The notes under the pieces were generated by a model that made no database searches, was not told the origin of the DNA, and saw only the letters and a list, made by a program, of their open reading frames with translations. The translations under genes were made by a program, and so were the position numbers. Below, one piece after another: positions 1 to 64,000 of a stretch of DNA of 64,000 nucleotides. The DNA comes from Emticicia sp. C21 (GTDB taxonomy: Bacteria > Bacteroidota > Bacteroidia > Cytophagales > Spirosomataceae). Location of the stretch: positions 62,001-126,000 of the forward strand of contig NZ_QVMT01000012.1 of the NCBI RefSeq assembly GCF_003418935.1. Direction: 5' to 3'. The first letter of the stretch is position 1. Every line of letters begins with the position of its first letter.

Positions 1-237
1 TTTTACTACCTCTATGGCGTCGGCCATAACTTCTACATCTCTGAAAAAACCTGGTTTAAATACCTCTTCTCTGATTTTGTGGTAGTTTTTTTCTTCAAAT
101 ATTTCAAAATAAGATTTGTTTTCAAAATGTTCTTCTGTAAAAGCTGTACTGTTAATATGGTTATAAGTTTTTAAAATTTTTCTTCCGGTAGCCGCCATTA
201 CGTCGTCCATATCAATGGCAATTCTTTTCTTGGTCAT
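1..237 (-). CDS. 5'(3')-deoxyribonucleotidase-like HAD phosphatase (C-terminus beyond window edge)
   Basis: Only the first 79 codons lie inside the window. The reading frame starts with ATG at 237 and opens MTKKRIAIDMDDVMAAT, the HAD-superfamily motif I DxDxV/T with the two catalytic aspartates (D9, D11). The spacing and the following helical, aromatic segment fit the NT5C family of 5'(3')-deoxyribonucleotidases, cytosolic enzymes that dephosphorylate deoxynucleoside monophosphates. Start choice is clear because the motif sits at the expected distance from the N-terminus. The gene is divergent from the cobalamin locus, with about 160 bases between its start and the riboswitch. Substrate specificity cannot be judged from this fragment. 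Confidence 0.8.
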   Translation of the reverse strand, partial: MTKKRIAIDMDDVMAATGRKILKTYNHINSTAFTEEHFENKSYFEIFEEKNYHKIREEVFKPGFFRDVEVMADAIEVVK

Positions 238-355
238 AAGTATTTTTGTTTTGTTCGTGCGAATATAAACATAGATTTCGCAACATTCGAAAACTAATTA
301 AACGAGTTTTTATAATTAGTCCGGAAACTCAACAAACTACTATTTTTTATAAAAA

Positions 356-389
356 TTGCTGTTCTTTTAAAAATCACTTCGTACCTTTG
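356..389 (+). promoter_or_regulatory. Bacteroidota-type promoter for the cobalamin locus
   Basis: A TTG at 356-358 precedes TACCTTTG at 382-389, matching the TTG/TAnnTTTG pattern of the Bacteroidota housekeeping sigma factor. Spacing is 23 bases, slightly longer than usual. Transcription would start a few bases before the riboswitch. The -7 element is identical to the one in front of the SRP RNA in this window. Confidence 0.6.
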
Positions 390-397
390 CGGCAGTT

Positions 398-566
398 CGT
401 AGGTGCCTTAAATGGTTTTCAATAATCATTTCAGGGCTTAAAAGGGAATCCCGTTTAAATCGGGAACTGTCCCCGCAACTGTAAGTTTCATCGGTACATT
501 TCTTCTACATGGCCACTGTAATACGGGAAGGCCGGGAATGTTGAAACGAGTCAGGAGACCTGCCTA
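398..566 (+). ncRNA. Cobalamin (B12) riboswitch
   Basis: The leader carries the conserved blocks of the cobalamin aptamer in the right order: AGGTGCC, AAAGGGAATCCCG, CGGGAACTGTCCCCGCAACTG, CCACTG, GGGAAGGC and the B12 box GAGTCAGGAGACCTGCC (548-564). It lies directly upstream of a BtuB-like receptor gene, where adenosylcobalamin binding would repress import genes. Only about 40 bases separate the aptamer from the first start codon. There is no obvious hairpin followed by T residues, so control of translation initiation is more likely than transcription termination; that part is inference. Confidence 0.93.
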
Positions 567-605
567 AGACGATTCTTGTTTGTGCTTTACGGCGGATGAA
601 GACAA

Positions 606-2573
606 GTGAGCGACAGATTATCATTCATCTTTATTTATTCAGTATTGAGCATTTCAGCTAAATGCTTCTTGTCGAAGGTCTCTCCTTTGGTCATGGCGTG
701 GTTTTTACTATCGTCTGTTTATGTCTTTGCTCAAACTGATTCTACCAGAATGCTTGATGAGGTTTCGGTAAAGAGTTTTGCACCAACGCGATTCATGGCA
801 GGATTGAAGATTCAGAGCATTGATTCAGCTTCGTTGCAGCAGGCAAAGTTTCAGACGCTGGCTGATTTTTTGTCATTTCAAGCTCCCGTCAATTTCCGTC
901 CTTATGGAAGTGGGCAGTTAACAACTATCGGACTCCGTGGTACATCAAGCAATCATACAGCTGTGCTTTGGAATGGTATCAATATAAATTCCCCAAGCAC
1001 AGGTCAGAGTGATTTCTCTACGCTGCCTGCTGCTGGTTTCGATTTACTGGCTATTCAATATGGTTCTTCGTCTTGCGTGGTAGGTTCTGATGCAGTGGGG
1101 GGGAGTATCCTTTTGGATGCTAAGCCTATATGGGAGAAGAGTCTGCAGGTAAACTTAGGACAACGGGTAGCAAGTTTTGATAACTGGCAAAGCCAGTTGA
1201 GTGTTCGACTATCAGATAAAAGAGTCTCTTCTAAAACCCTTTTTTATAAAGGTGTTCTGAATAATAATTATCCGTATACCGAAAGAAAATACTATCCGGT
1301 TGAACGCTCCACTACAGACTCAAAAGGATTCATTCAGGATTTGTTTTTTTTGACAAAAAAGCAGAATCAGATTTCCTTGAATATCTGGGTATCAGACAAT
1401 AATGTCGAGATTTCGCCGCAATCAATCCATACCAGAGAGGTATTGCAGACGCAGGCTATCCGGATTCAGAATACCTATCAGATTAAAAATCTGACTGTCA
1501 GAGGAGGATTCGTACAAGATATAACCAACTATGGCAAAGGTAACTTTATTAAACCGAGTCGTACCACTATTGACCGTTTTCTGATTCGTGCCGAACATGA
1601 ATGGAAATTCTCGAAACTGGTAGCACATATAGGCACTGAAGCAGCCCACGTAATAGCTCATGTAGACGGATACGATAAAAACAATATTTCTGAAAACAGA
1701 TTGGATATATTTGTTTGGTTAAGATATCAGATTACGGCAAAACTCCTGACTACCCTTAATGTCAGACAAGCCCTTATTAAAAGTTTTGACCCGCCAATAG
1801 CTCCTGCTTTAGGGCTTGAATATCAACTCGCTAAATCTATTAAACTGACAGGTAACCTTTCCCGCAGTTACCGAATCCCCACTATGAACGAACGTTACTG
1901 GTCTGAATTGGGTAACCCTGACCTCAAACCGGAAGATGGCTTTAACAAAGAACTGGGAATCAACTGGAATCAGACAAAAAAGGATTTCAGTTTCAGTTCT
2001 TCGTTAAATGTCTATCATAATCTGATTAATAATTGGGTGTACTGGAACCCCGAAACGGGTTATCGGGTACAAAACCTGCAACAGGTTTTAGCCAAAGGCT
2101 TAGAGTTTTCTAATAAGATTCTCTATCAACATGAGCAAATTTCCTCGGGATTAACTGCTCAGTATGCATTCACACATTCTTCGCAACAAAAGGCGTATGA
2201 CAATTTTTCCGCCGATGTAATAGGTAAACAACTCATTTATATTCCCAAACACAATTTTACAGCAAATCTTTTCTATCAAACTTTATCGTTGGGCAAAGGA
2301 GAGTTCCTGAAAAAACACGGAATGCCATTCCGTGCTACGCTGCAATGGCAAGCCAATAGTCGCCGATATTATACTTTCGATAATTCCAAGTGGTTTGAAG
2401 GTCAGCAGATTTTTAATGTGATTTTTGAAAATGGCTTGAAATGGAAACATCTGGATGGAAGAATATTCTTTCAGGTCAATAATGTGTTTGACGAATTGTA
2501 TCTGAACTCTAAACGCAATGCCATGCCGGGCAGAAATTACGCAATCAACTTAGTATTTAACATAAATAAATAA
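606..2573 (+). CDS. btuB: TonB-dependent vitamin B12 receptor (BtuB-like)
   Basis: An outer-membrane TonB-dependent receptor of 655 residues from the GTG at 606. The plug domain (about residues 50-170) has EVSV near its start, the LRGTSSNHTAVLWNGI segment and GSDAVGGSI. The rest is a beta-barrel ending in an aromatic-rich terminal strand. The riboswitch upstream and the BtuG-like gene four bases downstream identify cobalamin or cobinamide as the likely ligand. The start is uncertain: a hydrophobic signal segment ends near FAQTDS (about residue 43), so TTG at 645 or ATG at 693 are alternatives to the GTG. TonB energy coupling is assumed from the family. Confidence 0.88.
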   Translation: MSDRLSFIFIYSVLSISAKCFLSKVSPLVMAWFLLSSVYVFAQTDSTRMLDEVSVKSFAPTRFMAGLKIQSIDSASLQQAKFQTLADFLSFQAPVNFRPYGSGQLTTIGLRGTSSNHTAVLWNGININSPSTGQSDFSTLPAAGFDLLAIQYGSSSCVVGSDAVGGSILLDAKPIWEKSLQVNLGQRVASFDNWQSQLSVRLSDKRVSSKTLFYKGVLNNNYPYTERKYYPVERSTTDSKGFIQDLFFLTKKQNQISLNIWVSDNNVEISPQSIHTREVLQTQAIRIQNTYQIKNLTVRGGFVQDITNYGKGNFIKPSRTTIDRFLIRAEHEWKFSKLVAHIGTEAAHVIAHVDGYDKNNISENRLDIFVWLRYQITAKLLTTLNVRQALIKSFDPPIAPALGLEYQLAKSIKLTGNLSRSYRIPTMNERYWSELGNPDLKPEDGFNKELGINWNQTKKDFSFSSSLNVYHNLINNWVYWNPETGYRVQNLQQVLAKGLEFSNKILYQHEQISSGLTAQYAFTHSSQQKAYDNFSADVIGKQLIYIPKHNFTANLFYQTLSLGKGEFLKKHGMPFRATLQWQANSRRYYTFDNSKWFEGQQIFNVIFENGLKWKHLDGRIFFQVNNVFDELYLNSKRNAMPGRNYAINLVFNINK

Positions 2574-2577
2574 TGCA

Positions 2578-3639
2578 ATGAATTTTAAAAAATTATTACT
2601 ACTTAGTTTTGTTTCGATAGTGCTTTTTTCTTGCGAAACGAAAGAAACAGAACCTGCACAACCTTATGACTCAGGTGTTTTTGTTATTAATGCCGGAAAC
2701 TTCTTTGATAATAATGGGACAATTTCTTTACTAAAACGCGATTCTACCAAAGCTGTTATAGACATATTTCAGAAAGAGAATAGTCGTACTATTACTGGAG
2801 GAATTACTGATTATGCAGTAATAGATAATAAAGGAATTATATTGGTAGATAACTCAACAGATGGCCAGGATGCCATTGAAATTGTTAATGCCCGTACTTT
2901 TAAATCAGAGGCCAGGATTAGAGAGGTAGAAAACCCACGTAGCGCTATAAAAGTAGCTGCTAATAAAGCATACGTGGTTTGTTGGGATATACTTAATGCT
3001 GATTATACCTACAAACCGGGATACGTATTGGTAATCGATTTATTGACCAATAAAGTAACCAAGAAAATCACTGTACAAAATGGAGCAGAAGGAATAGTTG
3101 TAGTAGGAAATGAGGCTTTTGTTGGAAACAATGCCTATTCGGGTAAAAGCGAAATTTCAGTAATTGATATCAGTAAGGATGAAGTATCTACAAAAATTAA
3201 TTTAAAAGGTGGTACTACTAACCTGATAGTTGATGCCAATAATAAAATCTGGTGTTCGATTGATAAAGAATTTTTACGAATTAATCCATCCACTAAAGCA
3301 ATAGAAGCCACAATAAGCACTGAAAAAACTACTGAAAAAGTGCCGGGAATGTTAGCCTTAAATGCTAATAAAACAACTATTTATTTTGATTATTCGCATT
3401 GGAGCACAGGTGGAGAAATTTATAGCTTTAATATAAATGATGCTGCCATTTCAACAACTACACCTTTAATCAAACGTACGTTTTCGGCTTTGGGATTTGA
3501 CGCAAAAGAAAATATAGTTTATACAGCTATTACACCATCTTACAAACAGGCAGGATATGTTTTCAGATACAAGCCAACGGGTATACTCATTGATTCAGTA
3601 AAAGTTGAAATCGCTCCGATTAAGTTTTTGTTTAAGTAA
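2578..3639 (+). CDS. Surface beta-propeller lipoprotein, BtuG-like (DUF5074/YncE-type)
   Basis: A 353-residue lipoprotein: the signal peptide ends in the lipobox LFSC (Cys19). The remainder is a series of propeller-like repeats, for example FVINAGNFFDNNGTISL, GYVLVIDLLTNKVTKKI and ISVIDISKDEVSTKI, resembling YncE/DUF5074 seven-bladed propellers. It starts four bases after the BtuB-like gene under the same riboswitch. In Bacteroides, BtuG is a surface lipoprotein of this fold that binds B12 very tightly and caps BtuB, so the same role is inferred here. The BtuG name rests on fold and context; I could not align it. Confidence 0.75.
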   Translation: MNFKKLLLLSFVSIVLFSCETKETEPAQPYDSGVFVINAGNFFDNNGTISLLKRDSTKAVIDIFQKENSRTITGGITDYAVIDNKGIILVDNSTDGQDAIEIVNARTFKSEARIREVENPRSAIKVAANKAYVVCWDILNADYTYKPGYVLVIDLLTNKVTKKITVQNGAEGIVVVGNEAFVGNNAYSGKSEISVIDISKDEVSTKINLKGGTTNLIVDANNKIWCSIDKEFLRINPSTKAIEATISTEKTTEKVPGMLALNANKTTIYFDYSHWSTGGEIYSFNINDAAISTTTPLIKRTFSALGFDAKENIVYTAITPSYKQAGYVFRYKPTGILIDSVKVEIAPIKFLFK

Positions 3640-3721
3640 AACTATGACGTCAGGCCTACTCATGGTTATAATATTAAGTATTTAAAGTTTAATTAGCTAA
3701 AAGATTGATAGCTAAATGAAG

Positions 3722-3760
3722 AATGCGTAAAAGAGCGGATGTTTCGCTTTTCTACGCATT
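3722..3760 (+). terminator. Intrinsic terminator after the cobalamin operon
   Basis: A 16-base arm beginning AATGCGTA (3722-3737) pairs with an arm ending TACGCATT (3745-3760) around a 7-base loop, with two imperfect positions, followed by TTTC. It lies 80 bases past the lipoprotein stop and before the helicase gene. Confidence 0.7.
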
Positions 3761-3816
3761 TTTCATTAATTAATACTATATTTACGTTTTACCAATTTAA
3801 AATTCCTAGCTAAAAC

Positions 3817-5058
3817 TTGCAATTTAACGAACTCAATCTACACGAAAACCTGCTGTCAGGTGTAGATGCCATGAATTATATTCAGATGTCTCCCATACAG
3901 GAGCTGACTATACCTATTATTCTTGCCGGAAAAGACCTCATCGCTTCTGCTCAGACGGGTACAGGCAAAACGGCTGCTTATCTTATTCCTTTACTCGATC
4001 ATATCATACGTTCGCAAAGTAACCAGACGTCTGCACTTGTATTGGTACCCACACGTGAGCTGGCCAAACAGATTGATGAACAAATAGAAGGTTTCAGTTA
4101 TTTTATTAATGCCACCAGTATTGCTATCTATGGCGGCGGTAAGGGTGAAGAGTGGGATCAGCAACGAAAAGCACTGGTTCATGGAGCAGATATCATTATT
4201 GCTACTCCCGGTCGCCTGATGGCTCATATGAACTCCGGAGAAGTAAAATTCGACCATATCAAATGCCTTGTATTGGACGAAGCTGATAAAATGCTTGATA
4301 TGGGTTTTTCTGATGATATTCTTTTTATACTGAAACGTCTTCCGGCCAAACGCCAGAATCTCATGTTTTCGGCTACAATGCCTAAGAAAATAAGAGATTT
4401 CGCCAATAAAATTCTTCATAACCCTGAGGAAGTAAGACTGGCAACTTCTAAACCAGCAGAAGGGATAGATCAACAATTTTATCTGGCTAATGATACTCAG
4501 AAAATTCCATTATTGGTACACTTGTTGAAAGATGCCGATGTTCAGTCTGTCATCATATTTTCTTCACAGAAAGCGATGATAGATAAAATCATACGATCAT
4601 TAACAAAACTAAAATGGGATGCCAGAGGGATTTCGTCAGATAATTCACAAGAAGAACGGGAAAATGTATTGCGGGACTTTAAAAATAAACAATATAAAAT
4701 CCTGGTAGCCACGGATGTACTTTCACGCGGTATTGATATTAATAACCTGAGTCATGTTATTAATTTTGATGTGCCACGAGATGCAGAAGATTATATTCAT
4801 CGTATCGGGCGAACTGCCAGAGCAGAAACCACAGGCACAGCTATTACATTTATCAACGAAAAAGACCAGTACCGTATCAGAGGTATTGAAAAACTGTTGG
4901 AGAAAGAAGTAGAAAAACAGAATATTACTGAGAGTTTAGGATTAGGCCCAGCTCCTGAGTTTAAATCTGGTGGTGAAAAAAACGGCTTTAAAAAATCAAA
5001 CAGCCATAAAAATAAACCGAAAAGGAAATTCTTTCGGCCAGCTAAAAAATCTTCATGA
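3817..5058 (+). CDS. DEAD-box ATP-dependent RNA helicase (RhlE-like)
   Basis: A complete 413-residue superfamily 2 RNA helicase. Visible motifs in order: Q motif near SPIQ (residues 25-30), Walker A SAQTGTGKT, PTRELAKQ, TPGRL, the DEAD box LVLDEADKMLDMGF, SATMP, and the C-terminal domain ending HRIGRTAR. The tail after residue 380 is Lys/Arg/Ser rich, as is usual for RhlE-type proteins acting on ribosomal or structured RNA. The start is TTG at 3817, giving an N-terminus (MQFNELNLHENLL) that fits the family; no in-frame ATG lies upstream. It is transcribed alone between two terminators. The cellular RNA target cannot be told. Confidence 0.9.
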   Translation: MQFNELNLHENLLSGVDAMNYIQMSPIQELTIPIILAGKDLIASAQTGTGKTAAYLIPLLDHIIRSQSNQTSALVLVPTRELAKQIDEQIEGFSYFINATSIAIYGGGKGEEWDQQRKALVHGADIIIATPGRLMAHMNSGEVKFDHIKCLVLDEADKMLDMGFSDDILFILKRLPAKRQNLMFSATMPKKIRDFANKILHNPEEVRLATSKPAEGIDQQFYLANDTQKIPLLVHLLKDADVQSVIIFSSQKAMIDKIIRSLTKLKWDARGISSDNSQEERENVLRDFKNKQYKILVATDVLSRGIDINNLSHVINFDVPRDAEDYIHRIGRTARAETTGTAITFINEKDQYRIRGIEKLLEKEVEKQNITESLGLGPAPEFKSGGEKNGFKKSNSHKNKPKRKFFRPAKKSS

Positions 5059-5062
5059 AGTC

Positions 5063-5107
5063 ACTTCTCCTATAGTCATGTGAGATTCACATGGCTACAG
5101 GAGAAGT
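5063..5107. terminator. Bidirectional terminator between convergent genes
   Basis: Two 21-base arms (5063-5083 and 5087-5107, beginning ACTTCTCC and ending GGAGAAGT) form a nearly perfect stem with a 3-base loop. It sits between the helicase gene and the leftward gene that ends at 5114, so it probably serves both. Confidence 0.75.
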
Positions 5108-5113
5108 AATTTA

Positions 5114-5581
5114 TTAGTTGAATTTTCTAATCAGCTCTGTCGATTGTAAAATATAATTAAGTTCATCTATATTATCTGCATTAAGTCTTAATGTGCCACG
5201 CACAGTCCATATCTCATCAGTTACCAACCTTTTAGGATTCTTTAGTTTTAGCTGAATAATTGACTCGGGGCCAGAGCCTCCACAGAAAAAACAAGCTGCC
5301 ATCGGATTTGCTGATAGCACATAGATATTTTCATTAGGGTTAACAGGGATCATATATCCTCTGATTTCCACTTCTTTACCCTCCAATGCTTTAACTTTTT
5401 CGCCGAATAGAGGATACAGAAAAATCATATTCTCCTGTTTATTGAATTTTTTTCTGAATCGCACGTCCTGTAAGTCTTTCCAGGTAATTTTTTGCGGACT
5501 TATTTGCCATGAAAAGCAGATACAACTACAGACCAGTAGCATAGTGATGCTAAACGAATAGGAATTGATAGAAGACTTCAT
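5114..5581 (-). CDS. Conserved secreted protein with FFCGG motif (DUF3299-like), in a metal-linked group
   Basis: About 155 residues from ATG at 5581. Starting further upstream would place the coding start inside the palindrome at 5595-5609, so I reject that start. It has an N-terminal hydrophobic segment ending near CICFSW, then WKDLQDV, LEGKEVEIRGYMIP and NPMAACFFCGGSGPES. The arrangement of a GK-V-I-GY-P block followed by a Cys-bearing block resembles DUF3299-type proteins. It is divergent from a MerC-like gene and a His-rich lipoprotein gene across two Fur/Zur-like palindromes, so a role in zinc or other metal homeostasis is inferred. The biochemical function is not known to me. Confidence 0.65.
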   Translation of the reverse strand: MKSSINSYSFSITMLLVCSCICFSWQISPQKITWKDLQDVRFRKKFNKQENMIFLYPLFGEKVKALEGKEVEIRGYMIPVNPNENIYVLSANPMAACFFCGGSGPESIIQLKLKNPKRLVTDEIWTVRGTLRLNADNIDELNYILQSTELIRKFN

Positions 5582-5594
5582 AAGAATTATTTTA

Positions 5595-5609
5595 TGCAAC
5601 ATTGTTGCA
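5595..5609. promoter_or_regulatory. Fur/Zur-like operator, site 1
   Basis: TGCAACATTGTTGCA is a perfect 7-1-7 palindrome, 13 bases upstream of the leftward start at 5581. The size and dyad symmetry fit operators of Fur-family metalloregulators (Zur, Fur, Mur). Which regulator binds cannot be told from the sequence. Confidence 0.6.
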
Positions 5610-5633
5610 AATATAATGATTGAGATTTATTTT

Positions 5634-5648
5634 TGCATCATTGTTGCA
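5634..5648. promoter_or_regulatory. Fur/Zur-like operator, site 2
   Basis: TGCATCATTGTTGCA repeats site 1 with one mismatch in the left arm; its centre is 39 bases from that of site 1. The pair occupies the divergent promoter region between the leftward gene and the rightward MerC-like gene, so one regulator could control both transcripts. Confidence 0.6.
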
Positions 5649-5714
5649 TAAATATTGTATTTAAATTTCATAACCTATAGCGTGAATAACTCTTTGCTAT
5701 AAAATCATTTGATT

Positions 5715-6074
5715 ATGACCAAAGTATTGTTAGGATTCCAACTTATTTCCTCTTCTCTCATTCATTTGTTATGCTGTGGGTTGCCAATATTGATAAGTAT
5801 CAATGGAGGATTAAGTGTTTTTGCGGCTTTTCAGACTTTTACTCCTTTGCTGATAGGCATACAGCTTTTGGTATCTGGCTTTACTTTCTATCAATTGTAT
5901 AAACCTGCTGGCAGAAGTACAAAGGCAATCAGAAATCAGCGCATTATTTTCTGGTCTATCTCAATTCTATCTATTGTTTTATTCTTTTATCCACCAGCGG
6001 ATTGGTTTAAGTCGGAAGAAACCAGACTTAAACAGGTACAAGTGGAGCGCTTTTTCAAATCTAAAATTCAATAA
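5715..6074 (+). CDS. Small MerC-like membrane protein
   Basis: 119 residues from ATG at 5715 (an upstream TTG at 5709 is less likely). Three to four hydrophobic helices are visible. The first has HLLCCGLPILISING, a paired-cysteine segment as seen in MerC-domain inner-membrane proteins, which carry divalent metals. The C-terminus after residue 95 is charged. It is followed after five bases by a His-rich lipoprotein gene and preceded by the Fur/Zur-like palindromes, which supports metal handling. Assignment to MerC rests on the CC motif, length and topology only. Confidence 0.6.
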   Translation: MTKVLLGFQLISSSLIHLLCCGLPILISINGGLSVFAAFQTFTPLLIGIQLLVSGFTFYQLYKPAGRSTKAIRNQRIIFWSISILSIVLFFYPPADWFKSEETRLKQVQVERFFKSKIQ

Positions 6075-6079
6075 GCATC

Positions 6080-6523
6080 ATGAAAAAAACAGGGATACTA
6101 CTATTATGGCTTACATCTGTAGCCTGTTCATCAAAATCAGTAAAAGACAATCCTATCTTAGTGGAGGCGAATCAGATACATCTTGAGGCGGAAGCTATAC
6201 AAGAGCAAATAGAACCTGCAATAGAAAGGATAGATAGCTTGAAAAGCTTATTGTTGGCAAAGAAAACACCTAGAGCAGATTCATTGGGCAATCATTTTAC
6301 TAAACTGAAAGCCGATTTTGAAGATTGGAAAAAGAATTTCTTTGACGTGCCGGGATTTGAGCATACTCATGACAATACTCACCATCATCACGACCATGCA
6401 GTCGCACCGGAATTGCCTGCTGATAAAATGCTGGAAGTCCAGAAAGAAATCAAAGCTAATATTGTGCGCATTAAAACAGAACTCAATATGGCATTGGAAA
6501 AAGAGCAGAAAGTGCTAAAATAG
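6080..6523 (+). CDS. His-rich lipoprotein, probable metal-binding
   Basis: 147 residues. The signal peptide ends at the lipobox VACS (Cys16). The mature protein is mostly charged helix with coiled-coil character, interrupted around residues 94-110 by HTHDNTHHHHDH, seven histidines in twelve residues, a typical zinc or nickel binding stretch. It follows the MerC-like gene by five bases and its stop is 12 bases from the convergent operon on the other strand. It probably captures metal in the periplasm or at the outer membrane for the adjacent membrane protein; this is inferred from composition and position. Confidence 0.65.
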   Translation: MKKTGILLLWLTSVACSSKSVKDNPILVEANQIHLEAEAIQEQIEPAIERIDSLKSLLLAKKTPRADSLGNHFTKLKADFEDWKKNFFDVPGFEHTHDNTHHHHDHAVAPELPADKMLEVQKEIKANIVRIKTELNMALEKEQKVLK

Positions 6524-6535
6524 TAATATTGTACC

Positions 6536-8209
6536 TTAAAAATTCAGCTTTGGCTCTAACCAAAGCGCTGCCAAGCCCAATATAATTAGGATATACCAAA
6601 CCCAATCGGGTAGGGTAGCGGTCAAAGTTTGAGCAGAAGCGGAACTACTTACAGATTCAAAGGTTTCATGTGCCAATAGATTCTCTTGCAGTTGTCTGCT
6701 TTGCTGAAGTACGTTGGGTTTGTCTTCTACAAAAACCTGTAAGGAATCCTGAAAAGTTTGCCAACCTGTTTTTCTGAAAACGTAGTTAGAAGTAAATGAT
6801 GATGGGTTAATGGCCGATTGTATCAATTGAGTAGTATCATTGGCAAGTCTGAGTTTACCTGATACTACAGAAAGATTATTCAACACGATTGGCGTTTGTG
6901 TATTAGCAAAAACAGGCGCTTCTATATTGATATTATTTTGAAAAGGCGGGTTTAATTGTTGAAAAACACTTGACCAGATTTTATTATAGTTCAGGCTATC
7001 TCCACTCAGTTTTAATGGGAAAGTTTCATTCAGTAAGCTTAATCCTACTTTTCCGACTTTTTTCTGTACTGCAATTGGGTAATTACCTATTGATTTTTGA
7101 TTAATATTCTCTTCAATACGATAAGGTACGGCAGTGAGATTTTCGCTGATAGTAATAAATTGTTCGTTAGAAATTTTCTTGATTCGCCAATTTGTACCCA
7201 ACGCCTGATTAATAGTTTTAATGTTCTGTTCAGGTGCAGTGCTGTTGATGAACAGTACACTTTTGCCTTCTGCAACTGCTTTTTTTACTAATCCATTGTT
7301 TGCATTACCCGGGTCGGTGATAATTAAATCAGGGATAAAAGCCTTTGATTGAATAGATTTATTGATGGAAACCTTACTTTGAGCATCCTTGGCAATGGTA
7401 GTAATAATTTCTACCCTATGATTATTTTTACCTAACCATTCAGACAGATTTTTGCTTTCAAAATCGGGGTTTTCTAAAATAAATAATACATTGAAAGGCT
7501 GTGGTGCATGGCAATAGAAATGAATGTCTTGCAGAGATTCGTTATCTAATGCTAAGAAAGTTTCTGTTTGTCCAATCGTAAAAGCTGGAAAACTGAAATG
7601 GAAAGCATTCAATCCTTTTTGTAGTTTTAAGCTGTCTAAGACCTTATTAGCATATTTAATAGTTAAAGTTTTGACTTCATCAACCGATATTTTACCCCTT
7701 ACTTCCTGTATATCCCCTTTTCTTACGATGGATTTCCATTGCAGGTCTTGTAACTGATTATTACCATAATACGGTAACCAGTTTAATTTTTTCCAGCTTA
7801 GTTGACTAATCGTTTGAGGGCTAAAATCCTGACCTAATAGATAGATATTATCCAGTTTTTCAACAAAATGAGCGTTTTTAGCTGCTAATCTGTTAAAATC
7901 TCTGGTATCAAAGCTTTCGGCAATATGTAAACTATCTTTAATTTTCTTTACATAAGCAGTAGGAACAGTTTTATCAATCAATAATACTTTATTGGTATCT
8001 GTAGTGTACTTCCATCCAGGTTGAAGAATGAAAAGGAAAATTAATAGCCAAACAAATATATTTAACCCCAAGCGTATCCGGAAACGTTTTTTAGTTAGTG
8101 ATTTAGATTGTATAAGCAGCCACACTTGTATAAGCAAAACAATGCTTAGACAAGCATAAAGTATCAAGTTTGATTGAAAAATTGAGAATATAAATAGTAT
8201 AAATGTCAT
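6536..8209 (-). CDS. Membrane protein with glutamine-amidotransferase-like domain, last gene of the MoxR/BatA-type operon
   Basis: 557 residues. Two N-terminal transmembrane helices (about 5-30 and 45-65) and one C-terminal helix (WVWYILIILGLAALW) frame a large extracytoplasmic part. The middle contains NVLFILENPDFESKNLSEWL and later PDLIITDPGN with GKSVLFINS, the layout of the inactive class I glutamine-amidotransferase-like domains found in BatA-associated membrane proteins. I see no catalytic Cys. It lies 22 bases after the DUF4175-like gene, so it is the distal member of the operon. Its exact role is unknown; envelope maintenance is inferred from context. Confidence 0.6.
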   Translation of the reverse strand: MTFILFIFSIFQSNLILYACLSIVLLIQVWLLIQSKSLTKKRFRIRLGLNIFVWLLIFLFILQPGWKYTTDTNKVLLIDKTVPTAYVKKIKDSLHIAESFDTRDFNRLAAKNAHFVEKLDNIYLLGQDFSPQTISQLSWKKLNWLPYYGNNQLQDLQWKSIVRKGDIQEVRGKISVDEVKTLTIKYANKVLDSLKLQKGLNAFHFSFPAFTIGQTETFLALDNESLQDIHFYCHAPQPFNVLFILENPDFESKNLSEWLGKNNHRVEIITTIAKDAQSKVSINKSIQSKAFIPDLIITDPGNANNGLVKKAVAEGKSVLFINSTAPEQNIKTINQALGTNWRIKKISNEQFITISENLTAVPYRIEENINQKSIGNYPIAVQKKVGKVGLSLLNETFPLKLSGDSLNYNKIWSSVFQQLNPPFQNNINIEAPVFANTQTPIVLNNLSVVSGKLRLANDTTQLIQSAINPSSFTSNYVFRKTGWQTFQDSLQVFVEDKPNVLQQSRQLQENLLAHETFESVSSSASAQTLTATLPDWVWYILIILGLAALWLEPKLNF

Positions 8210-8231
8210 TGCTTAGATGTAGCTGTTTGGC

Positions 8232-10451
8232 TTATTGGATATTTTTCCAGAATGCCTTTTCTAATTTTTTTTCTCCTACATAAGACTTATTCAGTACCCC
8301 CTTTGGTTGATTAGTACCTGTTAACTGATAAAGTTTGGTTTTTAAATCTGTCTTTTCATCAGCTGATAAGTCTTTATCATTAATTAATTTTTGTAACAAA
8401 CTCAATACTGACCAGTTCGACAATTTACTATTCATAATTTTGGTGCTTAAGTAACTACCTAATACCAGAACTTTTTGCTTTTGCTGGCCGCTTAGTTTTT
8501 GGGCTTCTACTTTAGTATCTACTATACCGAGTACTTCTGCCACTAAATTTTCTATTTGTTGTTGAGAGAAATTTTTTTCGTAGCTGAAAGCTTCATTGAA
8601 TTTCTTCAATTCCCCAGTCAGGCGTTTTTCTTTTTCCTTGATTGGAGGTGGGTCAAAGCTGGTTTTCTTTACAAAAGTCCGGGCTTTTTGTTGAGCTGAT
8701 TTCAAAAACTCCAAAGCTTTTTTCTCAAAAGGCAAAGCCTTTTCAGGCTCGTATAAACGCAAATGCAATTCAGATTGCCACATTTGCTCCAAAGCCATTT
8801 TTAACAAACTACGGGTAGATTGTTCATAGAATGTATTGGCTTCACCATCATCATGATTATGCACATAATCTTTCAGAATAGCTGCCAAAGGGTCTTCATT
8901 CTCCTGATTTCCTTTTGCTCCTCCGCCGTGGTTATGGGCATCATTATGTGGTTTTTCTCCATCCTCATGGTCGTGTTCTCCTTCATCATGGGCGTGAGAG
9001 AAACCTTTCAATAAATCAGCTGTTTCATTACTTGTTCCCTCAGGAAGTGCACTACCGCCACCAATAGAGTTTTCAAATTCTTCGCCTAAATATTGGCCAT
9101 AGCGCAAGCGGAGAGCCTTCTGGTCAAACCCTATTTCGTTAGATGTGCTATTAAAATCTTTCTGATTGATTTTATTTCGCTTGGCAATCAATTTTTCGGT
9201 ATCTATAATAATCTGCCGTTGGCTTCTGAAATATTCGGGCAGAATATTCATGGCCATTGTTGCCATTTCGGCTTCTTCGGTCTTAGAAGTGTCTTTATAG
9301 ACAATAAAATAGGTGTCAGATTTAGTATAGTTTGGTTCAGGTCGTTTATTATCAAAGGCTGCCCAGTAATAATACAATTCATCACCTGGTGCAAAATTTA
9401 ACGCTTTTAGATCAATGCTTTTACTGATATTAGCCTCTTTAAAATTGGCCTGGTTGATGGGTAATTTTATTTCTCTGAACTTCACGTTTTCACCAGAACC
9501 TCTGGCAACCGTAGCTACAATAAATGCCTGTGTTACTAAAAAATCATCAGACATTCTGGCTGAAATCTGTACAGTTTTGGGGTCTTTCAGGTAATGAAAT
9601 TTGTAGAGTTCTTTAGAAGCCGGGTCTATTTTAGGTGCTAAATCAGGAATAGCTTCCAGTCTATAATAATCTGATTGATAGATTAAAGAATCTTTCCAAT
9701 AGGCTTTAAAAGCATATAGACCCGAGCCCTGGAGAACATCCGTATATTCAAATACCTCACCAACGTTTTTGAAAGCTAACTCTTCGCCTCGGTTATTGCT
9801 TAATTTAACAGTTAAAGCTTGTGAATGGCTAAATTCTAATTGCCATTTTAAAGTGGAACCACTAATAGCAGAAGAATTTAAATCCGTAGTTGATTTAATC
9901 GGGAGTTTAGTATAAGCAGGAGAGGTTATAGTTAATTGAGCTTTATTGAAAACCGGAGGTGCAGCCATTTTTTCTGCTGGCTGATTAATCTTGGGAGTAT
10001 TGCTAGTCGTTGAGATCGATTGTTTTTGCTGCAAAAATGGGTAACCATAATAAATACCTATAGACATCAGAAGCGATACTATTGGTATCCATATCTTAGA
10101 GTTAATGGCGGTTGGAATTTTCTGATTGCTAAGCTTGTCTGCTAACCTTTCTAACTGTAATTGCTCGGCAATATTAGGTTGAGACACATTCAATAATTGA
10201 AGGCTATATTCTGCATCATCAATATTCTGATGAATGAAATGCACGGCATCGCTTTGTTTATCCTGAAAAAGTCGGGTGAAGTAAGCACTAATAGCAAAAG
10301 CACTCACACCACCTATCAATGGTAAAACAAAGGATTGGCTGAACACCAAAAGCAAGAAAAATAAGGAAAGAGCTATCAGGGCACACGTCAATAAAGCAGT
10401 GGCATATAACTGGTAGCGAACTCCTGATATGATATGTTTAACGTGATTCAT
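8232..10451 (-). CDS. DUF4175-like membrane protein with a His-rich insertion
   Basis: 739 residues. Two N-terminal transmembrane helices (about 15-60) and another near 125-140 (IWIPIVSLLMSIGIYYG) are followed by beta-rich domains and a long helical C-terminal half, the architecture of the large DUF4175-type partner of MoxR/DUF58/BatA proteins. Residues about 484-508 (HAHDEGEHDHEDGEKPH, then HNH) and about 537-543 (HNHDDGE) form a His/Asp/Glu-rich loop uncommon in such proteins. The start ATG overlaps the upstream gene's stop by four bases, indicating translational coupling. The function is not established; a scaffold of the operon's membrane complex is plausible. Confidence 0.6.
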   Translation of the reverse strand: MNHVKHIISGVRYQLYATALLTCALIALSLFFLLLVFSQSFVLPLIGGVSAFAISAYFTRLFQDKQSDAVHFIHQNIDDAEYSLQLLNVSQPNIAEQLQLERLADKLSNQKIPTAINSKIWIPIVSLLMSIGIYYGYPFLQQKQSISTTSNTPKINQPAEKMAAPPVFNKAQLTITSPAYTKLPIKSTTDLNSSAISGSTLKWQLEFSHSQALTVKLSNNRGEELAFKNVGEVFEYTDVLQGSGLYAFKAYWKDSLIYQSDYYRLEAIPDLAPKIDPASKELYKFHYLKDPKTVQISARMSDDFLVTQAFIVATVARGSGENVKFREIKLPINQANFKEANISKSIDLKALNFAPGDELYYYWAAFDNKRPEPNYTKSDTYFIVYKDTSKTEEAEMATMAMNILPEYFRSQRQIIIDTEKLIAKRNKINQKDFNSTSNEIGFDQKALRLRYGQYLGEEFENSIGGGSALPEGTSNETADLLKGFSHAHDEGEHDHEDGEKPHNDAHNHGGGAKGNQENEDPLAAILKDYVHNHDDGEANTFYEQSTRSLLKMALEQMWQSELHLRLYEPEKALPFEKKALEFLKSAQQKARTFVKKTSFDPPPIKEKEKRLTGELKKFNEAFSYEKNFSQQQIENLVAEVLGIVDTKVEAQKLSGQQKQKVLVLGSYLSTKIMNSKLSNWSVLSLLQKLINDKDLSADEKTDLKTKLYQLTGTNQPKGVLNKSYVGEKKLEKAFWKNIQ

Positions 10452-11674
10452 GCGTTTTTACGAATGGCTATAGTACGTTCGATACCTAAAATAATGATGA
10501 ATGCGAAGAGTATGAGCTTTGAAAACTCACTCTCTTCCGGTGCCTGGCTATGCCTGGCATACTTAAATAATCCATTCAACTGCTGTTGACTCAAAGCATA
10601 AGAAGCAGGATTTAACTGATAGTGCTTAATCATGACTTCTCCCAACCATTCAGGCAATTCTCCATTAAAAACAAATTCTGACGATTGCGGATTTAAGCTA
10701 AACGGAATTTGTACAATGTTTTTTTGATACGTTAATTGACTACCAGATATCTGATTAGTGTTGGATAAAATATATAAAGTCGATGCTGAAAAGACCATTG
10801 ATTCTGTAGGCACCCTATCGCTGAATAGCCAATCATATTTCTTATTAGCTACCAACTCTGCATCAATACTCAAATCCATCTGATAAACTTCTGCCAAAGC
10901 TTTTAACGAAGCAGTAATAGTTTGTTTCTCTACTTTGTCAGTATTTAATATTAATACATTGATAGAGCTATTCTGAATAGGTTTATCAGCATATTTACTA
11001 TTTTTATCTAATTCGGTATTTGCTATTAACTGATTAGTAGCATTCACAAATAATTTTTGATTATTGTGGGCAATAGCTAAATAAGGCTTAGGCGTTTTAT
11101 TTAAAGAATCAACAATGGTATGCAAACTGAAAGGATTGGGTACGAAAATATTACCCGTTTGTACTAAGCTCTGCTGATTAATAAAGTATAACTCCAGATT
11201 TTCTTTATCTGTGAATGTTGCCATCTTATTCAGGCAAGTCTGGAAAATAATCGGGTTAAAATCTTTATTTGTGGGTAATTGGCTGATATCTTCAATAGGT
11301 ATTGGATTAGCTTGAATCCAGTACAATTTCTCCCCTTTTTTCTGTGCTTCTTCTATCTCAAATTTGAAATTGTTGACAACCAGACTACTGGGTTGGACTA
11401 AATGGATTTTTTTATTAGCACTCTCATTACTTACCCAATTAACAAGCGGTTTGCTCAGAAAAAAACATAGTAAAAGAATAAGTAAGCAACGAAGTAATAG
11501 CAATAAGAGATTGTCTAAGCGAATACCCCTTGACTGTTGCAAGTTCTTTTCGATTAGCCATTGTGTAGCAGCCCATTCTATTACTTTCCCTTTTTTCTGA
11601 TGCCAGAAGTGGAGTACAATTGGTATGGCAATAGCCAGACCTGCCCACAACATCAAAGGATTTAACAATTCCAT
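10448..11674 (-). CDS. BatA-like membrane protein (aerotolerance N-terminal domain)
   Basis: 408 residues. The first 85 residues (PLMLWAGLAIAIPIVLHF, then two helices separated by a basic KKGKVIEWAATQWL loop) match the N-terminal two-helix domain of Bacteroidota BatA/aerotolerance proteins. The rest is a soluble region I cannot place in a named family, with a final transmembrane helix (LILFAFIIILGIERTIAI). A complete von Willebrand A domain with DxSxS is not visible, unlike true BatA. It starts three bases after the DUF58 gene and overlaps the next gene. It is probably part of a membrane complex driven by the MoxR ATPase. Confidence 0.7.
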   Translation of the reverse strand: MELLNPLMLWAGLAIAIPIVLHFWHQKKGKVIEWAATQWLIEKNLQQSRGIRLDNLLLLLLRCLLILLLCFFLSKPLVNWVSNESANKKIHLVQPSSLVVNNFKFEIEEAQKKGEKLYWIQANPIPIEDISQLPTNKDFNPIIFQTCLNKMATFTDKENLELYFINQQSLVQTGNIFVPNPFSLHTIVDSLNKTPKPYLAIAHNNQKLFVNATNQLIANTELDKNSKYADKPIQNSSINVLILNTDKVEKQTITASLKALAEVYQMDLSIDAELVANKKYDWLFSDRVPTESMVFSASTLYILSNTNQISGSQLTYQKNIVQIPFSLNPQSSEFVFNGELPEWLGEVMIKHYQLNPASYALSQQQLNGLFKYARHSQAPEESEFSKLILFAFIIILGIERTIAIRKNA

Positions 11675-11676
11675 AC

Positions 11677-12537
11677 TTACAATTTTCTTTTCTTTAATGA
11701 ATCCGTAATCACCCTTGCAATGGGTTCATTGAGTGTGATTCTGATTAAATTTACATTTGGTATCTGCAGTGCCTCTTCCAGATTATTAAGGTAGGCTTGA
11801 GCTGCCGATTTAAACTCATCTTTAATCGTCTCTGCTTGTAATTCTATTTCTTTTTGTGTTTCTAAGTCTTTAAAACGATAAAAACCCTTCAAATCAAAAT
11901 TTACTTCGTCTTCACCTAAGACCTGAAAAATCACAATGTCCCGTCTTGGATTAGCGATATTCTTAATCAACTTTAGCCATTCGTCATCTGCCTGCAAAAA
12001 ATCAGATGCCAATACAATCAGTTCTTTTTGCTTTTGTTGAAACTCAGGGAATTTAGGATTGCTGTTTTTCCATTGCTCACTTGCTTCAGCTTTTTCCAGT
12101 GAATATAAAATGCGTTGAAATGATTGCTTGCCAAAGGGCACTAATGTCTGCAAATCACCATTTTGTAAGGTATACAAACTCATCTGGTCACTTTGGCGAT
12201 ATCCTAAATAAGCTAAGGATGCCAAAAGGATTTTGCAGTATTGTAGACGACTTATCGCTTTCTCCTGATAATTCATAGAACCTGATAAATCTAAAACAAA
12301 ACGGATATGGAGGTTGCTTTCAGTAGACGATTCCCGAACCAGATGTTTTTGTGTACGGGCATAGAGTTTCCAGTCAATTCTTTTGGGGTCGTCTCCCGGT
12401 TCGTAGTGCCTATATTGCTCAAATTCTGTTCCGATCCCCGAACGCTTGCTGCCATGAATTCCCAGCATGACTTCTTCACTAACCAATCGCCCAGCCAGTT
12501 GCAGATTATTTAATTTAATGAGTTCGGTAGTGAGCAT
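11677..12537 (-). CDS. DUF58 domain protein (MoxR partner)
   Basis: 286 residues. It contains the DUF58 signature: the block GIGTEFEQYRHYEPGDDPKRIDW around residues 35-57, then RFVLDLSGSMNY, a von Willebrand-like MIDAS motif (DxSxS). DUF58 proteins are encoded with MoxR AAA+ ATPases and BatA-type membrane proteins, and are thought to act as the adaptor between them. Here the usual direct moxR-DUF58 linkage is broken by an inserted HUH transposase gene and REP-like repeats. Spacing to the BatA-like gene is three bases. Confidence 0.85.
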   Translation of the reverse strand: MLTTELIKLNNLQLAGRLVSEEVMLGIHGSKRSGIGTEFEQYRHYEPGDDPKRIDWKLYARTQKHLVRESSTESNLHIRFVLDLSGSMNYQEKAISRLQYCKILLASLAYLGYRQSDQMSLYTLQNGDLQTLVPFGKQSFQRILYSLEKAEASEQWKNSNPKFPEFQQKQKELIVLASDFLQADDEWLKLIKNIANPRRDIVIFQVLGEDEVNFDLKGFYRFKDLETQKEIELQAETIKDEFKSAAQAYLNNLEEALQIPNVNLIRITLNEPIARVITDSLKKRKL

Positions 12538-12554
12538 TAATGAGTTTTTATTAC

Positions 12555-13016
12555 TTAAACCAGTTCTTTAAAAATGTACTTTTCATCATATTCCACCTCA
12601 AATTTTTCTAGAAAACACAGGTATTCTTCTCTGAAAGTCCTATTCCGATGATGTTCTTCCTGGTTTTCAATATATTTGATTACGTCTTTTATTTGAGATT
12701 TCCCATAAGAAAAAACGCCATATCCTTCTTGCCATTCAAATTTTCCTCTTACTAATTTCCTCTTGTTAATCCATGTTGATGAATTGCCTTTTATGTCTTG
12801 TAATAAATCAGCAATTGATTGTGTCGGATGCATTCCTATCAAAATATGTAAGTGGTCAGGCATTCCGTTGATAATGATTAATTTGTGCTTTCGTTCCTGT
12901 ACTATTCCTGTGATGTATTTATAAAGCTCATCTTTCCAAGAGATTTGAATAAGCCCATCCCGATATTTTACGGCAAATATTATATGCAAATGAATTTGAG
13001 TATAAGTATTTGCCAT
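12555..13016 (-). CDS. IS200-like HUH transposase, probable REP-associated tyrosine transposase (RAYT)
   Basis: 153 residues of the Y1 transposase fold: N-terminal strand ending FAVKYR, HUH motif in MPDHLHILIG (His55, His57), EWQEGYGVFSYGKSQ, and helix KYIENQ holding the likely nucleophile Tyr114 with Gln118 four residues on. The length equals a single-domain TnpA. There is no accessory TnpB. On the promoter side lie five REP-like palindromes; no such element lies downstream. A matching palindrome cluster stands alone 5 kb away. That arrangement, a solitary gene next to dispersed REPs, points to a RAYT rather than an active IS200. The gene sits between MoxR and DUF58 genes, same strand. Confidence 0.8.
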   Translation of the reverse strand: MANTYTQIHLHIIFAVKYRDGLIQISWKDELYKYITGIVQERKHKLIIINGMPDHLHILIGMHPTQSIADLLQDIKGNSSTWINKRKLVRGKFEWQEGYGVFSYGKSQIKDVIKYIENQEEHHRNRTFREEYLCFLEKFEVEYDEKYIFKELV

Positions 13017-13051
13017 AATATAAATATGAGTAAGTTTTAACTTTTGATTTT

Positions 13052-13272
13052 AGTCCCGTAGGGACGATATATCGGTAGAAAATATTGTACTTCTCAAGAT
13101 TTCAAGTCCCGTAGGGACGGTATATTAAACTAATTGTCGAATTATTAATATATCATCCCTACGGGATACCCAATCGCACTCATTATCTTTTCCTACCGAT
13201 ATATCGTCCCTACGGGACTTAGAACCTTTAAGTGCTGGTTTCTTTCTACCGATATATTATCCCTACGGGATA
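13052..13272. repeat. REP-like palindrome cluster beside the RAYT gene (five units)
   Basis: The core word is TCCCGTAGGGAC, itself a short palindrome, extended by GATATATCGGTAGAAA. Units: forward at 13052-13081 and 13105-13127, inverted at 13148-13168, 13192-13220 and 13243-13272. The outer pair (13052-13081 with 13192-13220) share the GGTAGAAA-type end and the inner pair end in TATTAA-type sequence, so the first four form nested hairpins. The fifth unit is an additional outer-type copy. The cluster fills the space between moxR and the transposase gene. Confidence 0.85.
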
Positions 13273-13297
13273 TTTTGCCCATTTATTATAAATCTCC

Positions 13298-14278
13298 TTA
13301 CTTGCTCTTCAACAATTCCCCAATCACATCATCCGTGGTAATATTCTCAGCCTCAGCACGGAAATTCAATGCTATTCTATGGCGTAATACCGGATAAGCT
13401 AAAGTCTCAATATCTTCCGGAATTACCGAAAAACGTTCGTTCAATACAGCTCTTGCTTTTGAGCAGAGAATCAAAGCTTGCCCGGCGCGTGGCCCTGCAC
13501 CCCAATTGCACCATTGTTTTACGAAGGCAGAGTTACTATTAGCCGGACGGGTATTTCTTACCAAAGAATTCACTCTAGAAATTAACTCGTCGCTGATATG
13601 AACTTGTCGGGTTAATTTCTGTAGGTCAATAATTTCTTTGTCGGTCAATACTGTCTGCAAGGTTTGTTTGCTAATACCTGTAGTACTCTTCAGAACATTT
13701 AATTCTTCTTGCTCTGACGGATAGCCTAATTTGATATATAATAAGAAACGGTCTAATTGGGCTTCGGGTAATGGATACGTACCTGCTTGCTCAATAGGAT
13801 TTTGCGTAGCAATAATCAGAAAGGGTAGGGGTAAATCATAATTCGTACCTGCATAAGTAACTTTATACTCCTGCATGGCCTCTAATAAAGCTGCTTGTGT
13901 TTTAGGAGGCGTACGGTTAATCTCATCAGCCAGAACTATATTGGCAAAGATTGGCCCCTGGTTAAACTTGAAAAACTTCTTGCCTGTTTCATGGTCTTCT
14001 TCCAGAATCTCGGTGCCTATAATATCGCCGGGCATTAAATCGGGTGTAAACTGCACACGTTTAAATTTCATCTCAAGGGCTTCTGACATGGTTTTTACCA
14101 TTAATGTTTTAGCCAGTCCGGGTACACCTTCCAGCAAACAATGTCCACCTGCCAACAGACTGATTAATATCTCATTGATAGCCTCCTGCTGACCAACAAT
14201 GACCTTACCGATTTCTTTTTTTAAGTGTGGTAATTTAGCTACCAGTAATTTATAGTGGGTTAATGCTTGTGTTTCCAA
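13298..14278 (-). CDS. moxR: MoxR-family AAA+ ATPase
   Basis: 326 residues, complete. Walker A GVPGLAKT (around residue 50), Walker [21 protein letters not shown], sensor region [22 protein letters not shown] and C-terminal AAA lid with GAGPRAGQ are all present. MoxR ATPases act as chaperones with DUF58 and BatA-type proteins encoded nearby; that set lies downstream on the same strand, though an IS200-like gene and repeats intervene. It follows the DUF4159 gene by three bases. The whole gene appears intact. Confidence 0.92.
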
Positions 14279-14281
14279 TGT

Positions 14282-14920
14282 TTAAACTGTTAATGCGTAT
14301 GTAATGATGTTTACACCAAATTTAGTATTGTCTTCGGCTAACCACCGTTTATTTCTGAAGTCATAATCCCATTCGCAACCATAATCTTTATTACTGTATA
14401 ATACACCGATTCTTCCGTTAATCTGAATGGCTTTCAGATAATCATGTACAAGGTCATCACCCCAGCCATTTAGCTCGAAACTGGTAGTAGGAGGTCCATC
14501 AAAATGAAAAAACGAATGGTAAAGAGGATGTGTATTGGGTATTTTTTGCAGTGCTTTGGCGCCAAAAGTACGAGCCATTTCCTGCTCAAAAGATTTGGCA
14601 AAGAGTCCGTCAACGTCATGATTACAATCATCAACAAAGACAAAGCCGCCGTTTTCTACGTACTTCTTGAAATGGTCTCTTTCCTGACTTGAAAATTCGA
14701 CTAGTTTATGACCACTCAGGTAACAGAAAGGACTTTTGAATATTTCGTTGCTACTCAATAATACTACCTTTTCTTTTTCGTCGATTGGTATAGTAGTATA
14801 TTCCACCAGCGAATTCAGGATATTAACGGGCATGCGTTGGTCAGTATCCCAATCCCCCGAAGTGTATTGAATCCGAGTGAAAACGAATGGTTTCAAGTTT
14901 GATGAAGTATTATTAATCAA
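14282..14920 (-). CDS. DUF4159 domain protein, first gene of the MoxR operon
   Basis: About 212 residues from TTG at 14920. The open frame runs back to 14971, but that part is the arm of an inverted repeat (TTCCATTCTCC), so I prefer a start close to the domain. The DUF4159 domain opens FVFTRIQYTSGDWDTDQRM and includes SSNEIFKSPFCYLSGH, VENGGFVFVDDCNHD and HPLYHSFFHFDGPP, a flavodoxin-like fold often found with MoxR/DUF58/BatA genes. No signal peptide is visible, unlike many DUF4159 proteins. It is three bases upstream of moxR. The start is the least certain point. Confidence 0.7.
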   Translation of the reverse strand: MINNTSSNLKPFVFTRIQYTSGDWDTDQRMPVNILNSLVEYTTIPIDEKEKVVLLSSNEIFKSPFCYLSGHKLVEFSSQERDHFKKYVENGGFVFVDDCNHDVDGLFAKSFEQEMARTFGAKALQKIPNTHPLYHSFFHFDGPPTTSFELNGWGDDLVHDYLKAIQINGRIGVLYSNKDYGCEWDYDFRNKRWLAEDNTKFGVNIITYALTV

Positions 14921-14950
14921 TTTTCTTTGGTGTTTTGGAGAATTGGGTTT

Positions 14951-15023
14951 GGAGAAAGGAGAATGGAACAAAAAGAAGGTAATAATTTCTTCTCCATCAT
15001 GCTTGTTCCATTCTCCTTTCTCC
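14951..15023. repeat. Palindrome of the GGAGAATGGAA family, copy 1
   Basis: A perfect 21-base inverted repeat: left arm 14951-14971 (begins GGAGAAAGGAGAATGG), right arm 15003-15023, loop 31 bases. It lies between the TldE-like gene and the DUF4159 gene and overlaps the 5' end of the longest DUF4159 reading frame. Related sequence occurs at 16393-16490 and 50270-50371. Confidence 0.85.
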
Positions 15024-15036
15024 TTTCTCCGACTAA

Positions 15037-16374
15037 TTAAACCGCATCCGAAAGTGAAGAGAAGGTGAATTCTCTGATTTTCATTGGCGGAACTATATAA
15101 TTCTGATTCGATTCTGTACTTACTACACGCTCTGGTTTACCTAGTGTTTCAAGGTTATTGAGCATGATAATCGGACTCTCATTAAAACGGAAATTCTTGA
15201 TTGGGTGTTTGATTTTACCGTCTTCAATATAGAAAGTCCCGTCACGTGTAAGACCTGTTTGTAATAATGTCTGAGGGTCAACCGAGCGGATATACCATAA
15301 TTTAGTAACCAAAATGCCTCTTTTGGTACTTTTAATCATATCCTCAAGTGTAGCAGTACCGCCTTCCATAATCATGTTATTTGGGAAAGGTACAGGTTTT
15401 ACACCCTTTTCTTTAGCCCAGAATCTTGAATAGGCTAAGTTTTTAACAACACCTTTTTCAACCCAGAATAATTTCTTTTGCGCTTGTCCATCACCTGACC
15501 ATGCCGCAGCAGGTAATTCAGGATGTTGAGGATCTGAGTAGAAAGTTACGCGCTCATCTACTATTTTTTCCCCTAATTTGGTTTTTCCACCCGGTTTACT
15601 CATCGACGAACGTCCTTCGTCAGCGCTACGGGCATCCATGTCAAAATAAAGGTTCTCCAACAATACTACTCCGGCAGTTGGCTCTAGAATTACGGTGTAT
15701 TTACCTGGCTCTAGCGCTTTTGCTCCTACAGAACCCTTTGATTTCTGAATAGCGATCCTGGTGGCAGCGGCTGTATCCAATTTATTAACATCGCTGTACC
15801 CTTTGGCTACATAACCAGAGCCTGTACCATCCTGAGTACGGACAGTCAAAGAGAAATTAACATTTGAGTCCAGATAATAGGCAAATAAACCCTTAGAGTT
15901 CATCATGGCATTAAAGCCTTTGCGATCCTCTAAGAAACCTGCCGCAATCAGATTCTGATCTCTGGTGAGTTTAAGACTTTTTTCTACTGCATCTGCACGC
16001 GTCGCAGGGGTGATATTGGCAGTAGAGTCAAAATAACCACTCGATTTTACATATTGTTGAGGCTCTAAAACACCTACATATTCAGGGTTTTCAGGAGCCA
16101 ATTGTGCTAACTCCTCAGAGCGACGTACTACCTTCTCGATAGACGCATCATCTAATTCGTCTATAGTAGCGACACCTACTTTTTTACCGTAGGCAGATTG
16201 CACTTGTAAGTTTACGTTGGTGAGTGCACCACTGGTAGATACCTCATTACGAGCATATCTTATATTACCACGTGTTTCACCCAGCAGATTTACTTCACAT
16301 TCATCTGCTTTAGAATATTTTAAAACCTTTTGTAACAAGGCTTTAGCTTCTGCTTCGGTTAGTATAACAGCCAT
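15037..16374 (-). CDS. TldE/PmbA-type metalloprotease subunit, pair 1
   Basis: 445 residues of the TldD/PmbA (U62) family. It starts directly with MAVILTEAEAKALLQKVLKY and has no signal peptide. It lacks the HExxxH zinc motif, as is normal for the TldE subunit, and keeps the C-terminal family block RDGTFYIEDGKIKHPIKNF followed by RFNESPIIMLNN. TldE works as a heterodimer with TldD, whose gene precedes it here by about 125 bases. TldD/TldE degrade unfolded peptides and in some systems mature RiPP peptides. A very similar gene is present in pair 2. Its partner has a Tat signal, so this subunit may be co-exported; that is inference. Confidence 0.88.
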   Translation of the reverse strand: MAVILTEAEAKALLQKVLKYSKADECEVNLLGETRGNIRYARNEVSTSGALTNVNLQVQSAYGKKVGVATIDELDDASIEKVVRRSEELAQLAPENPEYVGVLEPQQYVKSSGYFDSTANITPATRADAVEKSLKLTRDQNLIAAGFLEDRKGFNAMMNSKGLFAYYLDSNVNFSLTVRTQDGTGSGYVAKGYSDVNKLDTAAATRIAIQKSKGSVGAKALEPGKYTVILEPTAGVVLLENLYFDMDARSADEGRSSMSKPGGKTKLGEKIVDERVTFYSDPQHPELPAAAWSGDGQAQKKLFWVEKGVVKNLAYSRFWAKEKGVKPVPFPNNMIMEGGTATLEDMIKSTKRGILVTKLWYIRSVDPQTLLQTGLTRDGTFYIEDGKIKHPIKNFRFNESPIIMLNNLETLGKPERVVSTESNQNYIVPPMKIREFTFSSLSDAV

Positions 16375-16392
16375 TGATTTAAGATTTAATGG

Positions 16393-16490
16393 TTAAAGGA
16401 ACATGGAACAAGGAGAAGGGATACAGGAACAAGCATTTTTTATAAATCAAACTGATACTTTTTCCTTACTCCTTTTTCCTTTCTCCGAAA
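16393..16490. repeat. Palindrome of the GGAGAATGGAA family, copy 2 (degenerate)
   Basis: Left part has TTAAAGGAACATGGAACAAG, right part has CTTTTTCCTTACTCC and TTTCCTTTCTCCG. The arms pair imperfectly around an AT-rich centre. It occupies most of the gap between the TldD and TldE genes of pair 1, at an intergenic position like that of the copies at 14951 and 50270. Confidence 0.6.
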
Positions 16491-16500
16491 ATTAAAAGAT

Positions 16501-18141
16501 TTAGATTTTACGAGCCGTATTAATGACATTTACCCCATTAAAACGAGCCGTTGAACTACCATGAGATACCGCACTTGATTGCGAGGGTTGCCCCTTGCCG
16601 TCAAAGAACGAACCGCCTAAACGATAGTCTCTTTCGTCGCATATCTGCGTACAAGAATTCCAGAATTCTTGCGTATTCGACTGATACGCCACATCTTTTA
16701 ACATTCCTTCAATTTTACCATCTTTGATTTCATAAAACAATTGCCCGCCAAACTGAAAGTTATAGCGTTGTTGGTCAATTGAGAACGAACCATCTCCGAT
16801 AATATATACTCCTTTTTTCACATCTTTAATCATTTCTTCTACCGAAAGCGGGGTTTTACCTGGTGCTAATGATACATTAGCCATACGTTGGAATTGAACT
16901 GACGACCAGCTATCTGCATAGCAACAGCCGTGTGATTCTTTTTCGCCAATGATATGCGCCTGATCTCTGATAGCCTGATAATTTACCAGCGTTCCGTCTT
17001 TCACCAAGTCCCAGCGTTTGGTCTGTACACCTTCATCATCCCAACCTACAGCGCCTAGTGAACCTACCTGTGTTTTATCAGCAAATAGATTTACTTGTTT
17101 GCTACCATAGTTGAAATTTTTGCTTTGCCATTTATCTAACGTAGCAAATGAGGTACCAGCAAAGTTGGCTTCATAACCTAAGACGCGGTCAAGCTCCAAT
17201 GGGTGACCTACCGACTCATGGATTGTCAGCCACAAGTGCGATGGGTCTAATATTAAATCATATTTACCTGCTTCTACCGATTTGGCTGTCAGTTTTGCTT
17301 TGGCTTGTTGAGCTGCTGCCGTTACATCTTCTAACATATCGTAGCCTTTATTGTAACGGGTAGTGATACCTGCTATTTTATCTGACGGATTGGCCTGTAA
17401 GTATTCATAACCCATCCCAACCGGAGCACTTAATGCCTGACGGGTTTCAAACTTACCTGTTTTAGGATCGATAGCCGTTACTGAGGCAATAGGCCAGATA
17501 CGGTGAATATCCTGGTCGATGTATGAACCATCAGTTGAAGCAAAGTATTTTTGCTCATTCACCATGAATAATACCGAGTTAACATAGTTCGCCCCATTTT
17601 TCAGGGCAGCATCGTTAACACTTAATAATAAATCTACTTTCTCTTTAATAGGTACTTCAAAGGCATTCTTTTTAATCGGAGCTTTCCAGCTTACTTCACC
17701 AAAGCCTTTTTGTGGAGCTAGTTGTACAGGCTCTTTCAATAATTTAGAGTTGGCTTTTGCAATAGCTACCGCTTCTTCGGCAGCTTTGGCTGTATCGGCT
17801 TCTGTTTTGGCATCTACCACAGCGGCAAATCCCCAGCAACCGTTGGCAATTACACGTACCCCTACACCATAAGACTCAGTATTGACGATATTCTGCACTT
17901 TGTCTTCACGTGTTACGACAAACTGATTCAGGTATCGACCGATACGTATGTCGGTGTAGGTAGCACCTTTGGCTTTGGCAGCATTCAGGGCAGCATCAGC
18001 TAAACGCTTCTTCAGTGCCACATCTATGCCTCCATCTAAAAGGGCTTCCTGTGAAACCGAATTGCCTATAATCGGAATATTGGGCAACATCATTGCACCA
18101 AATCCCATACCAGATAATTGGATAAAGTCTCTTCTTTTCAA
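16501..18141 (-). CDS. TldD-type metalloprotease with Tat signal, pair 1
   Basis: 546 residues. The N-terminus MKRRDFIQLSGMGFGAMM is a twin-arginine export signal (RRDFIQL) followed by a weakly hydrophobic stretch. The catalytic HExxxH appears as TIHESVGHPLELDRVLGYEA near residue 308, and the family block HGCCYADSW lies further on. The protein is therefore the active subunit of a TldD/TldE pair, apparently exported folded to the periplasm. Ordinary TldD is cytoplasmic and near 480 residues; the extra length is mostly the signal region. The C-terminal GSSTARFNGVNVINTARKI is intact. The REP-like cluster lies upstream of it. Confidence 0.9.
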   Translation of the reverse strand: MKRRDFIQLSGMGFGAMMLPNIPIIGNSVSQEALLDGGIDVALKKRLADAALNAAKAKGATYTDIRIGRYLNQFVVTREDKVQNIVNTESYGVGVRVIANGCWGFAAVVDAKTEADTAKAAEEAVAIAKANSKLLKEPVQLAPQKGFGEVSWKAPIKKNAFEVPIKEKVDLLLSVNDAALKNGANYVNSVLFMVNEQKYFASTDGSYIDQDIHRIWPIASVTAIDPKTGKFETRQALSAPVGMGYEYLQANPSDKIAGITTRYNKGYDMLEDVTAAAQQAKAKLTAKSVEAGKYDLILDPSHLWLTIHESVGHPLELDRVLGYEANFAGTSFATLDKWQSKNFNYGSKQVNLFADKTQVGSLGAVGWDDEGVQTKRWDLVKDGTLVNYQAIRDQAHIIGEKESHGCCYADSWSSVQFQRMANVSLAPGKTPLSVEEMIKDVKKGVYIIGDGSFSIDQQRYNFQFGGQLFYEIKDGKIEGMLKDVAYQSNTQEFWNSCTQICDERDYRLGGSFFDGKGQPSQSSAVSHGSSTARFNGVNVINTARKI

Positions 18142-18388
18142 AGCTTTTTCAGTTTTTTATTTGTTAGTGAAAGATTAATTTTAGTGTAACTATAAAAGTA
18201 AGAATTAAAATGAACTAAATACTAACCCAGTAAGGGGGATTTTGATAAATGGCCCAATAAATGTGCTGAGAGGCCCGTTAAATGATGTTAAATAGCGTGT
18301 TTAAGGCTTTTTAATTTCGATTGTCAAACGGTTCGCCGTTGCGATGCAGATTGTCGAATTGAAGAACTAACTGCAAATTCTGTTCTTT

Positions 18389-18551
18389 AGCCCCGTTAGG
18401 GACGGTATATTGGTAGAAATATTGAATATGAGGAGTATTAAGTCCTGTAGGGACGATATATTAAAATCGACGAATAATAATATATTATCCCTGCGGGATA
18501 CAAAGCATAATTCCCTTGTTTTTTCTACCGATATATCATCCCTACGGGATT
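18389..18551. repeat. REP-like nested palindrome cluster, distal copy (four units)
   Basis: Four units related to those at 13052-13272, in the same order and orientation: outer forward 18389-18420 (ends GGTAGAAAT), inner forward 18440-18466, inner inverted 18476-18500, outer inverted 18522-18551 (begins TTTCTACCGATATATC). Each has TCCC-N3-GGGA or a one-base variant. The order F1-F2-R2-R1 gives nested hairpins. It lies between the two TldD/TldE pairs with no transposase gene next to it, as expected of a non-autonomous element. The flanking 18142-18388 shows nothing else I can name. Confidence 0.85.
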
Positions 18552-18599
18552 AAAACCTCAAAAACTAAATCATATCCGTTTTATATTAAAAAACAACTC

Positions 18600-19916
18600 T
18601 TACACCGCATCAGAAAGCGATGAGAACGTAAAGTCTCTGATTTTCATCGGTGGAATCATGTTACCACCTACACGTACCGGAGCTCCCATCGCTTCAAGGT
18701 TGTTCAACATGATAACCGGACTTTCGTTGAAACGGAAGTTTTTTACCGGAAACTTGATTTGTCCTTTCTCAATATAGAAAGTTCCGTCACGGGTAAGACC
18801 TGTATATAGCAAGGTTTGAGGGTCAACGGCGCGGATATACCAGAAACGCGTCACCAGAATACCTTTTTCAGTACCTTTAATTAAATCAGCTAATGACTGT
18901 GTACCACCTTGCATCAGGAATCCGTTTGGTGGTGGAACCGCCTTAACGCCTTTTTTATCTGCCCAGAATCTTGAATAAGTCAGGTTTTTTACCACACCAT
19001 TCTCAATCCATGAGATTTTTTCTTGTGGACGACCATCACCTGAAAACCCTGCGTTTGGTACTTCTCCATTGGTAGGGTCAGAATAGATATTTACTCTTTC
19101 GTCGAATAGTTTTTCTCCTAAACGAGTACCGCCACCTTTTTTGCTCATAAAGCTTCTTCCTTCATCGGCATTACGGGCATCTATGCTACGCATCATGTTT
19201 TGTAATAATTCAACCGATGCTGCAGGTTCTAAAATAACGGTGTATTTGCCCGGCTCTAATGCCTGTGCATTTACCGAAGCCATTGCCTTTTGCATAGCTA
19301 CTTCGGTAGTCGATTTAGTATTCAGTTTCGATACATCGTTGAAATCTTTGATTGCATACCCTGAACCCAAACCATCTGCTGTACGAACGGTGATTGAGAA
19401 ATCTACTGACGTTGCTTTATTGTACCCAAATAGACCTTTACTATTACCGATAGCAAAAAAGCCAGTGGTATCTTCAAGATAACCTGCCGCTACCAGATTC
19501 TTTTTGGAACATGGGTCAATACTATCGAAAGCGGCTTTTGCTCTGAAATCAGGGTTAATATCCGCAGTTTTTTGAGCAAAAGTATTAGACTCTAAATAGG
19601 TTTGCGGCCCTAACATAGGCATATACTCAGGGTTTTCAGGAGCCAGTTTGGCTATTTCTTCTGCCCTGCGAACTGTTTTTTCTAAAGAGGCATCATCAAA
19701 CTCATTGATAGTTGATGTACCAGAGCGCTTGCCGTAAACTGCTGTTACCGCCAATGATAAGTCTGTTGATTCGCCACTGGTAGAAACGGTATTACGGGCA
19801 TAACGAATATTTCCGGTGCGACGGCCTGTAAGACCAACACTCATTTCGTCTGCTTTTGAGAAAGCTAAAACCTTGTCGATTATCTTTTTAGCTTCTTCTT
19901 TTGTTAATATTGCCAT
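18600..19916 (-). CDS. TldE/PmbA-type metalloprotease subunit, pair 2
   Basis: 438 residues, a clear paralogue of the TldE-like protein at 15037: shared blocks include RYARN-VSTSG, ELAKLAPENPEY, EPGKYTVILEP, RDGTFYIE and the C-terminus KIRDFTFSSLSDAV. No signal peptide and no HExxxH. It follows its TldD partner by 29 bases, closer than in pair 1. The two pairs presumably arose by tandem duplication of the two-gene unit. Confidence 0.88.
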   Translation of the reverse strand: MAILTKEEAKKIIDKVLAFSKADEMSVGLTGRRTGNIRYARNTVSTSGESTDLSLAVTAVYGKRSGTSTINEFDDASLEKTVRRAEEIAKLAPENPEYMPMLGPQTYLESNTFAQKTADINPDFRAKAAFDSIDPCSKKNLVAAGYLEDTTGFFAIGNSKGLFGYNKATSVDFSITVRTADGLGSGYAIKDFNDVSKLNTKSTTEVAMQKAMASVNAQALEPGKYTVILEPAASVELLQNMMRSIDARNADEGRSFMSKKGGGTRLGEKLFDERVNIYSDPTNGEVPNAGFSGDGRPQEKISWIENGVVKNLTYSRFWADKKGVKAVPPPNGFLMQGGTQSLADLIKGTEKGILVTRFWYIRAVDPQTLLYTGLTRDGTFYIEKGQIKFPVKNFRFNESPVIMLNNLEAMGAPVRVGGNMIPPMKIRDFTFSSLSDAV

Positions 19917-19945
19917 TGTGAATGTTCTTTTTGAGAGGTTTTAGA

Positions 19946-21592
19946 TTAACCAAGTTTTCTGCCTGTATTAATGACATTGACACCATTAAAACGAGTAGTA
20001 GAACTACCATGCGATACCGCACTTACCTGAGACGGCTGACCTTTTCCATCGAAGAATGAACCAAAGGTACGGTAGTCGTCTTTGTCACAAATCTGTGCAC
20101 ATGAGTTCCAGAATTCCTGCGTATTTGATTGATAAGCCACATCGTCAAGCATTCCTGCTAATTCACCATTTTTGATTTCATAAAATAGCTGGCCGCCAAA
20201 TTGGAAGTTATACCGTTGCTGGTCAATTGAATACGAACCACGACCAATAATGTAGATACCTTTCTCAACGCCTTTAATCATATCCATCACGTTCAGTTTT
20301 TCTGCACCCGGACGAAGCGATACGTTTGGCATACGTTGGAATTGCACCGAGTTCCAGTTATCGGCATAGCAACAGCCATGCGATTCTTTTTCTCCCAGAA
20401 TATTCACTTGGTCTCTGATAGCCTGATAGTTTACCAGAATTCCATCTTTAATCAAATCCCACTCTTTGCATGGCACACCTTCGTCGTCGTATCCTACAGT
20501 ACCCAAAGTATAAGGTTGCGTTTTATCGGCAACAATGTTTACCTGTTTGCTGCCATAATTAAAGTTCTTGGTTTTCCATTTATCTAAAGTAGCAAAGCTG
20601 GTTCCGGCGTAATTGGCTTCATAACCCAATACCCGGTCAAGTTCTGTTGGGTGACCTACCGACTCATGGATGGTTAATCCTAAGTGGTTAGGGTCAAGCA
20701 CTAAATCATATTTGCCTGGCAATACCGACTTGGCTGTCATTTTTTCTTTGGCTTGTTTGGCAGCATTGATCGCATCTTCCACCATATCGTAAGAGTTGCG
20801 ATAACCTACCAAACCATTTGGTCCAGGTATTTTCTCACTCGCTAAGCCATCTAAATACTCATAACCCATACCCATGGGTGAACTGATAGCATCACGAGTT
20901 TTGAATTTTCCTGCCTGACGGTCAACAGCTGTTACAGTAAATGTTGGCCAGATACGGTGTACGTCCTGATCAATATATGAACCATCTGAAGAAGCGAAAT
21001 ACTTTTGTTCGTTTACAAAAAACAGGTTGGAAGTAACAAAGCCAGCACCATTTTTCATGGCTTCGCTGTTTACTTTCATCAGCAAGTCGATTTTCTCCTG
21101 TACCGGAATCTCAAAAGCATTCTTTTTGATTGGCGTTTTCCAGGTAACTTCGCCCACGCCCTTTTGAGGGGCCAATATCACTGGCTCTGTCTGGATTTTT
21201 GCATTGGCTTTCGCAATGGCAACAGCTGTTTCGGCTGCTTTGGCAATACCTGCGTTGCTTACATCACTGGTAGCGGCAAATCCCCATGTGCCATTGGCTA
21301 TTACTCTGATACCCACACCATAAGACTCAGCGTTTACGATGTTCTGTACTTTGTTTTCACGGGTAAAGAGGAACTGTTGCAGGTAACGACCGATACGTAC
21401 GTCGGTATAAGTAGCTCCCTTGGATTTAGCGGCATTGAGTGCCACATCGGCCATTTTCTTTTTCGTAGCGGCGTCAGCCCCGGGCTCGAGCAGGTGTTCA
21501 ACCGGAACTATGTTACCTAAAACAGGTATGGTTGAACCCATCATAGCCCCCAGACCCATACCCGACAATTGGATAAAATCCCGTCTTTTCAT
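19946..21592 (-). CDS. TldD-type metalloprotease with Tat signal, pair 2
   Basis: 548 residues. Starts MKRRDFIQLSGMGLGAMMG, a twin-arginine signal almost the same as in pair 1. Zinc motif TIHESVGHPTELDRVLGYEA near residue 308; HGCCYADNWNSVQFQRMPNV conserved. Overall close to the pair 1 protein, with differences spread along the chain, which indicates an old duplication with both copies kept functional. It is the first gene of a two-gene operon with the TldE-like gene. Exported peptidase activity is predicted; the natural peptide substrate is unknown. Confidence 0.9.
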   Translation of the reverse strand: MKRRDFIQLSGMGLGAMMGSTIPVLGNIVPVEHLLEPGADAATKKKMADVALNAAKSKGATYTDVRIGRYLQQFLFTRENKVQNIVNAESYGVGIRVIANGTWGFAATSDVSNAGIAKAAETAVAIAKANAKIQTEPVILAPQKGVGEVTWKTPIKKNAFEIPVQEKIDLLMKVNSEAMKNGAGFVTSNLFFVNEQKYFASSDGSYIDQDVHRIWPTFTVTAVDRQAGKFKTRDAISSPMGMGYEYLDGLASEKIPGPNGLVGYRNSYDMVEDAINAAKQAKEKMTAKSVLPGKYDLVLDPNHLGLTIHESVGHPTELDRVLGYEANYAGTSFATLDKWKTKNFNYGSKQVNIVADKTQPYTLGTVGYDDEGVPCKEWDLIKDGILVNYQAIRDQVNILGEKESHGCCYADNWNSVQFQRMPNVSLRPGAEKLNVMDMIKGVEKGIYIIGRGSYSIDQQRYNFQFGGQLFYEIKNGELAGMLDDVAYQSNTQEFWNSCAQICDKDDYRTFGSFFDGKGQPSQVSAVSHGSSTTRFNGVNVINTGRKLG

Positions 21593-21877
21593 AATTGGGT
21601 GAGTAATTGAAGTTTGAAAGATGAAATACTATTCGTAAAAATGAAAAAAAACTCTATACTTCGCAATTTTTACTCTAAAATTCCCCCAATATGGGTGAAT
21701 AGCAGGTTCTTGTAGAGGGTATAAGTTTAGTTTATGTTAAAAAAACATTCTTAAACATAACCAAAAATTAAAACACTGCCATTGAGCTACGACCAAATGA
21801 GGGTTTTCAGCGACTTAAGTATACGTATAGATAAGGATAGAATTGGATTTATTCGAGCTGGGTGGTCATATAATGTG
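21593..21877. other. Intergenic region between TldD pair 2 and the hydrolase gene
   Basis: AT-rich, with no supported gene. It should hold the promoter of the pair 2 operon (leftward) and the 3' end of the hydrolase transcript. A short imperfect dyad (TTTATGTT with AACATAA, about 21733-21762) is the only structure I see. Confidence 0.4.
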
Positions 21878-23293
21878 TTATTTTTTCTTCTTGTCAAACA
21901 GCCAATCCAACAATCCCGGAGTATCACTTACCTCATTCCAGATATTATGGGCTTTATCAGGATATTCAGTGTACTTAGGATTTCCACCTGCTTTTTTTAT
22001 AGCATCAATCATCACCCGTGAGCCGATTACAGGAACATTTCTGTCGTTAGCACCATGAAAAGCCCAGACAGGCACATTGACAGCATTTTGGGCTAATGAA
22101 GCATCGCCAGCGCCTGAAATCGGAATGGCCGCAGCAAACAGGGTAGGGCGTGTGGAGATAAAATGCCAGGCACCATAGCCACCCAATGAATTGCCTGCTA
22201 CATAATATCTATTTGTATCTAACGGGAGTTTTTGTTCTAATGAAGCAATTGTTTCAAAAACCAACGAATCAACAGCCGGGAAATTAGGGATTCCTCCCCA
22301 GGTGGAGCCCACAGGACATTGAGGTACAAAAAGAAAAGCAGAATATTTAGCCCTGTTTTCAGGTTTTGAAAGCAAAGGTACAAGAAGAGAGGAACCAATC
22401 TGTTTTAAGTTATCAATCCCACATCCCGAACTTCCATGCAAACACACTACCAATGGATATTGCTTGGTTGAGTCGTAATTAAGGGGTTTCAATAATCGAT
22501 AGCGGAGTGTATCCTTTTGGTTGTTGACATAGATGCCTGCTTCGAAGGGTTCAGCGATTTTTTTGAGATGAGCGTCTTCTCGTCTGGCATTTTTATCAAT
22601 ATCAAGGCTATCCATCAATAGAATAAAACAGAAATATGACCCACCCATTGATATAATAAATATAGTAAAACTCATAGTGCTTATCCATGATTCCATACCA
22701 GAGGCAGGTATATCTTTACTTATTTTCTTTTCTTCCCGAAAATGAAAAATAAAGGCAATCGGCACTAATGTTCCGGCTAATCCCACCCATTGTTCCACCC
22801 GCATCATCATGCCACTTTGCATAAAACTAGTAGAGTTTATCGTCAAAATAATAGCTGAGGTCATAACGATTCCTTCAACCAATAGTACAATCCCCGCTAT
22901 TCTTAGCCATCGTTTTTTACCTATACCAGAATTGAGCAGGCTTATCGCATACAATATACCTGCTGCCAGAGAAATGATAATGAAAAGAATATGATAATTA
23001 AGTATCTCCCTGGTCTGCATGAGTCGCAGAAAAGAGAAAAAATGAAAGGTAGAGGCAGTAATGGACAGAATAAGTGCCCAAAAAGCAAACGAATATTGAT
23101 AGAAATGAAAATATTTCAACAAAATAACCGACCACACCAACCATACCAGAAACTCAAAAGTAAACCAACCATTAATAGATGATAGATTATTGGCGTGCAC
23201 ACCAACCACCAGATAAACAATGCTCTTAAACAAAATAAGAACAGCATAAATAGCAGTAAAGGTAATGGCAGAGGAATAGAAATTGCGGGGCAT
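21878..23293 (-). CDS. Membrane-anchored alpha/beta hydrolase (esterase-like) with multi-helix N-terminal domain
   Basis: 471 residues in two parts. Residues 1-235 hold about seven transmembrane helices, with HANN and HFHFREEKK loops. Residues 255-471 are an alpha/beta hydrolase of the dienelactone/phospholipase-carboxylesterase type: oxyanion region VVCLHGSSGCG, nucleophile GNSLGG, acid GANDRNVP and catalytic His in DKAHNIW. The catalytic domain would sit on one side of the membrane. Fusion of such an esterase to a multi-spanning domain is unusual. Single-gene unit; a hairpin follows the next gene downstream in transcription order. Substrate unknown. Confidence 0.75.
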   Translation of the reverse strand: MPRNFYSSAITFTAIYAVLILFKSIVYLVVGVHANNLSSINGWFTFEFLVWLVWSVILLKYFHFYQYSFAFWALILSITASTFHFFSFLRLMQTREILNYHILFIIISLAAGILYAISLLNSGIGKKRWLRIAGIVLLVEGIVMTSAIILTINSTSFMQSGMMMRVEQWVGLAGTLVPIAFIFHFREEKKISKDIPASGMESWISTMSFTIFIISMGGSYFCFILLMDSLDIDKNARREDAHLKKIAEPFEAGIYVNNQKDTLRYRLLKPLNYDSTKQYPLVVCLHGSSGCGIDNLKQIGSSLLVPLLSKPENRAKYSAFLFVPQCPVGSTWGGIPNFPAVDSLVFETIASLEQKLPLDTNRYYVAGNSLGGYGAWHFISTRPTLFAAAIPISGAGDASLAQNAVNVPVWAFHGANDRNVPVIGSRVMIDAIKKAGGNPKYTEYPDKAHNIWNEVSDTPGLLDWLFDKKKK

Positions 23294-23372
23294 ACATGAA
23301 ATGTGGTTGAATAAGCCGAGAGAGGAAAGATAAGAAGACTATTGCAAGCTCACAATATTTACGGAAGCAAAT

Positions 23373-23410
23373 AAGAGTAATGTCTGTTTTCGGTCAGGTT
23401 CATTACTCTT
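23373..23410 (-). terminator. Hairpin after the 208-residue lipoprotein gene
   Basis: A perfect 10-base stem (AAGAGTAATG at 23373-23382 with CATTACTCTT at 23401-23410) and an 18-base loop, 30 bases past the stop of the leftward lipoprotein gene. No long T tract follows, so termination is probable rather than certain. Confidence 0.5.
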
Positions 23411-23441
23411 AAATTTATTTCAGGAAGCCGTTTTATAGATT

Positions 23442-24068
23442 TTACAAAGGTTTCAGTTTGACACTAATGGTTAAAGGAGCGGTACTACCGGTAGCCACAT
23501 TGGCTGTATAGTTACCTATTTTAAAAAAACCAACTCTACCCTTTTTGTCCTTAAATCCAAAGACCTTTCCGGTGGCTGCATCGGTGGTTCGGTTGGTTAC
23601 ATCAGCAGAACCATACATTTTGTCAAAGTCGATTTTATAGTTTTTGACAACTCGTTCAAAATCAACGGATGTTTGAACAGAATCGAAAGCGGCTACCGAC
23701 ATTTTGTTATTTTCTTCCACATTCATTATCCGTGAATCGGTAATAGTGCTGAATGAACCAACATAGCCGGTTCGGGTTGACATCTGTTTTGCGTTTTCAA
23801 AAAAACGACAGGTATTACAGCCACCTCCATGATAATTGTATGCAAAATCAATCTGATCTGAAACAGCAACCGCTTCTGTTTGCGAATACACTTTACCATC
23901 AGACAGACTAAAAAAACCTTTCCGTGAAGCAACAATATTTCCGGTATTGGTTCCGATAATGCTTTCAACTGTGAATTCGGTTTTTTCAACCGGAACAGGA
24001 GTAGGGTCAGAGGATTTACAACTACTCAGGGCAATAATTCCAAGTAGTAAAATTTGTGAATTTTTCAT
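23442..24068 (-). CDS. Lipoprotein of unknown function
   Basis: 208 residues. Signal peptide with lipobox ALSSC (Cys17), then a short Pro-rich linker (SDPTPVPVEKTEF) and a single beta-rich domain. It contains HGGGCNTCRFFEN, a CxxC pair that could bind a metal or form a disulfide, and the C-terminal strands GFFKIGNYTANV and APLTISVKLKP. I do not recognise the family. It is a single-gene unit with a hairpin downstream; upstream is the decayed region at 24.1-24.9 kb. Confidence 0.6.
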   Translation of the reverse strand: MKNSQILLLGIIALSSCKSSDPTPVPVEKTEFTVESIIGTNTGNIVASRKGFFSLSDGKVYSQTEAVAVSDQIDFAYNYHGGGCNTCRFFENAKQMSTRTGYVGSFSTITDSRIMNVEENNKMSVAAFDSVQTSVDFERVVKNYKIDFDKMYGSADVTNRTTDAATGKVFGFKDKKGRVGFFKIGNYTANVATGSTAPLTISVKLKPL

Positions 24069-24587
24069 AGCTATTACGTAATTAAAAATACCTTTATCAA
24101 ACGGGGTGATAAAGCCGAAAAGTCATGTTTTTTTGTCTTTAATTAAAAGATTTTTCCAAAGTTCGCCAAAAGACAAAGGGTTTCCATGAGTTTTATTATT
24201 ATTTTACTAAACGGTAAGTGAAAGGTTTGGTTAGTGATAGACGAAGAAGACTTTGGAAATTCAGGTATTGATTTGAACAAAAAAGTAGTGGTCGAGCATT
24301 CAGAAAGTCTCTAAAAAGAATGTGGTTTCGAGCGAACATTTTTTAATGTAGACTGAAGTGGTGCACCTTTTTCAAGAGGGAAGGGGATATCAGTACACCA
24401 GAATTGTATTGTTGGATAGTGAAGGTATAATCGCCATCCCATTGGGTATACAACAGTATGATTCTATGCAAAACCTTTCTCACCCCTTTGAAAATCCAAA
24501 ATAAAGACAGAAATTTAGGGACGCCCGGTTAGGGAATACCCACTTAAGGACGCCAGTCCTGGTTAGAATCCACATAATAACAAATTT

Positions 24588-24743
24588 ATGACTGTAGATG
24601 GAAACAAGATTCATGCAGAGAACAGAGGTATTTTTAAAAGAGCGATTGGCTACGCTTATCATCAAGTAGTTTTGGAGTTTGGTAAAGTAATAACCCCTCA
24701 AACAGAGCAGAAAAAGGTTACCAATATGGTGGGAACCTTTTGA
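24588..24743 (+). CDS. 51-residue ORF, possible gene fragment
   Basis: Reads MTVDGNKIHAENRG, then IFKRAIGYAYHQVVLEFGK, and ends VITPQTEQKKVTNMVGTF. The last 16 codons recur at 24782-24832 with mostly third-position or conservative changes, which suggests the sequence was once under selection as protein. I do not recognise the family. In-frame stops precede the ATG, so it may be only the 3' end of a longer gene. Confidence 0.35.
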   Translation: MTVDGNKIHAENRGIFKRAIGYAYHQVVLEFGKVITPQTEQKKVTNMVGTF

Positions 24744-24832
24744 ATGAGCACAGGAATGGTTCGAGAAAAATCAGAATTACGACCCCTCAAACGGAGCAAG
24801 AAAAGGTAGCCAATATGGTAGGAACCTTTTGA
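24693..24832 (+). repeat. Direct repeat, two 51-base units encoding the same C-terminal tail
   Basis: Units 24693-24743 and 24782-24832, both starting ACCCCTCAAAC and ending GGAACCTTTTGA. Each encodes TPQTEQ-K-V-NMVGTF then TGA in its own frame. The intervening 38 bases are unrelated. Confidence 0.8.
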
Positions 24833-24894
24833 TGAAGACTGCACAATCTCATATTAATAGTAGTTAAATTAAAAAATAAGTAATTGAACAATTG

Positions 24895-25226
24895 ATGAAC
24901 CTCCTTTTTGTCTGTAGCCGGAACCAATGGCGTAGTCCGACTGCTGAAGCTGTTGACTAGGCGTCCCCTTTAAAAATCACGAATTTCACCAAACTAAATC
25001 AGCAGGTACAGAACCCTCTGCACGTATCAAGTTGACTGAAAAACTTTTACAGTGGGCAGACATCGTTTTTGTAATGGAGAAAAAACATAAGCAACGCATT
25101 CAACAAAAGTTTCCAAACCTCGTTAATGAGAAAGAAATTGTTGTGCTGGATATTCCTGACGAATACCAGTTTATGGATGAAGAACTGATTATGTCGTTGA
25201 AAACAGCGGTTTCGCCTTATTTGTAA
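24895..25226 (+). pseudogene. Low-molecular-weight phosphotyrosine phosphatase-like gene, frameshifted
   Basis: ATG at 24895 gives MNLLFVCSRNQWRSPTAEAV, the P-loop phosphatase N-terminus of small Bacteroidota proteins near 105 residues (the usual CX5R loop here is CSRNQWR). It then hits TAG at 24958. From 24969 another frame continues FKNHEFHQTKSAGTEPSARI and runs to the natural end VSPYL at 25226, including WADIVFVMEKKHKQRI and VLDIPDEYQFMDEEL. The two parts are separated by 14 extra bases (24955-24968), a shift of two. The rest is well preserved, so inactivation is probably recent. Confidence 0.8.
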
Positions 25227-25330
25227 AATTTTTTAATGATTTATTTATTTATCCTATTGACAATTAGTAAATTTAAGAATTCAACCAAGCGGACATTACC
25301 GTAATCTTCAAAAAACCTATCAGTATTACT

Positions 25331-26248
25331 ATGAAAAGAAGAGACTTCTTGCAAAAAGGAGCTATGGCTCTTGCAGCCTCCACTGCCTTATCTCATGAGT
25401 TATTTGCAGCAAAAAAGAAAGGAGAAATAGTAGGAGTGCAGCTCTACTCGGTGCGTGACGATATGAAAAAAGACGCATTAGGTACTTTGAAAAAAGTAGC
25501 CAACATGGGTTATAAAAACGTCGAGCACGCCAACTATATCAATCGTAAATTCTACGGATATTCGGCTACAGAATTTAAGAAAGTATTGGATGACTTAGGT
25601 TTGAAAATGCCAAGTGGACATACCGTAATGGGTAAACAGCACTGGGATGAAGCCAAAGGAGACTTTACTGACCTCTGGAAACAAACGGTTGAAGATGCAG
25701 CTATTTGCGGACAGCAATATGTAATCAGCCCTTGGTTAGATGTAAGCTTACGTAAAGATATGGATAGTCTAAAACGTTTTATGGATGTATTTAATAAATC
25801 GGGTGAATTATGTCAGAAGTCAGGAATGAAATTTGGCTACCACAATCATGATTTTGAATTTAGCCTTAAATTGAATGCTATACCAGTTTATGACCTTATT
25901 CTACAAAATACAGATCCGAAGTTGGTAATTCAACAATTGGATATAGGTAATATGTATGGTGGTGGCGGTAGAGCAGCCGATTTATTGAAAAGATTTCCTG
26001 GGCGTTTTGAATCAATGCACGTAAAGGATGAAATTGCAGTAGCTGGAACAGTGGCAGGAGCAGGCGAAAAATATGAAAGTGCGGTGCTTGGTACAGGTAT
26101 TATCAATGTAAAGGAAATCATTGATATGGGTAGAAAATCAGGTGGTACAACACATTTCATCATCGAACAGGAGTCATACCAAGGCAAAGCTCCGTTAGAC
26201 TCTATCAAAGAAGACTTAGTGATCATCAATAAATGGGGATATAAGTAA
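25331..26248 (+). CDS. Sugar phosphate isomerase/epimerase-like TIM-barrel protein with Tat signal
   Basis: 305 residues. MKRRDFLQKGAMALAAS is a twin-arginine signal, cleaved after about residue 30 (HELFAA). The mature part is a xylose-isomerase-like TIM barrel (AP endonuclease 2 family): GVQLYSVRDDMKKD, GYKNVEHANY, GYHNHDFEF, QLDIGNMYGGGG and HVKDE, followed by IIEQESYQG. Glu, Asp and His residues in these blocks form the family's metal site. Such periplasmic proteins in Bacteroidota act on sugars or inositols, with substrate unknown here. A second protein of the same fold follows after a palindromic spacer. Confidence 0.87.
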   Translation: MKRRDFLQKGAMALAASTALSHELFAAKKKGEIVGVQLYSVRDDMKKDALGTLKKVANMGYKNVEHANYINRKFYGYSATEFKKVLDDLGLKMPSGHTVMGKQHWDEAKGDFTDLWKQTVEDAAICGQQYVISPWLDVSLRKDMDSLKRFMDVFNKSGELCQKSGMKFGYHNHDFEFSLKLNAIPVYDLILQNTDPKLVIQQLDIGNMYGGGGRAADLLKRFPGRFESMHVKDEIAVAGTVAGAGEKYESAVLGTGIINVKEIIDMGRKSGGTTHFIIEQESYQGKAPLDSIKEDLVIINKWGYK

Positions 26249-26252
26249 GAAT

Positions 26253-26365
26253 TTAGTGAATGAGTGAGTGTGTGATTGAGTGATTAAAGTATTGTTATTC
26301 AAAGAAATATGAATCATAATTTTAATCACTCAATCACTAATTCACACAATCACTCAATAAATTTC
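26253..26365. repeat. Long imperfect palindrome built of GAGTGATT words, copy 1
   Basis: The left half includes GAATGAGTGAGTGTGTGATT and GAGTGATTAAA; the right half mirrors it (TTTAATCACTCAATCACTAA, then CACACAATCACTCA). It fills nearly the whole space between the two isomerase-like genes. A similar element follows the second gene. Confidence 0.75.
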
Positions 26366-26369
26366 TCAC

Positions 26370-27227
26370 ATGAACCGACGAAATATTATCAAAGGAATAG
26401 GGGGAGGCATGATGGCCTCCTTTTTCCATAATGAACTGTTTGCTGCCACCGCAGACAGTCCGTTTCGCATAGGTGCCTGCGACTGGTCGATTAATAATAC
26501 CGGTAATCTGGGTGCCATGGAAATGGCTAAACGTATTGGTTTAGACGGCGTACAGGTAAGTCTGGGTTCAGCAGAAAACAATATGCACCTACGCCAGAAA
26601 GAAGTACAACAAGCCTACAAAGCTTTGGCTGATATTTTTAAGGTAGGTTTCACAGGCTTAGGTATAGGAGAGTTGAACAACATCCCGTATAAATCAGACG
26701 ACCGAACCGACGAGTGGGTTTCTGATAGTATAGATGTAGCCAAAGCATTAGGCATTAAGGTAATCTTACTAGCCTTTTTCTATAATGGCGATTTAAAAAA
26801 TGACCCTAAAGGTCAAGAAGTTGTTATTAAAAAATTCAGACAAGTAGCTCCTAAAGCAGAGAGATTGGGCATTACGCTAGGCATAGAATCATGGCTAAGT
26901 GCAGAAGAACATATGCATATCATTGATGCGGTAGGCTCAAAGGCTGTGAAGTGTTATTATGATGTAGCCAATTCGAACCATATGGGTTATGATATTTATA
27001 AAGAGATTCGGTGGTTGGGGAAGCAAAACCAGATTTGCGAGTTTCACTTCAAAGAGAATGGCTCTCTCTTAGGTAAAGGCAAAGTTGATTTTGCAGAAGT
27101 AAGACGCTGTATCGATGAAATAGGCTATAAAGGCAATATCCAGATAGAAGGCGCAGTACCCGAAGGAAAAAGCATGTTCGAAAGCTATCTGCAGAATAAT
27201 GAATTTGTGAGAGGGCTAATGAAATGA
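26370..27227 (+). CDS. Sugar phosphate isomerase/epimerase-like protein, second
   Basis: 285 residues. The N-terminus MNRRNIIKGIGGGMMASFFHNELFAAT looks like a twin-arginine signal (RRNIIKG) with a short hydrophobic part. The TIM-barrel domain shows RIGACDWSI, GLDGVQVSLGS, LGIESWLSAEEH, CYYDVANSNHMGYD, EFHFKENG and IQIEGAVPEG, with the Glu/Asp/His metal ligands of the xylose-isomerase-like superfamily. It is only loosely similar to the preceding protein, so I do not call it a recent duplicate. Together they suggest an exported carbohydrate-processing step. Substrate unknown. Confidence 0.83.
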   Translation: MNRRNIIKGIGGGMMASFFHNELFAATADSPFRIGACDWSINNTGNLGAMEMAKRIGLDGVQVSLGSAENNMHLRQKEVQQAYKALADIFKVGFTGLGIGELNNIPYKSDDRTDEWVSDSIDVAKALGIKVILLAFFYNGDLKNDPKGQEVVIKKFRQVAPKAERLGITLGIESWLSAEEHMHIIDAVGSKAVKCYYDVANSNHMGYDIYKEIRWLGKQNQICEFHFKENGSLLGKGKVDFAEVRRCIDEIGYKGNIQIEGAVPEGKSMFESYLQNNEFVRGLMK

Positions 27228-27390
27228 GTGATAAATATCTTGAACTTTGATTTACTTGATTCTTCTACATGAAAAAGGAATAATGTCGCTAACTAGTAAA
27301 TTAGAATCAGTGAAATACTTAAATCAGTTAAATCACAGTTCAAGATAAAATATCATAATCACTCATTCACTAAATCACTCATTCACTAAA
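27225..27390. repeat. Long imperfect palindrome built of GAGTGAT words, copy 2
   Basis: ATGAGTGATAAATATCTTGAA on the left mirrors TTCAAGATAAAATATCATAA plus TCACTCATTCAC on the right; inner arms TTACTTGATTCT and AGAATCAGTGAAA also pair. The right end carries a tandem CACTCATTCACTAAAT. The element begins at the stop of the preceding gene and lies in the long spacer before gcvP. Confidence 0.7.
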
Positions 27391-27539
27391 TATATTTTAT
27401 CTATAACTCTACCAATTCGCTAGATATTTTATCTAAAAAAGAAATGTCATAAAGTAAAACAAACTGCTAAATATTTTATTCAAATAAAATTTATCTGCTA
27501 TTCAGCTCAATTGTTTCGACAACTATTTTCTATTTTTAT

Positions 27540-27547
27540 TATATTTG
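27540..27547 (+). promoter_or_regulatory. Promoter -7 element of gcvP
   Basis: TATATTTG matches TAnnTTTG and is followed by about 85 bases of leader. A TTG at 27510-27512 lies 27 bases upstream, longer than ideal. No glycine riboswitch core is visible in the leader. Confidence 0.45.
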
Positions 27548-27637
27548 CAGAACAATCTGGAATGAACTCATTGTTGTATTAACAATAGGTCATTTACCGC
27601 TGCGGCGGGTCGTTCAATAACACATTTTAACTTCCCG

Positions 27638-30511
27638 ATGAAAATCAATCTCAATACTCAAGAATCCTTTGAAAGCCGACATCAAGGCAAAAGCGAACAT
27701 GATTTACAGGCAATGTTGAAAACCATCGGCGCCGATTCGCTTGACACACTCATCAATCAAACAGTTCCGGAACAGATTCGTCTGCAAACTCCTTTAAACC
27801 TGCCTGCGGCTAAATCAGAAGCTGACTTCTTAGCCGATTTTAAAGTGCTGGCACAAAAAAATAAGATTTTTAAATCATATATCGGTACCGGATATTATGA
27901 TACCATAGTACCAAATGTTATTCTAAGAAATATTCTAGAAAACCCTTCGTGGTACACAGCTTATACACCATATCAGGCCGAGATTGCTCAAGGCCGCTTA
28001 GAAATGCTTCTGAATTTCCAGACCATGGTCATCGACCTGACAGGTATGGAAATTGCTAACGCTTCATTACTAGATGAAGGAACAGCGGCAGCAGAAGCCC
28101 TGACGATGTTGCACAATATCCGTCCGGCTGCGAAGAAAAACGCTAATACTTTCTTTATATCAGAGCTTTGTCACCCTCAAACCATTGATGTGGTATTGGG
28201 TCGTGCAAAACCGCTGGGTATTACAGTTGTGGTAGGCAACCATGAAACTTTCGACCTGACACAGGAAGATGTGTATGGGGTTTTATTACAATATCCGGCT
28301 ACAAACGGAGAGGTTTATGATTATACTGATTTAATCACCTCAGCACATGAATTGAATGTAACAGTAGCCGTGGCAGCTGATTTATTGGCATTGACCTTAT
28401 TGACTCCTCCAGGCGAAATGGGTGCTGATGTGGTTGTAGGTTCTGCGCAACGTTTAGGTGTACCTATGGGATATGGTGGCCCTCATGCTGCTTATTTTGC
28501 AACGAAAGATGCCTTTAAACGTCAGATTCCAGGGCGTATCATTGGGGTATCAATAGACGCACAAGGTAATCGTGCTTTGCGTATGGCTTTACAAACCCGT
28601 GAGCAACATATCCGTCGCGAAAAAGCTACTTCTAATATCTGTACTGCTCAGGTACTACTATCGGTAATGGCAGCAGCTTATGGTATCTATCATGGACCAC
28701 AAGGCTTGAAAAATATAGCGGCTAAAGTACATGGTTTAACCAGACTATTTGCTGAATCAGTAGAAGGTCTGGATTATCAGTTATTGACACATAATTATTT
28801 CGATACCGTTACACTTCATACAGAAGATAGCACTGCTCTTCGTGCAATTGCCGAAGCAAAAGGGGTAAACTTCAGATACCTTGAACAAGGTAATGTAAGT
28901 ATCTCTTTCGACGAAACCAAGACCTTAGCTGATGTAGAAGAATTGCTGAGCATCTTCGCAGAAGCTAGTGGCAAAGAAGCAAAAATCAACCTGAAAAATG
29001 AGATTGATATTGTTTTTGCGCCGAGCCTGAATCGTACGTCAACATACATGACGCATCCGGTGTTCAGTTCTTATCATACCGAGCATGAGATGTTGCGTTA
29101 CCTGAAATCTTTGGAAAACAAAGATTTGTCTTTAGTGCATTCAATGATTTCTTTGGGTAGCTGTACCATGAAACTCAATGCCACTGCCGAGATGATTCCG
29201 GTTACATGGCCTGAGTTTGGTAAGATACACCCATTTGCCCCTCAGGAACAAACACAAGGTTATCAACAACTATTTCAGGAATTGAACGATTGGTTATGCG
29301 CTATTACAGGTTTCGCCAGAATGTCGTTGCAACCAAACTCAGGTGCACAGGGCGAATATGCAGGCTTAATGGTTATCAGAGCCTATCACGAAAGCCGTGA
29401 AGAAGGACACCGTAATATTGCCTTGATACCATCTTCGGCACACGGTACCAACCCTGCATCAGCTGTGATGGCAGGTATGCAGGTGATTGTAACCAAATGT
29501 GATGAAAGAGGTAATATTGATGTAGAAGACCTAAAAGCGAAAGCTGAACAATATGCCGACAGACTTTCTTGTCTGATGGCGACCTATCCATCAACGCATG
29601 GTGTTTTTGAAGAATCAATCAAAGAAATCTGTGAGATTATCCATCAAAATGGTGGGCAGGTATATATGGATGGTGCCAATATGAATGCGCAGGTAGGTTT
29701 AACCTCTCCAGCATCTATTGGTGCGGACGTTTGCCACCTGAATCTTCATAAAACATTTTGTATCCCTCATGGTGGAGGTGGCCCGGGAATGGGGCCAATC
29801 GGAGTAGCGCAACACTTAGTACCTTTCTTACCAAACCATAAAGTAGTGCCTGTTTCGGGTTATGATGGTGTACATGCTATCTCGGCAGGACCTTATGGTA
29901 GTGCCAGTATCCTGACTATCTCTTATGCATATATTGCTATGATGGGTGGTGAAGGTGTAACGAATGCTACCAAATACGCTATTCTCAATGCCAACTATAT
30001 CAAGGCTCGTCTGGAAGAGAAATATCAGATTTTGTATACGGGTAGCAATGGCCGTTGTGCGCACGAAATGATTGTTGACTTACGTCCGTTCAAATCATCG
30101 GCAGGAGTAGAGGCGGAAGATGTAGCCAAACGTTTAATGGACTACAACTTCCATGCACCAACTTTGTCGTTCCCAGTTGCAGGAACTTTGATGATTGAGC
30201 CAACAGAATCAGAATCAAAAGCAGAGCTTGACCGTTTCTGTGATGCTTTGTTAAACATCAGAGAAGAAATCAGTGAGGTAGAAGCAGGCAATGCCGATAA
30301 AGCCAATAACGTATTGAAAAATGCACCACACACGGCGGCAGTAGTATTAGCCGAAAACTGGGACAAACAATACACCAGAGAGAAAGCGGCTTTCCCGTTA
30401 CCATACGTAAAAGCCAACAAATTCTGGGCAACCGTAAGCCGTATTGACTCTGCATATGGAGATAGAAATTTAGTGTGTGCTTGCCCTCCGGTTGAGGAAT
30501 ATGAAGGGTGA
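27638..30511 (+). CDS. gcvP: Glycine dehydrogenase (decarboxylating), P protein of the glycine cleavage system
   Basis: 957 residues, the usual length of the single-chain P protein. PLP enzyme that decarboxylates glycine and transfers the aminomethyl group to lipoylated GcvH. Visible marks: [37 protein letters not shown] and [10 protein letters not shown] in the N-terminal half; [44 protein letters not shown] and the PLP lysine segment [18 protein letters not shown] in the C-terminal half. It stands alone; gcvH and gcvT are not in the window. A terminator follows 29 bases after the stop. Confidence 0.97.
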
Positions 30512-30540
30512 TTTCTAAGGAAATTTATATGAATACAGAT

Positions 30541-30574
30541 AGAGGTGTAGTTTTGGCTGCACCTCTTTTGTTTG
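30541..30574 (+). terminator. Intrinsic terminator of gcvP
   Basis: AGAGGTGTAG (30541-30550) pairs with CTGCACCTCT (30557-30566) around TTTTGG, with one imperfect pair, followed by TTTTGTTTG. Confidence 0.85.
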
Positions 30575-30742
30575 ATATAGATGTAGCAAAGTCGTAGGTT
30601 ATGCGTTTTGTATTTTACTTTATTTAACTAGGCCATTTAATTTATCATAATATTAGTTGGTCATATTATTATAATTCTAGCAAAAACATTATTTTTGTCT
30701 TTATTATACCTAATACACTTTATTATTAATTTGTGACTTTTA

Positions 30743-30829
30743 ATGAAAAGACTCCTACCAATTTTGCTTATTTTCGGTCTTATCTCTGCTCAAGCGCAAC
30801 AAAAACGTTCAATTTAACCAATACCACGT
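30743..30829 (+). other. Displaced signal peptide of the giant surface protein (double frameshift)
   Basis: ATG at 30743 encodes MKRLLPILLIFGLISAQAQQ, a good signal peptide, then KRSI and TAA at 30815. This frame is the same as that of the 2114-residue ORF starting at 30830. Between about 30800 and 30830 the neighbouring frame reads TFNLTNTTYG, which would join naturally to TDANYRVGCSLF if one A were added in the CAAAAAC run and one T removed from GGTTACTG. So two compensating single-base indels appear to have created the stop. Confidence 0.65.
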
Positions 30830-33800
30830 ATGGTTACTGATGCGAATTATCGCGTCGGTTGTTCGTTATTTACAGACCCCAACAATTATGCAACAGGTTC
30901 ATCATTTTCTTATAGTGCACCTGTCAATAACAATTCTTACCTGACAGGCCCGAATGGTGCTAACTATGATTGTTTGTATTCGGTACCCAATCAGGCGTGG
31001 TTTGTAATCACAGTTAATACGGGAGGGAATTTGTCGTTTAATTTCTCTAACACAAATGACTATGATGTTGATGCAGCCATCTGGGGACCAATTAGCAATA
31101 ATGATATGGCTAATGCCTGTGCAGCTACACTTAATACACCTATAAGCTGTGATTTCGATGGTACCCGGCCAGATTTATATATTAGTAATGCGCAGGCAGG
31201 ACAGAAATATGTGATGGTAGTATCGAATTATTCGAATGCCAATACAACTATTAATATTAATCAGCCCACTGGTGGAAACGTTACTTATGCCATGGTCAAT
31301 CTGCCAAACTGTACAATCATACCTACAGCAACTTTAAGTGGTACAAGTACTACTATTACGGAAGGGCAGCCGGTTACACTTAACCTCAGTTTTACAGGAA
31401 GTGCTCCCTGGAATTATACGCTTTCAGACGGAACAATGGGAACAGCCTATGCTTCTCCGGTTAACATAAATGTTTATCCTACTGCGTCACAAACATTTAC
31501 CATTAACTCGGTAAGCAACCTTTGCGGTACCAATAGCGGTACGGGTAGTGTCGGGATCTCTGTTCTAAGAAACATTTTAATGAAATCCTGTTTCCCGCTT
31601 GATGGAAATGCAACTGACTCAAAAGGAATAAATAATGGCACGCTGCAGAATGGTGTTTTAACTACGTCTAACCGAAATAGTGAAGCCAATAAAGCCTTGC
31701 AATTTGATGGTATAAACGATTATGTCAGTATACCGACCAATCAGCTAAACAATACTACTTTTTCAGTTGCTGCTTGGGTAAAATTAGATGAATTGCCTAC
31801 AAGTGTTAATACGGAAAAAGTTATCTTGTCATTGGGAGGCACAAGTGATGACCATTATCTGGGTGTTGAATATTACAATGGTGCGCCTTCATGGAAATTC
31901 TTTTCAAATGACTCAAAAGTATATTCAACTGCCATTGTTAATAATGATTGGCACTTACTAGTTGCTGTGAGAACCGGAGGAGTTTTAAAACTATACATAG
32001 ATGGGGTTTTGACAGGCTCAACCTTTGCTTCCGGAACAGCTACTTATAGTAGTCCGTTATCAGGCAGGATAGGAAGCAGTATTGCAGGCAGTAAGTTTTT
32101 GAAAGGTAAAGTAGATGACATTAAGATTTTCAACGGATCATTGATTGATCCTGAGATTTTATTACTTCAGAATTCTGTTGATTGTAATGATGTAATTCAA
32201 GATAGTTATATTTCAATTCAAAGTGTCAGTACTTATCTTATATGTACTAATAGCCCATTTATTGTAAGAGGAATCACTAATAATTTAACTATCGAAACGG
32301 GAACTTCATTTGTGGCAGAACTTTCTGATGAAAGTGGTAATTTTAGTAACCCAACAGTCATTGGTTCTTCTGAATTCTTGCCACTGACAGTCACCATTCC
32401 TAATACCGTAACTGGCGGGAGTCATAAACTCAGAATCAGATACGGCTCAATTATCAGTATTAACACTTTTGATATATTCGTTAATAAATCAGCAACTTAT
32501 AATATAACCGGTACTACCGCTATTAATGACGGACAATCGGCTAATATTTCCTTGAATTTTACAGGGACAGGCCCGTGGAATTATGTTTTGTCAACCGGAT
32601 TGAGTGGTGCAGCCACTACAAGCCCATGGGTCATTCCTGTAACACCTGACCAAAGTACAACATACACGGTTGTATCAGTACAGAATGTATGTAGTAACGC
32701 TGCTCCAGATGGAAATACTAGCGCAACTATTACAGTTAATTTTACAAAGCAGAATGTAACCTGTCTGCCTTTTAACGGTAATGCTAGTGATCAGAAAGCA
32801 AATAATACAACAACCGTCATTGGCGCATTACTGACCGAAAACAGATATGGGCAAACCAATTCAGCATTTTCTTTTAATGGCACCAGTAATTATATAGAAT
32901 ATACTACCAACCTTTTGCGTAAACGTGAATATACTATGTCTGCCTGGGTATTGGCTAATAATATTTCAGGTGGGACACAATATGTATTATCACAAGGAGA
33001 AGCGGGCACTTATACTTTTCAGGGTTTAGCTTTGACTAATTCAGGCTGGGAGTTTATTTCTTATTCTAACGGGGGAGCTTATACAGCTACCTCAACTACT
33101 AACTGGGCCGCTAACCAATGGGTACACCTGACGGCTGTCAGAACCTATCAGCAGTTGCGTTTGTATGTAAATGGTAATCTGGTGGCTACTACTTATAGTT
33201 TAGATAATATTCCTTTTAAAACCTCAGATATTGGCCGGATTGGTGCCAATAGTTCAAACTTAGGTAATTATTTTAATGGAAAAATCGATGATGTAAGATT
33301 ATACAAAGGTGCTTTGAATGACGAAGAAGTATATGCTCTATATGCTAACACAGGCAATTGCCCTACCATTGAGAATTCGCCAATTATTCTGGTAAAATCT
33401 CTATCGCCAACAACAGTTTGCGCAGGTAATACCATTAGTGTAGATTATGCATCAAGTAGTATAAGCCCAACAGTAGGCTCGCCGCTTAAAGTTCAGCTAT
33501 CAGACCAAAACGGAAGCTTTGCTAATCCAACTGTGATTGGAAGCGGAATCAGCAGCCCTATTACTGCTACTATTCCTATTAATGCACCAAGCAGTAGTTT
33601 ATATAAAGTAAGAATTGTTTCAAGTGGAGGATCTCCATTAACAAGCATTACTACTGCTACACTTAATGTGAGCGGAGCACTACCAACAGCTACTATATCG
33701 GGCGGAGGGAATATCCCTTACGGTGGAAGTACTAATCTGACTATTACCTTCACAGGTACATCTCCCTGGACATACGCCATTAATAATGGTTCAAGCCAGA

Positions 33801-36800
33801 TCACAAGTACTAATCCGCTTACAATTTCGGTTTCTCCAACCAGCACCACTACTTATGCAGTTACAAGTATATCTAATAGTTGTGGTATAGGAACGGTAAG
33901 TGGTAGTGCAACTATTACTGTTGCACCAAATATTATTTTAGGTAGTATTGCTAATTCATTTTGTTATGGGCAATCTTTTGATGTATCCTTTACCCCAAAC
34001 TATACACCTGTTTCTAGTTTTAAAGTAGAATTATCAAATGCTATAGGAAGCTTTGCAAGTCCAGTTACCATTGGAACAGGTACAAGCTCTCCAATTTCAG
34101 TAATTATTCCTGCTAATACAGCTGATGGTACAGGTTATAAAATCAGGATTGTAACTACTTCACCAGCCTATACTAGTCCAGAATCTGCAAGTTTGACCAT
34201 AATAGGTAAAGCTACAGCAGCTATTTCTGGAACAACTACTATTAATTACGGACAATCAGCAAATTTGACCGTTACTTTTGGCGGAACGGGCCCCTGGACT
34301 TATAAAATTAATAATGGCACGAGCCAGACTACTAGTACGAATCCTCTGACAGTTCAGGTTTCACCAACTTCTACTACTACTTATAATGTTACTTCAGTTT
34401 CGAATAGTTGCGGCAACGGTACCGTAAGTGGAAGCGTTGTAGTAACAGTGAATCCTAATATTATTTTAGGTAATATTGCTAGTTCATTTTGCTTTGGACA
34501 AACTTTCGCAGTACCTTTTACAGCAAACTATACACCTAGTCCTAATTTCAAAGCAGAGTTATCGGATGCCAGCGGCAATTTTACAAGTCCAACTACTATT
34601 GGAACTGGCACAAGCTCGCCAATCTCTGTTACTATTCCGGCTAATACACCTGGTGGCACAGCCTATAAAATCAGGATTGTAACTACTTCACCCGCTTATA
34701 CGAGTCCTGAGTTTACAAATTTGACTGTAATAGCTAAGCCAACAGCAACTATATCGGGTACGACAACTATAAAAAAAGAGCAGTCAGCAACGCTTACTGT
34801 CAATTTTACAGGAAGCGGCCCATGGACATATAAAATTAATAATGGGGTAAACCAAACTACAAGTATTAATCCTTTATCTTTAACTGTTTCACCTACTTCG
34901 ACAATCACTTATACTGTTACATCTATATCAAATGCTTGTGGTAGTGGCACTGCCAGCGGAAGTGCGGTGGTTACAGTAACTAATGAACCTTATTTGGTTT
35001 CTTGTTATTTGTTTAATGGAGATTTGAATGATAGCAAAGGTAATAATCATGGAACAAAGGGTTCGGGAGTAAGTTTTACAACAGACCGTTTTAATAACCC
35101 AAATAGTGCCATATTAATGAATGGGAATTACCAGAATAGTTATGTAGATATACCTTTAGACGAACTAATAAATGGTTCGGCGTATACATTTTCACTATGG
35201 TTTAATGCTTCAGAACATGCTGCTTATGATATAAATGGTAATAACTGGGGGAGAAATATTTTTACAGTTATGCCTGAGCTTCCACCTGGAGAAAGTGTTA
35301 ATTATAATTATGGCAAATCTCAATCGATATCTCTTAAAAACACATTTCCTGGTGAAGAGCAGGCAAGAAGTGCCTTATATTACGGAACTGTATGTAATGT
35401 TAATAATAGCCAATGTTTTACACCCTTTAATACACCGACTGATATAATTACGCTTAATACCTGGTATCATATAGTTGTAACAAGAGAGAATAACGTAGTA
35501 AAATTGTATAGAAACGGGACTCTTTTAAAAACTATTTCAGTTATTGCCTTCAATTCAAATCTGGGTAGTTTAAGAGGATACATTGGTAAGTCTCTTGAGG
35601 ATGAGGGAATAGGTGATGGTTTCAAAGGTAAATTTGATGATTTAAAAATATATAGAAGAGCTTTAAATGCTTCTCAAATCTCAGCCTTATATAATCAGAC
35701 TAATTGTGATGATATTGTTGATATATCTTTTGTTAATTTATTGTCAGTTTCAACAAGTACTATGTGTAAGGGACAGAATGTCTCTATTCAATATTCTTCC
35801 CAGAAAATTACAGGATCAATAACAGCGGAATTATCTGATGCTAATGGAAGTTTTGCATCACCAATTGTTATAGGTTCCGGAACTACCAGCCCTATAGTTG
35901 CTCAAATTCCGGCAAATCAGGAACTTGGAACCGGCTATAAAATCAGGTTAGTTCTATCTGATAATGTTGCAGTAATAAGTAATTTTTCTCAGGCACTTTC
36001 TGTGAATAGTACCAGTACAGCTATACTAATGGGTAATGCAACCATCAATGAGGGTCAATCAGCAAATCTTACCATCAATTTTACTGGAAGCGCTCCATGG
36101 ACTTATAAAATTAACAACGGAACAAGTCAGACAACAAGTACATCTTCGTTGACTCTTAACGTTACCCCGATAGTTACCACTACTTATACTATTACTTCCC
36201 TTTCAAATACCTGTGGTAATGGTACTGCAAGTGGTAGTGCTCCTGTTACTGTCTTGAATATACCATTTTTGATTTCCTGTTATTCGTTTAATGGAAATAT
36301 GACAGATGGTAAGGGAAACAATAATGGAACCCTTTTTGGAGCCTCTTATACTACAGACCGCTTTAATAAACCGAATAGTGCTTTATCTTTTGAAGGAAGC
36401 GGTAGCAACTATGGTGAAATTCCTTTAGATGAATTATCAAATTTGTCTGCCTATACCTTTTCGATTTGGATTAATGTTCCAATACATGATGCTTATGAAA
36501 ATGGGCGGAATATCTTTGTTGTAATGCCACCTTATGGTGCACCTGAGCCTGAGCTATACCGTGGAAAAACTGAGTCTTTGATTCTTAGAACGAATATGGG
36601 AGCGAGTCAGTCTGCCATTTACTATGGTACTGCTGCAGGAGATTATCAACATTTAATTGATGGAAATACTCCAATTACTGCTATTGATACTTGGTATAAT
36701 TTGGTAATTACTAAACAAAACAATATAATAAAATTATACTCTAATGGGATTCTATTAAAAACTATCTCTTATACATCAGGCAATCTGAACGTAAGCAATT

Positions 36801-37174
36801 TAAAAGGATATATCGGAAGAGCATTTGAAAGTTTTTTAGGCTATGTATTTAAAGGTAAAATGGATGACCTACAAATTTATAGAAATGCGTTATCACCAGG
36901 ACAGGTACAGGCTTTATATAAAAACAGTACAAATAATTCTAACGCATGTTTCGATGCAGCCAAATTTACTTGTCTAGCCGATATTACTTATAACTCAATG
37001 TTAGAAGGGAAACAAGTATTATCGGTTAAAAATCAAATAACCGGAAGTAGTACTATTCAGACAGGTGCAAATATTTATTTTGATGCCAAAAACTCAATTT
37101 TACTTACACCAGGCTTTAAAACAGAAGCTAATACTATATTCACAGCTAAACCGGGCGAAGGTTGTATTGATTAA
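30830..37174 (+). CDS. Giant secreted adhesin-like protein with LamG and Ig-like repeats
   Basis: 2114 residues. After a PPC/CUB-like N-terminal domain (about 1-150) come four LamG/concanavalin-like domains (about 251-451, 643-845, 1388-1627, 1813-2034; each opens C-x-FNG-x-D-KG and ends KGK-DD-KIY). Between them are six Ig-like repeats of the PWTYKINNGTSQTTSTNPL type and five of the ELSDASGNFTSPTTIGTG type. The C-terminus (GSSTIQTGANIYFDAKNSI) resembles the 3-coathanger stack domain. No clear T9SS sorting domain. It has no signal peptide of its own; one lies just upstream in a disrupted position. Probably an adhesin or glycan-binding protein. Repeat DNA is nearly identical near 34.0-34.9 kb. 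Confidence 0.8.
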   Translation: MVTDANYRVGCSLFTDPNNYATGSSFSYSAPVNNNSYLTGPNGANYDCLYSVPNQAWFVITVNTGGNLSFNFSNTNDYDVDAAIWGPISNNDMANACAATLNTPISCDFDGTRPDLYISNAQAGQKYVMVVSNYSNANTTININQPTGGNVTYAMVNLPNCTIIPTATLSGTSTTITEGQPVTLNLSFTGSAPWNYTLSDGTMGTAYASPVNINVYPTASQTFTINSVSNLCGTNSGTGSVGISVLRNILMKSCFPLDGNATDSKGINNGTLQNGVLTTSNRNSEANKALQFDGINDYVSIPTNQLNNTTFSVAAWVKLDELPTSVNTEKVILSLGGTSDDHYLGVEYYNGAPSWKFFSNDSKVYSTAIVNNDWHLLVAVRTGGVLKLYIDGVLTGSTFASGTATYSSPLSGRIGSSIAGSKFLKGKVDDIKIFNGSLIDPEILLLQNSVDCNDVIQDSYISIQSVSTYLICTNSPFIVRGITNNLTIETGTSFVAELSDESGNFSNPTVIGSSEFLPLTVTIPNTVTGGSHKLRIRYGSIISINTFDIFVNKSATYNITGTTAINDGQSANISLNFTGTGPWNYVLSTGLSGAATTSPWVIPVTPDQSTTYTVVSVQNVCSNAAPDGNTSATITVNFTKQNVTCLPFNGNASDQKANNTTTVIGALLTENRYGQTNSAFSFNGTSNYIEYTTNLLRKREYTMSAWVLANNISGGTQYVLSQGEAGTYTFQGLALTNSGWEFISYSNGGAYTATSTTNWAANQWVHLTAVRTYQQLRLYVNGNLVATTYSLDNIPFKTSDIGRIGANSSNLGNYFNGKIDDVRLYKGALNDEEVYALYANTGNCPTIENSPIILVKSLSPTTVCAGNTISVDYASSSISPTVGSPLKVQLSDQNGSFANPTVIGSGISSPITATIPINAPSSSLYKVRIVSSGGSPLTSITTATLNVSGALPTATISGGGNIPYGGSTNLTITFTGTSPWTYAINNGSSQITSTNPLTISVSPTSTTTYAVTSISNSCGIGTVSGSATITVAPNIILGSIANSFCYGQSFDVSFTPNYTPVSSFKVELSNAIGSFASPVTIGTGTSSPISVIIPANTADGTGYKIRIVTTSPAYTSPESASLTIIGKATAAISGTTTINYGQSANLTVTFGGTGPWTYKINNGTSQTTSTNPLTVQVSPTSTTTYNVTSVSNSCGNGTVSGSVVVTVNPNIILGNIASSFCFGQTFAVPFTANYTPSPNFKAELSDASGNFTSPTTIGTGTSSPISVTIPANTPGGTAYKIRIVTTSPAYTSPEFTNLTVIAKPTATISGTTTIKKEQSATLTVNFTGSGPWTYKINNGVNQTTSINPLSLTVSPTSTITYTVTSISNACGSGTASGSAVVTVTNEPYLVSCYLFNGDLNDSKGNNHGTKGSGVSFTTDRFNNPNSAILMNGNYQNSYVDIPLDELINGSAYTFSLWFNASEHAAYDINGNNWGRNIFTVMPELPPGESVNYNYGKSQSISLKNTFPGEEQARSALYYGTVCNVNNSQCFTPFNTPTDIITLNTWYHIVVTRENNVVKLYRNGTLLKTISVIAFNSNLGSLRGYIGKSLEDEGIGDGFKGKFDDLKIYRRALNASQISALYNQTNCDDIVDISFVNLLSVSTSTMCKGQNVSIQYSSQKITGSITAELSDANGSFASPIVIGSGTTSPIVAQIPANQELGTGYKIRLVLSDNVAVISNFSQALSVNSTSTAILMGNATINEGQSANLTINFTGSAPWTYKINNGTSQTTSTSSLTLNVTPIVTTTYTITSLSNTCGNGTASGSAPVTVLNIPFLISCYSFNGNMTDGKGNNNGTLFGASYTTDRFNKPNSALSFEGSGSNYGEIPLDELSNLSAYTFSIWINVPIHDAYENGRNIFVVMPPYGAPEPELYRGKTESLILRTNMGASQSAIYYGTAAGDYQHLIDGNTPITAIDTWYNLVITKQNNIIKLYSNGILLKTISYTSGNLNVSNLKGYIGRAFESFLGYVFKGKMDDLQIYRNALSPGQVQALYKNSTNNSNACFDAAKFTCLADITYNSMLEGKQVLSVKNQITGSSTIQTGANIYFDAKNSILLTPGFKTEANTIFTAKPGEGCID

Positions 37175-37224
37175 TTAAGTGTGTCTTTCTTCACTAAAAA
37201 TATTAAAGTGAGCATGTTTTTATT

Positions 37225-37266
37225 GGATGGTTTATGTTTTATTTGATAATAAAATCTAAACCATCC
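37225..37266 (+). promoter_or_regulatory. Hairpin ending four bases before the NRAMP-like start codon
   Basis: GGATGGTTTA (37225-37234) and TAAACCATCC (37257-37266) form a perfect 10-base outer stem that extends inward (GTTTTATT with AATAAAAT) to about 19 pairs with two mismatches. It covers the ribosome-binding region of the next gene, whose ATG is at 37271. It lacks a following T tract, so it looks more like a translational control structure than a terminator. Confidence 0.5.
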
Positions 37267-37270
37267 TCTC

Positions 37271-38437
37271 ATGACAAAAAACAACTACAAAGGAGCCATT
37301 ACAGGTGCCGCTTTTCTTATGGCGACCTCTGCTATAGGGCCTGGATTTCTTACACAAACTACAGTCTTTACAGGTCAACTATTCGCAAGTTTTGGTTTTG
37401 TTATTGTATTATCGATTCTATTAGATATTGCCGCACAATTGAATATCTGGCGGGTAGTGGCCGTAAGCAATAAAAGAGCACAGGATTTAGCTAATGATTT
37501 AATTCCGGGGCTTGGCTATGTATTAGCTTTTTTGATTGTAATCGGAGGTTTAGCTTTTAATATCGGTAATGTAGCAGGAGCTGGTTTAGGATTTGAGGTA
37601 CTTTTTGGGATAGATGTAAAAATAGGAGCGATAATCAGTGCTATTATTGCTGTTGGGATATTTCTATCAAAAGAAGCAGGAAAAGTGATGGATAATTTTG
37701 CCAAAATCCTGGGCTTTGTGATGATAATCTTGATTTTGTATGTAGTATTTGTAGCTCAACCCCCTTTTTTTGATGCGATACATCACACCATTATTCCTCA
37801 AAAATTTGATGCCTTGGCTACCATTACCTTAGTTGGAGGGACAGTAGGCGGATATATTACTTTTGCAGGAGTACATCGCTTAATTGATGCAGGCGTAGGT
37901 GGCCAGGAAAACCTGCCTCAGATTAACAAAAGTGCTACCACTGGTATTCTGGTAACGGCCATAGTACGCTATTTGCTCTTTTTAGCATCTTTAGGGGTAG
38001 TTGTTGCAGGTTTTAGTTTAAATAAAGATAATCCGGCGGCTTCTGTATTTCAGCAGGCAGCAGGAAATATAGGCTATAAGATTTTTGGTATAGTCATCTG
38101 GTGTGCGGCTATCACTTCGGTAGTTGGAGCTGCCTATACTTCAGTTTCTTTCTTTCGCACTTTTCACCCTGTCTTCGAAAAATTTCATAAGCAAATTATT
38201 ATTGGCTTCATTGTTTTTTCAACCGTTGTTTTTGTTTCTGTGGGTAATCCGGTCAGGATTTTAGTTTGGGTGGGTACGCTTAACGGCTTTATTTTACCTG
38301 TGGGGCTGGCAATTATTTTACTAGCAAGCACAAAAACAAGATTAATGGGTGCTTATAAACATTCAATCTTTCTTCAAATAATCGGCTGGATAGTGGTGTT
38401 GGCTATGCTTGGAATGGCAATTAAGGCTTTCATTTAG
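37271..38437 (+). CDS. NRAMP-like transporter of the YcsG type
   Basis: 388 residues with about eleven transmembrane helices. It opens AAFLMATSAIGPGFLTQTTV, the first-helix signature of YcsG-type members of the NRAMP superfamily. The canonical metal-binding DPGN of MntH is replaced by GPGFLTQ, and the sixth-helix region reads GGTVGGYITFAGVHRL instead of the usual MPHNL-like motif. Related genes in other bacteria sit beside 5-oxoprolinase (pxpABC) genes, so the substrate may not be Mn or Fe; no pxp genes are here. A hairpin overlaps its initiation region. Monocistronic. Confidence 0.82.
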   Translation: MTKNNYKGAITGAAFLMATSAIGPGFLTQTTVFTGQLFASFGFVIVLSILLDIAAQLNIWRVVAVSNKRAQDLANDLIPGLGYVLAFLIVIGGLAFNIGNVAGAGLGFEVLFGIDVKIGAIISAIIAVGIFLSKEAGKVMDNFAKILGFVMIILILYVVFVAQPPFFDAIHHTIIPQKFDALATITLVGGTVGGYITFAGVHRLIDAGVGGQENLPQINKSATTGILVTAIVRYLLFLASLGVVVAGFSLNKDNPAASVFQQAAGNIGYKIFGIVIWCAAITSVVGAAYTSVSFFRTFHPVFEKFHKQIIIGFIVFSTVVFVSVGNPVRILVWVGTLNGFILPVGLAIILLASTKTRLMGAYKHSIFLQIIGWIVVLAMLGMAIKAFI

Positions 38438-38487
38438 ATAGATAAAAGTAAGGGTGAGAAAATTTCTATTTAATAATTTGGTTTATT

Positions 38488-38505
38488 TTATAAACTACTT
38501 TATAA
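38488..38505. promoter_or_regulatory. 18-bp operator, site 1 (upstream of membrane protein/regulator pair)
   Basis: TTATAAACTACTTTATAA, an inverted repeat with TTATAAA and TTTATAA arms, 26 bases before the ATG at 38532. The identical 18 bases recur at 39418-39435. Likely binding site of the winged-helix protein encoded in between. Confidence 0.65.
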
Positions 38506-38531
38506 TTGTGAAAGAATTTATCAATTTTACA

Positions 38532-39113
38532 ATGGAGGAAAAACCAATTACCCGGAATGAAAGTCTGCTCATCATCGAAAGTATGATTGAGACAACCAAA
38601 AAGAAAATAACAAAATTGGATAGTTATTACTCGCTTATGTGGGGTTATCTAGTCTTAATTGCCAGTTTTCTGAACTATTATTTACTTAGCACAGGCTATG
38701 GCAATCAATCCTATCTGGCATGGTGCCTGATGATTGTGGGAGCAGTAGCAAGTCTTGCTTTGGGGCTTAAACAAAAAAAAAGCCAGAAAATATCTACCTA
38801 CTTTGATAAAGTACTGATATTCCTATGGTCAGGTTTTATGATTTGCATTTTAATTCTGATTTTGAATATGCAATTCATCAATTTCCAGATTATCCCGTTA
38901 ATTTTGCTGCTATATGGCATTGCATTATTTGTTAATGGAGGAATACTAAAATTTACGCCGCAGATTATAGGAGCTATAGTTGCCTGGATAGGTTGCTTCA
39001 TTGCTTTTAGGGTAGAAATGAAAGAGCAGCTATTGGTTACAGCAGCCGTTGTAGTGATTGCCTATATTATACCAGGGCATATTTTGTTTAATAAGGCACA
39101 GAAAAATGTTTAA
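38532..39113 (+). CDS. Five- or six-helix membrane protein coupled to a winged-helix regulator
   Basis: 193 residues from ATG at 38532; longer starts would run through the operator, so I reject them. A short charged N-terminus (MEEKPITRNESLLIIESMIE) precedes about six hydrophobic helices. The protein is not of a family I can name, but such membrane proteins are often co-transcribed with small winged-helix regulators in Bacteroidota. Its stop overlaps the start of the regulator gene by eight bases, indicating coupled translation. It may act as a sensor or anti-regulator; that is inference. Confidence 0.65.
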   Translation: MEEKPITRNESLLIIESMIETTKKKITKLDSYYSLMWGYLVLIASFLNYYLLSTGYGNQSYLAWCLMIVGAVASLALGLKQKKSQKISTYFDKVLIFLWSGFMICILILILNMQFINFQIIPLILLLYGIALFVNGGILKFTPQIIGAIVAWIGCFIAFRVEMKEQLLVTAAVVVIAYIIPGHILFNKAQKNV

Positions 39114-39393
39114 CGATTTAGATCCTCTCATTCATTCACAATTACGCTTAGCTATTATGTCTATCCTTGTCGGGGTTGAGCAAGCTGAATTTGTGTATCT
39201 GAAAGAAAAAACCAATGCAACCTCAGGAAATCTGAGCGTTCAATTAGAAAAATTGCAACAAGCTAATTATATCAGTATCGAAAAAACATTCAAAGGGAAA
39301 TATCCTCTTACTATCTGCAGGATAACTACTCAAGGTGGAGAGGCTTTCAGTAGATATGTAAAAGACTTACAAGCTTATTTAAGAAATACCTAA
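39106..39393 (+). CDS. Winged-helix transcriptional regulator (MarR/ArsR-like fold)
   Basis: 95 residues from ATG at 39106, which overlaps the upstream stop. A single winged-helix domain: LIHSQLRLAIMSILVGVEQ, FVYLKEKTNATSGNLSVQLEKL as the recognition region, then YISIEKTF and the wing KGKYPLTICRITTQGGEAF. This is the DUF/HTH_34-type transcriptional regulator seen in Bacteroidota. It is encoded between two identical 18-bp palindromes, one before its own operon and one before the next gene, so it probably autoregulates and controls the gene at 39438. Ligand unknown. Confidence 0.85.
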   Translation: MFNDLDPLIHSQLRLAIMSILVGVEQAEFVYLKEKTNATSGNLSVQLEKLQQANYISIEKTFKGKYPLTICRITTQGGEAFSRYVKDLQAYLRNT

Positions 39394-39417
39394 ATTTTTT
39401 TACAAATAAAGTTTACA

Positions 39418-39435
39418 TTATAAACTACTTTATAA
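39418..39435. promoter_or_regulatory. 18-bp operator, site 2 (upstream of secreted lipocalin-like gene)
   Basis: TTATAAACTACTTTATAA, identical to site 1, ending two bases before the ATG at 39438. Bound protein here would block initiation of that gene. Confidence 0.65.
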
Positions 39436-39437
39436 AA

Positions 39438-39980
39438 ATGAAGAATTATCTTGATTATTTGTTATTACTATTTTTATTATGTGTAGGTTTTACACCAATG
39501 GCACAACCTACTTTGAAACCAAGCCCAAAATTGCTGGAAGCAATGAATAAAACCTATTTTTTGGTGGGAAAGTGGAAAGGCACTGGGTGGATTCAGTTTG
39601 GCCCTAAAAAGAACAATTTTATCCAGACAGAAGATGTCTCTTTAAAAGCCAATAATACAGTCGTTCAGATTGAAGGCAGGGGAGTAGCCGCTGAAGATAC
39701 CAGTATAGTAATTCATCAAGCATATGCTACTGTCTCTTATGATTTGTATAATAACAAGTACCTGATGCGAGCCATCAGAGGAGATGGTGGGCATGTAGAT
39801 GCAGATTTTAACGTTTTAGCTGATGGAGCGATTGAATGGAAATTTAAAAACCCGCAGGCAGGGGAGATTAAGTATACGATTCGATTAATAGACAATAAAT
39901 GGGTTGAAAAAGGAGAAATTAGTAGAGATGGTCAAAGCTGGATGCAATTCTTTGAAATGTCATTAGCTAAAGTTAAATAG
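39438..39980 (+). CDS. Secreted DUF1579/lipocalin-like protein under the 18-bp operator
   Basis: 180 residues. A signal peptide (LLLLFLLCVGFTPMAQ) precedes a beta-barrel-like domain: LVGKWKGTGWIQF, VVQIEGRGVAAED, ATVSYDLYNNKYLMRAI, GAIEWKFKNPQAGEIKYTI and WVEKGEISRDGQSWMQFFEM. This strand pattern is typical of the DUF1579 and related small barrels. Operator site 2 ends two bases upstream, linking it to the winged-helix regulator. It may bind a small hydrophobic ligand or buffer a stress; function not known. Confidence 0.7.
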   Translation: MKNYLDYLLLLFLLCVGFTPMAQPTLKPSPKLLEAMNKTYFLVGKWKGTGWIQFGPKKNNFIQTEDVSLKANNTVVQIEGRGVAAEDTSIVIHQAYATVSYDLYNNKYLMRAIRGDGGHVDADFNVLADGAIEWKFKNPQAGEIKYTIRLIDNKWVEKGEISRDGQSWMQFFEMSLAKVK

Positions 39981-40077
39981 CTCACTTTAAATTTTTCAGT
40001 TTTTTTACAATCAATCTCCCCTGCGTATAGGTTTTTATTGTATTTTTGCAGCGTTGAAACTTAAAACTCAGACTAAT

Positions 40078-40197
40078 ATGTTCGGTTATCAATATCCTAC
40101 TTGGGTTGCTATCTTATTTTTTGTTGTTTTATTAGTTATTTCTTTTGCCGTTGGTAAATGGTTAGTTAAAAAAGACAGAAATTACGATGGACTTTGA
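40078..40197 (+). CDS. 39-residue single-helix membrane protein
   Basis: Sequence begins MFGYQYPTWVAILFFVVLL and has one transmembrane helix (VAILFFVVLLVISFAVGKWLV) with a charged cytoplasmic tail (KKDRNYDG). A promoter-like TATTTTTG stands at 40041-40048, about 30 bases upstream, and a hairpin follows the stop. The size and position, with its own promoter and terminator, suggest a real small gene. Family unknown; no motif beyond the helix. Confidence 0.55.
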   Translation: MFGYQYPTWVAILFFVVLLVISFAVGKWLVKKDRNYDGL

Positions 40198-40217
40198 GCC
40201 CAAAAGTTATAGGTAAG

Positions 40218-40251
40218 TATCAATAAGTAGTCAGAAGATTGCTTATTGATA
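40218..40251. terminator. Hairpin between the 39-codon gene and the rhodanese gene
   Basis: TATCAATAAG (40218-40227) pairs with CTTATTGATA (40242-40251), loop 14 bases. It lies between the convergent small gene and rhodanese gene, so it could serve both. Confidence 0.6.
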
Positions 40252-40255
40252 TTTA

Positions 40256-40540
40256 TCAGAAAATCCCTTCCTCTAAGTGTAATATTTCTTTGTTTGGTAA
40301 CTTTTTTGTGAGTAGACGTGCCACAATACTACTTCTTGTACCATTCGAGCAAGCAACAATAATCGTATCATAGTTACTTAGCTCTCCAAGTCTTTCAGTA
40401 ATCTCATGTGGCGGGATATTTATACCCCCGATATTAAAATCAGCAAATTCCCATACTTCCCGTACATCTAATAGCAACGTTTTAGGTTTGGTAAGAGCAG
40501 CTTCGAGGTCTTGCTGTGATATTTCAGTGAAGTCAGACAA
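40256..40540 (-). CDS. Single-domain rhodanese-like sulfurtransferase
   Basis: 94 residues, a complete single rhodanese domain: LLLDVREVWEFADFNIGG near residue 25, then the active-site loop VACSNGTRS with the catalytic cysteine, and the closing LHLEEGIF. The loop is six residues as in sulfurtransferases of the GlpE/PspE type. It probably carries persulfide sulfur in the cytoplasm; no signal peptide. A 13-base inverted repeat lies behind its start. It is not clearly in an operon with the ABC-F gene upstream. Confidence 0.88.
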   Translation of the reverse strand: MSDFTEISQQDLEAALTKPKTLLLDVREVWEFADFNIGGINIPPHEITERLGELSNYDTIIVACSNGTRSSIVARLLTKKLPNKEILHLEEGIF

Positions 40541-40574
40541 TTGATTAGTATTATTGAACTTTTGTATTTAAGGG

Positions 40575-40622
40575 AATCATATCTTAACCCAGATAAAGAA
40601 ATCGCAAGATTAAGATATGATT
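40575..40622. repeat. Perfect 13-base inverted repeat
   Basis: AATCATATCTTAA (40575-40587) and TTAAGATATGATT (40610-40622), loop 22 bases, followed by TTTATTATATAT. It lies between the rhodanese start and the ABC-F stop, so it could terminate the ABC-F transcript. Confidence 0.6.
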
Positions 40623-40647
40623 TTATTATATATGAGAATAACTAATA

Positions 40648-42267
<1,620 letters not shown>

Positions 42268-42342
42268 TTATATCAAAAGAATTTATAATGTCGATTATGA
42301 TTGGATTTATATGTAAAGAACAACAGCTATTTGCATAAAATT

Positions 42343-43023
42343 CTAAAGAATACCTTTATCGGCAAAGCTGTAATACCCGTTATCACCAAAAATCAGATGG
42401 TCAAGGATTGGAATATCTAATAGACGTCCAGCTTCTTTTACTCGTTTAGTCAGGTCTAAATCTGCCTGACTGGGTGTCAGATTTCCAGAGGGGTGATTGT
42501 GTACTAAAATAATGGCAGAGGCCAGATACTCAATAGCGCTCTTGAAAATTATCTTAGGGTCGGCTACTGTACCTGCTACGCCTCCTATACTTATCTGAAA
42601 TGGCCTGATTACCTCACTAGCACGGTTGAGCAATAAAACCCAGAATTGCTCATGTGATAAATCAAGCAAATATGGTCTCATCGCCTGATAAGCATCTCCT
42701 GACGAAGTTATTTTTGCTTTTTTTACTACCTCACTCTCTTTCCTTCTTCTGCCTAATTCAAGGGCTGCTGCTATTGAAATAGCCTTGGCGTCGCCAACTC
42801 CTTTAAATTTCATCAGGTCGTTTATACTTAGCCTGGCTAATTCGTTGAGATTATTGCCGACACTATGCAGGATGAGCTTTGATAAATCAACAGCTGATAA
42901 TTCTCTTGTGCCGGAACCAATCAGAATAGCGATTAATTCGGCATCAGAAAGGGCAGCTCTGCCTTTAAGCATTAGTTTTTCTCTAGGACGATCTTCTTCA
43001 GCCCAGGAAAGAATATTGTTCAT
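42343..43023 (-). CDS. radC: RadC family protein (JAB/MPN+ domain)
   Basis: 226 residues. N-terminal UPF0758 helix-hairpin-helix part (FKGVGDAKAISIAAALELGRR) and C-terminal JAMM zinc peptidase-like core: H-x-HPSG as ILVHNHPSGNLTPSQADLDLT, and DHLIFGDNGYYSFAD. RadC was once linked to DNA repair; its actual activity is uncertain. It stands alone between the ABC-F and rpsT genes. Confidence 0.95.
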   Translation of the reverse strand: MNNILSWAEEDRPREKLMLKGRAALSDAELIAILIGSGTRELSAVDLSKLILHSVGNNLNELARLSINDLMKFKGVGDAKAISIAAALELGRRRKESEVVKKAKITSSGDAYQAMRPYLLDLSHEQFWVLLLNRASEVIRPFQISIGGVAGTVADPKIIFKSAIEYLASAIILVHNHPSGNLTPSQADLDLTKRVKEAGRLLDIPILDHLIFGDNGYYSFADKGIL

Positions 43024-43121
43024 AAGTTTAGTAAGGTTGCAGCAATATATTTTTATACAATACTAAACAAAAAATGCCCACGGAGGCGTTTCCATGAGCA
43101 AAATATTGTATCACACACCGA

Positions 43122-43376
43122 TTATGCCAAAGCGGCTATGTGTTTCGCTAAACCAGATTTCAAGTTTGCTGCTTTGTTTTTGTGGATAACGTTTTTACGC
43201 GCTAATTTATCCAACATAGAAGCGGCTGATTTAAACAACTCTGTTGCTGCTACTTTATCTGTAAGAGCACGTAGTTTTCTAACAATAGTACGAGTTGTTT
43301 TGTGTTGGTAACGATTTCTCAAACGTTTTGCCTCGTTCGCTCTGATACGTTTTAATGCCGACTTATGATTTGCCAT
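43122..43376 (-). CDS. rpsT: 30S ribosomal protein S20
   Basis: 84 residues, highly basic: begins [20 protein letters not shown] and contains [13 protein letters not shown] and [19 protein letters not shown]-like C-terminal part. Binds 16S rRNA early in 30S assembly. A strong promoter lies about 50 bases upstream (see 43428-43457). Monocistronic, as usual for rpsT. Confidence 0.97.
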
Positions 43377-43427
43377 TTTATTTTAAAAAATTTGTCTGTT
43401 CTTTCTTTCGAATTCCAATTGAGGGTG

Positions 43428-43457
43428 CAAAAATAAGAATTTTCTTAATAACTACAA
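43428..43457 (-). promoter_or_regulatory. rpsT promoter
   Basis: On the minus strand TTG (43457-43455), a 19-base spacer, then TATTTTTG (43435-43428). This is a full match to the Bacteroidota housekeeping promoter. Confidence 0.75.
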
Positions 43458-43528
43458 AACAGAACTATAAAAATATAACAGTAAGTATCCGATTTTGTGT
43501 CTTTAAAATGCTCTTTATCTCTAAACAA

Positions 43529-43560
43529 GAAAAAAAGCACACAAAACGCGTGCTTTTTCT
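43529..43560 (-). terminator. Terminator after the Dabb-like gene
   Basis: On the minus strand AGAAAAAGCAC pairs with GTGCTTTTTTTCT around CGCGTTTTGT. It starts 29 bases past the stop at 43589 and has a T-rich 3' arm. Confidence 0.75.
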
Positions 43561-43588
43561 GAATATTCTTTGATGAACAGAAATAAAA

Positions 43589-43999
43589 TTATTTTATCTC
43601 TGAATTAATAACCAATACTTTTTCCCAATTAGCTTCATTTGATTTTTCAAATGCCTGATATTGGGCACTCTCACGGAATTTCGCTAATTCACTATCAGTT
43701 CTGAAAGTGAGATAGTGCATTACGTCATACTCTGCGTTTGAACCATTTGAAATGGTGTTACCAGCAGAATAATTAACTATTTCAGGAAGTTCGCGTTTCA
43801 AATCCTGAAATTGTTCCAAATGTTTTTTAATAGCCTCTACCGAAGTTCCTTCTTTGAACTTGTAGCAAACAATGCTTTGTTTCTGCGCTTTTGGTGGCGT
43901 ATAGGCTGAACCATAGGCTACCATTAAAAAAGCAAACACTCCCAGAGCTATTGCTGGCATTACATATCTTAATAACGATTTTTTCTGTGTATGACTCAT
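43589..43999 (-). CDS. Dabb (stress-responsive alpha/beta barrel) protein with N-terminal membrane anchor
   Basis: 136 residues. A hydrophobic helix (VMPAIALGVFAFLMVAYG, residues 13-30) without a clear cleavage site, then a Dabb ferredoxin-like domain: VCYKFKEGTSVEAIKKHLEQ, LPEIVNYSAGNTIS, YDVMHYLTFRTDSELAKFRES, YQAFEK. The domain normally dimerises. Membrane anchoring is a departure from the soluble form. Function unknown; some Dabb proteins respond to stress. Its start lies behind a 340-base region without genes. Confidence 0.7.
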   Translation of the reverse strand: MSHTQKKSLLRYVMPAIALGVFAFLMVAYGSAYTPPKAQKQSIVCYKFKEGTSVEAIKKHLEQFQDLKRELPEIVNYSAGNTISNGSNAEYDVMHYLTFRTDSELAKFRESAQYQAFEKSNEANWEKVLVINSEIK

Positions 44000-44348
44000 T
44001 TTGATTTTTCCGAATAATATTTTGTATTACACTGCAAATATAACTGAAATTATTTTAAATCATTGCACTTTTTCAAGAAAATATTTTATTGATTTTATAT
44101 TTTTCTGTTTTTGCAGAATAATATTCTGTTTTTGCGGGAAGTTTCGAAATTAATGAAAATGTGAACAAATAGTAAAAAAGGAAGAATAGGTTTAATTTTT
44201 AGAGGTTTTTGTTCAAAAAATAAAAACTCTCAAATATGAAGGTTTCAGATTTGAGAGTTTCAATATGAAAAATGTATTTTTTCTGATTTTAAGGATACAA
44301 AATCAGCTTTTTACGATTCCTTAATATAAAAAATAAAATTTTGTGCTT
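44000..44348. other. Intergenic region with a strong hairpin at 44224-44260
   Basis: No gene. A 17-base stem (AAACTCTCAAATATGAA with TTCAGATTTGAGAGTTT) with one mismatch and a GGT loop. Read leftward it is followed by TTTTATTTTTTG, so it is an intrinsic terminator for the minus-strand MetX-like pseudogene. The remaining AT-rich sequence holds the promoter of the Dabb-like gene. Confidence 0.65.
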
Positions 44349-44770
44349 TTATAAAAACGTTGCAATTGCTTTTTTAACTTTATCACTCTCGCAACCGGGG
44401 GCAAGATGCCCACAGTCGCCTGTTAACTCTACATAGTTGGTATTCAAAGCCTTAGCAAATTCCGAAGCCGTATGCGGATTCACCATTGCATCTCGTGTCG
44501 CAACTATTACCCATTACCCAAAGCATCTACTAAAATCAGGTAGAATTTGGTTGTATCCACCATTGTTCCGGCATTGCCTATCAAATTTTCACTTTTGCCG
44601 CCAAACCATGTTGGAAATAAGATGGCATTGCTTTTCTCAGCGTTTAATTGTCCGAAAGTACGATAACCCAATTTGCAATTTTGAATAGTTTTACCTCCTT
44701 GTGTTTTGAACTGACCCATGGAAGCAATTTTGAGGGTATTCTGGGCATAGATTTGAGTAGCAAAAAACAA
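44349..44770 (-). pseudogene. MetX-like homoserine acetyltransferase-family gene with large internal deletion
   Basis: The N-terminal part (ATG at 44770) has a signal-like start then KLGYRTFGQLN, AILFPTWFGGKSENLIG and FYLILVDALGNG, the start of the MetX-type alpha/beta hydrolase fold, ending at a stop at 44507. Directly after, in another frame, comes the family's C-terminus: VATRDAMVNPHTASEFAK, then LTGDCGHLAPGCE, which includes the catalytic His, to TAA at 44349. About 200 residues with the nucleophile are missing. The result is a deletion remnant. Confidence 0.85.
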
Positions 44771-44840
44771 AAGAGCAATAGAAATTTTTTCATTTAATGA
44801 AATAGATATAATATTAGGGGAATAATTAAAACTATTGCGA

Positions 44841-45902
44841 ATGAAGCAAATATTACCACTTTTTGCAAGACTAATAAAGATTTTTAACCTACCCAGATCG
44901 GTATTGATAATCTCCCTCTGGCCAATTATTTGCTCCTTTTCACTAATTGAAAACTCTTCCGGGAGTCCACTCCGGGAGCGTCCACTCTGGGGATTCTTTG
45001 CGCATAAGAAGATAAATCGTTTAGCAGTATTTACTCTACCAGCCGAAATGTTCGGCTTTTATAAGAAAAATATTGAGTACATTACTGAAAATGCCATTAG
45101 AGCAGACGAAAGACGATATTCAGTGAAAGGAGAGGCGCCAAAGCATTTTATTGATTTAGATAATTACGCCGATTCTATCAGAAAACAATTGGCTAAATCC
45201 ACATGGAAAGATGCGGTTGATAAAATAGGGGAAGATTCCCTGTATGCACATGGCATTGTGCCCTGGCATATTAATTCTATGAAGTACCAGTTGACTGAAG
45301 CGTTCAGGAAAAGGGACGTCAAAAGGATATTGAGCCTTTCAGCGGATATAGGGCATTATATTGCTGATGCTCATGTACCACTGCATACGACCAAAAATTA
45401 TAATGGACAATTAAGTGATCAGGTTGGAATACATGGATTCTGGGAGAGCCGTTTACCTGAAACTTTTGCCGAAAACTATAATTTCTTTGTTGGCCAGGCC
45501 GCTTATGAAGAATATCCTCAAAAAAGAGCCTGGCAAACCGTAATGAATGCTAATGCTGCTTTAGATTCGGTGTTGTCATTTGAAAAAGAATTAAGTACTC
45601 AATTCTCAGAAGATAAGAAATTTAGTTTTGAAGAAGTCAATGGACTTACTGTCCGAGTATATTCAAAAGAATTTACCAATAAGTATCATCAGATGCTTAA
45701 AAGTCAGGTAGAGCGACAAATGCGCGCATCTGTAAAAATGATTGGAGATTTCTGGTTTACCTGTTGGGTTGATGCAGGCCAACCTGATTTATTGCCACTA
45801 AAAAAGTATGAACCTACTAAAGAAGAAGATGAAGAAGAAAAAACCGAGAAAGCAAACTGGTTGAGAAGAATATTTGAGGTAAGAAAAGAAAGTGATAACT
45901 AA
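44841..45902 (+). CDS. Zinc-dependent phospholipase C/P1 nuclease-like secreted protein
   Basis: 353 residues from ATG at 44841 (TTG at 44835 also possible). After a hydrophobic stretch (VLIISLWPIICSFSLI) comes WGFFAHKKINRLAVF near residue 50, then HFIDLDNY, HGIVPWHINSM, DIGHYIADAHVPLHTT and HGFWESRLPE. These His/Asp blocks and the leading Trp match the trinuclear-zinc fold of phospholipase C and P1 nuclease. In that fold the mature protein normally begins at the Trp, but here SSGSPLRERPL precedes it, encoded by a short tandem duplication. The acidic tail (KEEDEEEKTEK) is extra. Substrate not determined. Confidence 0.7.
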   Translation: MKQILPLFARLIKIFNLPRSVLIISLWPIICSFSLIENSSGSPLRERPLWGFFAHKKINRLAVFTLPAEMFGFYKKNIEYITENAIRADERRYSVKGEAPKHFIDLDNYADSIRKQLAKSTWKDAVDKIGEDSLYAHGIVPWHINSMKYQLTEAFRKRDVKRILSLSADIGHYIADAHVPLHTTKNYNGQLSDQVGIHGFWESRLPETFAENYNFFVGQAAYEEYPQKRAWQTVMNANAALDSVLSFEKELSTQFSEDKKFSFEEVNGLTVRVYSKEFTNKYHQMLKSQVERQMRASVKMIGDFWFTCWVDAGQPDLLPLKKYEPTKEEDEEEKTEKANWLRRIFEVRKESDN

Positions 45903-45936
45903 TTTAGGTGTTTTTTTTTATAACCACTTAGTAACT

Positions 45937-45979
45937 CGGAGTAACGCAGAGTTGAACTTTAATACTCTGTGTTACTCCG
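45937..45979. repeat. Palindrome CGGAGTAACGCAGAG
   Basis: Left arm CGGAGTAACGCAGAG (45937-45951) and right arm CTCTGTGTTACTCCG (45965-45979), 15 pairs with one G-U, loop 13. A further CTCTGTGAACCTCCG follows at 45988-46002. The element lies between convergent genes and can act as a terminator. Confidence 0.7.
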
Positions 45980-46014
45980 TACAAAACTCTGTGAACCTCC
46001 GTGGTAAAATCACA

Positions 46015-47199
46015 CTATATTCTGATAAACAACTTCTTATTATACATCCATTTCAAAATCAGCCAATCGATGGCAAGCATTAAAAAGCCATGAACTAAGA
46101 ATTGGTAAGGCTCTCCAAAAATAGCGGCATAATTTTGTCCCAAATGTGTTTTCAAAGATTTTGACACATAAGAATTAAATCCATCAGCAATTACATAAGC
46201 AGCAATGGAATTCATGCCAATCACAGTCAGAAAAAAGAACCACTTACCTTTTTGCAGGATATCTACTGTCCAATAGAAAAAGGCTAAGAAAAGAAAACAC
46301 CAGCCACCACTGAAAAGAACCCATGTAGGCGTCCAGATTCTTTTCACATTCGGACAAATACCTGACCAGTTTAAAAGCAAACCTAAAACCAACCCCGAAA
46401 CACCTAAAATCACAAATATTTTGATTTTCTCCTGTGGTGTTTTGTCTGATTTCAAGAAATTACCCGCAACTAACCCCAATAGCATTGTTCCCAGAGTAGG
46501 AATAAAGCTTAATGTAGCATAGCCACCACCATTAAACAAGAAAGGTTCTTCTCTTGGAAATAGATTTAAAAACCAACGGTCGAAAGCCCAGGCAAGGTTG
46601 GTGTTTTTATTCCAATGTGCAGCAAAGCCAGTCAAGTTATGCTCCCAATCTTTAATAACTCCTGCATTGACATAATCAAAGTCAGGACCAGGAAGAGGAT
46701 AAAGCGCGAATGCTGCCCAGTAACCTATTAGAATAACTACCAAAGCACTTACCTGAACGCGGTGCGAGGCAAAGCCTAATAGAAACAAGAAAGGATAACC
46801 CAAACCTATTTGTGTAAGCGTATCTTCAAAAGTGAAATTGGTTTGTTCTTTCCATTGAGAGCGTAAGAATATGCCTAATAGAATCAAAATCAGCGAACGC
46901 CAAAGCGCATGACGGAAGGTCTTCCAGAAATTATTTTCTTTGCCCAAACGACTAGCAATAGAGTATGGAAGCACAACACCCACCAGAAATGAAAATGATG
47001 GTTGAATAAGGTCGTGCAAGGCACAACCAACCCACTCGACATGGTCTTGATGATATGCTAAGAATTGCCAGAAAGAGCTATCAGGTAAGGCTTCAGAAAC
47101 TTTATGTAAGCGTAAGACTTCGGCCATCATCAGCAGCATAACAAAGCCACGATAGACATCAGCCGATGCCAGGCGGGTAGGGGTAGTTTTAGTGGTCAT
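46015..47199 (-). CDS. Membrane acyltransferase-like protein (DUF5009/HGSNAT-type)
   Basis: 394 residues with about ten to eleven transmembrane helices. It opens RLASADVYRGFVMLLMMAEV, the RxxxxDxxRGxxxxxM signature of DUF5009 and heparan-alpha-glucosaminide N-acetyltransferase-like proteins, then FSFLVGVVLPYS and GLGYPFLFLLG. Related proteins transfer acetyl groups from the cytosol to extracellular glycans. The C-terminus overlaps the palindromic intergenic element's margin. It is 74 bases downstream of the TIGR02757 gene. Donor and acceptor unknown. Confidence 0.78.
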   Translation of the reverse strand: MTTKTTPTRLASADVYRGFVMLLMMAEVLRLHKVSEALPDSSFWQFLAYHQDHVEWVGCALHDLIQPSFSFLVGVVLPYSIASRLGKENNFWKTFRHALWRSLILILLGIFLRSQWKEQTNFTFEDTLTQIGLGYPFLFLLGFASHRVQVSALVVILIGYWAAFALYPLPGPDFDYVNAGVIKDWEHNLTGFAAHWNKNTNLAWAFDRWFLNLFPREEPFLFNGGGYATLSFIPTLGTMLLGLVAGNFLKSDKTPQEKIKIFVILGVSGLVLGLLLNWSGICPNVKRIWTPTWVLFSGGWCFLFLAFFYWTVDILQKGKWFFFLTVIGMNSIAAYVIADGFNSYVSKSLKTHLGQNYAAIFGEPYQFLVHGFLMLAIDWLILKWMYNKKLFIRI

Positions 47200-47273
47200 A
47201 GAATAGAGGTTGAGATAAGGAAAGTAAAAATAGAAATTTCTTTACTAAGTCAGCCTACTAAAACTATTTATTC

Positions 47274-48044
47274 TTACATATATCCCTCTACTCCTAGGCC
47301 AAACAAAGCAAAATCATATTTTACGGGGTCAATAGGGTCTAGCTGTTTGAGATTTTGCGTAAGTTCTACTGCCGTTTGCCAGTCGGCTTTCGGGCGAGTT
47401 ATCAGGCCTAACTTACGACCTACTCTTTCTACATGTACATCGCATGGACAAACCAATTGGCTAGGAGAAATTTTATTCCAGATACCGAAATCTACACCTT
47501 TATCATCTTTCCGTACCATCCATCTCAAAAACATATTGATTCGTTTGCAGGAAGAATTTTTGGCAGGTGTAGCAATATGTTTTCTGGTGCGAGTGGGGTA
47601 ATCTTCCAAACTAAAAAAAGCTTTCTGAAAATTCTCTAAGGCAATTTTTGTATCAGTTGATTCAGGTATTAATCCCTGGATGAATGCCTCTTCCAGAGAA
47701 TCATTTCTGTTATAGAAATCTTTAAAAAACTCTATGAAATAGAGTGTATCTGTGGTATTAAAAGTGCGATGCTTGAATGAAAGAAAACGTTTTAAGTCAG
47801 CACCCTGATGATTTTTGATGAAATCATAGGGTGCACCATCCATTAATTGTATCAATTCATTGCATTTATTGATAATGGTTTTACGCTGTCCCCAAGCTAG
47901 AGTCGCCGCAATAAAGCCGGTAATTTCAATATCTTGTTTCAGCGTAAACCGATGGGGAATACTTACGGGGTCGTTAGGAATAAAACCGGGTTGATTAAAC
48001 TGCTCGTATTTTTCGTTCAGTAAATCTAAAATATAGTCTGACAT
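47274..48044 (-). CDS. TIGR02757 family protein
   Basis: 256 residues from ATG at 48044 (a TTG two codons upstream is possible). It has the conserved features of this Bacteroidota/epsilon family: DPVSIPHRFTLKQDIEI, GFIAATLAWGQRKTI, RMNMFLRWMVRKDDKGVDFG-like region (residues near 165), and PSQLVCPCDVHVERVGRKLGL. The last part resembles an endonuclease III-like helix-hairpin arrangement with possible DNA binding. Function has not been established to my knowledge. Cytoplasmic, no signal peptide. Confidence 0.88.
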   Translation of the reverse strand: MSDYILDLLNEKYEQFNQPGFIPNDPVSIPHRFTLKQDIEITGFIAATLAWGQRKTIINKCNELIQLMDGAPYDFIKNHQGADLKRFLSFKHRTFNTTDTLYFIEFFKDFYNRNDSLEEAFIQGLIPESTDTKIALENFQKAFFSLEDYPTRTRKHIATPAKNSSCKRINMFLRWMVRKDDKGVDFGIWNKISPSQLVCPCDVHVERVGRKLGLITRPKADWQTAVELTQNLKQLDPIDPVKYDFALFGLGVEGYM

Positions 48045-48099
48045 AAGCAAACGCGAAACTTCTCCAATAGGATTGGAGTGTCAAAATAAGCAGAATGAT

Positions 48100-48336
48100 T
48101 TATTTCTTAATTAGCCTCAAAATAAACACACAAATCCTTGAAATAGCAGAAAATACAGCTACAATACCTGTAAATAAAAGGCCAAAAACCGTAATGATGG
48201 GATACATAATAGCAAAGAATATAGTCCATATCTTATTCTTTGCAGTAGCTGTAACAGGTTTTGGCGTATTATCTTTTAACTGACTCGGATGCATGAAATT
48301 GTAATTTGTGTACTCGTTAATGACTCTATAATGCAT
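48100..48336 (-). CDS. Small membrane protein coupled to the LysM gene
   Basis: 78 residues from ATG at 48336, which overlaps the stop of the LysM gene by 11 bases; ATG at 48294 (64 residues, MHPSQLKDNTPKP) is an alternative. One long hydrophobic region (IWTIFFAIMYPIITVFGLLFTGIVAVFS) could form two helices, then a basic end. It resembles small hypothetical membrane proteins of Bacteroidota. Its coupling suggests a role with the envelope protein upstream. Confidence 0.55.
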   Translation of the reverse strand: MHYRVINEYTNYNFMHPSQLKDNTPKPVTATAKNKIWTIFFAIMYPIITVFGLLFTGIVAVFSAISRICVFILRLIKK

Positions 48337-49426
48337 AACTCAAAGATGCACGAATTCGTTTATCTTTGGGCTGTAATTTTTCAAAGGCCTTTGGTGAAAT
48401 CTTGATAATAGCATCACCTGAGCCTGATAACTTGCCAATTACTTTTACCCAAACGCTTTGCCCGTTGGCTTCATTGGCAATTTTAATCAATGTACCCACA
48501 GGAGCTGTACGATGCAAAGCCAGATATTTATTAGTCGATGAACCAGCATCTATTACTTCGGCAATGCCTTGTTCACTATACTTTTTACCTGTAGGTGCAT
48601 TTGGCACAGGAGTTTGTGGTTTGTTTGCCAACGGTTTAGTTACAACCGTATTTGTGGGTTTTGTCTTCTCTACATCTCCGGCAGGGCCAGAAGCTGCAGA
48701 GGGTGCTTTAGGCTTAGTAGCAGCTGCAACAGGACTTACTACAGGTTTTGGTTTGGCAACTTCTTTTTTCTCTTCTTTAGCTGCTATTGTCACCAGATTG
48801 GCAGGTTTTTCTACTACCAGTACCTGATTAATCTTTAATACATCGGTAGTAAGCTTATTCCATTCTCTCAACTGCCATACTTTTACTTTGTGTTTGGTAG
48901 CTACACTAAAAAGTTTATCACCGGCCACCACCTTATAAGTTTTCAACTTTGTATTTTTTACATCAGTAGTATTGTCGGCAACTGCATTTTTCAGGCTGTC
49001 TTCTTTTTTGGGTGAAGCTTCTTTAGGCGTTGCCTCTGGTATATCAATTACCTCTATGCCATTTTCATCCACGATTCCTTTCGGTCGGGTAGTATCCGAG
49101 GCAGGTTGTATTTCTGCTACTCTTGGACGGGGAATACTTTTGCTTTTGGTGTTAAGAGGAATACTGATTACCTGTTCGCTGGCTATAACAGCATCTTTCC
49201 TGAATTCAGGATTAGCTGCATAAAATTCTTTTTCGGTTGAATTATAACGTTTCAGAATTGAGTACAATGTCTCGCCTTGTTCTATTTTGTGTAGAACAAA
49301 CAATCTGCCGTTTTTTTTCTCAATACCAATAGAATCGAGAGGGGTTGGGAGTGAATTACTGAATGATTTTGTCAGGTAAAGCACGAGAAAAGCCGTAGTA
49401 AAAAAGTATCTTAACATGGTAGTCAA
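48326..49426 (-). CDS. LysM domain protein with RlpA-like C-terminal domain
   Basis: 366 residues. Signal peptide (FLVLYLTKSFSNS) then two LysM peptidoglycan-binding domains: residues about 43-92 (KIEQGETLYSILKRYNSTEKE) and about 165-210 (KVVAGDKLFSVATKHKVKVWQL), a Pro/Ala/Lys-rich linker, and a C-terminal part (SEQGIAEVIDAGSSTNKYLA, TAPVGTLIKIANEANGQSVWV) that looks like the double-psi beta-barrel of RlpA. RlpA proteins cleave or bind naked glycan strands. Here it would bind the cell wall; lytic activity is not shown. The start lies 97 bases from the divergent kdsB gene. Confidence 0.83.
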   Translation of the reverse strand: MTTMLRYFFTTAFLVLYLTKSFSNSLPTPLDSIGIEKKNGRLFVLHKIEQGETLYSILKRYNSTEKEFYAANPEFRKDAVIASEQVISIPLNTKSKSIPRPRVAEIQPASDTTRPKGIVDENGIEVIDIPEATPKEASPKKEDSLKNAVADNTTDVKNTKLKTYKVVAGDKLFSVATKHKVKVWQLREWNKLTTDVLKINQVLVVEKPANLVTIAAKEEKKEVAKPKPVVSPVAAATKPKAPSAASGPAGDVEKTKPTNTVVTKPLANKPQTPVPNAPTGKKYSEQGIAEVIDAGSSTNKYLALHRTAPVGTLIKIANEANGQSVWVKVIGKLSGSGDAIIKISPKAFEKLQPKDKRIRASLSYAL

Positions 49427-49523
49427 GCGATTGGATTTAACGCAAATTTAATGATTCTGCGAGAGATTAACGCATATATTTTTTTTTTCGTGTAAATTCG
49501 CCCCGAATAAAACATTGAAACCT

Positions 49524-50258
49524 ATGAAAATTCTTGGAATTATACCGGCAAGATTTGCTTCAAGTCGTTTTCCGGGCAAGCCTTTAGTCGATATTAACGG
49601 CAAAAGTATGATTCAGCGTGTGTATGAGCAGGCATTAAAAGCTAAGAGTTTACAAAGAGTTGTGGTAGCAACTGATGACGCCAGAATTCTGAATCATGTT
49701 TTAGAATTTGGTGGTGATGCAGTGATGACGTCAAGTAGTCATCCGACGGGTACAGACCGTTGTTTTGAGGCGCTCGAAAAGGCGGGTGGTGTTACAAAGT
49801 ATGACTATGCTATTAATATACAGGGGGACGAACCTTTTATTGACCCTGAGACTATTGACCAGATTTCAGGTTTGTTAGATTTTAAGACTGAAATTGCAAC
49901 GGCGGTTAAGAAAATTAAGGATTATGACACTTTGCGTGACCCGAATGTGGTAAAAGCAGTATTAACCATGCGTAAGCAATGTTTGTATTTCAGCCGCCAG
50001 GTAGTGCCTTATGTACGCGGCTTCGAGCCTGACGAATGGTTAGAACATGCAGATTTCTATAAACATATTGGTATATATGCCTACCGTAGCGACGTTTTAG
50101 AACAGATTTCGCATATTCCGACTTCTCCTTTAGAAAATACTGAAAAATTGGAGCAACTTCGTTGGCTAGGATATGGTTATAAAATTTATGCAATTATAAC
50201 CAACTATGAAAGCTTTGGCATTGATACTAAAGAAGATCTTGAAAAAATAAATCTATAG
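49524..50258 (+). CDS. kdsB: 3-deoxy-manno-octulosonate cytidylyltransferase (CMP-Kdo synthetase)
   Basis: 244 residues from ATG at 49524. The start is chosen because the family begins KILGIIPARFASSRFPGKPL; TTG at 49515 would add three residues. Activates Kdo with CTP for LPS inner core synthesis. Also visible: VVVATDD, SSHPTGTDRCFEA, INIQGDEPFIDPETI, HIGIYAYR and EQLRWLGYGYKI. Complete. Consistent with a Gram-negative envelope. Confidence 0.95.
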   Translation: MKILGIIPARFASSRFPGKPLVDINGKSMIQRVYEQALKAKSLQRVVVATDDARILNHVLEFGGDAVMTSSSHPTGTDRCFEALEKAGGVTKYDYAINIQGDEPFIDPETIDQISGLLDFKTEIATAVKKIKDYDTLRDPNVVKAVLTMRKQCLYFSRQVVPYVRGFEPDEWLEHADFYKHIGIYAYRSDVLEQISHIPTSPLENTEKLEQLRWLGYGYKIYAIITNYESFGIDTKEDLEKINL

Positions 50259-50269
50259 ACTTATTTGGT

Positions 50270-50371
50270 TAAAGGAGACTGGAGAATGGAAAAAGGATGA
50301 AATGGTTCCCTCCATTTGAAATGAGAATTATTTGCAAATACTTTTTCCATTTTCCGCGTTTCTTTCTCCTC
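50270..50371. repeat. Palindrome of the GGAGAATGGAA family, copy 3
   Basis: TTAAAGGAGACTGGAGAATG on the left and CTTTTTCCATTTTCC plus TTTCTTTCTCCT on the right, pairing GGAGAATGGAAAAAG with CTTTTTCCATTTTCC. Lies between kdsB and the TMEM220 gene, convergent. Confidence 0.7.
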
Positions 50372-50375
50372 TAAA

Positions 50376-50714
50376 TTACTTCTTCAACAAAGCACAAACC
50401 CATACGGCAATCGCACACACACCCAAGCCGAGTGACTCTCTTCCGAGTTCAATATTGATGGTTTTCATTCCCATTTCATTCAATCGTATACCTTCCCATT
50501 CAGGTGGAAATTGATTGATAGACCACATCATATATAATAATCCGATAGCAAAATAAACAATTGATTCTCCCTTACCTTGTAGCTTATGATAACATAAAAA
50601 AACAGGAATCAGATAGGTTGGAATCCAGACATAAGGGTCTGGGTCATTATACTGAACTAAAGCAGCATAGACAAAAAAGGCCATAAAAAGCCATAAAGTA
50701 ATTTTTTTGACCAT
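50376..50714 (-). CDS. TMEM220 family membrane protein
   Basis: 112 residues from ATG at 50714. Four transmembrane helices; the QYNDPDPYVWIPTYLIP segment after helix 1 is the TMEM220 signature, and INQFPPEWEG precedes the last helix. Function unknown. Its stop is a few bases from the palindrome copy 3, convergent with kdsB. Confidence 0.8.
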   Translation of the reverse strand: MVKKITLWLFMAFFVYAALVQYNDPDPYVWIPTYLIPVFLCYHKLQGKGESIVYFAIGLLYMMWSINQFPPEWEGIRLNEMGMKTINIELGRESLGLGVCAIAVWVCALLKK

Positions 50715-50836
50715 TGGTAGAAACATTTTATCGTTAGGATTGGCATATCAAAGCAACCGAAAAAAACATTTGCTGTCAAGTTAAAAGTTTCATAACTTTC
50801 TAGCTAAACACCTATCCCAGTATTTTTCTTTGAGCC

Positions 50837-53800
50837 ATGAATCCAAAATTCCTTTTGATCCTTTTACTGCCTCTGGTATTTTCCTGCAAAAGCAAGTCAA
50901 AAACACTATTTACCTTATTACCTGCTTCTGAAACAGGGGTAACCTTTCAGAATACAGTTATTGAAAATGAGCAGTTTAATCTTTACGATTTTCATAATGT
51001 ATATAATGGAGCAGGTGTGTCTGTTGGGGACTTAAATAATGATAATCTGCCAGATTTGTATTTTACCTCAAATATGTCCGGTGATCGTATTTATCTGAAT
51101 ATAAGCAAGAAAGAAAACGGCTCAATTAAATTTGAGGATATTACCGAGAAAGCAGGAATAATCAAACGAGGGTGGTCAACAGGAGTAACATTGGCAGATG
51201 TGAATGCTGATGGTTTATTAGATATATATGTGTGTAAGTCAGGTAATTATAAAGGAGATTTGCGTGCAAATCAATTGTATATCAACCAGGGTAACGGACA
51301 AAACGGTATTCCGACTTTTAAAGAAAAAGCGCAGGAATATGGCTTGGCAGATACCACCTATTCGAGTCAGGCAGCCTTTTTTGACTTTGATAAAGACGGT
51401 GATCTGGACATGTATTTATTGACAACAACCAATATGGTTCGTAACCCAAATCGTATAACCGTGCCAGTTAATGATGGAACGGGGTATTCAACTGATAAAT
51501 TATACCAGAATAATGGCAATGCTAAATTTACTGATGTAAGCAAAAAGGCAGGTATTTTACACGATGGTAATGGCCTGGGTTTATCCATCTGTGATATTGA
51601 TAATGATGGCTGGGAAGATGTTTTCGTAAGCAACGATTTTCTGCCTAATGATTTGCTGTATATAAATAACCATGACGGTACATTTAAGGAAATGGCAAAA
51701 GAATACCTGAAGCACCATAGTCGCTTTTCGATGGGTAATGATGTAGCCGATTTTAATAATGATGGACGAATGGATATTATAACAGTAGATATGCTACCCG
51801 CCAATAACGAACAACGGAAAATGATGACAGGGCCGGGCAACTTTGAACAATATGATGTAGAACTGAATACCGGATACCATTCGCAATTTATGCGGAATAT
51901 GCTACATGTGAATTTAGGTAAAACACCTGATGGTCGACTACTTTTTTCGGAAATCGGGCAATTGTCAGGTGTTCATAGCAGCCAATGGAGCTGGGCGCCT
52001 CTGTTTGCTGATTTTGATAATGATGGTTTAAAAGATTTATTTATATCAAATGGCTATCTGAGAGATATTACCAACCTTGATTTTATTTCCTACAATGTGG
52101 CCTATGAACAGCGTAATCTGGGCAACCTGAGAAGGTATATGATTGACAGGTCATTAGAATTACCCTCGTGGAATGATGTAAATTGTTTCTATAAAAATAA
52201 TGGAGATTTGACTTTTGCAAATACTACCCAAAATTGGTTTGGTGATTCTCTATCTGTTTCGAATGGAGCTGCCTATGCTGATCTGGATAATGACGGAGAT
52301 TTGGATTTGGTGGTAAATAATACCAATAAGCCTGCTTATATAATGCGGAATGATGCCGGGAAAGCTAATTTTTTAAAGATTCAATTGAAAGGCAGTGCAA
52401 AAAATATTCATGGTTTAGGAAGCGAAGTAAGTATTTATACAAAAGGTAATCTGCAGAAATATCATCAGGCTGTTACAAAAGGATATGCCTCATCGGTAGA
52501 CTATGTCATTCATTTTGGACTTGGGAGCAATGATAAAATTGATTCGCTGGAAATAGTCTGGACAGATGGCAAGGTACAAAAGCTGAAAAATATAAAAGCG
52601 AATGAGACACTCAGATTAGATTATGTGAATGCTACCATATCTAATAAAACTTCTAAGCAGCCAGAAAATACTTTATTAGCAGATGTAACTTCATTAGTTA
52701 ATATCAATTTCCAACCCAAGGAAGAACGTTATGTAGATTATAATGTAGAAACCTTATTACTACATAAACTATCGCAACAAGGGCCGAAAATGGCCGCCGG
52801 AGATATTAATAATGATGGACTAGAAGATTTTTTTGTCGGCGGTTCGTATAAAAATTATGGAAAATTCTTTGTACAGACACCATCAGGCAAGTTTATTCAG
52901 AAGTCATATACAGATGAATCGTTGCTAAAAGGCGAAGAAGACATAGAAATGGTATTGTTTGATGCAGACCGCGACAAAGATCTGGATTTATACATAGTAA
53001 GCGGCTCTAATGAATACCCAGATGGCTCAAAATTCTATCAGGACAGGCTATACCTGAATGATGGCAAAGGGAACTTCACTAATGCCACTAATCAATTGCC
53101 GGTTATCAATCATAGTGGCTCTTGTGTAGCTGTTGCCGACTACGATAAAGATGGTGATTTAGATATTTTCAGAGGTGGACGCTTAACTCCCTTACAATAC
53201 CCTCAATCAGGAGATAGCTATTTATTGAAAAACGATTATGGTATTTTCAGCAATTATACTGCTCAAACTTCAGCCGATCTCGCCAAAATCGGCATGGTTA
53301 CAGATGCTGCCTGGGTAGATATAGACAATGATACCTGGCTTGATTTAGTAGTGGTAGGGGAGTTGATGCCTATCAGCATCTTTAAAAATAATAAAGGCAA
53401 ATTAAGTAATCTAGATACATTTCCAAATTCAGATGGCTTCTGGAATGCATTATCTGCTGGAGATTTTGACAAGGATGGAGACATAGATTTAGTATTAGGC
53501 AATATGGGTTTAAACTCCCGTTATCATTGTTCATTGGAGGAACCGTTGAAAGTATATGGGGCAGATTATGATGATAATGGCCGTTGGGATGGTATTCCAT
53601 CTTATTATATCAACGGCAGGGAGCATCCAATTCCGACTAGAGACGATTTGCTTCGGCAATTACCCTCTTTCCGGACAAAATTCCCTAACTATGCTAGTTA
53701 TGCCAAAGCAACCATGAAAGAGGTGCTGACAGATTTACAAATGAAGCAAGCCATAATTAAGCAAGCCTATATGCAGGAAAGCATGTACGCTGAAAATATG

Positions 53801-54142
53801 GGGAATGGAAAATTTACTTTAAAACCTTTGCCACAAATAGCTCTATGGGCACCTGTTCAAAGCTTATTAGTAGAAGATGTCAATCATGATGGTAATTTAG
53901 ATATAATGATAGTAGGGAATGCCTATGATGCAGAGCCTATTGCAGGTAGATATGATTCTTCTGTGGGGCTTATTCTCATGGGAGATGGTAAAGGAAACTT
54001 TAAACCTACACTTTATGACAAAACAGGTTTTGTAGCAGATGGAGATTGCAAAGATATAATTGCCTTGAAAACCGCTTCAAAAAACAAACTCTATGTATTG
54101 TCTCAAAATAACGCTCCATTGAAAGTTTTTAAAGGGAAATAA
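50837..54142 (+). CDS. FG-GAP/VCBS repeat lipoprotein with ASPIC/UnbV domain (CRTAC-like)
   Basis: 1101 residues. Lipobox VFSC (Cys17). FG-GAP repeats with calcium-binding DxDxDG motifs: DLNNDNLPDLYF, DVNADGLLDIYV, DFDKDGDLDMYL, DIDNDGWEDVFV, DFNNDGRMDIIT, DFDNDGLKDLFI, DLDNDGDLDLVV. About residue 510-595 is the ASPIC/UnbV domain (FLKIQLKGSAKNIHGLGSEV). A second propeller set fills 640-1090. Such lipoproteins are common outside Bacteroidota cells, often near SusC/SusD pairs; none is here. Monocistronic with its own terminator. Confidence 0.88.
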   Translation: MNPKFLLILLLPLVFSCKSKSKTLFTLLPASETGVTFQNTVIENEQFNLYDFHNVYNGAGVSVGDLNNDNLPDLYFTSNMSGDRIYLNISKKENGSIKFEDITEKAGIIKRGWSTGVTLADVNADGLLDIYVCKSGNYKGDLRANQLYINQGNGQNGIPTFKEKAQEYGLADTTYSSQAAFFDFDKDGDLDMYLLTTTNMVRNPNRITVPVNDGTGYSTDKLYQNNGNAKFTDVSKKAGILHDGNGLGLSICDIDNDGWEDVFVSNDFLPNDLLYINNHDGTFKEMAKEYLKHHSRFSMGNDVADFNNDGRMDIITVDMLPANNEQRKMMTGPGNFEQYDVELNTGYHSQFMRNMLHVNLGKTPDGRLLFSEIGQLSGVHSSQWSWAPLFADFDNDGLKDLFISNGYLRDITNLDFISYNVAYEQRNLGNLRRYMIDRSLELPSWNDVNCFYKNNGDLTFANTTQNWFGDSLSVSNGAAYADLDNDGDLDLVVNNTNKPAYIMRNDAGKANFLKIQLKGSAKNIHGLGSEVSIYTKGNLQKYHQAVTKGYASSVDYVIHFGLGSNDKIDSLEIVWTDGKVQKLKNIKANETLRLDYVNATISNKTSKQPENTLLADVTSLVNINFQPKEERYVDYNVETLLLHKLSQQGPKMAAGDINNDGLEDFFVGGSYKNYGKFFVQTPSGKFIQKSYTDESLLKGEEDIEMVLFDADRDKDLDLYIVSGSNEYPDGSKFYQDRLYLNDGKGNFTNATNQLPVINHSGSCVAVADYDKDGDLDIFRGGRLTPLQYPQSGDSYLLKNDYGIFSNYTAQTSADLAKIGMVTDAAWVDIDNDTWLDLVVVGELMPISIFKNNKGKLSNLDTFPNSDGFWNALSAGDFDKDGDIDLVLGNMGLNSRYHCSLEEPLKVYGADYDDNGRWDGIPSYYINGREHPIPTRDDLLRQLPSFRTKFPNYASYAKATMKEVLTDLQMKQAIIKQAYMQESMYAENMGNGKFTLKPLPQIALWAPVQSLLVEDVNHDGNLDIMIVGNAYDAEPIAGRYDSSVGLILMGDGKGNFKPTLYDKTGFVADGDCKDIIALKTASKNKLYVLSQNNAPLKVFKGK

Positions 54143-54178
54143 AAAAGTTCGATAGTATTTACATGCTATCGAACTTTT
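54143..54178. terminator. Bidirectional terminator
   Basis: Perfect 13-base stem: AAAAGTTCGATAG (54143-54155) and CTATCGAACTTTT (54166-54178), loop 10, with A and T tracts at the two ends. It starts one base after the FG-GAP stop and precedes the convergent gene's stop by 16 bases. Confidence 0.9.
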
Positions 54179-54193
54179 GAATGAGTTTTCTCT

Positions 54194-54577
54194 TTATTCA
54201 ATTAATTTAATAGCCTTGGTTTGTAAAGGGGTAGTATCTGCATATAGGGTTGCCAAGACACCTGTAACAAGTAAATCTTTCGTCGAAATTTCAACTGAAC
54301 CTTGTTGCTGAGTCAAACTGATTTTTTTAAGAACCTGATCAACTTTAGGATGAAACAAAACTATTTCTCCTGAAGTTTTTCCTGCTGGCAGTGCGTATTT
54401 TAATTTGAATGACGCAATTGTTTTAGCAGAAACATCTTCTTGTAAATAGGCTTCTTGTACAGGCGCGACAGAAGTGATTTTTTGCTGTTCGAGCGTGCGG
54501 CCATTTTGATCAATACTTTGGCAAAATGCAGGCAGGCTTAGAAAAGACAGAATAATGATGGTATAGATAGTCTTCAT
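54194..54577 (-). CDS. Secreted protein resembling a T9SS C-terminal sorting domain
   Basis: 127 residues. Signal peptide (IILSFLSLPAFC) followed by a short linker and a beta-sandwich-like region: ASFKLKYALPAGKTSGEIVLF, KVDQVLKKISLTQQQGSVEI, LLVTGVLATLYADTTPLQTKAIKLIE. This resembles the type A sorting domain of type IX secretion substrates (LPxG-x-ATLxIF, LxxGxYxYxL), though it is an isolated copy. It starts 10 bases after the S74 protein gene and is probably co-transcribed with it. Resemblance to the sorting domain is by pattern only. Confidence 0.6.
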   Translation of the reverse strand: MKTIYTIIILSFLSLPAFCQSIDQNGRTLEQQKITSVAPVQEAYLQEDVSAKTIASFKLKYALPAGKTSGEIVLFHPKVDQVLKKISLTQQQGSVEISTKDLLVTGVLATLYADTTPLQTKAIKLIE

Positions 54578-54587
54578 TTTTTCAGAT

Positions 54588-56102
54588 TTATTTTTTGTCG
54601 GCTTTTTTCTCTTTTTCGTCTTTACTTAACATAGCTGCTTTATTTAAGACAGCCTCCAATCGTTCTAAGCGGGCATTTAAAACTTCATACTGAGCCAGTT
54701 TGGCCTTTAGGACATTAATCTCTGCTTGTTGCTGTTCATTAACAGCTATCTGTTCTTTTATGCCTTGTAATAGAATAGGAATGAGTCCGACATAATTTAC
54801 CGTTTTAAATGTTTCCCCTTTGCCAAGAACTGTACTTGGGTTTACAAAAGATGGTAAAACCTTTTCAACTTCCTGCGCAATAAGACCATATTGTAGATTT
54901 TTCGAAAATCCTAAATTCGGATATTCATCAGTTCTATAATAAAACGTCTTGGGAGTTAATGAACTGATTATTTTCGACATACTACTCATATCCGCAATAT
55001 TTCTTTTCAGTTTAATATCTGATGGTGAAATAATCGAACCAGGCATAATTGGCCCTAATGCATATAGAGTATCTTTAATAAAAGCAGTGCCTTCGACATG
55101 TATTTTGGCTAAAGGGCTTGCGGTGCCAATCCCAACTTTACCAGAAGTAGCAATGTCAATACTACTATTAGGAGCACCGGGTTTTATTACAAAAGGTATA
55201 AGAGTGTCAGCATGGCTAACAAAAAAAGTTGAGTCGGTTACTCCTATATCCCATTGGCGGGCAATAGAACCTGTTTGCTCTATTCTTATAACGGGGTTTG
55301 TACTTTTGCTGACATGTAACTTTTTTTGAGGAGATGCAGTGCCTATACCTACATTACCAGAAGCCGCAATATCTATACTACTGGTAGGAGCGCCAGGTCT
55401 TATTCTGAAGGGCAAAAGACTGCCACCGGTAACATCTCTGACAAAAAAATTAGCCTCATTACCTGCCATATCCCAGGTTTGGCTTGAGAAACCGCCTGAG
55501 TTATTTTGTTCAAGTCTTATAGCAGGCGTATTACTAGTATTGATATGCAGATCTAATACAGGGTTGTCTGTCCGCAAACCGATCCTTCCAGTTGAAGCCA
55601 GAAAGAGAGCATTTGTTGATGCTCCGGCCATAATTTTGAAAGGAATTTTTGCTCCGGTTATATCTCTAATAGCAAAATGGTTTGTACCACCACTGGCACT
55701 TTCATTAGTTTCTATTTCCCAGTCATTAGCCGGATATGTACCAACACTGGTATCATCAAAGCCAATTCTTAAGTTATTCTCTTTTAAGCGAATAGTATTA
55801 AAACCAAAATTTTCATTATTAATACAGTCAAAACCAAAGCATCCACTGCCTTGAACGATCAAATCGTCAGGAATTACCTGATCGGCAATACTGCGTTCTT
55901 TCAGTTCGATTTTCTGACCTAACTGGTCCTTCAGGAATTGTTCAGGGCTTTTTCGTTGCGCATAAACCTTTGGTACAATGTATCCGGAAGTTTCCTTTGT
56001 AGTTTTTTTTGTCTTTTTTGCGCTCTGGGGAAAGGCCTCGTAGAGCGTCATCAGGCATAGAAAAAAGACACAACCTGACACAATAGGAGAGGTTATTTTC
56101 AT
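54588..56102 (-). CDS. Secreted tail-spike-like protein with S74 intramolecular chaperone
   Basis: 504 residues. Signal peptide (CVFFLCLMTLYEAFPQS). The middle (about 100-345) has tandem beta repeats of the type GNVGIGTASPQKKLHV and RPGAPTSSIDIA. The C-terminal part is a peptidase S74 chaperone: SPSDIKLKRNIADMS holds the Ser361/Lys366 dyad, five apart as in endosialidase autoprocessing; then YGLIAQEVEKVLPSFV and a coiled-coil tail (LKAKLAQYEVLNARLERLEAVL). Predicted to trimerise and cut off its own tail. Typical of Bacteroidota surface proteins and phage spikes. Confidence 0.8.
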   Translation of the reverse strand: MKITSPIVSGCVFFLCLMTLYEAFPQSAKKTKKTTKETSGYIVPKVYAQRKSPEQFLKDQLGQKIELKERSIADQVIPDDLIVQGSGCFGFDCINNENFGFNTIRLKENNLRIGFDDTSVGTYPANDWEIETNESASGGTNHFAIRDITGAKIPFKIMAGASTNALFLASTGRIGLRTDNPVLDLHINTSNTPAIRLEQNNSGGFSSQTWDMAGNEANFFVRDVTGGSLLPFRIRPGAPTSSIDIAASGNVGIGTASPQKKLHVSKSTNPVIRIEQTGSIARQWDIGVTDSTFFVSHADTLIPFVIKPGAPNSSIDIATSGKVGIGTASPLAKIHVEGTAFIKDTLYALGPIMPGSIISPSDIKLKRNIADMSSMSKIISSLTPKTFYYRTDEYPNLGFSKNLQYGLIAQEVEKVLPSFVNPSTVLGKGETFKTVNYVGLIPILLQGIKEQIAVNEQQQAEINVLKAKLAQYEVLNARLERLEAVLNKAAMLSKDEKEKKADKK

Positions 56103-56298
56103 GATAGATTAGTTTTATGGTATTTAATTAATTAGGTGACAATCAATAAGTTAATGCAAGATTACTTATTGTGTCAAAGATATAATTTTTTTATGGGTTT
56201 AAATATGTTGAGGGCATTTTATCTATAAAAAATTAGCAAGTGGTTATGTATTTTTGTATGTATTGATACATTCGCATTCTTCTTTTTTCTGAAACCAC

Positions 56299-56329
56299 TT
56301 GTAGGGAGTGTAAAAGTTTCTTACCTTTG
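56299..56329 (+). promoter_or_regulatory. Promoter of the SRP RNA gene
   Basis: TTG at 56299-56301, a 20-base spacer, TACCTTTG at 56322-56329. RNA would start at about 56331-56334. Clear Bacteroidota promoter. Confidence 0.75.
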
Positions 56330-56330
56330 C

Positions 56331-56418
56331 AGCGGCAAATTACCAGCTCCTGCTGAATCCCCCAGGTCTTGACCGAAGCAAGGGTATTGTGGTTGAGCGG
56401 TGAATTTGCCTTTTTTTG
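56331..56418 (+). ncRNA. ffs: Signal recognition particle RNA (4.5S/small bacterial type)
   Basis: The closing stem GGCAAATT (56334-56341) and AATTTGCC (56403-56410) is perfect. Between them the conserved SRP domain IV apical part reads CCCCAGGTCTTGACCGAAG and CAAGGGTATTGTGGTTGAG, with the asymmetric loop typical of the Ffh binding site. It is followed by a T run at 56411-56417, so the stem doubles as terminator. Promoter just upstream. About 80 bases, right for the small bacterial SRP RNA. Confidence 0.82.
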
Positions 56419-56533
56419 TTTTTGGCTCATAGCAATTGTTCAAATATACCACTACTTTCATGTAGCTAAACCCCAAAGGCATGAAAGTTCCTAACAAAAT
56501 CTTCCGGTTTTCGGATATGGGGCTATATGTTCT

Positions 56534-57193
56534 ATGAAATTTTTTATCGATACCGCCTCCCTCAAAGAAATACAAGAAGCACAAGACCTTGGTGTGCTTG
56601 ATGGTGTTACCACCAATCCATCTTTAATGGCAAAAGAAGGTATTGCCGGAAAAGATAACGTGATGCGTCACTACAAAGCGATTTGTGAGATTGTAGACGG
56701 TGATGTAAGCGCAGAGGTAATCTCGACAAAATACGAAGAGATGATTAATGAAGGAGAAGAATTAGCAGAAATAGATGAGCAGATAGTAGTAAAGATACCC
56801 ATGATAAAAGACGGTATCAAGGCTATTAAATATTTTTCAGAAAGAGGTATCAAAACCAACTGTACTTTAGTTTTCTCACCAGGCCAGGCCCTATTAGCTG
56901 CAAAAGCCGGAGCTACGTATGTATCACCATTCGTAGGTCGTTTAGATGATATTTCAACAGATGGTATGAATCTTATTGAAGACATTCGTCTGATTTATGA
57001 TAATTATGGCTACGAAACACAGATTTTAGCTGCCTCAGTTCGCCACCCAATGCATATCATTCAATGTGCTAAAATCGGTGCTGATGTAATGACAGGCCCG
57101 CTTTCAGCCATTTTAGCCTTACTGAATCACCCATTGACTGATAGCGGTTTAGCTAAATTCCTGGCTGATCACGCTAAAGCTAATCAGAAATAA
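56534..57193 (+). CDS. fsa: Fructose-6-phosphate aldolase/transaldolase of the small (FSA/TalC) type
   Basis: 219 residues, a single TIM barrel. [16 protein letters not shown] is the family start; [22 protein letters not shown] with the Schiff-base lysine, [32 protein letters not shown] and [12 protein letters not shown] all match. In Bacteroidota this short form acts as transaldolase or fructose-6-phosphate aldolase; which one cannot be told. It lies between the SRP RNA and ftsE. Confidence 0.93.
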
Positions 57194-57204
57194 GCTTTTT
57201 GATT

Positions 57205-57250
57205 AATATTAAGCAGTTTTTGCTGAATATGGCGAAAACTGCTTAATATT
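57205..57250. repeat. Long hairpin after the transaldolase gene
   Basis: 19-base stem with one G-U: left arm AATATTAAGCAGTTTTTGC (57205-57223), right arm GCGAAAACTGCTTAATATT (57232-57250), loop 8. It lacks a T tract but lies right after a stop, so it probably stabilises or ends the transcript. Confidence 0.7.
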
Positions 57251-57272
57251 GACAAATAATTAATGCCGATAC

Positions 57273-57953
57273 ATGGAGCCCATCATTTCTCTGCAGAATG
57301 CCTATATTTACCAACGCGATCAACTGGTGTTATCAGCAGTGAATTTTACTATTCACGAAGGTGAATTTGTTTATTTGATTGGTCGAACAGGTAGTGGAAA
57401 ATCTTCAGTTTTACAAACATTATATGCCGACCTCTGGCTTGAAAAGGGCACAGGGGAAGTAGTAGGCTATGAACTTCATGCCTTAAAGCGTTCTCAAATA
57501 CCGCATTTAAGGAGAAACATCGGCATAGTTTTTCAGGATTTTCAGTTATTAGGTGATAGAAATATAGAAAAAAATCTCATATTTTATCTGAAAGCCATGG
57601 GGTGGAAAGATAAGGAAGAAATGAGCGTGAGAATCACCGAAGTATTGAACTTAGTTAATCTGCCTAATATTCTTGAAAAGATGCCTCACCAGTTATCCGG
57701 AGGTGAACAGCAAAGAGTAGGTATTGCCCGCGCTTTGCTGAATCAACCACAAATTATATTGGCAGATGAACCAACAGGTAATCTTGATGCCGAGATGTCG
57801 GTGGAGATTCTGAAGTTATTTATGGATATTAATGAGAAATCGAATACAGCTGTATTAATGGCTACCCACGATTTTGAATTGATAGAACGCTTTCCACGCC
57901 GCACGCTATATTGCGATAAAGGATTAGTACAGGACTTATCAGAGAGTCTCTAA
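57273..57953 (+). CDS. ftsE: Cell division ATP-binding protein FtsE
   Basis: 226 residues, single ABC ATPase: Walker A GRTGSGKSS, Q-loop IGIVFQDFQLL, signature LSGGEQQR, Walker B ILADEPTGNLD, ATHDF. The DRNIEKNL part and overall length fit FtsE of the FtsEX divisome complex, which controls peptidoglycan hydrolases. FtsX is not next to it; its neighbour on the other strand is an unrelated outer-membrane protein. A LolD-type role cannot be excluded entirely. Confidence 0.82.
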   Translation: MEPIISLQNAYIYQRDQLVLSAVNFTIHEGEFVYLIGRTGSGKSSVLQTLYADLWLEKGTGEVVGYELHALKRSQIPHLRRNIGIVFQDFQLLGDRNIEKNLIFYLKAMGWKDKEEMSVRITEVLNLVNLPNILEKMPHQLSGGEQQRVGIARALLNQPQIILADEPTGNLDAEMSVEILKLFMDINEKSNTAVLMATHDFELIERFPRRTLYCDKGLVQDLSESL

Positions 57954-57960
57954 AATTCCT

Positions 57961-58668
57961 TTAGTTGAAGCCTGTAATACCTACCTTAACTACCCATTGA
58001 TTCGTAGCAGTGAGCACTTGCTTACTTTTATACTCAAAATTACTATCAATCTCTACTGTATTTGGCTTTACAATCTTGGTAGCATCTGCCTGTTGATAAT
58101 AGACTCCTATATCCAGATAGCTGTTTTTCATGCTTCCAAACAGTTTAATACCTAGCCCAATACCTAAGCCGTAATTGGGCGTTACTTTAGTCCAGCGCTC
58201 CAGGGTTTCTGACTCTTCTTCATTCAATTGTTCTACCAGGCTTGTCTGAATAAATTTAGCACCGAAAAAAGCATCGGCATAGGGATTGATTTTTGAACTC
58301 CATAAAACAGGGCGATAACGTGCTAAACCATTCAGCCAGAAAGAAGTATTACTCACACGGAAATCTCCGCTGTAAGTAGTAATCGGATCTTCTCTGCCAT
58401 CTCCTTGAAAACCAATTTCAGCGCCATAGAAAACTGGTGAAGCTTTCTTGCGACTATAAGGATTAAATAGAACACCACCTGTTAGACCAAATTTGGTGCC
58501 TGCTTTATTCCCTTCTTTTAATATACTTTTATAATTCCCTACTGCATTACCCATATTCAAGGCAATAAAGTAAGAATATTTATCTTCAATATAGGTAGGC
58601 TGTTGCGTTTGTTGAGCAACAGCCCCTAATAAACTCGTACAAAAAAATATACAAAGTATGAATCTCAT
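57961..58668 (-). CDS. Outer-membrane beta-barrel protein
   Basis: 235 residues. Signal peptide (ILCIFFCTSLLGAVAQ) then alternating beta strands and aromatic girdle residues: YSYFIALNMGNAVGNY, FGLTGGVLFNPYSRKK, FYGAEIGFQGDGRED, INPYADAFFGAKFIQTS, NYGLGIGLGIKL, SYLDIGVYYQQ, NQWVVKVGITGFN. It ends in an aromatic strand as in small barrels of the porin family. It starts eight bases downstream of porX and is probably co-transcribed with it. Function unknown. Confidence 0.75.
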   Translation of the reverse strand: MRFILCIFFCTSLLGAVAQQTQQPTYIEDKYSYFIALNMGNAVGNYKSILKEGNKAGTKFGLTGGVLFNPYSRKKASPVFYGAEIGFQGDGREDPITTYSGDFRVSNTSFWLNGLARYRPVLWSSKINPYADAFFGAKFIQTSLVEQLNEEESETLERWTKVTPNYGLGIGLGIKLFGSMKNSYLDIGVYYQQADATKIVKPNTVEIDSNFEYKSKQVLTATNQWVVKVGITGFN

Positions 58669-58676
58669 TTTTGTTA

Positions 58677-60239
58677 CTATTTCGCAGTCAGATAAGCAAA
58701 CGGCACAATCATCTCCTCAATCGAGATACCTCCATGTTGGAAAGTGTCTTTATAATGGCTCACATAATGGTTATAATTATTCGGATAGGCAAAGAAATAA
58801 TCTTCCATTGTAAAGAAGTAAGCTGTTGACACGTTTGGCCTTGGCAACATAAATAATTCAGGTTTCCTGACTACCAGCACATGGTCATCTTTATCATCTA
58901 GGTTTAGATTTTTACCCTGTTTATAACGTAAATTCGTATTTACGTTTCTGTCACCTACAATTCGTTTTGGATGTTTTACCCGAATCATCCCGTGATCGGT
59001 TGTAATCACTAACCGACCTTTTTTCTCAGCTATTTTCTTCAATAAATCTAATAAAGGCGAGTGTTCAATCCAAGATCTTGTAATGGAACGATAAGCAGAC
59101 TCGTCGGGTGCCAGTTCTTTAATCATCCCCATTTCGGTACGAGCATGTGAAAGCATGTCCACGAAGTTGTAGACAATGGCTATCAGCTGGTTTTTTAATA
59201 AATTATTGAAGTTATCAACCAGACTTTTCCCTTGATTAATATTTAAGATTTTATGATAGGAGAAACTGATATTCAGGCGGGTTTTATCAATCTGGCGTTT
59301 CAGAAATTCTGCTTCATTATTATTGAGTGCATCTTCATTTTCTCCCTCGTCGTTCACCCATAAATCAGGGTGTTGGCGAGCCATATCAGATGGCATCAGA
59401 CCAGAGAAAATAGCATTACGTGCATAAGAAGTAGCTGTAGGCAGAATCGCATAATAATCAATTTCTTCTTCTACGTTGAAATAGCCGCTAATAACCTCTT
59501 CTAATATTTTCCATTGGTCGTATCTAAGATTATCTATCAGTAAAAAGAAGAGTGGAGAGTTTGACTGCACCAAAGGAAAAACCTTTTTCTTCATTAACTG
59601 GTGCGAAAGTATCGGTTTATCGACTTTAGGGTCATTAAGCCAGTCTTCGTAGTTTTCTTCAATAAATTTACAGAAATTGGAGTTGGCTTCCGCTTTTTGC
59701 ATGCCAAAAACCTCTTCCATACTTTTATCTTCTGAGCGGTCTAACTGAAGCTCCCAGTAGATAAGCTTCTTGTAGATTTCAGCCCATTCTTCATGCCCGA
59801 TACGGTCGTTATACTGCATGGCCAGATTACGGAAATCCTGCTGGTATCCCAGGTTAGTCTTTTCAGAAATCAGGCGTTTATTTTCAAGTATCTTTTTAAC
59901 TGAAAGTAAAATCTGATTTGGATTAAGCGGCTTTATCAGATAATCGGCAATATTTGAGCCGATAGCATCTTCCATAATCCGCTCTTCTTCCGATTTCGTA
60001 ATCATTACTATGGGCAAATTAGGCTTGAGTACTTTAATTTGAGAAAGCGTTTCCAGCCCTGTCATACCGGGCATCATTTCATCTAAAAAAACTACATCAA
60101 AGCGTTCTGTTTCTACTTTGTCAATGGCATCAGCTCCACTTGGTACCGGTGTAACATCGTAGCCCTTGCCTTGCAGAAAAATTATGTATGGTTTTAGTAA
60201 ATCTATCTCGTCGTCTGCCCAGAGTATGTTATATCGCAT
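58677..60239 (-). CDS. porX: T9SS response regulator PorX (receiver plus PglZ-type domain)
   Basis: 520 residues from ATG at 60239, where the receiver domain begins (MRYNILWADDEIDLLKP). Starts further upstream are unlikely. Receiver: D9-D10-E11 acidic pocket, phospho-acceptor Asp53 in DVVFLDEMMPG, and K in DYLIKPLNP. The rest is an alkaline-phosphatase-superfamily (PglZ) domain: LLIDNLRYDQW, ATSYARNAIFSGL, LVITTDHGMI and ending YKDTFQHGGISIEEMI. PorX regulates type IX secretion and gene expression with PorY. The domain has phosphodiesterase-type activity in studied cases. PorY is not in the window. Confidence 0.93.
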   Translation of the reverse strand: MRYNILWADDEIDLLKPYIIFLQGKGYDVTPVPSGADAIDKVETERFDVVFLDEMMPGMTGLETLSQIKVLKPNLPIVMITKSEEERIMEDAIGSNIADYLIKPLNPNQILLSVKKILENKRLISEKTNLGYQQDFRNLAMQYNDRIGHEEWAEIYKKLIYWELQLDRSEDKSMEEVFGMQKAEANSNFCKFIEENYEDWLNDPKVDKPILSHQLMKKKVFPLVQSNSPLFFLLIDNLRYDQWKILEEVISGYFNVEEEIDYYAILPTATSYARNAIFSGLMPSDMARQHPDLWVNDEGENEDALNNNEAEFLKRQIDKTRLNISFSYHKILNINQGKSLVDNFNNLLKNQLIAIVYNFVDMLSHARTEMGMIKELAPDESAYRSITRSWIEHSPLLDLLKKIAEKKGRLVITTDHGMIRVKHPKRIVGDRNVNTNLRYKQGKNLNLDDKDDHVLVVRKPELFMLPRPNVSTAYFFTMEDYFFAYPNNYNHYVSHYKDTFQHGGISIEEMIVPFAYLTAK

Positions 60240-60369
60240 TAGATTATCAGTTTTGTGAAAATTATGTAAAGCTACAATGCAAAAATACGAACTTTTATTG
60301 CCTATACGCACGCTTAAATTTTCTTAATTTGTGTAGATTGCAAAATCGTAAGATTCATGAAAATCTGCA

Positions 60370-60405
60370 TTGTGATTAGTGAAAACAAGTAAATTTGTAT
60401 TTTTG
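60370..60405 (+). promoter_or_regulatory. Promoter region of the YihY gene
   Basis: TTG at 60370-60372 with TAAATTTG at 60390-60397 (spacer 17) or TATTTTTG at 60398-60405 (spacer 25). The longest reading frame begins inside it, at 60395, which argues for a later start codon. Confidence 0.5.
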
Positions 60406-60430
60406 TAACAAAGACCAAAGAAGCCCTGAT

Positions 60431-61345
60431 TTGAAACGACTTCAATCCTTTCTTGAAAGTATCTATCTATGGAACACAACTGTTTCACTCTATAATTTGT
60501 TGACAATTCTCTGGAAAAAAATTATAACTTTTGATATTGACCAACGCGCAGCTTCAGTTTCCTATAGTTTTTTATTGGCTGTTTTCCCGGGCATTATTTT
60601 CTTATTTACACTTATCCCTTTTATCCCCATCAATCATCTTGATAAGTTGATTATGGATTTTCTGGAAGATGCCATGCCACGTGGGATTTATGAAAATACC
60701 TCAGTAACTATACAGGATATTGTAAGCAGAAAACGAAGTGATGTACTATCATTCGGGTTTTTCTTTACAGTTTTTGCTGCTACCAATGGCATGATGGCAC
60801 TCATGCGCGCTTTTAATATGGCGTTGCAGGTAAAAGAAAAACGCAATTACCTGAAAGCCAGACTAATAGCCCTTTTTCTGACAGTATTGTTAATTATTGT
60901 GATGGTTTGCGCTATTGTTATCCTGGTTGTGGGTAGAATAATCATAGATTTCTTGTTTGCTAAAGGACTACTGAACGAAAACTTTACTTTTTACTTGTTT
61001 CAGGTGGTGCGCTATGGTGGAATCTTCCTGATTTTCTTTCTGGGTATTTGTGTTATCTACTATTTTGCTCCCGCGGTTCATAAAAGATTAAAATTCTTCA
61101 ATTTGGGTGCCTTTATAGCTTCTTTCCTGGGAATTTTAGCCACCAACCTTTTTTCATTTTATCTGGCTAATTTTAACTCTTATAACAAGCTCTATGGCTC
61201 TATCGGTACGCTAATAGCATTGATGGTATGGTTGTATCTCATTGCCCTGATTCTTATTTTGGGCTTTGAAATCAATATTTCAGTTCGGGAAGCACTTACT
61301 ACCTATAAAATTGAAAAAGGTGAGATTGACTCACCTTTGAAATAA
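60431..61345 (+). CDS. YihY/BrkB family membrane protein
   Basis: 304 residues from TTG at 60431. The frame upstream runs through the promoter, so the later start is preferred. Six transmembrane helices: RAASVSYSFLLAVFPGIIFL is the family signature in helix 1, then VLSFGFFFTVFAATNGMMALMRAFN, FYLFQVVRYGGIFLIFF and GSIGTLIALMVWLYLIALI. YihY/BrkB proteins are inner-membrane proteins of uncertain function, sometimes called RNase BN in error. Divergent from porX. Confidence 0.9.
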   Translation: MKRLQSFLESIYLWNTTVSLYNLLTILWKKIITFDIDQRAASVSYSFLLAVFPGIIFLFTLIPFIPINHLDKLIMDFLEDAMPRGIYENTSVTIQDIVSRKRSDVLSFGFFFTVFAATNGMMALMRAFNMALQVKEKRNYLKARLIALFLTVLLIIVMVCAIVILVVGRIIIDFLFAKGLLNENFTFYLFQVVRYGGIFLIFFLGICVIYYFAPAVHKRLKFFNLGAFIASFLGILATNLFSFYLANFNSYNKLYGSIGTLIALMVWLYLIALILILGFEINISVREALTTYKIEKGEIDSPLK

Positions 61346-61367
61346 TAAATATTTATTTATTAATGGA

Positions 61368-62252
61368 TTATTGCCAGAAACCCTCGGCTATCATGGCTTT
61401 TTCCAATTTCTCACCTAAGCTATCAGAAGCTTTTACCAAAGGCAAACGTACTTCTGAACTACATACTTTCTTGATTTCAAGGCATTTTTTGATACCGACC
61501 GGATTTGATTCTGTATAAAGCAGCGTATCAAAATCTACAAATCTCTTTTGTAGATCGGCAGCTTTGGCATAATCACCATTCAAAGCAGCCCAGGTCAGCT
61601 CCCCAAACTCTTTCGGGAAAGCATTGGCAATTACCGAAATAACCCCTTTAAAACCAACGCTGATAGAGGTTGTAACCAGATTATCATCACCTGATAATAA
61701 AAGGAAATCTTCAGGACAGCGTTTGGCTAATTCCAAAGCGTTTTCGATAGTACTGGCATCTTTTATACCTATGATATTTGGGTGCTTGGCCAATTCAACA
61801 ATCGTCGGAATCTGTAAGCTGATAACCGTACGCCCCGGAACATTATACAATAAAACGGGCACCGGAGAGGCATCAGCAATCGCTGTAAAGTGCGCAATTA
61901 ACCCGGCCTGTGGAGGCTTATTATAATAAGGACAAACCGAAAGAATAGCTGTAACACCAGATAAATCAGTGGCCTTGATAGTTTCTAAAACTGCTTTGGT
62001 ATTGTTACCGCCCAAACCATAAACAATCGGCAGGTTCTTCGGATTATGTTCCTTTGTATACTTTAATAAATCAGTCTTTTCTTGGGCTGTAGTAGTAGAG
62101 GTTTCTCCTGTTGTACCTTGCACAACAAAATAATCTACCCCGCCTGTGCTTGTAAAATCGAGCAGCCTGCCGTAAGCGTCAAAATCAACTTCGTGCTGTT
62201 CATCAAATGGTGTTATTAAAGCTACACCTACTCCTTGTAACGGATGTGCCAT
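61368..62252 (-). CDS. dapA: 4-hydroxy-tetrahydrodipicolinate synthase
   Basis: 294 residues. Lysine/diaminopimelate pathway: condenses pyruvate with aspartate semialdehyde. Visible: GVALITPFDEQHEVDFD, VVQGTTGETSTTT, CPYYNKPPQAGL, LYNVPGRT and IIGIKDAS with the Schiff-base lysine; then LLSGDDNLV and GVISVIANAFP. Complete and ordinary. Convergent with YihY, 22 bases apart. Confidence 0.95.
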   Translation of the reverse strand: MAHPLQGVGVALITPFDEQHEVDFDAYGRLLDFTSTGGVDYFVVQGTTGETSTTTAQEKTDLLKYTKEHNPKNLPIVYGLGGNNTKAVLETIKATDLSGVTAILSVCPYYNKPPQAGLIAHFTAIADASPVPVLLYNVPGRTVISLQIPTIVELAKHPNIIGIKDASTIENALELAKRCPEDFLLLSGDDNLVTTSISVGFKGVISVIANAFPKEFGELTWAALNGDYAKAADLQKRFVDFDTLLYTESNPVGIKKCLEIKKVCSSEVRLPLVKASDSLGEKLEKAMIAEGFWQ

Positions 62253-62435
62253 TTTTATTGAAATAATAGAGATTATCTAGATGGGCAAAGTTCGTCAGAA
62301 AATCGGACTTTGCAAAACGATAAGGCAGTTCATAACCAACAGCCACTTTTTAAATTACAAAAAGGTTCCGTCCATAGAAACAACGTTTAAGGGCATTTTT
62401 AGGATAATTTTAAAAAATTTGTTCCGTATAGTAAA

Positions 62436-63715
62436 TTACAAAAGTGCCTGATAAACCAGAATCCTGAATTTACGCACAATATCAGAATAATGGGCATAAG
62501 GATGCACATTGGTAAATACCAACAGAATCAAATCTTCTTTGGGGTCAATAGTATATTCAGAACAATACATACCTCCCCATGTCAAAGAGCCTGGCGAAGC
62601 ATTATCGCCATAATGTGAGTCAGGTGTAATGATTTGTAAACCCAGACCAAATTTATCCTGTCTGTCCCACACAAAGCTGTCACCAATCTGGTTTCTTGCC
62701 ATTAAATCTACCGTACTTCTGCTTAACAATCTTTTGCCATTAAACTCTCCTTTGTTCAGTATGAATTGGCAAATTTTAGCATAATCCTGAACCGTACTTA
62801 CCAAACCTGCGCCACCTGAGAAATAGGTTTTCTGTCCGGTTATGGCAAACTTGCGATAAGTGTCGTTTGTATGTAGTGTCAATTTATCACCAATATTGCC
62901 TTTGGAATACAACTCCACCAACCGATTGGTCTTCTCAGCAGGCAAGTAGAAATAAGTATCATTCATCCCAAGAGGGTCAAGTATTTTTTTGCGTAAGTAC
63001 TCGACAAATGATAGGCCTGACAATACTTCAATCAAACGGCCAATCACATCGGTATTTAAGCCGTAGGTAAATTGTGTGCCGGGGTCTGATAAGAGGGGGC
63101 GGCCAGCTATTTTATCAACCACATCGCGCAGCATATCATTATCTACCGAACAGAAGAAGGGTACTTTATATTCCGGCAAGTCCTGCAGGGGATGCTCATA
63201 AGGAATACCTGCCGAATGGCTTAATAACTGACGGATAGTAATGGCTGATTTGGCAGGTCTGGTAATATACTTGCTCCTATCTTTTCTTTTTCATCATAGC
63301 TCACTAATACTTTAGCGTTTTTAAACGATGGAATATATTTAGAGATAGGTTCATCTAAAAAGAATTTACCTTCTTCAAACAGCATCATCAAGCCAACAGT
63401 AGTAATGAGTTTTGATTGAGAAGCAATTCTAAAAATATCGTCTTTCTTTAATGGAGTCTTATTTTCTAAATTACTATATCCAGAGGCTTTTTCATGCACA
63501 ATTTTACCTTTGCGAGCTATCAAAGTAACGATATTAGGAGCAATACCTTTGTCTACAATATCCTGAAAATGGGCATCCAGTTTTTTCAATCTTTCACTCG
63601 AAAACCCTACTTCTTCTGGCGTTTTGGCTTGCGTTAATATCTGAGGTATTTGTGCATTAACTCCTGTCAGCAGAAAAAGTATTAGAAAGCTTAATAAAGA
63701 AGCTAGTCTTTTCAT
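62436..63715 (-). pseudogene. Serine hydrolase (beta-lactamase-family) gene with a frameshift
   Basis: Two frames join to one protein of about 425 residues. The first (ATG at 63715) has a signal peptide, RKGKIVHEKASGYSN, IASQSKLIT (SxxK nucleophile) and runs to a stop at 63221. From about 63271 another frame continues SKYITRPAKSAITIRQLLSH, SAGIPYEHPLQ and FTYGLNTDVIGRLIEVLSG (YxN motif) to TYCSEYTIDPKED-like end, at 62436. A single-base loss at about 63271-63277 explains it. The family includes penicillin-binding-like esterases. Could be a real mutation or sequencing error. Confidence 0.85.
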
Positions 63716-63756
63716 GGGATTTATGGTAAAATAGGGATGTTCTGAATAATAAGAAA

Positions 63757-63795
63757 GGTTTTACTACTTCTCTTAATTTTAGAAGTAGTAAAACC
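63757..63795 (-). terminator. Terminator between the last two genes
   Basis: Perfect 15-base stem: GGTTTTACTACTTCT (63757-63771) and AGAAGTAGTAAAACC (63781-63795), loop 9. On the minus strand it follows the stop of the edge gene and precedes the serine hydrolase start; TTTCTTATT follows. Confidence 0.8.
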
Positions 63796-63826
63796 ACTGT
63801 TAATTTTGCTTAGAATAAAATAAGAA

Positions 63827-64000
63827 TCAATTGGGCAATCTCGAAGACTGCCACGAGTTTAACTGCCAGCCTTTTTTACTGTCTTTGGTATAAACAACCA
63901 GATAACGCAAGTGCAAAAATACAGGTTTGTCATTCACAGGTGGTTGAGTGACAAGAACTGTTCCGTTCACTACCGCTGTCTGCCCTTTATTGTACTCTCT
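63827..64000 (-). CDS. NTF2/SnoaL-like (DUF4440-type) protein, C-terminal part
   Basis: The last 57 codons of a gene whose start lies outside the window: EYNKGQTAVVNGTVLVTQPP, then FLHLRYLVVYTKDSKKGWQL, then NSWQSSRLPN and TGA. The strand pattern (V-G-V-x-x, FLHLRYLxVYxKxxxGWQLxSWQ) is that of the end of an NTF2-like cone fold of the DUF4440 family. Terminator follows. Function unknown. Confidence 0.65.
   Translation of the reverse strand, partial: REYNKGQTAVVNGTVLVTQPPVNDKPVFLHLRYLVVYTKDSKKGWQLNSWQSSRLPN

Follow-up and report, generated by a model that had tools for sequence, protein, structure and literature searches.

A single-copy IS200-like HUH-Y1 transposase of Emticicia sp. C21 and its dispersed four-hairpin repeats: a putative REP/transposase couple in TnpAY1 subclass 1.2

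A single-copy HUH-Y1 transposase gene of Emticicia sp. C21 lies beside a group of short hairpins that recur throughout the genome, and we propose that gene and hairpins probably form a REP/transposase couple in which a class-1 (subclass 1.2) transposase mobilizes its repeats in trans. Directly observed are the dispersal of the repeats, the single copy of the gene, the association of such hairpins with homologous genes, the private stems, a GTAG rule and the variation in presence and absence among relatives. The system works like RAYT-REPIN but lacks two defining features of that family, and it points to a REP/transposase couple of a kind undescribed for subclass 1.2 and to an overlooked repeat-spreading system.

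The window, which is the whole stretch of 64,000 nt that was analysed, corresponds to C4:62001-126000 of the source genome G000 (6.64 Mb in 33 contigs). It contains the exact core TCCCGTAGGGA at 13054 and 13107 on the plus strand and at 13156, 13207 and 13260 on the minus strand; with at most one mismatch, eight matches are found in the window, vs. a mean of 0.31 and a maximum of 2 in 100 shuffles. The five units, two forward and three inverted, that a prior sequence-only reading had described are present at 13053-13271 with the tails given there, the outer elements ending in GGTAGAAA and the inner ones in TATTAA. As single-stranded DNA, the region 13040-13280 is predicted to fold into nested hairpins at -54.2 kcal/mol, compared with -19.5 +/- 3.2 kcal/mol for shuffles (z = -10.9; 0 of 200 as good). 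The first hairpin is located 36 nt upstream of the start of the Y1 gene, which is on the minus strand, and no element copy is found at the 3' side of this gene within the window. The features are as follows.

12555..13016, minus strand: Y1/HUH single-strand transposase of 153 aa, with DHLH at H55/H57, WQ at 95-96 and YIENQEEHH with Y115
13053..13081, plus strand: F1, type-1 element; hairpin 13053-13065, 9-nt spacer, GTAG 13075-13078, AAA
13106..13128, plus strand: F2, type-2 element; hairpin 13106-13118, then the tail TATATTAA
13145..13167, minus strand: R2, inverted type-2 element; hairpin 13155-13167
13190..13218, minus strand: R1, inverted type-1 element; CTAC 13193-13196, hairpin 13206-13218
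13243..13271, minus strand: R1', extra inverted type-1 (outer-type) element; CTAC 13246-13249, hairpin 13259-13271
12538..13297, no strand: gene-plus-repeat module, between a DUF58 gene (11677-12537) and a MoxR-type ATPase gene (13298-14278)
18391..18549, no strand: second four-hairpin unit, F1-F2-R2-R1, whose F1 core is diverged (loop GTTA); the orthologous place in G008 also has a unit

At a permissive threshold, Rfam gave no match to the four-hairpin unit. Its microRNA matches in the window fall on unrelated palindromes near 15000 and 16400; a long near-perfect intergenic palindrome at 14940-15035 (z = -5.3 as single-stranded DNA), which is unrelated to the repeats, is the source of spurious matches of this kind.

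The window protein matches Pfam Y1_Tnp with 107 bits and the NCBIfam IS200 model with 83.8 bits (cut-off 55), while its score for REP_Tyr_transpos (NF047646) is 29.6 bits, below the cut-off of 80. Its AlphaFold model (pLDDT 91.3) is predicted to have the HUH-Y1 fold of IS200/IS605 transposases, and the top Foldseek matches of the model are ISDra2 (2xo6, E 5e-10) and IS608 TnpA, with the REP transposase 4er8 at rank 30. D54, H55, H57, Q96, Y115, Q119, H122 and H123 are invariant among 27 aligned homologues. The sequence-only reading had named H55/H57 correctly, but the tyrosine that it placed at 114 is Y115, the invariant tyrosine of YIENQ. Judged by sequence, the Y---Q--HH signature assigns the protein to TnpAY1 subclass 1.2 (class 1), which is IS200-like; DHxH, WQ, a length of about 148 aa and a low copy number, all features of this subclass, are found as well; the published hydrophobic residue of HuH is I or V, and the window protein has L. 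Membership in RAYT/TnpAREP (class 2) was considered and rejected because the Tyr motif is not Y---NP and the score for the REP-associated transposase model is below its cut-off. Membership in the IS200/IS605 insertion sequences was likewise rejected, as copy number is against it: there is no near-identical multi-copy element, and hairpin ends are not found on both sides of the gene. The transposase is single-copy, as had been expected from the sequence, and the next best Y1 protein of the same genome is 36-37% identical. Other Y1 loci fetched from this genome are L003 (C12:678451), L004 (C23:429385), L005 (C23:437104) and L002 (C23:461919). Of the four proteins encoded there, three have class-2-like Y..NP motifs and one is again of the Y---Q--HH type; the exact TCCCGTAGGGA core is absent from these four loci.

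Genome-wide, which was the count that the sequence-only reading had proposed as a check on dispersal, the exact core is found in 98 copies at 36 places, rather than at two places only, and the reversed control is found 0 times. Thirty-four of the 36 places hold three to five elements and two hold a lone core. The four-part unit, held to be more complex than a REP doublet, is real: the order F1-F2-R2-R1 (form A) is found at 14 places. Beyond what could be seen in the window, another 20 units have the order R2-R1-F1-F2 (form B), a circular permutation of form A; the two forms were sorted by hand from the sequences, and automatic labels differ at a few diverged elements. With dispersal, single copy and four-part unit, much of the suggested Bacteroidota counterpart of RAYT-REPIN holds, and the part that fails is the family of the protein, which is not RAYT/TnpAREP by its profile scores (IS200 vs. 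REP_Tyr_transpos), its Y---Q--HH signature and a GTAG that lies 9 nt 3' of the hairpin.

The consensus of type-1 elements is mostly [A/G]TCCCGTAGGGA[T/C]GATATATCGGTAGAAA and that of type-2 elements mostly [A/G]TCCCGTAGGGA[T/C]GATATATTAA. From a type-1 core to the type-2 core that follows, 48 of 52 spacings measure 49-53 nt; the other four, which contain a GC-rich insert, measure 65-67 nt. Inserts of the same kind, with GCGGCCGC, are found between TATATCGG and TAG in the type-1 tails of L018, L023, L026 and L033, and are possibly a nested hairpin or a small element. Type-1 elements have a pairwise identity of 0.865, compared with 0.346 for a sample of 15 nt of the spacers, for which random expectation is 0.326. 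The outermost stem pair covaries between A-T and G-C (127 of 139 paired; shuffles: mean 95.9, maximum 105); this joint switching argues that the hairpin itself is under constraint. A form-B subfamily (L020, L029, L031, L038 and L040) is marked by a variant core (loop AGA) in one of the inner elements and, in most members, by a short centre, which suggests the spread of whole units.

To survey homologues, we used 69 distinct loci of 93 matches listed, from which weak, partial and some other matches had been left out, together with 80 named loci, the best 80 of at least 582; nine loci whose protein is >90% identical to another were dropped (one of them, L090, is the same place as L070), giving 141 non-redundant loci. 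Among the best 80 of at least 582 named homologues, the nearest is from an Emticicia MAG (75%). A short hairpin repeated within 500 nt of the gene is found at 92 of the 141 loci, with three or more copies at 50; the criterion was an identical word occurring at least twice, by which diverged repeats are missed, and 49 of the 141 loci have no exactly repeated hairpin in this range. Among the 77 loci with full distal flanks, such a hairpin is near the gene at 59 and at 1000-1500 nt at one. The shuffle control gave 0 of 1500, in a run made before the nine loci were dropped. An earlier criterion, with 1000-nt flanks and self-complementary words counted twice, was less clean, as shuffles often reached two copies, and the pattern CACCCCTTCGGGGTG, an over-extended hairpin word, had no matches and counts neither way.

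The stems vary by gene (GTCCC, GCTTC, ACCCC, GTCGC, GTTCC and others), and stem similarity correlates with protein similarity (Mantel r = 0.563 for 92 loci and 0.410 for the 77 closer loci; 0 of 2000 permutations each), a correlation that could also be expected from plain vertical co-inheritance. GTAG starts 8-10 nt 3' of the hairpin at 41 of the 92 loci, and exactly at 9 nt at 34 of them; other 3-nt windows have a mean of 3.1. When the stems are trimmed to 5 bp, GTAG is at 9 nt in 38 of the 41, and the consensus reads stem-loop-stem-NNNATNTNGGTAGNA. At the other 51 of the 92 hairpin-bearing loci GTAG is missing at 8-10 nt. All 41 cases of this N9-GTAG rule are among the 77 closer loci, and none of the 15 distant loci has it, although the WQ motif, which in TnpAREP is linked to the reading of GTAG, is also found in distant homologues without the rule. 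Homologues that are <42% identical (e.g., L070, L086, L093, L095 and L105) have repeated hairpins (GCCCTGAAAGGGC, CCAGCTAAAGCTGG) without GTAG at 9 nt, and this distant clade may use a signal other than GTAG.

Homologues are found in 40 of 58 genomes, including G000. Across the 58 genomes, the core is counted 98 times in G000, 69 in G008, 40 in G002, 26 in G001, 16 in G049, 15 in G003, 12 in G018, 11 in G031 and at most eight times in the others, and the control pattern 0-4 times. G000, G008 and G002 are the three genomes whose proteins are 86-100% identical. Among the 57 relatives, with G000 left out, the copy number of the core tends to be higher where the best homologue is more identical (Spearman 0.46, p 3e-4); the control pattern gives -0.06. 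Ten or more cores are found in six of the 12 genomes whose protein reaches at least 57% identity vs. one of the 45 others (Fisher 1.6e-4), a cut-off that was chosen after the table had been seen, with inputs transcribed by hand; the remaining six of the 12 have <10 cores of the TCCCGTAGGGA type. G001 is the exception, with 26 cores and no close homologue. A second hairpin word, GCTTCGGAGAAGC, taken from the genes of G013 and G021, is found 18 times in G021 (eight at the gene), five times in G013 (four at the gene) and once or twice in seven other genomes, and never in 49; away from the gene locus, it is therefore dispersed in G021 and hardly so in G013.

In G000, G002 and G008, gene and repeats lie between the MoxR-type ATPase and DUF58 genes. 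The module is absent from the congeners G001 and G003, in which these two genes are about 4-9 nt apart. Tandem units adjoin the module in relatives. In G002 there are five next to the gene, each of about 202 nt, and in G008 each of two contig ends, which possibly overlap, carries five to six of 201 nt. One period of the array, cut at the F2/R2 (TTAA) centre, has the element order of form B.

For at least 10 of the 36 places in G000, including one lone core, G001 or G008 also carries a core at the orthologous position, the gene's own locus not being counted; this count is a lower bound, as only core-bearing places were fetched. The form-A units L034 and L036 match a single hairpin in G001. In G001 and G008, the gaps orthologous to the units L018, L022 and L011 do not hold these units; the three were chosen among units without a core-bearing orthologue and are no random sample. 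At L018 the difference is clean and spans about 300 bp, and the presence of ACATTGT on either edge suggests that a target was duplicated or that a deletion left a scar, whereas insertion of the IS200 type is not known to duplicate its target. Judged from these comparisons, the repeat family is partly old and partly variable, gain and loss being indistinguishable at each site. Among genomes that have the gene, no more than one element is present at 2 of 36 places in G000, 5 of 21 in G008 and 0 of 23 in G002; in G001, which lacks it, the figure is 5 of 15. Decay of the units after gene loss in G001 was considered, and no clear decay is seen in this share.

A second family of repeats, bounded by GTAG on one side and CTAC on the opposite one (GTAGAGACG...CGTCTCTAC), is found at L011:3533-3667, L026:1-134 and L038:264-291, with one arm at 30107 of the window, and resembles published double-foot REPs. 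Copies of this family occupy the gap of the G000 unit L022 in G001 and G008 (the right foot in G008 is imperfect), and the gaps orthologous to L011 in these two genomes are likewise sites of this family.

In the couple that we propose, a single-copy subclass 1.2 HUH-Y1 protein, kept at one place in three congeners, would recognize its own hairpin in single-stranded DNA via the gene-specific stem. The GTAG at a fixed 9 nt 3' of the hairpin would be read by the protein, perhaps as cut site or guide, in place of a right-end cut site, and the units would be moved or copied in trans. The spreading unit would consist of two half-units, each made up of hairpin-N9-GTAG, then about 22 nt of free sequence, then hairpin-TATTAA; they would be joined tail to tail in F1-F2-R2-R1 and head to head in R2-R1-F1-F2. 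Form B may be excised, by cutting at the TTAA centre, from a tandem array like the one that adjoins the gene in relatives. Binding, cleavage, strand choice and excision from arrays are steps that we infer. Several results weigh against the couple: the 49 loci that lack an exactly repeated hairpin, the 51 hairpin-bearing loci without GTAG at 8-10 nt, the failure of the N9-GTAG rule in distant homologues, the 26 cores of G001, the lack of clear decay there and the edges of L018. According to passages of PMC8266576, TnpAREP cuts single-stranded REPs with the assistance of GTAG, and the cut sites of IS200/IS605 enzymes are chosen through guide sequences that lie 5' of the hairpin. A bolder version, which we put forward tentatively, is that subclass 1.2 represents a third, independent route to REP-type repeats, with a private hairpin, GTAG 9 nt 3' of it and, in this genus, four-hairpin units whose form B arises via a circular intermediate or by being excised from a tandem array at its TTAA centre.

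The gene could instead encode an ordinary IS200/IS605 transposase, with the units as its MITEs or solo ends and the window as the remains of one insertion sequence. By profile and fold the protein comes nearest to IS200-type TnpA, each half-unit has two direct hairpins that look like a left end and a right end, and some relatives' genes (e.g., L055 and L065) have inverted hairpins on both sides. We nevertheless consider this unlikely, given that the window gene lacks an element copy at its 3' side and that proteins at different fetched places of one genome are at most 0.70 identical in the 20 scorable of 21 genomes with two or more such places, partial matches being left out; in the unscorable one, G050, the top pair is one place fetched twice. 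Such divergence is unlike an insertion sequence. In passages of the 2018 classification (PMC6006769), the subclass is also set apart from IS transposases by its low copy number and generally missing IS ends. The R2-R1-F1-F2 units might also be a MITE of their own, framed by terminal inverted repeats (about ACTCGTTGGGTGAAAT; the outer repeat is also written ACTCGTTGGGTG) and moved by another transposase, with the hairpins as passengers. The outer motif is found within five mismatches in 18 of 40 form-B arms (0.96 expected in shuffles) and in none of 28 form-A arms, and the extra stretch at L018 is longer than its hairpins and is bounded by a short direct repeat. The motif was, however, read from the tested arms, which makes the test partly circular, 22 of the 40 form-B arms do not match it and the internal order of these units is the same as in one period of the array next to the gene, so that we regard a separate MITE as quite improbable.

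The genomic setting of the units bears on a further possibility, namely that they are host intergenic elements (bidirectional terminators or mRNA-end hairpins) under selection and the transposase is a mere neighbour. By a crude ORF model, 31 of 34 units are intergenic, and the form-B units L020, L021 and L029 are covered by an ORF. By the same model, form A lies between convergent genes at 9 of 14 places and between same-direction genes at five, and form B between same-direction genes at 15 of 20, divergent genes at three and convergent genes at one, with one undetermined; the convergent context thus differs between the forms (9 of 14 vs. 1 of 19; Fisher p 4e-4 for 33 scorable units). This difference in orientation preference, which is not predicted by the couple model, favours host elements, as does the retention of the hairpins while the spacers are randomised. 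It is hard to reconcile with mere neighbourhood, however, that 92 of 141 homologues have gene-specific hairpins next to them, which are almost never seen at a distance of 1 kb, that tandem arrays adjoin the gene in G002 and G008, that some orthologous gaps lack a unit and that the unit has no Rfam match, and we hold host elements to be very improbable. The REP/transposase couple on a subclass 1.2 transposase is the reading that we prefer.

Subclass 1.2, which is mostly found in Bacteroidota and Cyanobacteria, had no reported substrate, and the present data propose one. A private hairpin followed by N9 and GTAG is a simple rule that predicts the substrate of many unstudied genes from their sequence alone, and dozens of natural stem/protein pairs are available for testing how such enzymes read hairpins. 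If the proposal is true, lone Y1 transposases paired with their own repeats exist outside class 2.

Palindromic repeats of Bacteroidota have been described before. In passages of Di Nocera et al. (2013; PMC3733652), CGTC repeats with 8-9 bp stems and 4-5 nt loops and no linked transposase are reported in Bacteroidetes, and GTAG repeats carry their tag at the 5' foot of the hairpin. The elements found here resemble these GTAG- and CGTC-tagged REPs in being short, intergenic palindromes that form dimers of opposite orientation. Membership in the CGTC-tagged group was considered, as the inverted element reads ATCGTCCC, and rejected because stem and loop size are against the rule published there. 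In passages of PMC12306157, palindrome counts for Bacteroidota are given and transposases go unmentioned. With IS200/IS605 elements such as IS608 and ISDra2, the system shares the fold, the active site and hairpins as recognition units, but near-identical amplified copies are not seen and the window gene is not surrounded by left and right ends.

The closest parallel in behaviour is the REPtron/RAYT system (TnpAREP, class 2; REPs, BIMEs and REPINs), in which a single-copy HUH-Y1 protein likewise lies beside hairpins that are dispersed between genes as inverted pairs and in tandem arrays; the repeat is private to each gene, GTAG is conserved and the Tyr is preceded by a WQ motif, for which passages of PMC6006769 name W94/Q95 of E. 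coli TnpAREP. As in RAYT-REP systems, the gene is single-copy and not amplified as an insertion sequence, and the flanking repeats are dispersed in inverted pairs. The protein differs in being of class 1 (Y---Q instead of Y---NP), and the unit differs in consisting of four hairpins in two permuted layouts. The stems are 5-6 bp and GTAG is 9 nt 3' of the hairpin, whereas canonical REPs have it 0-2 nt 5'; the elements thus lack the GTAG/GTGG 0-2 nt 5' of the hairpin foot and the basal stem of at least 7 nt that the rule in passages of PMC6006769 prescribes. The REP search described there, for GTAG or GTGG 0-2 nt 5' of a 7-20 nt stem, therefore excludes the elements found here; its use on subclass 1.2 is unstated in those passages. 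In the main texts of the open-access literature searched, no report of repeats for subclass 1.2 was found. The published subclass 1.2, as given in passages of Quentin et al. (2018; PMC6006769), is low-copy, generally without IS ends and listed as "no" for REP. The genes surveyed here agree with it in Y---Q--HH, DHxH, WQ, a length of about 150 aa, low copy number and occurrence in Bacteroidota, and differ from that entry in having repeated hairpins within 500 nt at 92 of 141 loci.
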